A stretch of 64,000 nucleotides of DNA from the NCBI RefSeq assembly GCF_900496995.4, contig NC_044006.1, positions 59,875,204-59,939,203 on the forward strand. The letters are read 5' to 3'. Shown here in pieces: positions 1 to 64,000 of the stretch. The position numbers and the translations under genes are program-made. The notes beneath the pieces are model-generated. The model was not told the DNA's origin, ran no database searches, and saw nothing but the letters and a program-made list of their open reading frames with translations. The stretch's first letter is position 1. The number at the start of each line of letters is the position of its first letter. Source of the DNA: Aquila chrysaetos chrysaetos (Eukaryota; Chordata; Aves; Accipitriformes; Accipitridae).

Positions 1-1306
1 TACAGTATTTTTCAGGACTTAGCCTCAGGGAAAATCTCTGCCTATCTAAAGTTGTGGTGAAAAGGAGGCATTGGCCTACTGGAAAGCCAAGGAGGATGCT
101 TAAGATGTGTAGTGGGGTGTGCATCTTGAGAGTGTTAAGGTGTCTGGAACAGTGGTCAGCTTAGGACCACTGATCAGGGACATCCAAAGATCCTGTGAAC
201 AGAAAGGTAGCAACAAAAAGTAACAGACCTTGCAAGAGGTGACCATCAAGGCACGAGAAATGAGATAGGACATGAGAGGACTATACTTACTTCAGACATC
301 CAGAGAAGGATTAATCTGGAGCAAAATTCAGGTGGATAAAGTTAAAAGAAAATGGATATACTACAAAAAGAAGAATGTATTGAAGGCATGGAAAAAATGC
401 ATAGCAGGGGCTCCAGTCTGAGATACGAGGTTGCTTGCCAGCAGTGCCCATGAATAATGAGATGTGCAGAGCAACTACAGGGCAAGCCTGCAGGCAAGGG
501 TTGGGTTCAAACAAAGGGGAAATGAGTGCTTGCACACTGAAGCAGACCAGAGTGGGCATCACCAGGCTTGCTGAATATAGATGAGGGGGAGAGAAAGAGA
601 TTTTCTGTAAGACCAGAAGTGTGTCACTGCTGACTTTTATGTCCTCAGAATTTCCTCCAGCACTTAGCTAACTGGTCTGATGAGCAATGCAGCCTCTTGC
701 CTTCCCCCGTGATCCTCCTTCTTGCCGTAACTGTAAATGACTTGAGGCAACGAGACAGTGTGACATTGCATTAATGCACAGCAGGTCCAGGACCATGAGG
801 TGAAGATCACTACTGGGTGTGCTCAGTGACTCTGAGAGGAATATTTCTGGCTATGCTGTCAGGACCCATGTCCTGAGACTGGCCACTGAGTAGAGATGTG
901 CATGGGAAGATGACTGCCCCTTCCATGCAGGAGCTACCAGGGCTTATCTCCTATCCTGTGCCAGGACAACTCCCCCACCCGCTTCTTTGAGGACACCTCA
1001 GCATCTTTCCAGTAGCAGCATGAGACTGCAGAACTTATCCCACAGGGTGAGTAATGGCCCTCGTGTCCTCACCTGAAATGTGTGTAGAAATGGTCAGGCT
1101 GTCTCTTCCCATACCAGCTGTGGGATGATGATGGTAGATGGGGGGACAGGTGGTCTGCCAGGCATCATGGTTTTGGGTCAGCTTTCTCTGAGGTAGGAAG
1201 CTGCGTCTTGCCTTTCAGTGCTACCTGAAAGAGACTTCTTTTTTATCCAGGCTGTGTGTTGGTGTTGTTTCCTGGCCCTTTTTGTTCTCCTGAGAGGCAG
1301 AGCAAC

Positions 1307-1357
1307 TGTGTGTGTGTGAGTGTGCACGCGCGCGTGTGTGCACTCGCGTACGTATGC
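1307..1357. repeat. Alternating purine-pyrimidine TG/CG tract
   Basis: A TG run at 1307-1318 is followed by a 24-nt strictly alternating block at 1320-1343 that includes CGCGCGCG, then a 13-nt alternating block at 1345-1357. This is a simple repeat with several CpGs in an otherwise CpG-poor region, and its sequence type is prone to Z-DNA. Confidence 0.85.
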
Positions 1358-3708
1358 CTCCAACACCTTTGCAAAGAGGAGGTGTGACATGACTGCAACA
1401 ACAGAGGAGTATGTCTGTGCATAGACTAAAACCCAGGGTTTGGAAGAGGAGACAATGAACTGCATACTCTCAAAATACTTTGTGGGTTTGAGGGTACCAA
1501 CAGAGAGCAATATTATAGCTTGGGTGGACATCTGGGCATCTAATCCTTATCCTGCTGGATTTTAGGGAGAAAGGAGCCATTTGGCTTCTGGCAGTTGTCT
1601 ACTTTTGGGAACCAGCTAGCTACCCTATGAAAACCAATGTCTCAGCTGATGTGTCTTCCACTCTTCAGTGTAGTCTTCTCGAATAACAAAGCTGAGGTGT
1701 GAAGGGAGAGCTGTGTCTGTCAGGATGCTCCTCCTCATGGAGTCAGGGTGACAATGTCCAAGGCACAAAGGGAAGCCATGAGTGGACAGCAAGATGACTC
1801 TTCCTCCTGGCCAGCATCACTGATCCATCACCAAACAGAGAGGAAGCTGCGTTCGCCTAAGAGGCTCGTGGTACTTCATTTCCCCTCAGAGCAAGGATGA
1901 CCAAGTAGTGAGGTAGGTTATTCTTTCATGAGAAATGTGTCCAAAACAGAGGTGGTGAAAAGTTTTTGATGTTTTATGAATTCACAACCGAACTTGGTAC
2001 TTATTAATGCTCGCATGTGTGCCTGCGTATAGTCTCCCTGAACTGGACCCAGACGTGTTTGTGTGAGGCTACCAACGTGCACCAAGGCAGGCTGGTGCAC
2101 AACTTTTACAGTGATAAACCTCAGTTGTTCACACCAACCATCCCTGCTATTCTGAATCAGGGGGCTGATACATTTTGGTGGGTTTGGGCACTAGTATTTC
2201 AGCTCCAACGGCAAACTTGGTACTCTGTAAAGAAATATGAAATTGTTCAGGCCTGCAGGAGTTTACCATCATCCAGCCAGAGACAAAAACAATTTCGAGT
2301 ATAATTCAGTTTGCCCAGGGGAATGAGTTGCAGTGTAAAATTTGAGCAAGCAAGATTATGGCTAGGAGGAGCCCAGCAGAACTCACTTTACTTTTAACTT
2401 GGGTTCCTAGCAATGAAAATCTACTGAAACACTCTGAAACCATAAGCAAAGCAAAACTCTTGTTTTTCATGTTTTGCTGTTGGAAACTGTCACTGTGGAA
2501 TAACAACTTGTTTCTGAAAATGCCGTGCCTGTTTACAGCAAGATTTCCTAATTTTGTAAAGGTCTAGGGGAAAAAAAATATTACTCCCATCTCTTCTGCA
2601 TTCACTTAAACTATCTAAATTCTTTCATTTGTTTTAAATTAGAGGAGCCAGAGTCTAACAGATAAAGTCATCAGCCTCAGTTCTGCTGAGGGTTTATTCA
2701 CTTTAGGTCAAACAATGTTAACTTGTTTTAGAAAGCCAGCAGGGACTATTAGATGTGCAGCATTTTCCCTCAGAAACCCTCCCCTCCCACACATGCACAG
2801 TTTAAAAGAGTTCAACACAATAAATATCCAATCTATTTAAAATTGGCCATGACAGAAAAGGTTTAAGTGCTCGAATGGCAGGGAAAAGTGAAATGGCAAT
2901 TTGGCTTACCTTAGCTCCTCTGCTGAAATAACAGCTCTGTGTTCGGTTCTGTGCTGTCAACTGGGAGGTGACAAATCAGCCCTATTTTGTAAAATGTTTA
3001 GTTTAACTACTGAACTGAGAATTTCAGTGGAAGTAGCTGGTGATGAATTGACAACAGTGTTATCACTCTCTCCTTGCTTTATCACATAATCAGCAGCTTG
3101 ATCCGCTGATTAGTGCAACCTTGGTTTAGTAGCACAGAGGTGCTAACAGCCGTCTCCAAAATTCAGGCTACCCATCTTGTATTTCTTCTGACTGTCCACA
3201 GCTTCCCTCTAGTTAGATGAAGTGTGACAGCTTTCTCCATTTAACAGATCTTCCTCTATAGCTAGGGCTGGATCAAGATAGCTTTCAGGCATTGAGAAAA
3301 AGCTCGGGAGTAAAAAGAATAGATTTATATCATAGGAATATATTGATTTCATCAGATCCCTCCCTCCTTCCAACAATGATGTGCTCCACCCAAAGGCTAT
3401 GTATCAGTTGCTGCTTTCTTATTTTGCCTATTCTGTCCAAAGAGCCTTTACTTCACCTTGAGCTCATCAGAACCTCACTACCAGATACCCTGTAGATACC
3501 AGGTACTTGGCTCTTACTGGCTTCTAAACCTGACTCCATGTGCTGCTACTTAGCCGACTGACCACTGCTCAGCTCTCTTTTCACTGAAGAGAGAGACACG
3601 AGATACTCTCTGGGACAGCAGGAGCCATCTAAAGGCCAGAAGGTCTCTAAACCTGTAAGCTGATTACTATTTATGGGGGCTAGGCTCTGAAAGTGATATT
3701 ACACTGGG

Positions 3709-3738
3709 TTTTTGTTTGTTTGTTTGTTTGTTTGTTTT
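3709..3738 (+). repeat. (TTTG)n microsatellite
   Basis: Six perfect TTTG units run from 3711 to 3734, flanked by T-rich edges. Confidence 0.95.
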
Positions 3739-3828
3739 CCCCACTGCTTTCCCACCACCCATCTTCCTGCTCTGGCTTTTTAAAAGTGAGATAATACATG
3801 GGGAGGCAGTATGCGGGAAAGCATGACA

Positions 3829-3841
3829 CCCCCCCCCCCCC
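3829..3841 (+). repeat. C13 homopolymer
   Basis: Thirteen consecutive C residues are followed by GCCG and an A run, about 90 bp from the (TTTG)n tract. The exact length of such a run is liable to sequencing error. Confidence 0.9.
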
Positions 3842-6800
3842 GCCGAAAAAAATCTGTGAGGCAAGCTGGATTGTATTTATGTCTGTATGGTATGAATTTT
3901 CCAGAAGAGGCTGGATTAAGAATATGTTTGCTATTTTAACAGAGCTAAACTGTCACTGTAGCTTCCTGGAAGAAATATTACAAATTCCCCAGCAAGCTAC
4001 ATCCTACTTCCAGAGAAAGGATTGTCTATGAATGCTGCCTTCAAGGAAAAGAAAATACTGGATTCATTCTCTTTCAGTGTTTTACAAATCCTTTGAACAA
4101 ATGTCAAATGCTGCAGAAGATACTGGCTGATTAGAGTTAGAGATACTATCTGTCTAATGAGTGATTCTGCTCTAGTTTTAGGGACCGACAGAGACAACTG
4201 CGGGAATTAGGGACACCTGACGCTTGGTTCAGGTTCCAAGTAGCTCATCTGCCTGTACAGAAAAAAACTCCATAGAAACCCAGCCATGTAAATTATTGCA
4301 ACTAATGAACAGAAATGCTCATTAATTTTCTGTAAACAGGCTATGTTGACTGCCTATGCAAACTGTAGTATATAAAGAAGAAACATACTTTTGAACTGAC
4401 TGAAGAAAGCATTGAATATAACATGTTTCTAGTGTGACTAAAGTAATTGTTAGCACCCTCCACCAGTTTGTCCCTGTTTGGCAATGGACTTAGAGTTGCA
4501 AATCTAGACAAAAATCAATCCAGAAATCTGATCAGCAATAACAGAATGCTGGGAGAAGTCGAAATGAAAGTAATGAGCTAAGGAACAAAGCCACGTTTAC
4601 AGAATATTTTCAGTCCAGTCTTCTGCTGAGACACCCTCAGATGTTCATTTCAGAACTGCTTTCCCAGAAGAAAGCAGCAGCCAAATATTTTAACTCATTA
4701 AATATACTTGAACTCTTCGCTGCAGTATTGTGCTGTTTCACATGCACCAGACTCCAAATGGCTCCATGTGGATGCAAAGTATGTCCACACAAAGGTCATT
4801 TGCAGGATTAGACCAAAGCGTTACAAGGGAGACAAGGGGAAACAATCCAAGTTAATTTAATTCTCAAGGCTGTCCTTAAGCCCTAAGCAAAATACAAAAT
4901 GAACTCTGAGCACAGTAATGCAAAGTATTTTTCCCCAAAGTCTAAGGACAGGGCTTAATCTTTTTGATACAGTAAGAATGGTCTCCTTTTCACCAAGTGG
5001 GGATGGACTATTAGATTTCAGGACTATACAACTGCCTGAAGTGAGGGCCACAAGTGTTATACAACTTCTGTAGAGGTAATTAGCCTTAATAACTGGATCT
5101 GATTAATATAAAAAAGAAATCTAAAGGGAAAACCCTCCTCCTTGATACGCTGTATTCTTATTTGCTGTTCTCATTCCCAGACCTGTAGGACCAGCTGCAG
5201 GAGCAACAGGTTCCCTTCCATTTGTGATGTGTCAAGCTCCTCTTTTGGAAACATCCTAAGTTTTAGAGAAATCTTGATGAAAGCCAGAGAAAAAGCAAAG
5301 ATTTGCACCAGTCATCACGTGTCAAACTTCTCTATTCACTAAGACTTTTTTTGCACTGTTAATAGCTTCTGTGTTTATTTAACTTGCTTTCACTTATTTA
5401 TTGCTTTTCTTTTACAAAGAAGCAGTTATTAAAACACTGCCAGCACAATAATTTTCTTAAAGTTTAGTCATATTGCCTTTTGAACTGTGTGATACTTCTG
5501 AAGCACAAAAGAGTTAAAGAAAAATAAACAGATTACTGCAACTTTCTGCATTTCAAAACAGAGGTAAATAACAGCTGTGCAGAGCTCAAGTCCCCTTCCA
5601 ATAGTTAGCTGCTTTAGTGAAGGGGATGAACTGAGTGGAAACACTGCAGCAGTCATCTTTTGGCTTTTCCTCCTGCAAGAAGTTTTCTGACTCCAGCTCT
5701 GAGGATTACACTCTTCTTGATCATGACAATATTTTTCTTACAAGAACAAAGATGAGGGCAGAGAGTGAGGCACGCTGCTTGGATCACTGGGAAAGGATGG
5801 TCCATGCTGTCCATAGTGTCTCCTGAAGACAGCTACCTCAAACAGCTGTCTACTTTAGCTATACCCAGAGCCAAATGGTTATTTCACAGACTGATGGACT
5901 ATTGAAATAGTGCCCCACCTTTTATGCTACTCTGCATTGAAAGAGTGTATAGAAACAACTGACCCAGCCAGAGGATATACCAGCTATAGGGAGACTGGCA
6001 CTTCTGGGCAAGGGGATTGTGCTGGTCCATGATACTGCTCCTTGCAGCATCCTCTGCAGAAGCGTTGCTGGAACACTGTATTACTGTCAAATGTGGCACT
6101 CAGTGCAGAGCAGACTGGCAGGCTGCTCTAAACTGTGTCAGGGCTCACTTGCCACTCTTCAACAGACAGTGGGTCCACTTAGTAGCTAAATATTTTGGTT
6201 CTTCCCTGATGAATGCCAGAGCCTTATTCTTGTAATCTACAGTCTAGACTATTGTAGTCTTTGCTCATTTTACATTTGCTTCCCCCAAGCCTTTTCAGCC
6301 TCTGCTCATGCAATTTCCATTGACTATGCATAAGATATGTGCAGAATCTAAACGTTCCTTAGTGTATTGGCTGGAAATGTTTTAATTAAATGGATCTCAT
6401 ACTCCATCTCTCCTTCTGGCTTTTAATGAAAATACTTGCTTTTGGTTCCAATTCAGAGCAGGAGCACTGCTGAAATATTGAAAATGTTAATGGATTAGCA
6501 AAGCGTATGCTCGGTACTCTTTCAAAAATATGAATGTCTTATTCACCTTTAATTCAGCTCACTGCGAAGACAAGAATGAGGGGGTCTTGTTGTGGATAAA
6601 GGTGTTCCAGCATGGCCACTGTTGCTAACTCCAGGTGCAAGCAAATCCTTACAAAGCTGGCTGCAACAGGACTCTCTTTCTGGGCAAACAGGGACCCTCA
6701 TAACACAGCCCCCTAACATCCTGAGGCAAGGAAAATTTTCTGCCTGCCTTGTGCTCTCCAAGTGCACTGGATACTGAGAGTGGTATTCATGTCACCTGAT

Positions 6801-9800
6801 TTTACCCATCTATAAATTATTCATTTGCTCTAAGCTAATCAGCTAGGCACTCTCAATAGTCAATGAAGAGACACAGAAGCTGACCAGACACGTTCATACC
6901 ACTATTTAAGATGGCTTGCATCAACTCCTTAGGATTCTTGTTTCTCTCCACTGACTTCTGGGAGAGCCCAGACTACTGTAACTGTAATGACATATTATTA
7001 GCCCATTTCCTTTTTGTCCACCCTCGTATTGTGAGAATTACAATAAAAGTAATACTTTATTCCTGTATATAAACCAGCATCCTTTGATGACTAGCCGGGG
7101 ACAGCTGTGCAATTCTGCTCTATATAACCGCACATACACAAGTATTAATTATTTCTATATTAAGAAATAAGTATGACATGAGTTAACAGTAAGGCTTTCA
7201 TCCAAGTATGTAAGGGGAGTTTTCTGCTGGTAGCATTGCTGTTAACCAAGTATATTAACTGAGACATTTCAATTATGTTAATTAGTTATTTCCTAATTAT
7301 TTGGCTTATCACTTTATAAATTGTCATGCTGTTTTGTGGAGTGAGAACAACAGTGTGACTGTGCTGCAGGATCTGTATTACTGGAGGTTTGCCTTTAGTA
7401 AGGAAGGATTTTTCACTCTGAGCAAGGCACCAGGACTTATATTTTGAAAGCTTCTGTAAAAGAAAATATTGATTTTCATTTTAGTTTCATTTATCATGTT
7501 ACAAAACTTAGCAGTTTGTCTGTTGCGGACTATACCAGGGATGGTTGTGACCCTGGAAACAATATGACTAATACATGTCATTTTTATTGACATAGAAATT
7601 GGGTCCATTTAATAGTAGTAAGGAATTGAGCAGTGGTGTCTAACTACTGTAAGAAATTCTTAGAAGATCTGTTTCACAATTGACTTGTGTGTAAGTCCAG
7701 AGAAAAGTAAAATACTGAGACATGACATAATTGACCTCTCTTGAGGTGAAGAGTTAAGCATCATATACTATGTGCCAAATGCATTAAAACTGAATTCAAA
7801 TCCTGTCTTTTCACAATACACACTCTCACAAGGGTTGGGGTTTTTTTGTTCATTGGAGAGCTGTTCTGTATGTCAGCATCACAAAAAGATTTTCAGTACA
7901 GATATTCTCTAAACTATTCTGTAGCAAGGAGTGACTAAATCCTTATCTTGTTTACTGCTGGACAAGATAGTAGTTGGAGATGTGTCCCTTTCATAGAACT
8001 GGGACTGAAAACCAAAGCCTTCCTCCAGCAGGTTATTTTTCAGTCCTCGTGGCTGTAAAGACAGCCTTTGGTGTGTGACTTGAACTGAGACCACTGCAAT
8101 TACTCTCCTGATGCTGCCAGCGAACAGCATGAAACAATAACTTTGTTATCCAAGAACTGCCACATTTATCACAGATAGGTTGTTAATTCAGAAAGCAAAT
8201 ACAACACAGGGTTTTAACAGTATGTCTGTCTTAAGGTTGAATATATGGGAAGGCACGCCAGAGGTCAAAGGTGCCGTTGACTACAGTTGTGGATTAGAAA
8301 AGAAGTTTTGGAAAGGAGATGCCAGTGTGATCAAAAATAGACTTAGTTTTGTGAGCATTAGCACTGCAGAAACTGTGATTCAGGGACCCATCTAACACAT
8401 GCAAAAAGCATTTGGCAGCAAGAAAGGCCTTCAGGAGAAACCATAGTATTTCAAAAAGTGCCAGAACGTGTAAGTAGCTGGGTGCGGCCTCTGTGGATCA
8501 CTTGGTAGCAGCTCCTGCAAAGTGCTCCAAAGCCTGTGCATCTCTCACTGTACGTTCTCATTTATCTACTTGCCTTTGGTGTCAAGAAACAGACTGCCGC
8601 GAGTTCCTGGGTACCAAAATTACAGCTACCCACTCTCTCGTTATAAAACCCTCCTGTGACAGCCGTTAGAATGGAGCAGTGCTGGGGGAGAGTTCTGCAG
8701 CCCACTGACAGCCAAGAAGTACAAAGGCAGCATCAGGACTGTAAGATAATCCGTACTGGATATTGATCGCTATTTCAACATGCATATATGAAATAATGAA
8801 TATAGTATTGAATATACTGTGTATTTTCCTTTTTAATGGCAAGAAACCCCTTTTTCAGCTTTCTGTGAGGTTGACATCAAAATGCTGCTGTGTCACAGGA
8901 CCTGCAAATGCCACTTTTTCAAGACACTTCTTGATTAGCAGGGTTTCCAGTAGTATAACTATGTCAATGAAGTCAAATAAACTAAAAAGCCATCTCACAC
9001 ACTCTTGTATTAGCCTGTGGACAGATCAGGCCTCATTACTTCTTTTATGAAGCTGTAGTGGTATGATCACACTTATAAAGACCTGAGGGCCTTTGGGGTA
9101 TTAGGAGCATGTTAGACTTCCTACCCTATGTTTATTGTGAACTTCAGAGTTTTTCATAATTTTCCTTTTCTGTGGAGAAATCCCTACAAATATAGGAGCC
9201 AATTTCTAGTCATCCAACTGGTCATACACGTAACCTGTAATTACAGAATTTGTATTCAGTGAGCAACGCTCACAATGTTTATTTTACCCATTATATAACT
9301 GGATGGAAGTACATGGCTCCATACTTATTTCAGGCTAAAAGCATGCAAGTGTTTAGCACCGAACGAGAAGAGTATCTTTTCCTGTTTTACCTCCAAAGCA
9401 GTTCTGTTATGAAGATCTATTCCTAAACTAGCACATAGATGTCACTTAGAGACAGGTTGTAATGGGAAACATTCGCTTTTTGGCTAGATTAGTGCATTTA
9501 AATGGATCAATGATGAGATGCAGCTGTAGGGTGGAGGCTCTTTAAAAGCTGCACTTCTCAGTGCCAAATATAATGAAATACGGATGACTTCCAGCTAACT
9601 TATTGTTGATCTTTATATGAGGGGAAATTTTGCAACATGAGTAGTTGATACTGGGCAGCAGTGCTGTGGAAAATCAAAAAAGATACATGGTAATTATAAA
9701 GATAAGACAGATAAAGAGAGGAAGCAAAAGCTGACAAAATAGGTAAAGTAAATGTGAAATGAGCTGGAGGCACTCAAAGATAAGTAAGAAATTAGAAACT

Positions 9801-10085
9801 AAAACTCTTAGCAAAAAAAGAGATTAAAATAACAGAAAGCAAAACAGAAGAAGTAATGAGGAAATTATCAGTAAAAGACTGGGTGCAAGCAGAATAATCA
9901 TTATATAAGAAGAAAATTCTTCAGGAATAAACTATAAAGCTATACAAATTCAGAGCTAAGATTAGCCTGTTTCTGAACTGATGACTTACCGACACAGGTA
10001 AAATAATTTATTTTTTTGCTATGCTCTACTCACAGCTCTTGATTTGGATTGCATTACTTAACTAAACTTACATGCTCAGATATGT

Positions 10086-10127
10086 AAGAAAAGGAAAAGA
10101 AAAGGAAAAAAAGAAAAGGAAAAAAAA
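10086..10127 (+). repeat. 42-nt uninterrupted purine tract
   Basis: A degenerate AAAAGG-type repeat with no pyrimidine for 42 nt. It lies at the end of a broader purine-rich strand (about 9,660-10,130). Confidence 0.9.
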
Positions 10128-11469
10128 TTATCTTGAAATAATTTAGATCAATCTTCTTGCTTCCCAAGTAATTTCCTTTTTCCCTCTATGTATCTACCAC
10201 AGCCATTATCAGTTTATTTACCTTGTCTCTGACTGTAAGATGGGAAACTCTCAGGCATCTCGTGCTAATCCAACAATAGTTCAAAAAAAATAAAGTCTTT
10301 TGCCAGCTGAGAAATGCAACACACCACGTGGAGCTGCTCAGCTGAAAAAGAAATAACACACAAAAAAAGCCCCTGACCTATTGTCCTCTTCTGCAAACTG
10401 TAGAAAATGAAGACAGTTCTAGAGATAACAGAAGTCAAATAATTTTTATCGGATCCTTAAAGTTAAAGAAAGTTATGTGGGTAATTTCAAAAGAAATCCT
10501 CAAAATGTGACCGACCCAGTTTGGGTTCTGCTTTCTTCAGCACTTCAACCCCCGAAAATGCATTGTAGTAGAGTTCAATTAGTTGGAAAAACATCTGTGT
10601 GTGGACAGAAAGAAAAACTGTGTGGACTAACACTGCTAATGGGATAACCTGTAGTTTTACATAACAGAAGGCTTGAAATGGGCTGTAAATGGACAGGAAG
10701 GTCACTTGTAGCTTCTCTGAACTTGCCTCATCATGCTCATTGCTTTTCCAAGCATTTGCACAGCTGTATCAAAGCTGATTTTTTTTTAAAAGTCTGTGTA
10801 GCTGAACCGTGGGGGTTTGCTAAAGACACAACCATAAATGAACCATTTTCTTGGCCTGCTGTTTTTGAGAACTGGAAATTTGAGTCGTTTATGGGAAACA
10901 ATATCCTTTTGGAGGCAAATCCTGACTGCATTAACTCTACGTGGAGTTGGACTGTCTCTCACGTGTAGAAAAGAGTAAACCATGACAACAGAAGCTGTTT
11001 CTAGCAAGTAGCTCTCGAGAAATTAGTGGGCTGTCTATGGCAGTCCCTGTTACAGCAAGGCTGCATAAAGCATTTTGCATTTTAAATTGCTTCAGCTCTG
11101 CCATCTAGGGGAGCTCAGCCCAACAGGGTACGTGGTAGAGGAAATAACGAGGAATCGGTCCAAAACAAAGAAGCATTTGGCAGAAAAATCCTATGACAGT
11201 CCCCAACCAGGTCTGTGATACTGGGAGGAGGAGGGCCCATGGGGGACTCCTCTGGTTACCCTAGCAGGCTTGAGCTGTAACATTACCACAACACAGAAAA
11301 ATGATCAGTTAGAGTCACATTAGCATTTCAACCTGACCATAACGAGGAGAACACAGTGCAGCTGCAGGTTTGGCAGTCCTGCGCGAGCAGAGCCTAAACA
11401 AGGCATGTTATTTAATTTCAGAATAAGAGAAACTGAGACTAAAACCATCTTTTGAAACCGTTCAGTTCA

Positions 11470-11760
11470 TCCCCTTCCAATTCTAACTGGGTTGTTCCCA
11501 GTCCTCTGTTTTTTAGTTATTTATCTGGTCTAATTTTAAATGACTCAAGGCATGGAGTTTCCACCACTTCCTGTGGGAAATTAGTCCATGGTCTGATAGA
11601 CACGGCCAGGATATTTTCCTGATGTTCAACCTTCAGTGGTTTTCCTTTGTTCAGTTTAATCTCATTACTCCCTGTTATTCCCCATCGGTCAGTGCTAAGC
11701 ACTCATCCCCTCTCTTTTGTGTTTACACCTTCACAGTTGGATACAGTTGTCTTTAGAAAA
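11470..11760 (-). mobile_element. Old CR1-family LINE relic
   Basis: Read on the minus strand, this is a decayed end of a CR1 ORF2. A reading ending near 11,520 gives FPQEVVETPCLESFK (within 11,517-11,702), which aligns with the [14 protein letters not shown] tail of the younger CR1 copies at 36 kb and 60 kb. On the + strand, phrases such as 'tccaccacttcctgtgggaaatta' and 'ttcctgatgttcaacctt' correspond to the antisense of the old amniote CR1 consensus. No intact frame remains and the ends are approximate. I infer an insertion far older than the other two copies. Confidence 0.7.
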
Positions 11761-14700
11761 ATCTGGTAGGCTTGATTTTGTGTTATTCACCTTCTCAAAT
11801 GCAGAGATAAAACAAAAAAAAATAGGAGCAAAGGATAGTACAAGTCTTAAAGGATGTTTTCAAGACTTAATCTACTTCCATTCACCAAACCTAGTTGACA
11901 CCTGCTCACGTTTTTTAGGATACAGTGACTAGTGACCCCACACAAACCTACCACCTCTTTCCTGCCTGTGTCAGAACTACAGGAACACAAGTTATACAAG
12001 GTGGGAGTAATGGATGTGGGAAACCAAAATCAGGTTTCTATAAGAGGACACAGAAGCTGAAGAGCTGCAAGAAAATGTATTTAGTGGAGTGGCATTAAAA
12101 AAGATTACCAAAAATATCTCAATGTGGGTGCTGCACTAGCTCAGCTTAGGAAATACCAGACAGTAGTGTGGCAATTAATGCCGGAGAGACAAGTCAAAAT
12201 TTTCGCTTGGAAAGAATGTGACAAATCTGAAGTAGAAAGGCTGGTGAATCATAAGCATGGAGAAAGCTGCTGAAATGGTATTTATGGTGAGATCCTTCAG
12301 AGGCAAAGTATGGAGAGTGAAGAAAAGGTGATTGAATCTATTTCTTGAATTTGCAGAAAATGCTGGAAAGACAATGAGGATCCCTTAACACCTTGTAAGA
12401 AAGATTAAAGATGCGGAAGCTGAAATAGAATTATGGAAGCCAAATGAAAGCATGAAGAGTAACCTGAGCAAATCTCTTGAAAGTAGGAGACAGATCAGAG
12501 GAGGGAGCAGTAGTATTAACTAGAAATAAATCAACAGAGGCTTTTGTGGGACTTAAGAGATAACTAGGCTTTCCGGAAGCTTGGGCTTAAATGCAGCATC
12601 AATAGAATAGTCTGTTCCTTGCTAGCTTTCATTGTAAGGAAGCTGCTAAGAGACATGCACTATTCCTTCTCCTTCCCTCATGAGCTCCTGTCTTTAAAAT
12701 ACCTGAGTTTTACCAGTACAGTTTAAAATGTTTTTGAAGTGACAGTTTAAAATTAGAATGAAAGACTCATCTTACCTCCAGTTCTGAATTTTATGGAAGT
12801 CATGAGCTAAGTACACTGATTCAGTGGAGCACAGGTGGCAGAAGCCAAATCAGGGAATATCTAGGTCAGAACTGAAGAAGAAAACTATGGGCAATGATTG
12901 TAGATGTGCTGCTCAAGGAGCAGACCCACAGCAAGGAGGAGAGAGCACCTGGATGGGCAATGGGAGTCAAGGACCGCTTTCTTCAGGTGGGAGAGACTAA
13001 AGAATCCTTGGGAAGCATTGCTCCTTGCACCTGCTAATACGCTATTTCCTCATTCACAGTGAATCCACCGAGGAGGCAGCAAGAGAACGTTACTTTTATC
13101 AGGGATAATGACTGTAACTCTGTGGCACTGACATTACCAAGGGCCACTCAAATAGCACATGCACAAGCTCCGGGTTCTTGTCCTTTGCACACAACTGAAA
13201 ACATAGAGAACATTCAGATACTAAGTAGGACAAAACCCCAGTTGTTACGGGCTCAGGCAGGGCTACTCCCAGGATGCTGCATTGCCTTCCACCCCATCTG
13301 GACTGCAGTGAGGTGCAGAAGAAGATTCTCTGAGATATCTTCATAAGCTAAGTGTAAAGTTATTGTTGTTATGTGATGGGCTAGTGATAGAAACTGGATT
13401 AACTGGTCTGGAGACAGCAGAATTTCCTTTCAACTAGCTCAATTCAGATAACACCAAATAAAGAGATAGACCCTAGCCAGGGACGTCCAAGCCCAGAGAT
13501 ATATTTTAAAATGTGTAAGACATTCAGATTTTGAATTTTAGGTGTTTAAACTCAATATCCTCTCTTGCAGCAGATAACCTTCTGTAATGTATGTTTAAAA
13601 AATAATTTTCTCTATGATCTCTTGCTTTTTTTCCTTATGCATTTTTTCTCATTGGACAGATTGTAAGGTTTAAGATGGTACATTTTCAGTTTGACTCCCT
13701 ACAGCATGGAAGAAGTTGAAGTGCCTGGTGGCTGGCCAGGGTTACCAGCACTCCAGTTCTCAGGCAGGAGTGAAGAAAGGCTGCAAAATGGCAAATAGGA
13801 TCTCAGGTTAAACTTTTTGAAAAAGAAAATAAATATGGTGTTATGCTGATAGATAAGACATGGGGAGATTTTAAACACTGATTTAGGAGTTGTCAGGCTA
13901 TGTAATTTTTATTTCATCTGGAAAGCAGTAGTACAAATACAAAAATATTGTATAGGCCAAAATCTAGTGATCTTTTTAAATTCTGCATTTTGCAATGACT
14001 CCACCTAAGCCATTTGCCTAGATATAATTTGGCTGGGCTATAGTGGCGTGGTATGCAATTTCACTTAGTTATCCGTTTTAAAGATCAGCCTTCAACTCAA
14101 AAAGATAAGGGAAATGTCAGGACAGAAAGCAAGAATCTGTGATTCACAAGATGTCACATGCTTCAGTTTCTTGACTGAAATTTCTGAAATGAGAACCACC
14201 TGCTCCTGGTAGTAATGCAGCATCTCTTATTGGAAAGTCAAACATCTATTTCAGTAGAGTCTGGGGGAAAAAAAAGCTACAAGAAAGAAATTCTGCCAGA
14301 AGCTTCAGCAGCAGTCCTGTGGGACCAGAAAGGAAGTACAGCAGATCCTTCAGAGTCTGAGAGCCCAGCAGAAGGCTGCTAGTTCCAGTGAAATTAAAAC
14401 AAAGCAGAATTAAAAATACAGCAAAAGATGAAGGAAGACAGTGAAAGAAATGCAGCGAGGGAAAAAGGGGGTGGTATTAGGAAGAGGCCAAGGTGCAGCA
14501 AGCAGAGTATGATCTAGCAGTTGATCTACTGGGCAAGGGGCTGAGTAGATAACCCCAGCACAACTGGCTGGTGCTGTGGCAAGGGCATCCCCTCAAGATG
14601 CTGCTGCTAAATAGGACACTTTGTGATGCGCAGTGCCACTGCTGGATATGAAAAAGCATTGATACTACGGCTCCTACAGTACCTTGTTTTCATTTGTTGT

Positions 14701-17306
14701 GGCACACTCCCTAATAGCTTGAAAATAGAGCTGATACATACAGGGCTGTAACTTCTTGATTTTTGAAACAGAAAATCTAAGACTGTAGGCTTGCCCACAT
14801 CACATATTTATGTTGTGAAAGCCAGCTTAGAAATGTCTGCAAACGGCCAGCTTGTAACACTCATCTAAAGTAGCACTTTGCTTTTGGATATCACTACACT
14901 TGGCTGTCCACTCAATTAGATGAACTTCCACGTTTTTCAAGAGCAATTTGAAAAGATGAATACTAGAAGGGAGGATGATATCCAGGAAGAAGGAGAGGGG
15001 TAGAATCTGGCCTTGAGCGATACACAGTATTTGGGTGGGAGGTGCTGAAAGCATACAATTGTTGCTTTTGATTTTAATTGCAAGAGAATTTAAAGGAATT
15101 GTAATTAATATGACATGAAAGCTCAGATGGAATGGCTTGGCATAAACCGAGCCTGTGGTTAGTTTAAACATCTATCACACTGACCTCCTGTAAATCAGGG
15201 TCAGGAAACAATGAGAGGGCAGGCAAGTGTTTGCGCTGTTGTTTGCTGACTGGCTGTTCAAAGGAATGCTGGAAGAACGTGCCAAGAATCTGGCTTTGTC
15301 AGGAAAAATAGTTCTTGTTTCTGAAGACTGACAGATCTTTAGAGACAGAAAGGAGAGAGCTAGCACACAGGTGAAGAACACTAAAACTCGAAGCAGGACT
15401 TCTAGAAGTTTCTCCAGGTGTTGCAAATGACTAAATACAGTAAGAGACGCACGAGGCATCAGACTGTAATCCTGCATTACACTGTGCCTGTGTGCGAAAC
15501 CAGTACTGAGGGTGGGAGCGAGGTGGGGGTTAGGGCTTCTTGGCACTGCGTAAGGCTTGTGCAGGAGCCTGCCCAGTTCAGAGAGTCAGGGAAAGCAAAC
15601 CCGGGGTTGCTGAGGTAACTGTCGATTGTAATGCACTGAGAAAAGCAGATCGGCAAGCTCTGGCATTGCCACAAAAATCTGGGCCAGGAACTAAGATGAG
15701 GCCCAGCATATATTTTGTGCTATTGTCATGGCCAGAAGGGCTCAAATGATGAAGGATATTCCTCTAAAGCCAGTTGTTCTCAGTTTAAGGCTGCCTTATT
15801 GTGCCATAAAATGTCACTGGAGCAAGAGAAAATAATTTCCTAGTTGCTGAAATAATTCAGCATTTAAATGGGAGTGCTGCCATGCACTATCAACACACAC
15901 AAGATGTATCGGAAGAAATAAGGCGATTGGACCTGCTGCAGAAAGCACAAGGAAAGGCAAAAAGAAATTTAATTTGGATGAACAGTCTGGATGCCACCTT
16001 TGAAATATACTGGTTGGAAGGAGGGAAAGTGAGCATCCTTAGTTGAAACGAGACTTGTGAAGGTTCCCTTAACCATAATTTCTAAGGTCAATAAAGTTAA
16101 TGAAGTAGACTCAATAGGCAAGCAGGAATCCTGTGACTGACTTAAAACATCGAACACCGAAGTTCTGGTAGAGGTCTGGAAAATAACTGAGAACATGAGA
16201 AATAGAAAAATACTTTTTAGCTGAGACTTTATTAAAAACAGGGATAAAAATACTGATTTTCATTTTGGGCTGTTTTTCTATGCTCACATTTCTCCTAACA
16301 ACTATTATTACAGGAAAGTTATACATAAATAAGAATTACTTTTTGTCTTTCAGAAAGCAATTAACACAGACAATGACACATGAATGCTTAATTGCATATT
16401 TTAAAACTAACTTTTAGAGCAATTTTGGTATGATGACTTTGTGTTGAATTAACTCAGAAGAGTGATGGCAACTTTCCAGGATTTTTCACCTTAGATGAAC
16501 CTATAGACAAAAGATCAAATCATAAATGCTTGTTTTCCTGGAATGACTAATTAGAAGACTTTTGAAAATATGCTGGCAAAGGGCTTTTGCAAAGTGTGTC
16601 AGGGCAGAGGAATATTTAAAAAAGGTCCAAACCCCTCCAAACCCTAAATTCTTAAATAGTTGTTTATAAGTTTGCAGCTTTTTATTTGTTAGCTATCAGT
16701 TATGTTATGGATAAATACAGTTCGATCAGCTGGGACATTACTTTCCCTATATATCAAAACCATCTGAAGGAGTGAAAGCAGCAGCTCCTGTCAACAGCAG
16801 CAAAGGACATTAGCCAGGCCTTGTTGCTTTAGTGTTTCATGTATCTTGGTACTATAATTTTGATTAAACCTAAACATAGAAATCACCTACTTCCTTGATT
16901 TTCAAAATAACTTCCCACCCACCCAATTATTTCAGTTGGAGCCATGGGCTGGCAAGGGAATGGTAAGTCAGGAATGGTATTTTTGGACTGTAAAATACAC
17001 ATTTGTAAAGCAGTCTGGGGACAAGAGCGAGAGCCAGCAGAGGGTGAGAAAAACTGGTTCTGGGAAGAAGCTGAATAAAGGTAGCACTGGCAGTCAGGGA
17101 GGGCAGCACAACCCTTGGGAGAAGGGCAGGGAGGTTTAAAGAAGTTAACTTCATGACTTTTTTTATTTAGAGCTTGTTCTCAGCAAAAAGCTAACTCCTA
17201 CGTCTTTACAGTTTTAAACTGTGGTCCCATCTGCTCTAACTTTGAGAGCTGAGCTTGGAAAATACCAGGAGACCTCAGCAAGATGCTGGAGCTGACACTG
17301 GTAGCT

Positions 17307-17391
17307 GCGTCACCATCTCTTCTCTGCCACGAGAGCCTCCGAGTCCTGAGGGAGCGCTGCGCATCTCGCGAGGCGCTCGGGCTGCTGCGTA
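17307..17391. promoter_or_regulatory. Isolated CpG cluster, possible small promoter
   Basis: Ten CpG dinucleotides fall within about 82 bp (first at 17,308, last at 17,388), in a region where CpG is otherwise rare. The core at 17,364-17,373 is TCTCGCGAGG, one base from the TCTCGCGAGA promoter element. An inverted pair GAGCGC/GCGCTC lies at 17,352-17,357 and 17,373-17,378. It is too short for a usual CpG island. It could be an alternative upstream promoter of a neighbouring gene, an enhancer, or a scrap of inserted CpG-rich DNA. Confidence 0.3.
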
Positions 17392-20300
17392 AACCAGAGA
17401 CTATGATAGTCCTCATCCTCCCAACCGAACCCTTCAAAAAATGGTAGGGTAAAATGCCACTATCCTCATCCTGGTTCAACCCAAGTCTGTTACCCCATAG
17501 GCTTAGCTGATGTGTAGTACTTTGTGGCCACTCCTGCAATATGGAGCTTATAATAATTTTACATAGTTTAGTGCTACGGCTGGGGAAGGGTTTCTCTTGG
17601 CAAATTAAGGTGGAAGATGCAGAGGTTCTGCTTGCTCTGTCAGGATAATGACTGTGTTACGACATGGATGAAACTATGGCTTTAGGCAGGCCAGGTTTGG
17701 CCTTGAGGAGCCTGAAGGAAGAAAGCTCTGGTATTTATGAGCAGGTGAACTGCAGAGCAGAAAAAAAGCAGCTGTGCTCCATGTTGATTGTTATCATTCA
17801 TAAACAAGAGTTTATATTCTACTCTTTTTTTCTTACTAGAAATGGGACTTGTAAGTTTTTATTATGAACTTTGGAAAGTCTGCTTAGTGATGGCTGAGAA
17901 CAGCTATGACATGCCTTTGTCTCCTCAGGTAATGAAGATTTACTTTAACAGCTGTGACTCCCAGAGGCATTGGTAGAGGAACATTTGGTGAGCCTTACCG
18001 CGAACTGCACGACCGCATTTCCATACTATTTAGTAATGTATTAAATGTTGTACCAAAAATTTAAATTCTCATAGTTAACAATAGTACAAGCATTCCTATT
18101 TTTAGGCCAATGCCATTATGCTAAAGGAGACTAAAGGACTGTTTGGAATAACATCCACATTGAAAATGATACTATTTTCATGTGTAGAACCTATATTAAC
18201 TAAAAACTATGGCTCTGATCTTTCTAAGACTCAGTAGGGGCTTAACTCGGGGCGTGTGAGCTGTTGTGTTCTGTTGGTCTGTGTTTCTCTGTAGGAACGG
18301 GGCCTGCATCCTGTGGTGTTAGTTTGCTATTCAAATACAGATAACATGCACTCCTTCTTGAGTAGCTTTACATAGTTTTCACAACCTATTTTGACTTCAC
18401 AAAATGCTGTTGTCCTTCTGCATAAAATAATTTACATGTCTCAGAGGCTGCTGAAGTTGAGACAGTCTAAACACAGTTTAAGGGATGGAAAATAACCCCA
18501 GTAAATCTACGCCTAACTGAAGACTTCAGATCAGCCTGGGGCAGTGCCATGACGTGCCTTGACTTCCTTCTTCCCTTCTGCACAGGAAATGTGTTCTTGT
18601 ATTTGACTGTTTTTCTATAAATAAATGGAACATAATCAGGAAAACACTCGTTAGCTTTGGACTCCAGCTTGTGACTCATGTGGGGAAAGTATCAGAATAT
18701 TTTGAGGCATATTTTGGCTAGGCTGCTGCAAGATATGGCTGAGGCCTGAAAGAATCAACTGTGTGCCAGACCTGACCTGGATAAACCCTCTTCTGTGCTT
18801 GTCTGAGTACTGGAGCTAGAAATACTGCAGGATATTTGTTGTGCTGATTTGTGTCTCAGTGGCCAGATTCCTCCTCCAGCCGCAGCTGCTGCCTAAGCTC
18901 CAGGAGCAAATGAAACCATGTTGGGCAACGGTGGTGGGACACAGACTCCTCTCTCCATGCCTTGCGAGCCAGTTAGCTTCTCCACTCTCATACTTTTGGA
19001 CACAAACCATAGATTATTTTTTTTCCCCTTAAATTATGTATTTTCTACTTTTCTTATAATCTCCCATGAAAGACCAGTAACTGCCACCCAGTAGTGTCTC
19101 AGCGGTCTGTGGGATTTGTTTTCTCTATGAGTTGCGAACTCACTGGTCTTTGTGCCATGTCTCCAGATCATCCTTCACCTCGCTCCCAGCACCTGCTGAG
19201 CTTGTAAATTGGTTTCTGCCCAACATGGACTGAGAGGAATTGGGAGAAATGGAAATAAAGATCAAAGGAATACAGTAAAGCCTGAGATGGGAAGACCTAA
19301 AAACCTCAGAAAATGAGGGACTGTTAGGAACAACACTGAGATCTATTCAGATGGAGTAACATAGTTGTCTAATGTGCTTGATTAAATTTAAGAGACAGAT
19401 TGACTGACCTTACAGAGCTGAGACTGCCTTGTATAAAGCTTAGGCAAAATAGTACTGGAAGCTTAAATTGGGTGTTTGTGGTTAGAAGCTTGAATGCCGT
19501 TAATAGCATCATGTTATTATGTGAAATGCCTTCTGGAGGAAGAGAAACAATTTCAGTTTATTATGGTTTTCTTTCACATATGGCACAAATGGGCCCAGGA
19601 CCAAACTGGCTCTCAACAGAAAGCCTTCCATCTCCGCCCTCATTCAGCAGGTCATATTTAACTGATTTTAATATCCTTCCTGTACACTCACTGGTGGATC
19701 CATTCCAATCAATACTCTACGGTTAAAGTTTTTAATGACACTTCATTTTTTACCCTCCTTGACTCTTATGCTGCTCATGCTACTGTTGAATATTCCTTTG
19801 TATTTGGTCTGCTTTTTGTCTCTCTGTGCTAGTGTTTATGCTGAGCTATTATTTCCAAAAGCTAAATTTTGAGCACTCTCACCTCACTCCAAATTTCCTA
19901 AGAAAAACCAGAAACACTACTACAATAATTCTCATGAAAACCCAAACAAATAAATTAATTAAACAACATTTGCATGGTTCAGAAAGACAAAGAGATATTC
20001 ATGCCCACATCAAAGAATGACACAATTGTACTTGCCTCTCCTTTTTATTGGGGTACCTCCTGTTTTCATTCCAAGTTATATTATTGCATGTTTTCCCAGT
20101 CTATCCAGATTAGGCAAGAAACATATTTTCAAAGGTACATAATCACTGAAAGATGCAGCTAGGCACCCACCCAAGCAGGTGAAATCCCATAAAATTTTCT
20201 TGGATGCTTAAGCACCTTTGAAAATCTGCCCTTAAATGTTTCAGAATGAGGGCTTATCTTTCCTGGAAAACAACAAATGCTTGTGAGTTACATTAAAAAC

Positions 20301-21890
20301 TACAGGACTGGCAAGAATTGGGTTAAAAGATACTAGGATAGAACAACATAAAAATAGAGTGTAACTGGAGAAAAGCAATCTAAAGAAAAGAGATTAATAC
20401 TTCCAGGAAAATGGAAAATTGCTGAGAAAAGGCACTTCAAGATAACTCTGTTTTCTGGCACTGCTTCCAAAACAACTTAGCTAGATTCCAGTGTTCTCCT
20501 ATGCAAATTGAGTATCTATGAAGGCATAACATACATCTTCCAGCAATAGAGTTGTCCCTTGTATAACCTCATGACTTAACAGTGGTGACAAACATAGGAA
20601 GCTTTACTAACAATAGGACCAATGGATTTTGGAACATGTGTAGTAGTGATTGAATGTAATGAAATTTTGTGTCATGATTAGAAACAAGATTTTCTGACCA
20701 TTATCAGAGGCCCAATCATGCAGGTCTAAGACAGACTGCTAGATCACAATACTACAAATCATTTTTGTCTCTTTCTACCGAAAAAAATGGGGAAACCTTT
20801 CATGCCACTCCTGAAACAAACTAAAGGTCATCCTTTGACTGGTATCCAAACCTTTTTCTCTCTTAATATTACAAATAAATTGCAGTACTGCAAACTCCAG
20901 TAATTTGTCAGTAGTTCATTGCTCCATGCAGCAGCAGAAGGAACAAGGCATGACAGCAAGTATTTAACTAATTGAGTCTAAGTTTCTGCAGATTTGGAAC
21001 CCCCTTTGTGTTCCAAAACAACCACTGGCAACAGTGAAAAGTTCAGCTGCGGATACACATGTGTTCCTGTGAAGCTACAAAGAAACCAAACACTAGTTCA
21101 TGGACAGAAAGGAAGGTAGTGTCAGCCAGTACTTAGTCACAGCAGAACTACAGCTGACAACGTTCAAGGGGCTTACAGAGCCTCACCCAGAACTGATGTC
21201 TCCTTTTTTCCTTCTGAAAAATATTGGGTGTTCTTCATGTTTTCTGCAAAATAAATGACAACCTTTCTTCAGTATCTCTTAGCACTTCCTTCTTTATTTT
21301 GGTTATCTTTCTCCTCTCATCATTTATGATAAGTGCAGAATATTGCTTTTTCTTAACAAAGAATTATCCTTTTAACACCACAAAATAATCCCACAGTATA
21401 GTTTATGGCTTGTGATCAATCTTTTCTAGCCAGCCACGTGTTGTTGAGGTGTTCTCACTGCTCTGAATATCCCTGGCAATCACAGCAGTCATTCCCTAGT
21501 GGTACAAACACTATCAGTTCAGGCACTGGGATAGCTAGATGTGGCTGACTTCCTGGAGGAAGGCATACAGCATTAAATGAATAATTGCAAAAGGTGTATG
21601 AAATTAGGATCAAAGCTTTTATTTTCCCTGCACTTTATTTTCATTTTGTTGAGAGCATGGGTAAAGTACCTGACGCTCTGCTTCTCTCACCTACAAGGTT
21701 TCAAATGAGGACCACTGAAAGAAGCACAGGAAGAGGTTGACTCATCCTCTTCAGTTATCTTGTGCTCTCTGGTGACTACAGCCAGAGCCAACTTTGGGGA
21801 GACTGAGCTGAGGTGACACACACCTACATTAACTTACATGTGTAAAATTTCTCCCTCCAGTCTAAGGAGAAAAAGAATTTAAGATACCTT

Positions 21891-21990
21891 TCACAGTACA
21901 CTTAGATACTGCATTCATCTCAGATCTATATATGTAGACTTCACAGTACACTTAGATACTGCATTCATCTCAGATCTATATATGTAGACT
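21891..21990 (+). repeat. Perfect 50-bp tandem duplication (2 copies)
   Basis: The 50 bases at 21,891-21,940 are repeated without a mismatch at 21,941-21,990. The unit is not low-complexity and is not repeated a third time. Perfect identity suggests a very recent duplication, a polymorphic site, or an assembly artefact. Confidence 0.97.
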
Positions 21991-24284
21991 ATCAGAGGTT
22001 TTGGAAAACATTTAAAAAGGCAAAAGAAGGGAAAAACATTCCCAAATGTGATGGTTTTACAAAAGGGCAAGGGTGCCTCTAGCTCTTGCTATGCTACCCT
22101 TGTGATGTTTTTCTTTTGAGATTCTCATTTTTACCTGAAACTGAAAATTAAAGTTTTCTAGGTAGCTAGAATCAATTACAGTCTCCATGTGTAACAAGTT
22201 TGATTACAACAGAGGTTTTCACTGCTATTTTATCTGAGAAAATAAAAATGCAAACATATGCAGAGAAGATGATTTGACCTTTATCTTCTTCAGTCTAAAG
22301 AAATATTAAAATTTAAATCTCCAATTTTTTATGAAAATAAACGTTATTCTCACCACGGAGCAATAATGGTGATGCATGACATAAGTACATCTCCAAGTTA
22401 AGCATTTTACTGTGTATAAAGTGTGACAATTTGACTCTTTCACAGATCAGAAACTGTTCTGCAGCTGAATATCACATACAGTTAACATTGTGTTTTGGGG
22501 CAAAATGTTGGAATTTTACATTATAGAAATTTAATAATAAAACTTTGTTCAACTATAAATACAAGAATGCAACAGCTAATTGAGTTGAAAAAATTGAAAA
22601 AATATTTTAATTACAGACTGTTTAGACTATTTAAATTCTATTTTTTAAGCAGAAACTACTAGATATTCAGCCCATATCTATAGTTTGTAACATGAAATCC
22701 TAAATGATATTCAGTTAACCAAGTTGCAGGAATTATTCTTCTTACTATGGCTTTCTCTCCAGAAAATCACTTTCAGATATTTTGGAATTGGACCAGACTA
22801 AGCAGGAATGAACTGAATGAAGTCTAAAACCTGATGGCTGCTAAACATTTATGTAACTTTAAAACAAATTACTGCCCATGTTAATTTGTATTCAACAGGT
22901 AGGGAAAAGATGCTGGTGTTAAAGAGTGCATGAGAAGAAAAACTGACATAAAAATGGATGCCCGCCAAACACATAAACACAATGTCCAGAAAAGTAAGCA
23001 ATTGTAAAGAACATCCTCTCTTCTTCAGCAACAGATGTTGCTGAACTGATTTTAAAAAAAAAGATACATTGCTCTGTGGGTCATAGGGTGCAACCGCAAC
23101 TGAAAAAATGTTTAGTGGCCTTCTAGTTAAAGTACATTGTGACACAGGGCATCAACACTATTGTTGAACCAGGAGACAGCTACAGAAAAGAAGTATGTTT
23201 TTTTTAAACTATGAAGAAACCAGACCGAATAATAATCAGACATATATGCATAATTACCTGTGACCTCAGTTACACTAATGATATATTGGAATCAGATTAT
23301 TAAAGTAACTGAAAACTAATTTTTCAGATGGAAGTGCTTCAAGCAAAGAGTAACGTGGAATGGCAACTGAGACATCTGGACACGCTCAGATATACAAAGG
23401 TACAAAATTCAAATAGGACATTAGAAGAGAAAAATGCCTCTTATTCACAGTATAATTGCACATGTAAATTCTCTAGTGAAATCTGTATGGTGCTTTATCA
23501 CAATGTTAAAAATATGATGGCAGAAGGAAATAAAATTAATTTGAAGAAATATTCCAGTTCTTCTTCTTATCTTTTCTATAACTCTGGTCTTTCCTATTAA
23601 GTATGTAGATTTTAATAATCTGAATCTTCCAATGAAACAACTTTAACACAGCCTGAATTATGTGCATCTATATTACTTCATATTTTCACACTAATTTCAC
23701 GCTAATTCACTTGTTACATTTTTTGTTTTTGTTGCTGAAGGCTGATCATAGTAGAAAGGCAAATTAGATTATGACTTTTTAAGAAGAGAAGAAAAAAGGG
23801 AAATAACCTAATGGATCTCCTGGACTAAGCCTAAGCCTAAGCATGTCTGCCTGCACAGTGTGCCAATACTACTAAATCCATAGAAATCAGAAGCATTAAG
23901 AAAAAATTTAACACTCTCATAAAAGAAAAAGAGATTAAACTCTTCTCACCAGCTTCTTCCAGGGGCTGTACGGGTGTGCTTTCTTCTCTATAACAGAAGA
24001 AAGTTATTCTGTGAGGGAAAGCTTTTCAACAGAACTCTTTAAAAATAGGTTAAAAGAGTAAAGAAGAGAGGGCTAAAGCGTTTCTCTAGCAACCACAGTA
24101 ATTCTTTGATCTTACTTCTTCGTGCCATTAACATCATGGATTTTATCCGAATAACAATAGCTTATGAGCCACAGGATACATATATAAGGTATGTTTAGAT
24201 TACCAAGTAAATGCATATTTTTGAAGAGCTTTTACAGCATGTGCGAAATAGGCTGAAGCAGGAAAATAAACAACTGTGCAATGT

Positions 24285-25542
24285 AACAAGTATTCTTACT
24301 GTTTCTTTATTAGTTTAAAGGAGCCTGGAGCTAATAACAATCTGCCTCTTACAGTTCAGAGCAAAGCTATTGATACACAGCTACTTACTTTGCATTGGCT
24401 TCTCTCGGGAAGTTATGTACAGCACAGAATTAAATTTTTCACACTTAACACAGCATGTAAGTTAACAAACTTCTTCAAACACAGTGTATAAAGGAAGGAA
24501 GGAATCTCTAGAGTCTACAGTATTCATGGGTTAACTTGTTTTCTATGTTTTCCTATACATTTTTTTTCTTTTTTTATACAAGTCTTCTCCAACATTGTCA
24601 GATCTGTATTCTTAAAGATGACAAATGGTCACAAAAAGTCTCAACTTAGACATGCCACAAAAATCAAATCGTAACTGAATAATTGTCTGACTAGCATTAA
24701 ACTTTTGTTCTTAATGAGGTTGATTAAGAATATATGCACAGGAGAACATTATGTTAGTTTTTTTACTTGTTTGTGTCCTATAGAAGTAAAAGGATACCAT
24801 GCAGAAATTGAAACCTGCCTGGCATTCTTTTCTCTTGATTAAAATTCAGCACATTAAACAGGTTGGATCTATGGCTACATGACATACCAAACCCATGACA
24901 TCTTCCAATTTCAGATCACCAGTGTCTTGCAAAAGTTCATTTTGTATCAGCACTCTAGTTCAGTGCATTCTGAGTGTTAAAACTTCTGTTCCGAAGAGGC
25001 AGTAATGAACTGCTAGAAACGTACATACAACACACAGCTTCAGCTGAAACTTTTGAATTGTGGAATTAAATCAAAATAATGCTTTAGTTTGGCAGCAGCA
25101 TATCTGACCAAGACTAAAGGGATGCTGAAGTCAATAAAATTCTGTAAAATAATCTTCATGCACAGAATGGCACTTTTGAATGATCTAATGAAACACAGTG
25201 AAGTACATGAATTGCAGTGGGTAGAATGATGGACTGAGCAAAGAAAAGATGCATTCACAATGAGAATTGAGGCAGACAAATTATTAGTCAAAAGGCATCT
25301 TATGCGGTATAATTTTAATACTTAAAAAAGGTAATAACTTTAAAAGCCCTCTACTTCACATTTTAGATAAGAGCTCTCACTTCTGTAAATATTAATCAGT
25401 ATCTCTAGAGCAAACCCCTTATTGTACTGAGCTGAAAGAAACACAAGTCAGTTGAACCGCTCTTCTGGGAGATGCTTGAGGGAGTGTAGTCAAATTTCTG
25501 CTTCACTGAGCTTGCAAATCTTCAGGTGAGGATGTTACCGCT
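24285..25542 (-). other. PRTFDC1: Probable PRTFDC1 3' UTR
   Basis: This is AT-rich sequence downstream of the TGA stop on the minus strand, running about 1.25 kb to a canonical AATAAA. The 83-codon open frame at 25,040-25,291 is taken as chance. An earlier ATTAAA on the minus strand (25,314-25,319) would give a UTR of about 230-250 nt, so alternative polyadenylation is possible. The extent is inferred, as no transcript evidence is available. Confidence 0.5.
24306..24311 (-). promoter_or_regulatory. Candidate poly(A) signal AATAAA
   Basis: AATAAA on the minus strand in the context CTAATAAAGAAAC, followed within about 30 nt by T/G-rich sequence (TTGTTACATTG, CAGTTGTTTATTTT). It is the first canonical AATAAA I noticed downstream of the PRTFDC1 stop. 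Confidence 0.45.
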
Positions 25543-25590
25543 TCAGACTCTGTATTTTGCTTTGCCATGATCATTGATAACACATATGTG
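25543..25590 (-). CDS. PRTFDC1: PRTFDC1 exon 9 (last coding exon)
   Basis: The minus strand reads TTCTTTTCAG, then 15 codons and a TGA stop: HICVINDHGKAKYRV. HPRT1 ends with HVCVISETGKAKYKA, and human PRTFDC1 also has an HICVIN start to this segment. The coding part is 48 nt including the stop, the same as HPRT1 exon 9. It starts in phase 0 after the Asn that ends exon 8. This is the C-terminal beta strand of the type I phosphoribosyltransferase fold and carries no catalytic residue. Polypyrimidine tract and AG acceptor are clear (AG at 25,591-25,592). Confidence 0.95.
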   Translation of the reverse strand, partial: HICVINDHGKAKYRV

Positions 25591-28301
<2,711 letters not shown>

Positions 28302-28348
28302 AATCTGGTCTGTACCCATCAGGCCGAGATGTTCTTTTCACCAACAAA
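28302..28348 (-). CDS. PRTFDC1: PRTFDC1 exon 7
   Basis: 47 nt, as in HPRT1 exon 7. With flanking split codons it reads SLLVKRTSRPDGYRPDY. Lys165 (HPRT numbering), which reads the purine O6, and Arg169 are retained. Compared with HPRT1 (LLVKRTPRSVGYKPDF), the TSR and DG residues follow human PRTFDC1. The Ser161 codon is split as AG/T across the exon 6-7 junction, and the Tyr177 codon as T/AT across the 7-8 junction. Both splice sites are canonical (donor GTAAGT, acceptor AATTACAG). Confidence 0.96.
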
Positions 28349-28763
28349 CTGTAATTAAAAACAAAATAAAACCCATGTAAATCTGGCTATTTACCTGAAT
28401 AACATGCATAAAACCTATTCCCTTTATCAAAAAGCTTCCAAGCCATGTGAATCACTGTTCTCGTTCCGCTTCTCCTCCTGACAACCTCCTGATGGCAGGG
28501 AAGAGATGGGTGTGTTCCCCTTCAAAGTCCATCAGTGCCAGTCTTGAAATGGCTGAAGGGTCATTGCCACTGCAGAGCAATACAAAAGCATTTCCTCTCC
28601 TTTCCTCCACCCTCCTCTTAGTGACTCAGGCAGCTCCTCTGCGGAGCTCCCCGCGCGATACTGCAGCACCAAATTAAAGCAGGATCTCAGAATGGGAACC
28701 TCCACTGCAAAATAGGTTGGGCTAGACTAATTAATTACTAAGTTTTGTGATCATTTTACTCAC
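28349..28763 (-). other. PRTFDC1: PRTFDC1 intron 6
   Basis: 415 bp. It contains a GC-richer patch at about 28,620-28,665 with a TGACTCA (AP-1-type) site near 28,622 and several CpGs on the + strand. Whether that patch has a function cannot be judged from sequence alone. Confidence 0.85.
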
Positions 28764-28846
28764 CTTGCCACTTTAATCATTTTTGGCTTGTATTTTTCTA
28801 TATTATTAAGCAGAACCTTCATAGTCCTTCCAGTTCCAACAATATC
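28764..28846 (-). CDS. PRTFDC1: PRTFDC1 exon 6 (PRPP-binding loop)
   Basis: 83 nt, as in HPRT1 exon 6. It reads DIVGTGRTMKVLLNNIEKYK, then PKMIKVA and a split Ser. This is the phosphate loop that binds the 5-phosphate of PRPP in type I phosphoribosyltransferases. Together with Glu133 from exon 5, Asp134 completes the acidic pair. HPRT uses Asp137 as the general base; here that position is Gly, and Lys140 is Arg. Human PRTFDC1 is reported to have the same Asp-to-Gly change and very low activity, so this bird copy is probably also a weak enzyme. The acceptor TTTGTAAG is a poorer match than the others. Confidence 0.97.
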
Positions 28847-30299
28847 CTTACAAAACATGAAAAATAGGATAAGTAAAAAACAAAGGAAAGCTGAAAAGAG
28901 GAAATCTGGACAATGACTGAGCAGTTCCACCTTCTTATTTTGCGGCAATGATGTGTTTTTCCCAGCGTATTGTAAGCCACATCCAAAAAAGGTTATAAAT
29001 GAGCTCACACTCTTTGAAGCAAGCACTTTCTACTCATAACATAATCAGTTAAAGGACCGTCCACTTCCTCTCGAACATAGCTATGTTTCTAGTACTTGGG
29101 ACGTAACACGGGACTGCAGATGACTTTACTGGGCACAGGGAGGATGCAGGGGTCAGACTTTTCATATTATGCTGAAGACTACAGCATGTCAACATCTCTC
29201 CATGTCATGGCTAAATCTGCCCTACTTGTTGTTTTATTAGTCCAGTACAAATGAGTATTCTCCAGAGCTGCTGTGCCCAACCTCATCTGAATGAGATCAG
29301 TAGATACGCAGGTACAAAACTGACCATGACATGGAGAGCAGCTGTTGATCCTGAACTCTGTGGGTGTGAATTTTTCATTAGCAACACCTTGTCTCTGCTC
29401 CCCAGCTATCTAATAGCATTAACAAAATTTGCTGCAAACTTTTTTCATTTCTGTTACAGCAGTTAGCATTAGCAAATACGGAGCTTCTAGCAGCTATTCA
29501 GGTAACCAGCCATCTCTGTGGCTGATGACTTTTCTTCTGTCCTTTGCTAAGAAAGGACATTCCAACATTTATGCATTGCCTTCATTACACTGTCCAGCTT
29601 ACGTCCCACACAAGCAGACTGGGCCTGAAATGCCAGTCAGATCCTGGTGTGCTCTCTAACCATCCTGGTTGCTTTTCCAACATTTTTAAAGAGAATCACC
29701 TTCACTAATTAGGAGAGAATTTGCAGCACCAGTGAGGTGGCACATTCTTTTCCCCTACAGCTGAACACTGTTGATTTACATCAGCAACATATCTGTGATG
29801 GGCCCTCTTCAGGGGACACTGCAGGATGCAACGCTAAAGAGCAGGAGTCACAGGGACTTGAGAGAATGACTGACATTCTCAACCCATGTGTGAACCACCT
29901 TGACATAAAGCATGTGCAGGGCTATGCTACTATTTCAAAGTCACGCAACTGAGAAGTGCAGGGCATCACTGCAGCTGATTCATTGTCCTCCAGGGAACAG
30001 AACAACTTGCATAACAGGCGTTGATGAAACCATAGAAAGAACAAATCAAATGATGCAGAAACAAAGACTCTTGGGTATCGCAAGGCAGATTACCAATTAG
30101 AGTGGCAGCAATGTAGTTTGGTCCATCTAGCAACTGCAGAAAGATTGAGAGGTCATTAAGCAAATCAACCCCTCTCCCTCTTCACCACCTCCCAGCTAAA
30201 GAAGTTTAAACACAGATGGGTTTTAGAAACAGAACACACAATCACAACTTGACTATGTGACTTTATCTAAGTACAATATGACATAAGCACCCAACTTAC
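28847..30299 (-). other. PRTFDC1: PRTFDC1 intron 5
   Basis: 1,453 bp between exons 5 and 6. It contains the long-loop inverted repeat at 29.19-29.35 kb, listed separately. No other repeat or exon is recognised. Confidence 0.85.
29188..29346. repeat. Inverted repeat with a ~113-bp loop
   Basis: CTCTCCATGTCATGG at 29,196-29,210 is the exact reverse complement of CCATGACATGGAGAG at 29,324-29,338. Beyond a small bulge the outer parts (GTCAACA and TGTTGAT) also nearly pair, giving arms of about 22-27 nt. No target-site duplication is obvious. Confidence 0.7.
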
Positions 30300-30317
30300 C
30301 TCCACAATTAGAACATT
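30300..30317 (-). CDS. PRTFDC1: PRTFDC1 exon 5 (18-nt microexon)
   Basis: 18 nt coding NVLIVE, identical in length and in all six residues to HPRT1 exon 5. The minus strand shows TTTCTTTCAG before it and GTAAGT after it. It is the hydrophobic beta strand leading into the PRPP loop, and its last residue, Glu133, is the first of the acidic pair that contacts the ribose hydroxyls of PRPP. Both flanking introns are in phase 0, so skipping it would delete six residues without a frameshift. Confidence 0.95.
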
Positions 30318-31636
30318 CTGAAAGAAACAAACAAAAAGGAATACAATTACACAATATTCACAAACTAAAAGAAACAAATGTTTGAACACGTGAAATGAAG
30401 ATAGATAGGTCCATGTGCATATGTACAACACAGTAGGACACAAGGAGCGTCCTGCTTCATTTTTGTGCTCTGAAAAAGAGCCAGCCATAAGAGCAAGCCC
30501 TGCAGTCAGGAGCCACGACTTTATTTAGCTCTGTCTAGATTATCCTCTTCGTGCAAGAACAGATGTAGCTTCAGAAAATAAAATTAGATGAAAGAAATCC
30601 AAATGGGATGAGCTTCACTTCATTCCAGTGTGTCTAGCCATGTACTACAGTGTACTCTCTGGTTCGCTAAAATACTATTTCCAATGTTAATATGAGACTA
30701 CAGCAATAATATTCTTACTCTGAAATAAATGCTTTTCCTCCCACCCGCCAGAAACCTCACAGTAAAGGATTACGGGCCAAGTTGTACCATCCATTCTCAT
30801 ACTGTGAAGCACCCTCTTTCTCTTCAAATACTGCTGCTAAAATCAGTACTATTACTTGAAGAGAAGGGGAGTGGTCCAGTCAAGGGCAGTGATGTCAAGC
30901 CTTATGACAGCAGGATCACACAGGCTGATCTTTTTGCTGAAATGATTCATCACTGTTCCAGGAATCACAGTATCTAAGGAGACTTCTGTTCTTCTCTTAA
31001 AACCAATAATACGAAGTAATGTCCTTATTAGAAGATATAAAAATCTATTTATTAGTGGGCATTATCATATGCATGTTCAAAAGGATGGACTCTTACAATC
31101 TTGCATTAAGATCTACTTTCTGAGGTGAAACTTGCAATAGCAAGAGGAAAGTTATTTCACAAATACCTATATACTTATATATCTATCCCTGTGTACATCT
31201 TATATGCATGTGCACACTTTATGTCCTGCAAAACCTTGAGACAGATGGTCTCATATCCATGCAGTATTCACCAGACTAGCGTACATTCCACTTCCCTTCT
31301 GTCAGGCTTGCTGGCTTTGCTACATACATAATGTGGGGACTGCCTAACTTCCTTTTCCATCACAGAATCCCAAGGCTGGGATTTCTGAGGAAGACTCAAA
31401 CACCATGGAGAAGGAGTGTGTGAAGGGAGTGTGCTCATAAACCACACACCTTTGACAGTTTCATTAACTCGTATGTAAATCTTCTTTTAATCTTCAAAAC
31501 AGAAATTATTAATATAGATTATCCACATTTATATTCATACTGCAGTTCCTCGTAACAATCACAGTGCTTGGTAGGGAGACATAGCATGCTTCGTGCATCA
31601 ACCGCTGCAGAAACATGTTACCACACACTGTATTAT

Positions 31637-32510
31637 ACCTGGATGCTTCTGAAATGGCAAAACACTTGGTAAAGGTGTGGAGGCAACTCCCGGTAGTAGT
31701 TCAGCAGATGTCAGCAATGGAGATATCACTCAAGAAAGCCACTAATTTAGACTGAGCTCTGGTGGAATGTGTATTAATCTTGGAGGGTGTCTCCTTTTTG
31801 GTGTTTTCATAACAGGTTTCACTGGTGGTTATCCTGCTTGGCACTCCTGACTTTCAACCTCTCAGCTGTTGACACAAACAACTCTGGATCTGAAAGACCT
31901 AGTCCTGTGGAGGTAAAAAGTCAAAGGCCTCTTAAAAACAAAAGTCCAAAGATGCTCTGCCTCTAGAAATTTCTTCCTTCCTTCAAGAAAGAAAGTATAT
32001 CAGTCCTCTAGATAAGATGAAGAGACCAAAACCATGTTCAGGAGAACCTTATGACAGGTATGCAGGGACACATTTTCTTGAAGGAAGCCATTTCGATCCA
32101 AAAAGGGTTTGGCTCTCATCTGGCTTCCTGGATGGAGTCATAACTCGGAAAAACATTTCCAAAGACTAGCCCAGGACACCTGGGTCTGATGCCATAAGCA
32201 AATAACTTGATTCAGTTAGTGGACACCTTAAGGTTATGTGCAGGAGTAATGGTTTAACCATCCCCCAGGGAACTTGCACAGCTGGTGATATATGTAAATA
32301 TTTATGTGTATATATATACATATACACACATATATATATGATATAAAGAGAAGAGTTGACAAGGAAAGAACCTCACCCCACCTAAAGACGGAAATGAACT
32401 CCTTTAGTACCAGCAAACAGTCCAGGATGTCCACTATGACCTGACATCAGCCTGACACCCTGACCCATTCTGCCAGTTTTGTGCATCTCTTGCTGCTCTT
32501 CATACTGTTG
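31637..32510 (-). mobile_element. Decayed DIRS-like tyrosine recombinase relic
   Basis: Read on the minus strand, with several frame changes and stops, pieces of a DIRS-type tyrosine recombinase appear in order. QQYEEQQEM (32,510-32,484) and KLAEW (32,479-32,465) sit where the family has a Y..KW..F..WC start. DILDCLLVLKE (32,431-32,399) matches the N-terminal DILDFLL.LK motif. SLEMFFRVMTP follows at about 32.16 kb and FYLHRTRSFR at 31,918-31,889. Then comes CYENTKKETPSKINTHSTRA (31,814-31,755) with the catalytic HxxR box as HSTR, followed by AFLSDISIADIC, a stop, and LHTFTKCF (31,682-31,659), where the catalytic Tyr would be Phe. The span of about 870 bp fits a recombinase of about 280-300 residues. 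Family assignment is from remembered motifs. Confidence 0.65.
32284..32346 (+). repeat. TA/TG microsatellite
   Basis: AT-rich dinucleotide stretches (TATATATATACATATACACACATATATATATG-type, best at 32,305-32,345). It interrupts the recombinase relic just after its N-terminal motif, so it probably grew within the dead element. Confidence 0.85.
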
Positions 32511-32639
32511 ACAAGAACTTTCCTCCCAAAGCAAAAGCACAGATCTTGTAGCGACAAGACCTATCCAGCACCTATGGCATGACATGGGACATACCAAAAC
32601 CGACATGACTGCAAAGTCCTGCATTAGCAGACTGTGTCA

Positions 32640-33190
32640 GGGCTGGATGCTCCCTGAGTGAAGGGTAGGCATGAGCTGAGTACAATAACACAGCTGGCAG
32701 TGCAGGGGCCTCACCAGCCAGGGCCCAGCCCCACAGTGCCCCAGCGAGGGAAGCAGGCAGACTTGAGTCTTATTCAAACAAGAGTGCGTATCAGCAGGTG
32801 AGTTCACGGTGAGGAGGCAGATCTGAGGTCAAGCTGGGATGTCAATCCACAGGCTGGGATTGGGTCCAGTGAGAGTAACCATGATCAAACACAGCCCACT
32901 GATGTCCAGGCAGGTCCATAGTGATGAGACAGGTCCAAGGTTAAACTGGGAAGTCAGTGTGTGAGTTAGGGTCTGGATCAACACCTGTAGTAATGTACAG
33001 GCATGGCTGTAGCTGAGCTGAAGATTGGTATCCATACCAATGGATACCTGAGCAGGGCTCAGGCATGGACTAAAAGCCCAGGGTTGAGCTGAACTGAGGC
33101 TCCTGTGCCCACAGGTGTGGGTAGGGGCCCCAAGTGACACAGGTCATGGCCATTAAGGCCTATTACTGCACGCAGGGCCATGACTGATTG
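32640..33190. repeat. GC-richer repeat with two diverged ~110-bp units
   Basis: The segment is clearly richer in G and C than its surroundings. A stretch starting near 32,811 (GTGAGGAGGCAG, then AGGTCAAGCTGGGATGTCA) recurs in diverged form near 32,920 (GTGATGAGACAG, then AGGTTAAACTGGGAAGTCA), a period of about 110 bp. The minus-strand 103-codon open frame over it looks like a by-product of the repeat. I suspect part of an LTR or an old minisatellite but cannot name the family. The boundaries are approximate. Confidence 0.45.
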
Positions 33191-33389
33191 AGAGAAAAGC
33201 ATAGTCCTGGGACATTTCATTGATAGACAAATACATTTCTTTGCTACGACAGCTGCTTCAGCTATCCTATCATGAGCAGCAATAGGAATTCTCTTGCTTA
33301 CTCACAAGTGGAAATCATAAAATTAGACAGAATGAGGGGACAGCAGCCTCCCTGGCCATGTCATTGGGATTAAACCAATAGGGAGGAGC

Positions 33390-33497
33390 AGACTTTACTA
33401 ACTTGTGAGAAAAAAATCCTAGACATTATAGACGTTAATAGAAAATGGGGCTGAGGAGACCATGAAAAGTCATCAAGACTATTCCGTTGGCCCGAAG
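33390..33497 (-). pseudogene. Possible RT scrap of the DIRS-like element
   Basis: On the minus strand, LRANGI (33,497-33,480) is followed after a frame change by SLDDF (LDD at 33,477-33,469), and 47 nt further by LGFF..HK..KS (33,422-33,390). DIRS reverse transcriptases have LR..GI....YLDDWL and then LGF..N..KS. The order and rough spacing fit, and it lies upstream of the recombinase in the expected gag-RT-YR order. Each match is short and chance cannot be excluded. Confidence 0.25.
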
Positions 33498-33722
33498 AAA
33501 CAACTTAAAACTATCCCTCACAGATACCTGATTTACCTGTTCTTGAACATGGTGAGGACTTCAGAACTTCCCCAGGCAATGTGTCTCAGTGCCTCATTAT
33601 CTAAGAGCAAAAAACTAAGTTAGAAAACTTCTGCTGCTATTTGACCTGAACTTGTTTTGCAGTGGACATAGAAAAAGCTTTATTTTCTTCTCTTTTTAAG
33701 TTCTTCTATATTTGAAGATGGA

Positions 33723-34090
33723 TGTGTTTCCTCAGTTTCCTCTTCTTCAGATTAAACAACCCCTATTTATTAAAAATTTTCTCACAAGTTATATTTTCTA
33801 GGTTTCTGATCATTCTTTTGTTCTCCTCTAGAACCTGTCCGGTTGGTCAGAATCCTTCTCCAGTTGTGGTGCCCCAAACCAGAGGGAAGCCTTTTCCAGT
33901 GTCGAGAAGAATAAAAGAACCACTTTGTATGCTTTACAAATAATCCTCCTTTCTATATATTCCAGTACAACAGTTACATCTTTTATAAAGGCATGCTGTT
34001 GTCTCATGTGCAACTTGTGATCCACCTATTGTCTCCAGTTCAGAAATTTTGCTTAGTCAGTCCTTCCTCACTTGCGTTTATGCAAAAGAT
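33723..34090 (-). mobile_element. Old CR1-family LINE relic
   Basis: On the + strand, 'cctcagtttcctcttcttcagattaaacaa', 'tctaggtttctgatcattcttttgttctcctctagaacct' and 'ctcatgtgcaacttgtgatccacctat' follow, in order, the antisense of an old amniote CR1 ORF2 consensus. No frame longer than about 70 codons survives. It covers a more 5' part of the LINE than the 11.5-kb relic, so the two need not come from one event. Ends are approximate. Confidence 0.65.
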
Positions 34091-35263
34091 TACTTCTATA
34101 TAAACACAGAAGTTAGTATTCATCTTTATTGTCATTACATGTCATTATTTGAACCAAATTCTTAAAATAATTTCTTAAGATCATAATACTATCTTGTAGT
34201 ATTTTTCCAGGTAGTATCACTAGCATTAAATGCTAATTCCATCTTTTAAATCATGAATTAAATATTGTATAGTCCCTGGAGAACATGCTTGAATGCATCA
34301 AGCCTGACAGTGAAGCATAATTAACTGTTTCTTGAGAACAGCTTTCCAACCAGTTATACAACTGTCTAATAGAAATTTAATCTTGTCTACATTTCCTTAT
34401 CACAAATGACTCATATGAAGGAAAGAAGATTTAGATGGATCCAGACATGCCTGAAGGGTTTGTCTGGCCACAAGAGTGATAGTCACCTGCACATGACTTC
34501 AGCTGAAGCGTAAGATCTCATATTTATTGACTAACTTGAGAAGGAAGGATATTGGTGGACTCCGAAACTGTCTGACCAGCATTCCGTTATTCTTGCCTCT
34601 TCTCCTCAGAGTCAAGGCGTCCAACAGTTGCAAATGATATGCATTGGAATATTTGGTCCTTTGAAAGTCCCTTTAATGTGACAGTTGTCTAGGTCAGGAA
34701 ACACAGATTTTGTTTTGTATTATGCATATTCTCATTACTTCCAGAACATTGATGAGGATTTTCTGTGCTATGGAGAAATCCTGTATGTAAGGACTTTGTA
34801 GTGGAAAAGCCACTACAAAATATTTAAATATAAACACATTTTGTATATATAAATAAGCAGAGATCCTGATCTTTGAGAGTGATACATTAATCCCTGTTTT
34901 GATTAGGCAGGGTTACTGTGACTAAAGTCACCATACTTTATTTAACTGAAGGCATTCAAAATGATTTGCCATCCTCTGGTACCAGAAACCATCTCCTACA
35001 AAATGACATGATGTGCTGAGAAACTGACTGTATTGCTGCCTATCCCCCACCTTTCTCTTGTTGAAGCAGGTTACTGATAGAAGGGTTCCAGAAAAGGGAC
35101 GGCATAGCAGAGTAGTAGAGGAACAAACTGCCAAGAAATCTTTTGATATACAGTATCCAAGACTAGATAGTGGTGATGTGTAACTAAAACTGGTTGAAAT
35201 AGATTAGCTTATCCTTGAGCAGATGGATAGGAGATAAAAGAAGAAAGCAATGGATACAACAAA

Positions 35264-35433
35264 TTAGTACATTATCAGTAATGTCACCATCATCCTAAAT
35301 GCACAGCTGGCCGCATCCAGCATGTCTTGCGAAAGGTCACAGTTATGTGAAGGACCATATTCAGCTTCACCACAAAATCCACCTGTGAGCTGGTGGGCAG
35401 GAGACTGGTGAAACTCATCAGTTTGTGGTGCTA
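35264..35433 (-). pseudogene. Possible DIRS Gag scrap
   Basis: A 56-codon open stretch on the minus strand includes QDMLDAASCAFRMMVT, which resembles the DALDAADSAAR.MAT..VMRR core of DIRS Gag proteins. It lies 5' of the RT-like and recombinase pieces on the same strand. A second short match, LVARQTLQACLD at 34,474-34,439, fits the same Gag region, so at least one of the two is chance or a second copy. This is a weak call. Confidence 0.2.
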
Positions 35434-36049
35434 CGGCAGTAACTGATAGCTAGAAAATGATAGGAAGCTAAAGGATGCTGAAAAACAGATCTTTTTTCAA
35501 GTATGTGTGTTTGAAGCTCCTGTACCACATAGATCAAGACTGTTTTGTCCTTTCAGATATATCTGAGGTAATTGCAGAGGAGGAAACCACATGAAAAGAA
35601 AAGTAATCCGGTCTTCTGGCATGCATTTAATATTTCTGTCTATTTTTGGAGCTTGGAGAACAGGAAATAGGAATATTTACTGACATGTTGACTAGACTGA
35701 GGATAGCTTAACTTCTGAGTAGACCCATCTTTACCAATACAATCTGTGAAGTGCATCCAGAAATCTGATAAAGGTGCTAATATATCTTACAGTAAGACAT
35801 AGAAAACAGTCGGTTTTTTAAAATATGTCCTGGAAAGATTTCTTATATAGTTCAAACAAAGAAGGGGCGGTGGCTCAACTCTCAGAGTTTGAAACTCTCT
35901 TCTACTGAGTCGTTGCAAGAGAATCAGGAGCTTTCATTGCTGATGGATCAGAGGGATGGTTGGGAGCTGATAGATATGGATGACTCTGATTCATCCTGTG
36001 CTTACAGCTGTTTCTACCAGGTAGCTAGCAGGAAGTAGGCTGGTGCAAT

Positions 36050-37010
36050 ATAGAATCATAGAATGTCTCAAGTTGGAAGGGGCCTATAAGGATCATTAAG
36101 TCCAATTCCCTGCTCCTCGCAGGACGACCTAAAACTAAACCATACGACTAAGAGCATCATCCCGATGCTCCTTGAACTCTGACAGGCTTGGTGCCATGAC
36201 CACTTCCCTGGGGAGCCTGTTCCAGTGACCAACCACCCTCTCAGTGAAGAACCTTTTCCTAATGTCCAATCTGAACTTTCCCTGATGCAGCTTCATTCCA
36301 TTTCCTTGTGTCCTATCACTGGTCACCAGAGAGAGGAGATCAGTGCCTCCCCCACCGCTGTCCCACTTGAGGAAGTTGTAGACTGTGATGAGGTCACCCC
36401 TCAGCCTTCTCTTCTCCATACTGAACAAACCAAGTGACCTCAACCGCTCCTCGTAAGTCTTGCCCTCGAGACCTTTCACCATCTTGGTCGCCCTCCTCTG
36501 GACACACTCTAACAGTTTGATGTCCTTCTTGCATTGAGGTGCCCAAAACTGCACTCAGTACATGCCAGTGCAGGGTAGAGTGGGACAATCAGCTCTCTTG
36601 ACCGGCTAGCTATGCTGTGCTTGATGCACCCCAGGAGTCGGTTGGCCCTTTTGGCTGCCAGGGCACACTGTTGACTCATATTCAACTTGCCATCAACCCA
36701 AACCCCCAAATGTCTTTCCGTGGGGCTTTTCTCCAGCCTCTCATCCCCCAATTTGTACGTATAACCAGGACTACCCCATCCCAGGTGGAGAATCCAGCAC
36801 TTGCTCCTGTTAAATTTCATACAGTTGGTGATTGCCCATCTCTCTAGCCTATCCAGATCTCTCTGTAAGGCCTCTCTACCCTCAAGGGAGTCCACAGCTC
36901 CTCCTGGTTTAGTGTCATTGGCAAACTTACTTATGTACATTCAATTCCTGTGTCCAGATCATTTACAAAAATGTTAAAGAGCACTGGCCCTAAAATTGTA
37001 CTCTGTGTTT
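36050..37010 (-). mobile_element. CR1 LINE, 5'-truncated, frameshifted
   Basis: The 3' end lies at about 36,050, where the + strand starts ATAGAATCATAGAATG, the two octamers typical of avian CR1. Two minus-strand frames (36,940-36,509 and 36,554-36,135) cover the end of ORF2: the last part of the reverse transcriptase and the C-terminal region ([25 protein letters not shown]). They are in different frames, so a frameshift lies at about 36.53 kb. The RT box that should read FADD reads FAND (Asn codon at 36,917-36,919). The 5' break is at about 37,010. The element is dead on arrival or soon after. Confidence 0.93.
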
Positions 37011-40000
37011 TTAAATGCAAAGGGGTGCTGTGCAGTTTAAAATTCTCCAGTTTTGAGTGATCAGGGTGCACGCAACTTGTGACTCTGCACATGGACATTT
37101 GCACTGAGCAGAAATATTATTTGTGGTGTGAACTGGATCTACTCAAAAATAAAATTTGTGTTTTCATATCCTCTTTTAGACAGTAGTAGAAATGGTTCAT
37201 AGCAGCATGTCTTGGGACATCTGCAAAAAGCAGGAGGTTTTTGAGAATATTGGTACTATGTAAAATGAAGAAGAAATGCTTTCTAATCCCTGCATTCCAT
37301 GTGAATTTGTCTCTCATGTTAAAGAGACACATTTTGACTTTCAATGTATCTGTGAATTTTAAAATTTTTAATAATGGACTGGAAACCTGCAAAAATTGAA
37401 AATCTGTAGTTTACTGCTTTTCAAAGCCTCATGAGCTTATATACAGCAAGAAAGTAAGTTGTTGTTATTATACACATAAGAAAAATCCTGACTTGTTACA
37501 AGCTGAAAAATACTCCGGCACTGAGTCAATACGTTTCTATTGTTTACCTTCCCACAGGTCAGTAATAAATCAAACAATGTCAGCCAACAAGACCAAGCAG
37601 AGTAATGACATCATGTATGCCTCCTGCCTGACAGTAGTAAGTGCTATGGAAACTATTTTTCACCTTACTGGAAAAGAATAATAATTTTTTTCTAGATTTT
37701 GATTTCATGTTCCATTTAGAAGACTGATTTCAAAGGAAAAATCACTATGTTTTGAAATTAGCACTGAATAAAAGTTTGAGGGAAAGTGTCTTTGAATTCA
37801 CATAAAATGTAAAATTTTAACAAGGTACAATGCTAAGTTGCAGATTTAGAAAGGGGGAGTATTTCCTGGAAAGCAGAAACTCTACTTAAGTAATCAAATA
37901 AACAACCATACTTAATGCAATACTACAGCTAAGAGGACAAATACAGCCCTTGCTTTTATAGCAAGAAAATCAGATATACAAAGAGGGTATTTTCTCCTTA
38001 AATGTTTACTCATAAAATCAGTAGAATAACTTGCACACATTTTTTTTCAAAAAGCTGTTAAAAAAGAAAACAAAACAGAAAGAACTTAAGACTGAGAAAA
38101 GAAGAATGATTTGAGACCTAGAAAAAAACACCTTACAGTGAAGTAAGGTTTGTAGCATGAAGTAATAGCTTTTATTTAATTAACAGCCCAGTTCCCAGTG
38201 GGAGAACATTTTTCACAAAAGAACTTTGACCTTTCAGCCCAAAACCTCAAAGAGACCACAAAATACCTTCAACAGCTGAGCCTGGGAACAAAAATTCAGA
38301 ACTGCTGTGTGCACTAGAAATCATGGACTCAATAAAATACTGGCTTTACAGCACATTATAATCTTCTACTGCAGCTGACCTCCAACTCATTTATCAGTGT
38401 TCCACAGCTGATAATTTGCTCTCTTATTTTAGCTCAGAGGAATTCTTAACATTTTTATCTCCCCTTTGGTCATAGGGCAGGTGATCATGTAGGGCAATCA
38501 CTTTTTTCTCCCAAATTGTCTGATTACCACATTAGGTTAAAATTAAGAGTTTCTTTCAATGTGTACTTAGCTTGAAGTTTGATGATTCTTTTCAGACCAA
38601 CAGAAGGATCTGCATGCTTGAAATTTTGTTTCTTCCTATTGTATCAATTGCCTAGTATTCATTTCCTGTTACTAATCCTACCTTCAAACCTTGTCTCATT
38701 TATAGCCTACAGTATGCCAGTACTTTACAGCAGGCTCCCAAGGTATTAGTTTATCTAAAAGAAGCTCAAGTAATGACTCGATGGTAGGCAAATATGCAAC
38801 CATATGGCAATATAAATTTGATAATGACAAGCTGCTCAATCTAGTAGGCAAAGGTATTAAAAAACGCAACAGCAAAAGGCAAAAAGCTATCCAAATTCAG
38901 AAGAGAAAATTAGGTTCACCATTTTAGCAGTGATGACAGTTGACTGTTGGTAAAACATGACTGAAGTACGGAGGCTTCTCCATTAAGTCTTTAAATCAAA
39001 ATAGTTGGTAGCTCAAAAGAGAAACGGCAGGCACAGTGAAGAAATTATCATTTGGAACCCTTCAATCTAATTACCCAGAAGTTCAGACAAGAATGTAATG
39101 GTGCTTTTGGACCTTAAAATATAGGAATCTCTAAACAAAGCTCTGTTTCTGATCAGGCCAAATAACTATACTAAAAAAAACCCAACCCAACAAACCCCAA
39201 AAACCTTAATGTGGCAAGAGTTGCAGAAATTTTTAAGGAAGCAATTAAAAAAGGCAGATTTACCTAAGTCTTTTAAAGCTCATTGAAGGTAAGGAGGTAG
39301 CAAGCTTAAAAGAAAGAACTTTTTCACATGTTACATCCTTGCTATAGGATCTTGTGGGACTAGAGGCATAACTGGATTTAGAAAGAGATGACACAGACAT
39401 GGATAACAGTTCTAGCACTGGATGTATTCAGAATGATAGTCCAGATGTAACTTGGATTGTGGAAGTCTCTGTTCTTGCTGTTTTTCATATAACCTTTCCC
39501 TAATAAAATTCCAGTTATCTGCTGCTGAAGACATGATACAAGCCTAGATTGACCCTTCATCCTATTTAGTATGGTCATAATGGTGGTCTTAAAGTGGAGA
39601 AAATACATGGAAATTGGGAATGATGGAAATACTTTTATCTTCAAGTCCCCACTGGTGTCCTGAGTTCCTTCCTCTCCCCTTGGACAGAACTATTCTTAAA
39701 CTATTTGGGGACACATCTAACATATTATTAGCTATACCGGCTTGTAAAGTATGCATGAATACACAATTGCTGGAAAACGTGAGTTCTCTTATACATCCAG
39801 TTCCACATCCAGATGAAGGCATATTTGTAAAAAATAAAAGACTAAAAAAAAGATACAGTCCCTTTTTACCTATCTCTATTTCTTTTTTTGAGGGGGAGGT
39901 GGAAGGCTACAAAATAGTGTATTTTCATTCCCTTTAGTTCAATTTCCATTCAGAAGTCTGCATTTTCAGTTAGATTATTTCTAAAGACACCTTCTTACCA

Positions 40001-43000
40001 TGAAGATACTCTGTACCTTCAGAAATACATAAATTGATAATGTGACTCTTCAAACTGAATTGTTAATGGATTTTCAGCTTACTAATCACACCTGCAGCAC
40101 TTGCTTTCTTAGCATTGCATTTGGGGAACTTCAAGTACCACTGGTTAAACAGAACATTTTATGACAACTTAAGTTGGGCTTGAAGAAGCAGTGCCATAGG
40201 GCTGATGAATCATCAGCAAACAAAGGTTAAACAACAATGCATAGAGTTTCAGTTGAAGAGGTCCAAACAAAGCTACAAGGACTGCTGTTAGAAGTGAAAT
40301 TATTTTACGGTATGCACAGGAATGAAATCCACATACACTAATGTTTCATCAAGATGTTAGAAAATAATATGAAAGACTTTTGAGAAATTAGACATCTAAG
40401 TAGGAGCTTTCTACAGGATTCTAGAAAAGGTCATGAATGTCTGATTTTAATCTTTTCTGCTGGGCTCATCCACATCTTATGGCATTCCTGAAAGGACAGA
40501 TAATATCTCAAAAATGTTATATTTTAGTCACTCAGTTCGGTCAGTGTCAGCTGCTGATGGGAGCAACTTGGTTAGTGCGTTAATAGTCTATGTATACAGA
40601 CTCCAGCTACTTAAAGTCTGTAAAACTAGTTCAGCATCTCCAAGAGTTAACAGAGTGAGGGACATAATGGAGGGCATGATGATATGCTCTCACTGATGTT
40701 TTGTTCTTGGAGAGCATTGTGTTGAATGCTGTACACGCACATGTTCTGCTTGCACCCATCTTTACAGCATGCTTCTGTTGTGCATAAGAAGTAGAGCAAA
40801 TTACCATAATCAAACTAAAGGTAATGCAGGAATGGATCACTCTCTCCATTTTCTTACTTGAAGGAAAAAAATATAATTTTCTGATCATCTGGAATTGGAA
40901 GAGGATTTTCTGGACACAGGCAAAATCAACAGAATTATTTGAGGTAGACAGCAGGTGAGCAGAGCCCATGTGAAAAATGGGATAGGAAGGCTGGGAGGTT
41001 TTCTTTGTACTTTCCTTCCTCCAGAACAACAACAAAAAAGAAAATAATGATGAACAGTAGAACAGATTACCTAAGAAGGAAGTGCAAAGAAAGGTGACTG
41101 ACTTTGGGGAAGAAAAAAATAATGTCTTTTGCTGTGGAAAAAGCAGTTACGGATGGCAACTGTCAGAAGAGTAAACAGTATAAAATCAATCTAATTAAGA
41201 AAAAATGCTGAACAACAAAAGTGACTAAAGATGGCAGTTAAGTAGAGGTATTGAAGATGTGGGGAATGCTTCAAGACACACAAAATCAACCTTTGAAAAG
41301 ATGAAAAAGGCAAGGCTGCACATCTGATAGGAACACAGTAAGATGTAGAGGTGAGTGGGGGACAGGACTATTGCAGAAGTGTATAGTGGATTTTGTATAC
41401 CTTTACTGTCATATAAATAGTCTTTCATGTACATAATGTTCTAAAGAGAATGCCATTATTTTTTTTCTGCAAATTTATGGGCATTATTCCAGAAAGGAAT
41501 GCATATAGGGAGAGAAAGCACATTAGTCAAGGCAGTGAATACTGAAGGAGAAAAAAATAGTAAGTACAGACCCAACAGAATTCTGAGAAACAAACTTGGA
41601 ATGGTGAAGGAGAGGATAATATGTATTTTAAATCTAGAGAATAAAACTTTGTGTTACACAGCTGCCACATGTATGGTTTATTAAATACTGAAATGCTGAC
41701 ATATTTAGGAGAATGCTAGAGCAACAGCCCTCAGAACTGTTGTTAGAACCTATGACATGCAGAGAAAATGGCTCAGTAAAATAAGAGAAAAAATGAGAGA
41801 CATTCCCATAAGACAAGTGGGGCAAGAAAATGGTAGACAGTGGATAAATTGATTTAGGTGAGACATATAAAGGAAGTTTGGACATTTAATAGCACAAATC
41901 CTGCCAGAAGGAAGTGGAGTGCTGCATGGTGGATATCTTCCTCTGAGTGAAACCTCTTTTTGATATGAGCTGCTCAGTCATTTTATGAGAGCATCAGAGT
42001 AGTGATGGAGCGCTCAAACTAACACAATGAAGTGCAGAGAGAATATAAGACATTCACTTTCTTTTATTCTTGATTGCTATTTATTACCTTCTACCCTTCT
42101 CCAAAAATGCAAAAACCACTGGCTGTCAACAAGATGTACTTAACATGAACAAGGGAAACAGTCTTTCATAAAGAACATAAGCATTGATCCATATTACAGA
42201 CAGATGGAATATAAGAAATTCACTTACTCCATAATTGTATCATACTAACTACATAACTACTTTGTTTTAATTAGAAGTTCTTATTAACCTAACAAATAAG
42301 AAGGATTAATTTTGTTCACATTCTATGTTATGTAGAAATAGTGATAATGATAAAAATATATAGGTCTAATTTTGACATCAAATACATCATACAACTGTAA
42401 TAAGTATTTAATTGGAAAATTATACAAACTCTAAGTTTATGATTTTGTCTAACTTGTCTCATTTGCAAGGAGACACATCAAAGTGGTATAGGAGCTTTTC
42501 TGAAAGGTTACAGGACATATTACATATGGAATGATATACAGAAAGATTGCTATGAGTAGAGACTTTGGACTACGTAACCAGCTCCAAAGCTCTTGGGACA
42601 AAATTTAAACACGTACAAGTATAAGAGGTAAATGGCAGTGATAACTCACAACTCTGGTACAGATAAATCTACTGAAGTTTCTAGATGTTTTAAAATTTAC
42701 TTTGTATAAATGCCACAAATACTTTAAAATATGTTACAAATTTTTACAATATTATACGGTATGATTACACTATTAATACTAAACAAGGCTATATTATTTG
42801 TTCTTTCTCCTCATCTACATAAATTTTCATAGCCATCTTGCTTTGAAACAGTGCCTCTAGTTTTCTGGACAGTTATTAATTATCTCCCCATTTTCAAAAT
42901 TTATTCCTCTTTACAAACGTTAATGATATTTTTTACCCAAATGAGCATTTCAGCTTTAAAGTAATTGAAAACTAAGCAGCTACTTAACTATGAAATCAGC

Positions 43001-45972
43001 TACTGAGAAATTTTATGTTCACCACTTACATCATTAAGGGAGAGAGTTTGAAATTATTCTTTTTCTGCATAGAAATGAATAGTTACAAAGCATTAGAGTC
43101 TTTATATCAGGACTCATTCTTCAAGTACCTTTATTAATGATTCATGCCATGGAACTCTTCATTCTTGCCTCTGTGACTTTCTTCACAAAAGAATTTCAAA
43201 TTGTGGATGATTTTCTTCAGGTAACAGTTTAAGTCTGTATGCCAACTCTCCTCTCTCTAAGAATATTTCTCTTTTTCATGGTTTGGGTCATTATACATTC
43301 TTCCCAGGCTTATAATATTTTTATGAACAAAAGCATATTGTAGAGAAGTACAGAGGAGATATTATTCCTTCTGAAGGGCTATTATCCTTAACAGCCTCTT
43401 TTTAATTAGCTTTTAAAATTTTTTGCTTTCTTTAAGCTTCCTCAGAAAAAAACATTGTCATAGAACAGCATGTTCAATAATATACTTAGTAATTTTTTTT
43501 TCCAATAATAAGTAACACATGGAAATGATTGAGTTGTTCACTAAGATTATAGGCTAGCTGAGGTTCCAGGTATTATTACTTAATGAAGAGAACTTTAAGA
43601 TCAAAATCTCAGAATCTTTTCTCTGCAGGTTTCAAAACTGCTTATGTTATTGATGCTTTTGAACTTTACAGAAACTTAATGGAACTTTACATTCTGAGCC
43701 CATGCTAGCACTTTTGAAAACACCTTCCATGGTCATTAAGTTAATGGGACTTAACCTGGCATATTAGTTTTTCAATATAATTACAATCTTTTCTTCATAA
43801 GTACTCCAAGCAGGCAGAAGCACCCAGCTTACTTAAAAGCAGGGAAGTTGAATTCTATCAGTAAGTCTTCCACTAATTCACTCAGTGACACAGAATGGTT
43901 ACTAAAGCCAAAAGTTTTAAAAGACAGCAGCTAAACTAAGGTACTAAAAAACACTTCAAGGGAAGATTTACATTGACTGTAGGAGGCTCTGAATCAGTCC
44001 GCAAATGGCTGATTAGTAAAATGTGCTGAATACTTGCACTAATTGCTTAAGTCAATAACAGATGGAGGAGTTGGCATCCGTGGACATAAGGCCACTCCTT
44101 CATATATCCAACTTTAGATGTATAAGTATGAACATTTGAGCTCAAGCTTTGCATCCCAGCTTCTCAATCAGTAAAATATGTATTAAGGAAACCCCATTCT
44201 CAGGTGTTATAGTGGAAATGCTATTTAATTATTCATACATCAGCTGTGTCACAGACAACCACACATACAAACAACTGCTGAATATGACCTGTCAGCAACT
44301 CTGCTCCCCTGGCAGTCCCAGCCCTCCCTTCCTGCTGCACTTCAGCCTCTCCACACCCAGCTTCCAGCACTGGGCTCCCTTCCTGATCAGCAACCACCTT
44401 CATTCCCAAGATCCCAGCCTCCTTACCCAGCAATCTTAAACTATAAAGCTGTTCAGTCTTCCCACCAAGTATCTCCTGGCCTCCCAACAGCCAAATTTTA
44501 TGTCCTGTTCCATACCTGGGAACAGGAGGGCAGTGCCAATAAGGAAAAGGTCACTGGGATTTTCGGCATAAGAAAACAATTGATTTCATTTTTGGAAAGA
44601 GCAGAACTACTTGGGGTGAAATTTTCCTTCTCCCTCATACACATGTGGACACACACAAATACACAAAAGTCCTGCGAAAGAAAATAATGTTTTGCCCCAG
44701 TGAATTCAAATGGTACTAGAAAGGTTATGTCTGGAAAATATATTAATAACTCAAACTATTCATCAAGAAAATTTGGGATTGGAAGATGGGGAACGGGAGC
44801 TGGTCCTGGAAGCTTAGAAACTCTTTGGACTATCTGGGAAAGAGAAATGTTAGGCAAGATGAATAGGTGCACTGCCAGTTCTGCCTGTGAGGTAGAGAAA
44901 CATATGCAAAATCATCACAGAAAAGCAGGTAGCTCCAGTGTTTGAATATTAGAAAGTAGGAAATTAATTAATATTTCCCAAGAACATGATTAACGCTTTA
45001 GTGATAATTTGGAAACAAACACCCAGCAGGAGTATTTAGAAGTGCAAATTGAGGACATACATATCACTAAAATATTCTAACACCACTTTTTAAATTTAAG
45101 TTCTAGTTGCATCAAAACCTATTTAATATTAATGAAATATTTAAAGTTAAGTTTTTTCTTCTTTTTCTTGTGTGCTACAGTGCAACAAAACAAATGAGTT
45201 TGCCAGTGCTACATTTGAGTGCTTTGAAGAAACTGATATTATTTAGTGCCAGCTAATAAAAGAGTAATTGCACGTACAGTACAAATAACAAGTTAAGTAT
45301 TATGTTGCCTTAATGCATAAGTTAAGAATCCATTTCTGACCATTTTCCACATAGACCATTTGCCTAATGAAATAAGCCTTCCTTCCTCTTCAAAGTACTG
45401 CTTTGTATTACCATGGTTGGATGAAAATAGCCTTTTCACTGACTCAAATCACTCTCATTACCACAACGTTCAAGCATAGTGCAAAGCAAATTCAGTCATA
45501 CAGCCAGCCTGATGTTGAAATAAAAAAACTGCCATTCGATTATCTGAGTGAAAGGTTCTACAACTGAACTTTGTGCAGTAGGCAAAATTGTATTAAACTC
45601 CTCATATGCTGAATTCAACAGGGATACTCAACGTGCAGTTTGCCTGCATGTACCCATTGAAGGCAGAAAAAACAAGGCTCCAAGACATAAACAAGCTCAG
45701 GGGAAGCATTCCAGCACAAATTTTGCCCACAATGCCACTGAGAGTATGTATTCAACTCTTGGGAAATCCCTACACTAGGATGGAAGGGCTACATTCTGAC
45801 CTTTTTGGGCATCTGCAATCTGAAAGCAATGGCATTACAGCAATTTAATAGAAATTAATAAATTCCTTTGATTCCAGTATTAGTATCTGACAGTCCATGT
45901 GCAAAATTACACAGCTTTTATCAAGTGTTTTTAGTGGATGTATTTTCTTTCTTAAATTTAAAATTAACAAAC

Positions 45973-46038
45973 CTTCCCAGTCAGCTTTGAAAGATCATCT
46001 CCTCCCATTATCTGCATATCTTGCATAGACTGATCATT
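45973..46038 (-). CDS. PRTFDC1: PRTFDC1 exon 4 (flexible loop)
   Basis: 66 nt, as in HPRT1 exon 4, reading NDQSMQDMQIMGGDDLSKLT then GK. In HPRT this segment (from Asn106) forms much of the mobile loop that closes over the active site; HPRT1 reads [22 protein letters not shown] and human PRTFDC1 has Met after NDQS as here. Acceptor CTTCTTTCAG is good. The donor is GTTTGTTAA, a poor match to GTRAGT. The exon lies between an intron of 15.7 kb and one of at least 18 kb, so its splicing may depend on other signals. Phase 0 at both ends. Confidence 0.95.
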
Positions 46039-49000
46039 CTGAAAGAAGAGGGACAAATTTTGAAATTGGATATAGCTGTATAAAATAAAAGTATAAACAT
46101 GTTAACTTTTTTTGGATCTTTCACAGTCTTGGTTACCAATATTTTCTAATGCTTGTTAGTATTGGTGTATGACAAAACCACACTCTCACTTGTTCCTGTG
46201 GCTTCTATCATCTCCTGATTGTATTTAAGCTAACATCATCTTTCTTTATGAAATAAGTAATGTTCCCTTGCTTGCTATTTCTTAATCTGACAAGTGTTGA
46301 GTAACGTATTTGTCCCTTTCACAACAGGAAGACAGGAGCATCTCAACACTTGACCAAACACCTGTAAGCACATTCTTTTTTTGGAACAGTCTTTAGAAAC
46401 ACAGGCAAAATGTGCTTACATCTGTCACTCACACACAGAACTCAGCTATTTTTGAAGAAATTCACTCAGTATTTTTTTCAGGGGAAAAAAGTTTTGCAAA
46501 AATTATCACTTGTTATTAATTATCACTTATCAAGAATAGTTTCAGTTTGCCATAGAGTTTCAAGAGTTTTGTTTTTGCTTTTTCAACTAACTCAAAGATA
46601 AAATCCTTGAGGTCAATTTTATAAAATAAAATACTGCCAATCAGGCCAAACTAAACACAACAGAATAGTATGCTTTGATTTTCCTATTAGAAAAGGTATT
46701 TTTTCAAAAAAAATCAGCAAAGCTTCTTTTTTTGATAAATTTGTTTGTTTACAGACATTTATAGTTGAAATTCATTCTGAAGGAAAATTCTCAACCAGTT
46801 CTAGTTCAAAGTCATTATCAGCAGCATGCAAAGTTAAGATCACATGAGGGAAACATACAGAAGCCATACTTTTAAGGGAAGACAAAAGAGGCCTTAAAGA
46901 AGGTAGCAAATTAAAAAAACATATAGTCATGGCCAGGCCATATCAACTTTACAGAGAAAGCAAGAGCAAAACTAAGTACAGTTAACATGGGGTTTTTGCC
47001 AAATTGGTGCATGTGCTAAGCTAATCTTCCTACCCATAGGAAGACAGCGTTAGTACAATTTTAATAATAGCTGCAGTACCACAATGTGACACTATAGTTT
47101 ACTAGTAACATCACAAAGATTTATCATTACAAACAACTGACAAAAATGCAATACTTGAATACTTTGCTCTTATTTCATAAATCCAGTGCTCTGAAGTCAA
47201 ATGTTTCTCCACGAATAAATAATGGGACAGCAGGACTTACAAGGTAGGTGAGGATATACTGGGCTAAGGGGTTTACAGCTCTTCTTCCCCTCAAAAAGCA
47301 GCACTAGCAGAGGTAGCACGCACATACCTGCCATGCAGCACGGTTACAGCTGCACGCCTGTGCAGATGGGAACTGCATCTGCCCACGCTCACAGCCCAGG
47401 TGGCAGAAGTCCAGGGACTTCCAAGGCACCTTCGCAGCCACTTGATCACAAGCAATCTGACAACCCCAGGAACTATTCGTGGTCCCCATGGGAATGGATT
47501 GTCTAAATTAATACAGCCTTCCTGAGTAACTGTGAGTAAGGTTGCAGAATTGCCCAGATGACAATTCCTCCAGGTTTGCATACTGCCAACCCACGAAAAG
47601 GCTCCCATTTTACTCAGACTCCACTCCCCCCAAAACTCTCACACCATAGTTTTGTAAGATGTCCTTAGCAGTCATTGCCTTAAAAGACAGTTTTTAGACC
47701 TGCCTTCACTTTTTCTGCACCAGATCTAGGAGCTTTAGATCCTTTTCATGCTGCTCTGATTCGTTTCCTGGGAAACAGAGCTAAAGCAGGAACGAAGGTT
47801 ACATCCCATATGTTTTCTAATATAAATTTCAACATTTATCTTATTTTTGCAAAGAAAAACAGAAAGAAAAAAAAATGAAGCAACCGATTTCCTCAGAAGA
47901 TTATTTTAAAACTAAATAAAAAGTGGAGGTAGAGAAGATTTTAAGTCCAGGCTTAAAAGCATAAGCCTTTTGTTGTAGGGCAAGACAGATCACTCTTCAA
48001 AAGTCAGGGACATATTCAGGTCAAGACTATTATAAGACTATAAAAAGCAGATAGTTTCTAATATTGGCATGTGTAACCAAGGCACTAACAAAATATTTTT
48101 TCATTTCCAAATGAGAAAGTCTGGAATTTCATTAACAACCCACAGACAAGAATTACTGAAAAGGCAGTTTGCCATTAGTTGCTAGTCGAAAGAGAGAGGG
48201 GAAAAAAGATAACAGTGAGGTGCAATGACTAATGAATTTATTTTTAACTAAAAAAAAAAATCTCTTTCAGCAGGCTTCACAGCAGCACTGTTTCCTTTGC
48301 ATTTGGTATTTCTGGCTACATCTGAAAGGAAGATGCTGAAATAGCATCTTCATTGCTGGCAAGCAGTTAAGCAAACACAAAAGCCATTGAGAGCCAGGGG
48401 ATCACAGCATCCCATCAATCTGCGTATTCACACATTAGCTGTTGTGACACAACTGCACACAATTATGAAAATCCTCATCTTCTGACTGGAGAATGATTGC
48501 TGTCAGAGGACAGGGCTGAGTATTCACTGTCCCTGAAAACCACATAGAAAAATGCAGCTCAGAACCCACCAGACAGGGTGCTTTCTAGAATTTTAAAGAA
48601 ATTACTTTTATCATGCAGTAGGGCAATTCTCTTGCAAAAAAAATTTCAGATCATTGACTTTAATGCCATTTATAACTGTCTTTACATTCATCAATTAACT
48701 CATATTGTAAAATACATACCTGCCAAACAGCAAGACTCAATACTATGACATCCCATTACCATAATCATAATGTTCATATAGATAATGTGCACACTATGGT
48801 TGCCATAGGAACCTCTCAATGCTTTTTTCTGAGTTCTCAGTTTATAGTCTCAAAATAACACTGCACTAAATGTTAAGTATAAAGTACAATAAGTGTCAGG
48901 AAAGAAAAAACATCTGTTTCATTCAGTACAAATACTGTCGATTCAGTTTAATTTTCATGGTCTCAAGTCATTCAAGAGCTTCTTTTTTCCTTTGGGAGTT

Positions 49001-52000
49001 GTTCCATACCTTGACAAAACTGATATGATTGAGTCTCTAGGACTTCTTATAAATGCAGAGACATGAATTAAAGGTTCACTTCCCATCATCCAAAGTTCTT
49101 CATACTTGCTTTCTAACATCCTTAAACCCTATCAACACAAGTTTTGCTGTTAAATGCTTGACACTAAATATAATGTCCCAGATAGAGACATATCTAAGTC
49201 ACACTATGTTTTGGTTAACGCAGCACAAAATTTATTGCTGCTGTTTCTAACAAGACATGATGCATTCTGTTGCATCCCTAGCTATATTTAATACTGTGTT
49301 TCTGATTTTTTTCCATGTTTAATGAATCTGCATTTTCCAGGATAAATCTTAATTTCTTTGGTTTTACTTGCTGTGTTGTGCTTTTTCACCTGTTCATCTT
49401 TGTTTTATAATTTTATTTCATTCAGACCTTGTCAATATACATCTTCAGATCCTATGAATACTCGGTGAATGAAAGCAAGAACATTGCTATTTCCACCTCC
49501 ATTTTTCACAGCATGCAAGATAAAACTTTGACTTTCTATGTTGATTGGAAGTATAGATATTTAAATTCCGTCTATACTAAGTCATGTCTTTTGAACTGGG
49601 TGGGGCACAGAATTATTACATCTCTTTTACATCTCCTGAGATCAACACTTGGACATAGTTCAAGTTACAAGTGAAATGAGTTGGGTGGTCTCAGGAAAAT
49701 TCATTAAAAACAGCATTGCTCATCTGAAAATTGCACCAAACTGTGAACATCTGTTACTCTTCTAAAGAAACAGAATCTGGAGTACATTAATACTGGGCTC
49801 AGTGAAACAAAGATTCTTTAATCATGGCAAAAAAGTAGCTCTAACATAACAGTTTAAATGCATAACTAAATTATGAAATATGGACACCAGGTCATTATCA
49901 CACATCTAGTTACCATAGTCTGCAGAGTTCATATGGAATTTCTTTGAAAGAAACGTGATTACCTTTTTCTCCCAAAATTCACCGGGGAAACTCTTAACAA
50001 AGGATGTGACCTTCAGGCCTGTTCTACTTTGCTTTCTGCCACTTGGGTGATACAGCAGATCCACCAACCTGAGGATTCCCTTGAGGACAATGTTCTTACT
50101 TCGCACCATCATCCCATCTCCTACAACTGGGTTTTCCAGGAAGGTTTTGACCAAAAAGAAGTGATTGACAGACCATGACTTTCAGTTGTCCCTTGGAACC
50201 TCAAGCTGTTGAATATAGAGCATCTCTAAGGCTTCCCTTACCCTTCCCTCATCAGTAAGTGAAATGGTTAGGACAGAATTACTGCCTGTAAGGTTTCTGA
50301 CTTATACCCACAACTGGCAGAGTTTGAAAAGCAAGAGTCAAGCACCACTTCACCGATAGGTTCGGTGCGACATGTCCACTAAAGCAGAACGGAGTTCAGT
50401 CTTCACATTCACTTTGGCCTCACCTTTTTATTTTCCATTAAGACTGTCATTAACTGCAAGTGATCTATGCTGCTTCTGTTCTCATAGGGTGACCCGTGAC
50501 CTTGAAATGTCTTCATTAAAGACAGGATTACTCTGTTCCTAATTTAGGTATCTGAAGGTTAAGACATCTAAATCTATGCATCCTAGGCTTCCTTCATAAT
50601 CAATGGAGAAAACAAGATTGATCACGTAAATAATCTATTTCACCATATGGGAAATCTATAGCAAATAACTTACACCTAGACATCTAACTGTGAGAAATCT
50701 GAAGTTAGGTGAGATGAATCCCAGCTTAAGAGATAAGATCAATTATTTTCTTCCTAAAAACCTTGCTGAGCACTCAGAAAGAAATTATTTTCAATTGCAT
50801 TTACCACAGGCACATAAGAAGCAATGATCTTGACTATTTTCCATTAGTAACATCCTGAACTATCCACTCAGACTCTGTCTCACACAAACATTGAACACAA
50901 TTCTCCTTGATACCACTCCAGGATAATTTGCTTTCATGTTTACTCAAAGGTTTCATTTTAATCTAGGTGAAATACATTTGAGGAGAGATTTCAAAAGATA
51001 CAACCAATCTAATATTTCTTCCAACTTATGTCACAAAAAAAAATTAGCAACCAGTCTTTGCAGATTTTTTACAAAAACATTACACTGGATGATTAATAGG
51101 GGTCTACAGTCTTAACTTCTTGGAGCAGAAATACAAATTTACCTATTGGGTTTACCCACTGAATAATGAAAACAATTGGATTTCATGTGTGTGGAGTTCA
51201 TGGTCATCAAGAATGCAGTCTCAACGAACCTCAATAAAACAATAACTTGCATTTGATACTGGAGGAAGGATAGCAACTGGGTAGGCTACACTAACAGTAA
51301 GTTTGAAGGTGATCTGAACAGCTACATTTTGAATGGCACTGAGGGAACATGGTGGATGGCATTAAAGCCAAAGGGGAAAAGACATTCACCAAGTTAATGA
51401 AGGATGAGGATTTGAACAAAATTCTTGGTAGTTTGTACAGTAAAGCTGAGACTTTGAAACATCACATGGACACAATTGACATATGAAAGGGATATATGTT
51501 TTCAGAGACATGACTACAATGCACTGCTGCAACAGAAAACCAAGGCAGAACTGTATACTCTCACATACAAAGTAACACATATTATAGATACGTTTTCCAG
51601 TTAAGAAAAAGTAATGCTCAGATGAAAACAGAGCAGATATGACAAGAAATTACTTTCTAGTTAATATCTTTCAAAAATGAAACCACAGAAGCAATGTCTC
51701 TCACACAGCTTTGAAATAGAAATTAATTCTATGTGACTTAGCTGCAGCAAACTGATTCATAATATAATCAAGCTTTCTGCACTTAAAAAATAGCATTGCA
51801 GAAATTAATTGCAGGTGTTGGCAGAGTTTAGATAGATTTATCTGCAATTATAAAGACTTTTGCTTTGAAATTATATACTACTCAATAATTATGATACCTT
51901 TTGCTGCATGACCATGGTCTATCATCTCAGTCATGAATATAATAATTAAAATGAAAATTTTGACATTGCAGTTTGGATGCTGACACCCTAGTATGAAACT

Positions 52001-55000
52001 TCATTGCTTTGCAGCCTGCCTCCTGAGAAGTACTTCAATATATGAGTATGTTGGTCAGGGAAGTGTCAGCCTGGCATCTACATCATCTGTTAACCTATTT
52101 TGACTACTAGGTAAATTCAAACTGATATATAAAGTGTAGGCTATGAAATTATCCTCAGTATATGAGAAGAAGTAAGAAGAACATTGGTGGACTGGTAATA
52201 CATAAGATGCTGTACTTACAAGCAACATACACTTAAACTGATACCATTTTGGATTTCTTCTCTAAAGAAGAACAGCTAAGAACAAAGGACCTCAAGAGTG
52301 TAGGTCAGAACACAGACTGTCATAGTTTTCATGGCAGGCAACTAGAAGGACCATCTAGACCTAAGTAGCAACATTCAGAGAACTAGTAAATACTGTTAAG
52401 CTGGAGACTTGTGCAAATGAGTGAGAATGATATGGATCACTTCCCAGTAAAGACTGGAAAGCATGCCTTCCCTTCCCCAGCATCAAATGTATACCAAAGG
52501 GCAGACTGCAACCTCCGGGGCACACCCACATTCAAAATAATCAAGTGCCAGGTCACTGATACATTTGTAAGAGGTGCTTTGAGCACCTTGCAAACAAGCC
52601 AACAATGCTGAACCAACTGGAAATCAAATACAGTAAACTGGCCTACACCCACTGTCAGAACATCACCTATCCCACAGGGACAGTAATGGTACATTTGCAC
52701 TGAAGCACTGACAGTTTTCATATATCATGGTCAGCTTTAAAGCTGCCTGCCTGAGCTGCCTGGTAACCACACCACTGACTATGCTGCACTGAGATCTGCC
52801 TTATTGCTATTGCCATGATAACCTGCAATAGTAAATTTTAAACCAGTGTAGGTACATCTATCAGAGCTCTAGTTACTACAGTGCAAGACATACTTTACTT
52901 CTCTGTCGTTAGATCTGCAACATTACTAATTTGAAGATTTCACTTATTTTTTACTCTTTTTCTTCCTTGTTGTTATTCCTTAACTAAAAGCTCTACCATA
53001 CAGGTTTGGGAGTGCTTCAAATTCAGGCTAGTCTATCCAGTTCCAGGGAAGGCCAGAGTTCTGCAATGAGGAAGTTGGCTTTGGACAGGGAAAGACAAAC
53101 AATGAACTTACTGACAGCAAGGTACTCCTTATCAGCTGACCTGTGGTAACACATGTGTATGTTTCTTCCCTGCTGTAAAAGCAAGGCAGATCATTCAGCT
53201 TAAACAATTCTCAGGGCAACAGTAAGTTATTAAACTTAATAAATTGGATTGTTTACAATCATCTGTTCACACATTCAGTAATTTCTTGCTTACCCGGACT
53301 CCTGCATGCCTTCTCTGTATTTAATCTAAAGAAGGTAAGGTATCTTGAAACAGATAGATACCAGAAAATTCGTCCCCTATAGGAGTTGCTTCCATGGAGA
53401 TTCTCTGGTATCTAATGAAGCATAAACTGCCATTGAAGCTTTTCCCTTCCCGGTCAAGGCATTTGGAATTGATCTCTCGTGTGTGTACTCTCAGACATCA
53501 ACAAAGGTGAACTCACATGCAATCTTAATGCAGTTAACACAGGTTAATACAGATTATACCTTCAACTAAGAACATATTTGCTAGGGGCAAATATTAAAAG
53601 CTGTAAAATCTTTACACTCTTCCATTTTGCTGGAAGCATGTGTTCAACACTATATTTCCACTTATTAATAAGTTCTGTAGATATTCAGAATAAAGATATT
53701 TCAAATATTTTCAAACAAATTTTCTAAAACCATGACTGCATACATGATCTACCCCTGTAATTTTATTGTGGGTAAAAGTTTGCTTGAAATCTGTAAACAG
53801 AGATATGATTTCAGTTTTATTGGCATAAACATGAAGTAACTCTACAGGAAAAAGGCCAACTGTTGTAAATTGCAGTAGGATTTAGACCAGTTAACTTGGC
53901 TAATAAGGATTATAGACAATAAATTTTCCTTTCTGTTTTAACAATTAAGTTTTGTATATTTGCTTGGTATTGGTTCAATGGGTTATCTTGTTTAAGAATG
54001 AGGCAGTAAGATTGCAGCACCACATATAACCATATGGCACAAACAGCACCTGTACACTTAAAAAGATCAGCAAGAACTGAAATCAAGAACATGATACCAA
54101 ATGTTTTGAACTGCATATAAATCAGAAACACAAGATATCCTCAAAACTCAGTTTACTTTCCACAGAGTGTAGTGTGAGGTTTCCTTGTACTATAACTTTT
54201 TTTTATTCTGTAAAATAATATTTAAAACATAAAAATAAAATCTGCATGTGTTCCAGGATGACAAAAGGTACTAACAATTTCATAAGGCTGTTCAGTTGCG
54301 TGAGATGAGGTTCAGACCACATACTTTGTCTCCAGAGATGGGAGGCAAATAAAATTTAAAACTTACAGGCAGAAGAACAATTTAGTAAGCGTACTCTCCA
54401 GAACTGCCATAATCCTACTCAGGTACTCATTTTGGACTGCCAGGAGGCAGCACTAAGCATTTCCACCTTTTGTGATAATAATGTAATACAAGCCCACATT
54501 CTTGGAATAGGAGACTTGGGCTTCTTTTCTTCCTCAGCTCTCAGAAGACCACCATAAGCTAAAGAAAGTAGGGAAAATCTTCCTCCTGTTACTATGCCAT
54601 GGTAATGCAAAAATCATAAAGGGCATCAAGGATGCTATGGCCAACTATACTGGACTCTGCTAGGAAAAGGTCAGTTTGGGTTCAAGTCCACATTAATTGG
54701 AGTATCTGTCTTTTACCCAATTACTGTGTAGCATTAAATACATGAACATTACAGCAGCAGAATTAGAAATCATGTTTCCCAGCATCAACAGAAGGTCTCA
54801 GCATGCCAGTCGGGGCACTACTAGATCCATACATACCGTCTTATCCCATTTTTTTAATTGTGTTGTAAAGTAATGAAAAAAAGTAAATGAACACTGTGAA
54901 AAATCGTATAGTGAATTTGTAGCTCTGTACTAAAACCCCTGTCCCTTTGGGGGATTCTGCAAGCACAACAGAAAACTGCTTTCTCTAGACTAAGCACAAA

Positions 55001-58000
55001 GTACTAACCTTCTGACCCTGACTATCTGCAGTTCCTAGGATTTGGTGATAAAAGGAAGGTAGGAGAAGAATCTTCAAATTTGTCAAATAGCCACAGGCTG
55101 AGAAAACAGATAGATAGGTGTAAGCAAATTCACAAAAGATGAGACTGATAAAAACCTCAAATGCTTAGTCCCTTCCAGCAATCTGGAGTCTAGTGTCTCG
55201 TTGACTCTTACAACTCGGTAGAGCTCTCTTTCACACCACTATGTTTAGTCCCTTGGCTAGTGACAACTTGGAAACTTTTGACTCACACCTTTGTGAGTTT
55301 TCTTGCAAGGTTATTTTATAGTATCCCTTCTCTATTTAAATATTCTAACTTCTGTCTATCAAATGAGGAAGAAAAAGAATTTTGTATTTGTCACACAGAT
55401 AAACACTGCAATAACACAGTACTTCTTGTTATTGCTACAACCTTTAAAGTAATCTTTTTGTTTTATGCCTTACAGCACCCCTGGGGTGTGGCACTGCATG
55501 AACATCACACATGCTATGATCTGTTTTAAGAAACAGCGTTTAAGAGATGCCAGTAAAAGAGAGTCATAGAATTCCTTGGGAAAATTAGAACCCTCCGGCT
55601 TCTTTTAATTAATTTTGCCCCATTTCAGATCTTAATATAAAAAACCATGCACTAAATGGTATTATTAGCATCCAAATAAGTAATCAAGGTGATATTTTTC
55701 CAATGCATAAACATGTCACAAAATTTTCAAACTCATCAGATCTTATTTGTACAACAGGATTAGCAACCATTACGTTCTGGACCTTTCTTATACATAAGAG
55801 CCAATCTCCCTGTCACTGTAAAAATCTGTGAACCAGGCTGAAAATATAGACTATAGTCTCTCCTAATGATGACATACAGTATTGCTGAAAATGTCATAAT
55901 TTAGTAGTAGCTTGCTGTATTTTTGGCAGAACATGAAACAAAATCTTTACTAAGATTAAACTTCAATTTTTTAGGCTTTGTAACAAACCACTGCTTTACA
56001 ACAAATATTGTATCCAGGGGAACTTTAGAATCTAACTCTTTGAAAAGATGACCTCTTCAATGTTTTTAATGAAATCCCTTGATGCTTTGACTCTGTTCTA
56101 AAACTGACCAATTTTAAAAACATCCATGGTCTCAAATGTTAAGATGTTCCAGAAACCTGGATTACTTAAAAATATCAAAGATTTAAGCTCATGAGAAAAC
56201 TATATTAAAAGGAACTTGAGAAAAATGAACTTCAGATCTAAAACTCCGTTTATACATAGTAGCTGTACCCTCTGTAACATAGTGTGATCTAAAACATTTA
56301 TTTCAAATTGGAAAACATTTTTCAAAAGAAAACATTACAGCTTGTTAGAAAAATGTGGCCCTTGGGGAGACAAATTTCTCCAAAAAGATTAGAAAATACC
56401 TCTTGTGGAGTTTGCATTAGATCTGAAGTCCAGAAGAGCAGAGTATCAACCCACAATACAGGAAAACTGTAAAATTTTTTCAGTTAGAAAAAAGAATTCC
56501 CCAGCTAAAAATCACAAATCAGTATAAAGGAAGGTAATACCTAAGCAGGGAACAATAGATAAAAATGAAAAGCATCTTGACAGGGCAAGTCATTACTTGC
56601 TTTAATATGCCCCATAAATGCCTTAAAACAATATTTTGATATTGCTGGAGAGCTGTAACACAGCTCAGTACCATTCTGCCTTCACTGCCACATCTGTTCT
56701 CGTTCTGTCCCCATGGCAATCAGGCCGCTTCCTACTCAGTTCTCCCCCGGCTGAGCTGTTTGGTTCCCCCAAATCTTTTATATGTGAGTCACTGAAACAC
56801 TTACTCATACTTAAAAAAAATCACTGAGAATTCAGATGGTGCTAACATATTTAAGTGTTGTGTAGGTGTGTTATCTGATGCATACAGTTACAGAGATCAT
56901 ACCTCTATGAGTAAGTTTTACATTACAGATAAACTTGATAAACTGACTGTATGATAAGCTGCTTATGACCTTTCCTGAACTATGCCCACAAATTAATGCC
57001 TACTTATATTATTAGTAACACTCCAAGCCCCCAAGCGGTGTCCGACAGGAAAATACCGTATGTTTTAATTAAAACAACTTAAATCAGAAATACTTTCTTC
57101 CTCCTTACACTCAAGACAGCCTTGAGCGAGTGATGAATTTAAGCACTCATATCTCACAACTTTGCCATCACGTTAAATGGAAACTGTAAATGCCTAGAAA
57201 GGAGAGCGTCTGCCTCCAGACCTAAGAAGTTTCATGACACTGAATTTAAGGTCACATTTTATTACATATACTACAGCCTTCTTCAGTTTGCCTTAGAACA
57301 CTATGAAAAGTAGGTTGGTTCACAAAAATAATTAGGGTTGAAATATCCATGCTCCCTCTGATACCTCTGAGGAGCATCTCTCAGATAAAGAAGAGAGGAG
57401 TCTGAGGCTTGCACACTTGGTAACGAGGATCCCTTGACTATGGGCAGACTTCTTTTTCCAGCAAGAGCTGTGCTGACTAAAGAAGTTACTGCCCACAAGC
57501 CATCCCCAGCTCCTTGTAACTCTCCCTCTGGCAGGGGCTACTGGCAGGCTGAGATGCATATGTGCATCTGGGTCAGTAAAAATGAATCCAGCAAGCTGAA
57601 GTGGTTCAAATAGAAAGTCTCTCATAACTGGTCTCATCTGGGCTGAGACAGGTTAGGAAGTGCTCAGAAGCAGCTGAGCTGGCAAGTGTGACTGGCAGAA
57701 AGGCACTGCAGTCGCTGAGGAATGAACTGGAGGCTGTCATTGTTCCAGCCAGTGCAGATACAATCAGAAAAGAGACCCATTTCCAGTGTCTCAGTATTCA
57801 CACCAAACCACTAGCTATCTATACCTGATGTGAAGATGAATCTAGCAGGAGCGTTTATTCTCAAAGTTGCCTGAATCATGCTGTTACTAATAACACCAGC
57901 CATAATTTAACCAATGAGACTGCTGTTCTTCTCATTACATTTTTGTAAATTTCTTTAAAAAATTCATCAACTAGTTGCAAGAATAAGCTTTTGGGACAAC

Positions 58001-60221
58001 TTCCACTGCTAACACATTTTCAGCTATTTCTCTGAAAAGCTTTAGTGTCTCCGAGGCTGACATTTTGCAGTAAGACACTGCTGCATGTAGAAGTGTTTTT
58101 GTTTCTTTCATGAAAAATTTTCTATTTTTAAACAAGTCTTAACACTTGGAAAATGAACATTTGGACACAGTTAGGACTGTGAATTGTATCATCTCCAAAC
58201 ATACTCTCCACACAAAATATGATCTCTTTCCACTGTTCCTCACCTTCTTAACCATCTCTGGTCTTACTAAGTTTCAGGAAATAACTGAAGCATCAAAGAT
58301 ATGGAGATAACATCAGTGCCTACTTAAGACTTGGGAGTATCTTTGGCTTGGAACTGTAAAGGACCTTTTACTCACTCGTTTTAGCAGGTTTGAGCATTTC
58401 ACAGAGCTTTTACTCAGAAAGATACTACTACTTTAGGATGCAAATGCCATTTTATCCATTCATAGACATAGAAAAGTACACAGAGATAAAATCCCTTTGG
58501 CAATTCTAGGAGTAGATTTCTAGTCCCAAATCTCTCATCTTTAGCTTGTCCATAAGACATCTATTTGGCAGCACTGTCTACAATCACTAGAACACATTTC
58601 TCAGAACTGCAACAACTTTGAGGTCTATATCCTTGACATTGGTAGCTTCTGTGGACTAAATGTCATATTTCTGTTGCCCATTAGCTTCTAAAAGTATATC
58701 ATGCTGCAAAATTCTCTGTACAGGTGTTCACTGTCTACAGTGCTGACTGCAAGCCATGCATCTGAAAAAGGTTAAAAGAGTATGTTTTAGTTTTTGAACA
58801 TCTAGTACACGCACAACCTCTCTCCAAATTAAATAAATAAACCACATTTTGCCTGCACTGAAGATATTTATTTGCATGTTAGTAATTCGGAGTTCAATCC
58901 TGTGAAATTATTGCAGAATTTGGCCTTAAAGTTGATAGGAATTCATTCTACCAGGTAGGCTCCAATTTGTAATTCTTCTATGGTTACTCAGCATCAAGAA
59001 GATGACATGCTTCATGCACATCAGCTAAACTGTGCACGAAGGAAAATAAAGGGAACTCACAACCTGCCCAAGAGAAATCCTGTAAGTACAAAAGCTAATG
59101 TGGATTCTCTTTTATCTCAGGACGCGCACTTTTCTCAGGAGATCGTAAGTTGTGTTTTCATGACACACAGGCATGGAGAAAATCAATTATTGTAACACCA
59201 GTGTAGAGTCTGGGTATTGATTTTAATCATTCAATGCAAGCAATACTCTTAGTTGGGGTTTTTTGTGTTGTTAAATGAATAAAACTATTTTGAAATTACT
59301 TGCTTTTTAGGATCAGGATTACAACATATTGTTTTCAGATGTAAAGTTCATAGTGATCTTAAAAAACCAAGTTCCATACAGTAAAATCATAGTGAGTAAG
59401 AACAGGTTATTATGCAAAGCAAGAATGTCATTTTACACCATTCTCTACTCTGATTATAGCCTGATGCTTCACGCTCTTGTCTTTTTTAAGATATAAGTAT
59501 TTAGTAATGGTGTATGAGAAGTAAAGCTACAGACAGAAAAATAAATTATTTTACTATATTTATCAACCGGCTTTCAACTTACTCATTATAAAATCCCTCT
59601 GTTTCCTTACTCCTACAGCAGAGAGATTTAGCAAAACTATTTACTGACATGGCTTCATATAGCAAAAACATTCAGATTTCTGCTCAACAATGCTTGGTTT
59701 GTTGCTTGTTTTCAGATTTTTGCAGCACTAATGGTCCTGTTTATGCCAAGATTAATAACGAACAGTCATAAATGTATTTCAAACAAGTGGAGGCTGAAGA
59801 GGAAGCATCATATCAATGGCTTTGTGAACGGACTTCAATGCAACCATTGTGCATGGATTACAATTCAGAGGTCACATTTTTTTATTAGTTATGTTCTGGA
59901 AACCATAAATAATGTATTCTTTTTAAAGAATTACATGAATTGACCAAATCCACAAAATCATCTGGAAGTTTCCTCCAAGTGACTACCAAGTAACATTCCC
60001 TTGAAGTTCATTTATATTTTTCAGGATGATTTTCAACAATATATTCTTGACATCAGAAGATGAAAAATGCACTTCTACAATCCACAATTCAGACACTATA
60101 GGGAAAACAGATCAATATTTTGTAATAATCTGTGCTCAAGATGGAATTAACAACTATGACGTATAATCTGATTATCAACAATTCCTCTACTATCCTGTTT
60201 CAGAAACGCATTGCACAATTT

Positions 60222-60745
60222 CATAGAATCATGGAATAGTTTGGGTTGGAAGGCACCTTTAAAGGTCATCAACCCCAGCAATGAGCAGGGACATCTTCGA
60301 CTAGATCAGGTTGCTCAGAGCCCCATCCAACCTGACCTTGAACGTTTCCAGGGATGGGGCATCTACCACCTCTCTGGGCAACCTGTGCCAGCGTTTCACC
60401 ACCCTCATTGTAAAAAATTTCTTCCTTATATCTAGTCTGAATCTATTCTCTTTTAGTTTAAAACTATTACCCCTTGTCCTATCACAACAGGCCCTACTAA
60501 AAAGTCTGTCCCCATCTTTCTTATAAGCCCCATTTAAGTATTGAAAGGCTGCAATAAGGTCTTCCTGGAGCCTTCTCTTCTCCAGGCTGAAAAGCCCAAA
60601 CCCTCTCAGCCTGTCTTCATAGGAGAGGTGTTCCATCCCTCTAATCATCTTTGTGGCCCTCCTCTGGACCCACTCCAACAGGTCAATGTCTTTCCCGTAC
60701 TGAGGACTCCAGAGCTGGATGCAGTACTCCAAGTCGGGTCTCAAA
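60222..60745 (-). mobile_element. CR1 LINE 3' fragment with open ORF2 tail
   Basis: The 3' end starts on the + strand with TCATAGAATCATGGAATAG at 60,221. The 5' break is at about 60,745. Between the break and a TAG stop at 60,301-60,303 the minus strand is open for 147 codons ([47 protein letters not shown]), the C-terminal part of CR1 ORF2, downstream of the RT catalytic boxes. The lack of any stop or frameshift suggests a younger insertion than the copy at 36 kb. It cannot be active, since RT and endonuclease are missing. Confidence 0.93.
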
Positions 60746-61239
60746 GTTATTCAAAGCACCAGAGTTTATTATGACAGTGTTATTTCAAAATAACAGAGAT
60801 GACCGGTCTTCTGTCACTTTAATCCACACAGGGATAACCAAAGAAATCACAAAAGTCTTAAGGATAAGTATCAATCTCACTCCTACTTTAGCTCTCCATG
60901 GTTTTCAGTGAAAAAAAGCTATGCCACCAAGATTCATTTGGCCTTCCCCAAAACATGAGGTTTACTATCATACTTACTTTGTAAAATATGATAATTAAGA
61001 GAATTAAATAGACATCTATGGATAACGATATGGGAATACTAAATGTTTCACAAGAACAGGTAGCAATGCATGTAGAAAGCACACTGATGTGCCTAATAAA
61101 AGTATGTGGTGTTTTTCCTCTCTTCCACCAACCCCCACCACCAGTTTCAAGAATGACTCTTAGCATGATTCTTTCAATTTTTAGCTTCCATCATCTGTCC
61201 ACTAAAGAAGTCTTAATTCACACACATTTACTTTCTCTT

Positions 61240-62560
61240 CTACTGACAGGTTGCTGAAAACTTCTCAAGAAAGTCTACAGACTCTGCATACTTCCTCTGC
61301 TTCTCCACTTAATTTTTCCAATTCCATTTCAAAATTGAGCTTTGGTTTAAAGATCACATTTGGCATACCCATGGAACAGGATTAGGTTATATTGTTGCAT
61401 CCATTAGTAGGTGATTAGACTTGATGAGCCAGAACATCCTCTTCTGTCTCAAGCTCTAATTCAACCTTTACCTTTATTAGCCTGCCCTAAATTGTCTCTT
61501 CCACACTGAACAAAGACAAGCTCTAATTATTGTCTGTGGATGCTCTACTTTTCTGCTATTGTTCTTGTGCTATGGTTTTTTACTAAAACATACCCCATTC
61601 AGCCCTTCTCTTCATGACAGCCACATCCTTCTATTCCTTTGTTATTTCTTGTCTAGCCCTATCCATTAATTTGTAAACACCCTAGTAGAACACCTTCCTG
61701 CTTCCTCTCTTGTACTTCCCTCTGAATTCTTCCTAAGTAGTGCTTTAATCTGCTAAAGTTATCAATATCACAAACTTATTAAAGAATTTCTGGATCCATA
61801 TTTCTTACCTCTCTTGCTGGCGTCATATTCTCCTTAGATGATATTCCCAAGTCCAACTTCTTCCTCCATTACTTTTCATCCTTGACTTCAACCTACCATG
61901 TTTCTGAAAATAATTTTGAATTCTTCTATCAATCTGAAACTCTCAGCTCTTTTCAACTTCAGAGCTCTGACTCCCTGTGGAGGAGCAATCACTCAGGAAA
62001 AAATTCAATATAGTGAAAATTGAATATATTAAATTTTATTCATCCAGTTCTAAACTTAAAAATCTCTGCAGTCAATTCCACTGTTCCTAATTTATGTTAT
62101 ATTAAAATCTGTTGTCTTAGAACTCAATATCTAAGAAGCTGCCAAATTCTATCAGTTCTTACATCAGTGTTTCCAGAATACATTTTTTTCCCCTAAAACC
62201 TGGCATGCAGCTTTCTATACCTTCATAATATTTCACATGAGGACTGTTCTAGTGCTTCCTTGTCTACCCACTATACTTATTGCCTCACTACTCTTGAGTT
62301 AAGTTTAAAAAGTTTTCTCTTCCCTGCCTCTTGAAACTCAGAGCTGCTGCTTCTCATTCAAATTTCCATCACTGGATTTTATTTTCCTCTCTACCTACTT
62401 CCTGACTCTTACCCTTAAGTCTACATGATACTTCCATATCTGTTTATTTCTGAAATCATATTTTCTAACTCTCACCTTGGTGCTTTCTTTTAATTTTCCC
62501 ACTGAGCTAGAAGCTTGTAAAGTCACCATACAGCCTCTAATCAAATCCCCACTTAAACAA
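61240..62560 (+). other. Pyrimidine-rich, G-poor stretch
   Basis: Over about 1.3 kb the + strand is dominated by C and T with few G. Lines sampled by eye carry about 5-8 G per 60 bases, against clearly more C. There is no simple repeat unit. It may be an old repeat with biased composition or a product of strand-asymmetric mutation. I recognise no gene in it. Confidence 0.5.
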
Positions 62561-64000
62561 TCTCCTTATTTTGAGCTCATTTAAATACACAAAATTAAAA
62601 TGAGAACAAGTATATCATATCACCTGTAAGTCTACAAGAAACGGCATTCTCCAAAAATTGTACTTCTGTAGAGAAAAACTATCCACATATCTTCCAGTCA
62701 TGATTCCTTTCCATTTCATTATTATTTTTAATATCATTCTTACTAACTAAGAAGCCTTAAAAATGTGAGCTATAACCACATTATCAAGTGTTTCTTTGTA
62801 AATCGTGTATTTCTCAATTTCTAGATGTAAACTTTGTTTACAATTAAGCACACCTATTTTTTTCTTTATTGATCTGTACCTGAGCCTATAAGTTTCTGTC
62901 CACATGTGTAAACTCCTTAAGTTTCTCTACTGTATCATTTTAGCATTCTAGTGAAAAAAAACCCTAAAGAAATTGAAAAATACAGTTTGATTTCTAGAGG
63001 AAATAAAAATATGCTTTCAGACAAGGCTGCAACTCCAGTTTCAGTTGCAGGAATTCTATTAACGGTATAAGAACTAATACTGATGTCTGTAGAACACAAA
63101 CAGTATAACCACATTATTTTTAGGCTATGGTTTCCTGAGTTGGATTCCACTTTGTTTCCTCTAAAAATAATAATCAAATGGTATTTTCCCACATTACCCG
63201 TATACATACTAAATTCAGTAATCTGACATGATAAGGAATCAAGAGATAATGAAACAAGACACCACTTGTAAAACACAGGCAAGTTTCTCATGAAAATGTC
63301 CAGGCTTAGGCACATATGTCCATACTTCACAAACCAGATAAAACCATCCTGATTATGGAAGTACAAGCAGCCACTCATCTCATTAATATCCAGAGAATCT
63401 AAATATACTATGCTTTTTTAAAAAAAATCAATTCATTTGTATGAAGAAGTCTAAAAAAGAATTTACATGCCCAACTTTTAGCTACTTAAAAAGCTGATCT
63501 GAAAGCAGATCTTAACATACTAATTAAGTGTCTGAACTCTGGAATATGATGACAGGTTTGAAAAGCAAAGAGCCATGTAAAGCTGGTCATATTTGCAATC
63601 TCCTTTTCCTGTAATCGTGTCTGTATGCCAGACATCAAAGTACAACATCTTCCACTGATACTTTGCAGTTAAGATGTACTTTCACTGATGCCAAGATCTG
63701 ACTTTGGGTCACAATTACAGCCCATTTTTGCTACACAATTAAACCAAGAAATCCCACTTTAAATTGCAACCTCTAAAAATCAACTAACCTTTCAGTATTG
63801 AAGTTGGAATGAGACAACTCAAAAATCCCATGAGTCTGAGCTGAAATTAGTTGTTGGATTTAAACAGCTGGAGGGGGGAAGGGAGACTTATCTGAAGGAA
63901 TTATATTGAGAGCAGCAGGACTCCCTTTAGGAGAGAAACAGAGAACAGTTAGTAAAAGGAAGCAGGATAAATAATGTGAGAAGAACAGTGTCTACAAAAT

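Follow-up and report, generated by a model that had tools for sequence, protein, structure and literature searches.

A probable DIRS-like tyrosine-recombinase relic in an intron of a bird-like genome

Several short peptides resembling parts of a DIRS-type tyrosine recombinase lie on one strand of a 64 kb stretch of a bird-like genome (G000:C3:59875204-59939203; this whole stretch is called the window below, and positions are given within it). The question raised by this locus is whether these peptides are remnants of one recombinase gene and, if so, which kind of element it came from and how old the insertion may be. The preliminary description had proposed a DIRS relic at 31637..32510, with the remark that DIRS elements are not usually listed among bird transposons. 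The remark agrees with the accessible text of PMC5753468 (2018), where DIRS was found in the anole and not detected in bird genomes.

Motifs and frames of the window copy

The three peptides originally quoted were all located on the minus strand of that interval: DILDCLLVLKE at 32431-32399, FYLHRTRSF at 31918-31892, and NTHSTRAQS, with the HSTR box inside it, at 31775-31749. On the same strand are LSLSTL (32368-32351), HTFTKCF (31679-31659) and MFLQRL (31616-31599). One frame is common to DILDCLLVLKE, LSLSTL and FYLHRTRSF, while VSTAERLK is in a second frame and the C-terminal block, from NTHSTRAQS to MFLQRL, is in a third. The copy has undergone at least one frame change, or two if the weak middle stretch described below is right.

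The C-terminal block is interrupted by an in-frame TGA. Set against the family pattern, it retains HSTR, the Trp position is occupied by Gly and the Tyr position by Phe. The catalytic tyrosine is thus absent from the window copy, and KHY is retained in a relative from elsewhere in the genome, L021. Phe at the catalytic Tyr, stops and frameshifts had been described beforehand, and the Phe, the in-frame TGA and the frame change were all recovered here. With Gly at Trp, Phe at Tyr, a stop in the frame and a change of frame, no active recombinase can be encoded by this copy, which is a dead relic of a recombinase gene and not a working element. In a live element, the RNA would be reverse transcribed to give circular DNA, and the recombinase would presumably integrate this circle without target-site duplication, its catalytic Tyr being assisted by the HSTR Arg and by a Trp.

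Regarding the location, peptides of HPRT-family exons were found on the strand of the relic at about 46.0, 28.8, 28.3 and 26.3 kb. The relic is flanked by the exons at 46.0 and 28.8 kb and therefore lies within an intron of that gene, which we take to be PRTFDC1. Elsewhere in the window, an exact 50-base unit occurs twice in tandem at 21890-21990 (score 202).

Relatives in the same genome

The genome, of 1.23 Gb, was searched with the C-terminal piece of the window as a protein query. At least nine non-self places reached E<=10, led by matches with E values of 0.024, 0.048 and 0.11. Several of these matches, read in frame, show the same block, L021 best of all (LDICREATWSSVHTFTKHYALAEAS). When L021 was used as the query of the genome protein search, at least 18 places were obtained (itself, the window and 16 others). 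The window was its fourth best non-self match (E 0.043), and at least 13 non-self rows fell below E 0.7, compared with fewer than one expected. The reversed L021 query, which was the one reversed control, gave none at E<=10 among the matches listed for the genome, a blank that by itself says little. A third query, L038, matched at least 17 non-self places, of which the two strongest had E values of 2.2e-4 and 4.6e-4. It recovered L021, L032, L035, L023 and L026; the window was not among its matches listed at E<=10. Pooling the three queries gives 45 loci, from which nine are subtracted (self, the window and repeats of earlier places), leaving at least 36 distinct places.

A profile was built from 12 of these relatives, and 12 of the 24 other places had a domain E no higher than 0.015, the best of the reversed-sequence null being 0.5. 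It should be noted that L040, L044 and L046, which are among those 12 scored places, came through the L021 query itself. Of the 36 places, the remaining 12 fail to rise above the null in this profile. The number that holds up is hence about two dozen relics of the recombinase domain in this genome (the 12 in the profile and the 12 scored by it), and not 36.

The relatives recovered by the three queries are 29-54% identical at the protein level, and a stop was found inside the match in 15 of the 42 non-self rows tallied. In the DNA search of the genome with the interval, other places matched only within positions 158-237 of the query, an AT/CA-rich simple repeat. The likeness among the relics is at the level of protein, not DNA. 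No relative was detected in viral contigs or prokaryote genomes at the sensitivity of those searches.

Moreover, a profile was built from 11 relatives located elsewhere in the genome, leaving out both the window and L021, and was run against the 64 kb window translated piecewise in all six reading frames. It scores the C-terminal catalytic block (31605-31772, minus strand) at E 9.2e-13, the next piece being at E 1.3; this value is partly circular, because the relatives were found via L021 and L021 was found via the window. In the 11 columns outside the coverage of the L021 query, the score of the window is reached by 0.08% of 5000 shuffles.

A second motif was then sought in 34 of the 36 places (L027 and L028 were omitted, as neither reads as this block), within a span of -218 ± 30 nt from the anchor Cys. 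This motif is FYL..RT (LTFYLHRTRSFRS), represented in the window by FYLHRTRSF (31892..31918, minus strand). Five of the 34 relatives lie above the 99th percentile of the null, with about 0.3 expected, at distances of -216 to -242, and eight lie above the 95th percentile, with 1.7 expected. An earlier run with 22 places and a wider span had given four of the same leading relatives. The stretch that follows FYL..RT and precedes HSTR (ELFVSTAERLKVRSAKQ; 31834..31884, minus strand, in a frame different from those of both motifs) is weak: with its spacing kept, 4/34 relatives pass the 95th percentile of the null, where 1.7 would be expected.

The proposed N-terminal core of the recombinase, DILDCLLVLKE...LSLSTL (32351..32431, minus strand), is more tentative. 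The DILDCLLVLKE motif, sought at -720 ± 60, lies above the 95th percentile of the null in 3/34 places, among which L063, collinear at -743, stands out (null fraction 0.0008, 34 loci tested); used as a query against its own genome, DILDCLLVLKE recovered only itself, with no other match listed at E<=10. The motifs first described have fared unequally: the C-terminal block and FYLHRTRSF are borne out by the profile and by the relatives, and DILDCLLVLKE is weaker, with one convincing relative.

Assignment to DIRS and a gag-like frame

HSTR is given in the accessible part of PMC3266345 as the tyrosine-recombinase motif of DIRS1-like elements, present in 13 of 28. A comparison was also made with the recombinase Cre of phage P1. 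In hhalign, the 12 relatives (window excluded) matched Cre at P 0.00088 with a probability of 23%; in this weak match the His of HxxR and the Trp are in register with the profile of the relatives, and the window piece runs ungapped from HSTR to the Trp position. Cre is an intact phage enzyme, unlike the relic, and the weak match serves as a register check only. Fixed in this register, the window piece outscores all but 0.055% of 20000 shuffles, and the block was not singled out when the C-terminus of Cre was scanned freely along the window.

Database searches gave little. Pfam returned no recombinase or reverse transcriptase (RT) match in the window frames and no recombinase match in L021 and three other relatives, PDB searches yielded no recombinase match, and the Rfam scan gave no useful match. 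The lack of any match to tyrosine-recombinase profiles, which the preliminary description had named as evidence against itself, was thus found for Pfam, a test that is insensitive here because L021, the best-preserved relative, misses as well. The proposal of a DIRS-type tyrosine recombinase relic is supported by the similar relics in the genome, by HSTR as described in the available portion of PMC3266345, and by the weak in-register match to Cre. The DIRS-type class is accordingly placed by this published description, the same-genome relatives and the Cre register, and not by direct comparison with a DIRS protein. Taken together, the interval very probably represents the degraded 3' portion of a tyrosine-recombinase gene that belonged to a DIRS1-like retrotransposon, and it lies in a bird-like genome, inside an intron of an HPRT-family gene.

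Other parts of such an element were also sought. Pfam showed no RT, RNase H or methyltransferase in the three minus-strand frames of 31001-36500, a search in which the recombinase relic is missed too. With regard to inverted terminal repeats and internal complementary regions, only AT-rich palindromes and short imperfect pairs were found. The segment at 32635-33184 was rejected as part of the element, being a separate dispersed repeat with at least 44 other rows at 65-89% identity (the best 39 of 138 candidate other places were scored). When nine copies of this repeat were compared by blastn with the window at 30-37 kb, nothing matched beyond the repeat except the window piece at 36377-36682, to which L013 matched. 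The repeat contains internal quasi-repeats of roughly 110 bp. The region at about 36050-37000 is presumably the end of a CR1-like LINE, part of it common to L013; this CR1-type end, near 36.1 kb, is what makes the host look like a bird.

Furthermore, the genome was searched for DIRS gag, from which LAP2alpha (PF11560) derives according to the accessible text of PMC4495291. PF11560 matched at C5:31991285-31991896 (E 1.7e-11), where a stop-free frame of 645 codons is found (G000:C5:31990178-31992115, plus strand; L072 394-2331), itself matching PF11560 at E 3.6e-13 and the LAP2alpha structure 2V0X at E 2.9e-12. The frame opens at TTG and its first ATG is codon 34; the chance of 649 open codons in random sequence of the same base composition is about 4e-17. 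No close second copy was found in the genome (best other E 0.17). The recombinase profile gave nothing significant in the 20 kb around the frame (best E 0.54), and no RT was present in the plus-strand frames around it. Some 6 kb further downstream, on the strand of the frame, there is an exon with a FIGEY domain, which we presume to read like NRCAM.

The gag-like frame was also compared with the window, in a search with little sensitivity to decayed copies, and nothing significant was matched: the best E was 0.43, at 186-358, and 14 residues at 32120-32079 matched at E 7.7. An open piece at 34640-34400 (LLKLVNKYEILRFS..TLVARQTLQACLD) looked like DIRS gag by eye and was discarded, its best non-self match in the genome having E 1.8 and the gag frame being unmatched. 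Apart from these, a weak second DIRS-gag-like match was noted in the genome (L073, G000:C7:17417614-17417805, minus strand; E 0.21), with a GGRLFG stretch, which may be a decayed copy.

An intact gag-like frame amid otherwise broken DIRS relics suggests a candidate domesticated gag. On this reading of the sequences, the chances are roughly even that this bird lineage kept DIRS fossils and also domesticated one single-copy DIRS gag, the candidate frame, in parallel to mammalian LAP2alpha and ZNF451.

The gag-like frame also bears on whether the relic could derive not from a DIRS1-like element but from one of the other tyrosine-recombinase groups (Ngaro, PAT-like or Crypton). The well-supported part is the C-terminal block only, and Ngaro fossils occur alongside DIRS in human according to PMC9004415. 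Such an origin is nevertheless unlikely, since HSTR is exactly as named for DIRS in the accessible part of PMC3266345, and the PF11560 frame in the same genome indicates that DIRS sequence was in the lineage.

Age of the insertion and DIRS in birds and other vertebrates

A DIRS1-like origin leaves room for different ages. A young insertion, that is, a late foothold of DIRS in this bird lineage, is compatible with the interpretation as a DIRS1-like relic, but its probability is slighter still: the DNA search of the genome found no close copy, the relatives are as divergent and as often interrupted by stops as described above, and in the window copy two catalytic residues have been replaced, the frame is broken and a stop has arisen. 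An old insertion is favoured by how decayed and divergent the copies are, and by the pre-amniote DIRS fossils published in the accessible part of PMC9004415. Finally, recombinase-like motifs could have lined up in the intron by chance, a reading for which the empty Pfam and PDB searches and the weak evidence of lone motifs of 9-11 residues could be adduced; it is highly improbable in view of the profile E of 9.2e-13, the empty reversed control, the 0.08% for the columns outside selection and the second motif at fixed spacing in the relatives.

Concerning birds, the accessible text of the chicken survey PMC5006616 gives no DIRS at a strict threshold of RT plus recombinase (or methyltransferase). 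Pooled Gypsy/DIRS1 rows, which may or may not include DIRS, stand at 111 in the spotted owl assembly (PMC5629816), 137 in that of the sand martin (PMC13365828) and 25 in that of the chukar (PMC10837146). No report of DIRS fossils in birds was found in the open-licence literature. About two dozen relics in one bird-like genome would show that this lineage once carried DIRS and later lost it, as the available text of PMC9004415 argues for tetrapods generally, and also that surveys with strict thresholds miss DIRS. The intron copy, if common to other birds or crocodilians, would date the insertion.

Compared with the DIRS1-like retrotransposons of turtle, anole, Xenopus and zebrafish, the window relic shares the HSTR box (PMC3266345, accessible part) and the C-terminal recombinase block. 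These vertebrate elements carry ORFs for gag, RT, RNase and recombinase, according to the accessible text of PMC4495291; unlike them, the window has only the broken recombinase end, and RT, gag and terminal repeats were not recovered. A further parallel is offered by the DIRS protein fossils of human in PMC9004415, some of which were detected initially in turtle or alligator before being mapped to human, with 37 pre-amniote relics in one table and 5 pre-tetrapod relics in another. They are likewise old, short and broken relics of DIRS proteins, and differ in being dated by orthology and in not coming from a bird-like genome. DIRS fossils as such are already known from the human work, as the available part of PMC9004415 presents it, and this bird-like genome adds to them.
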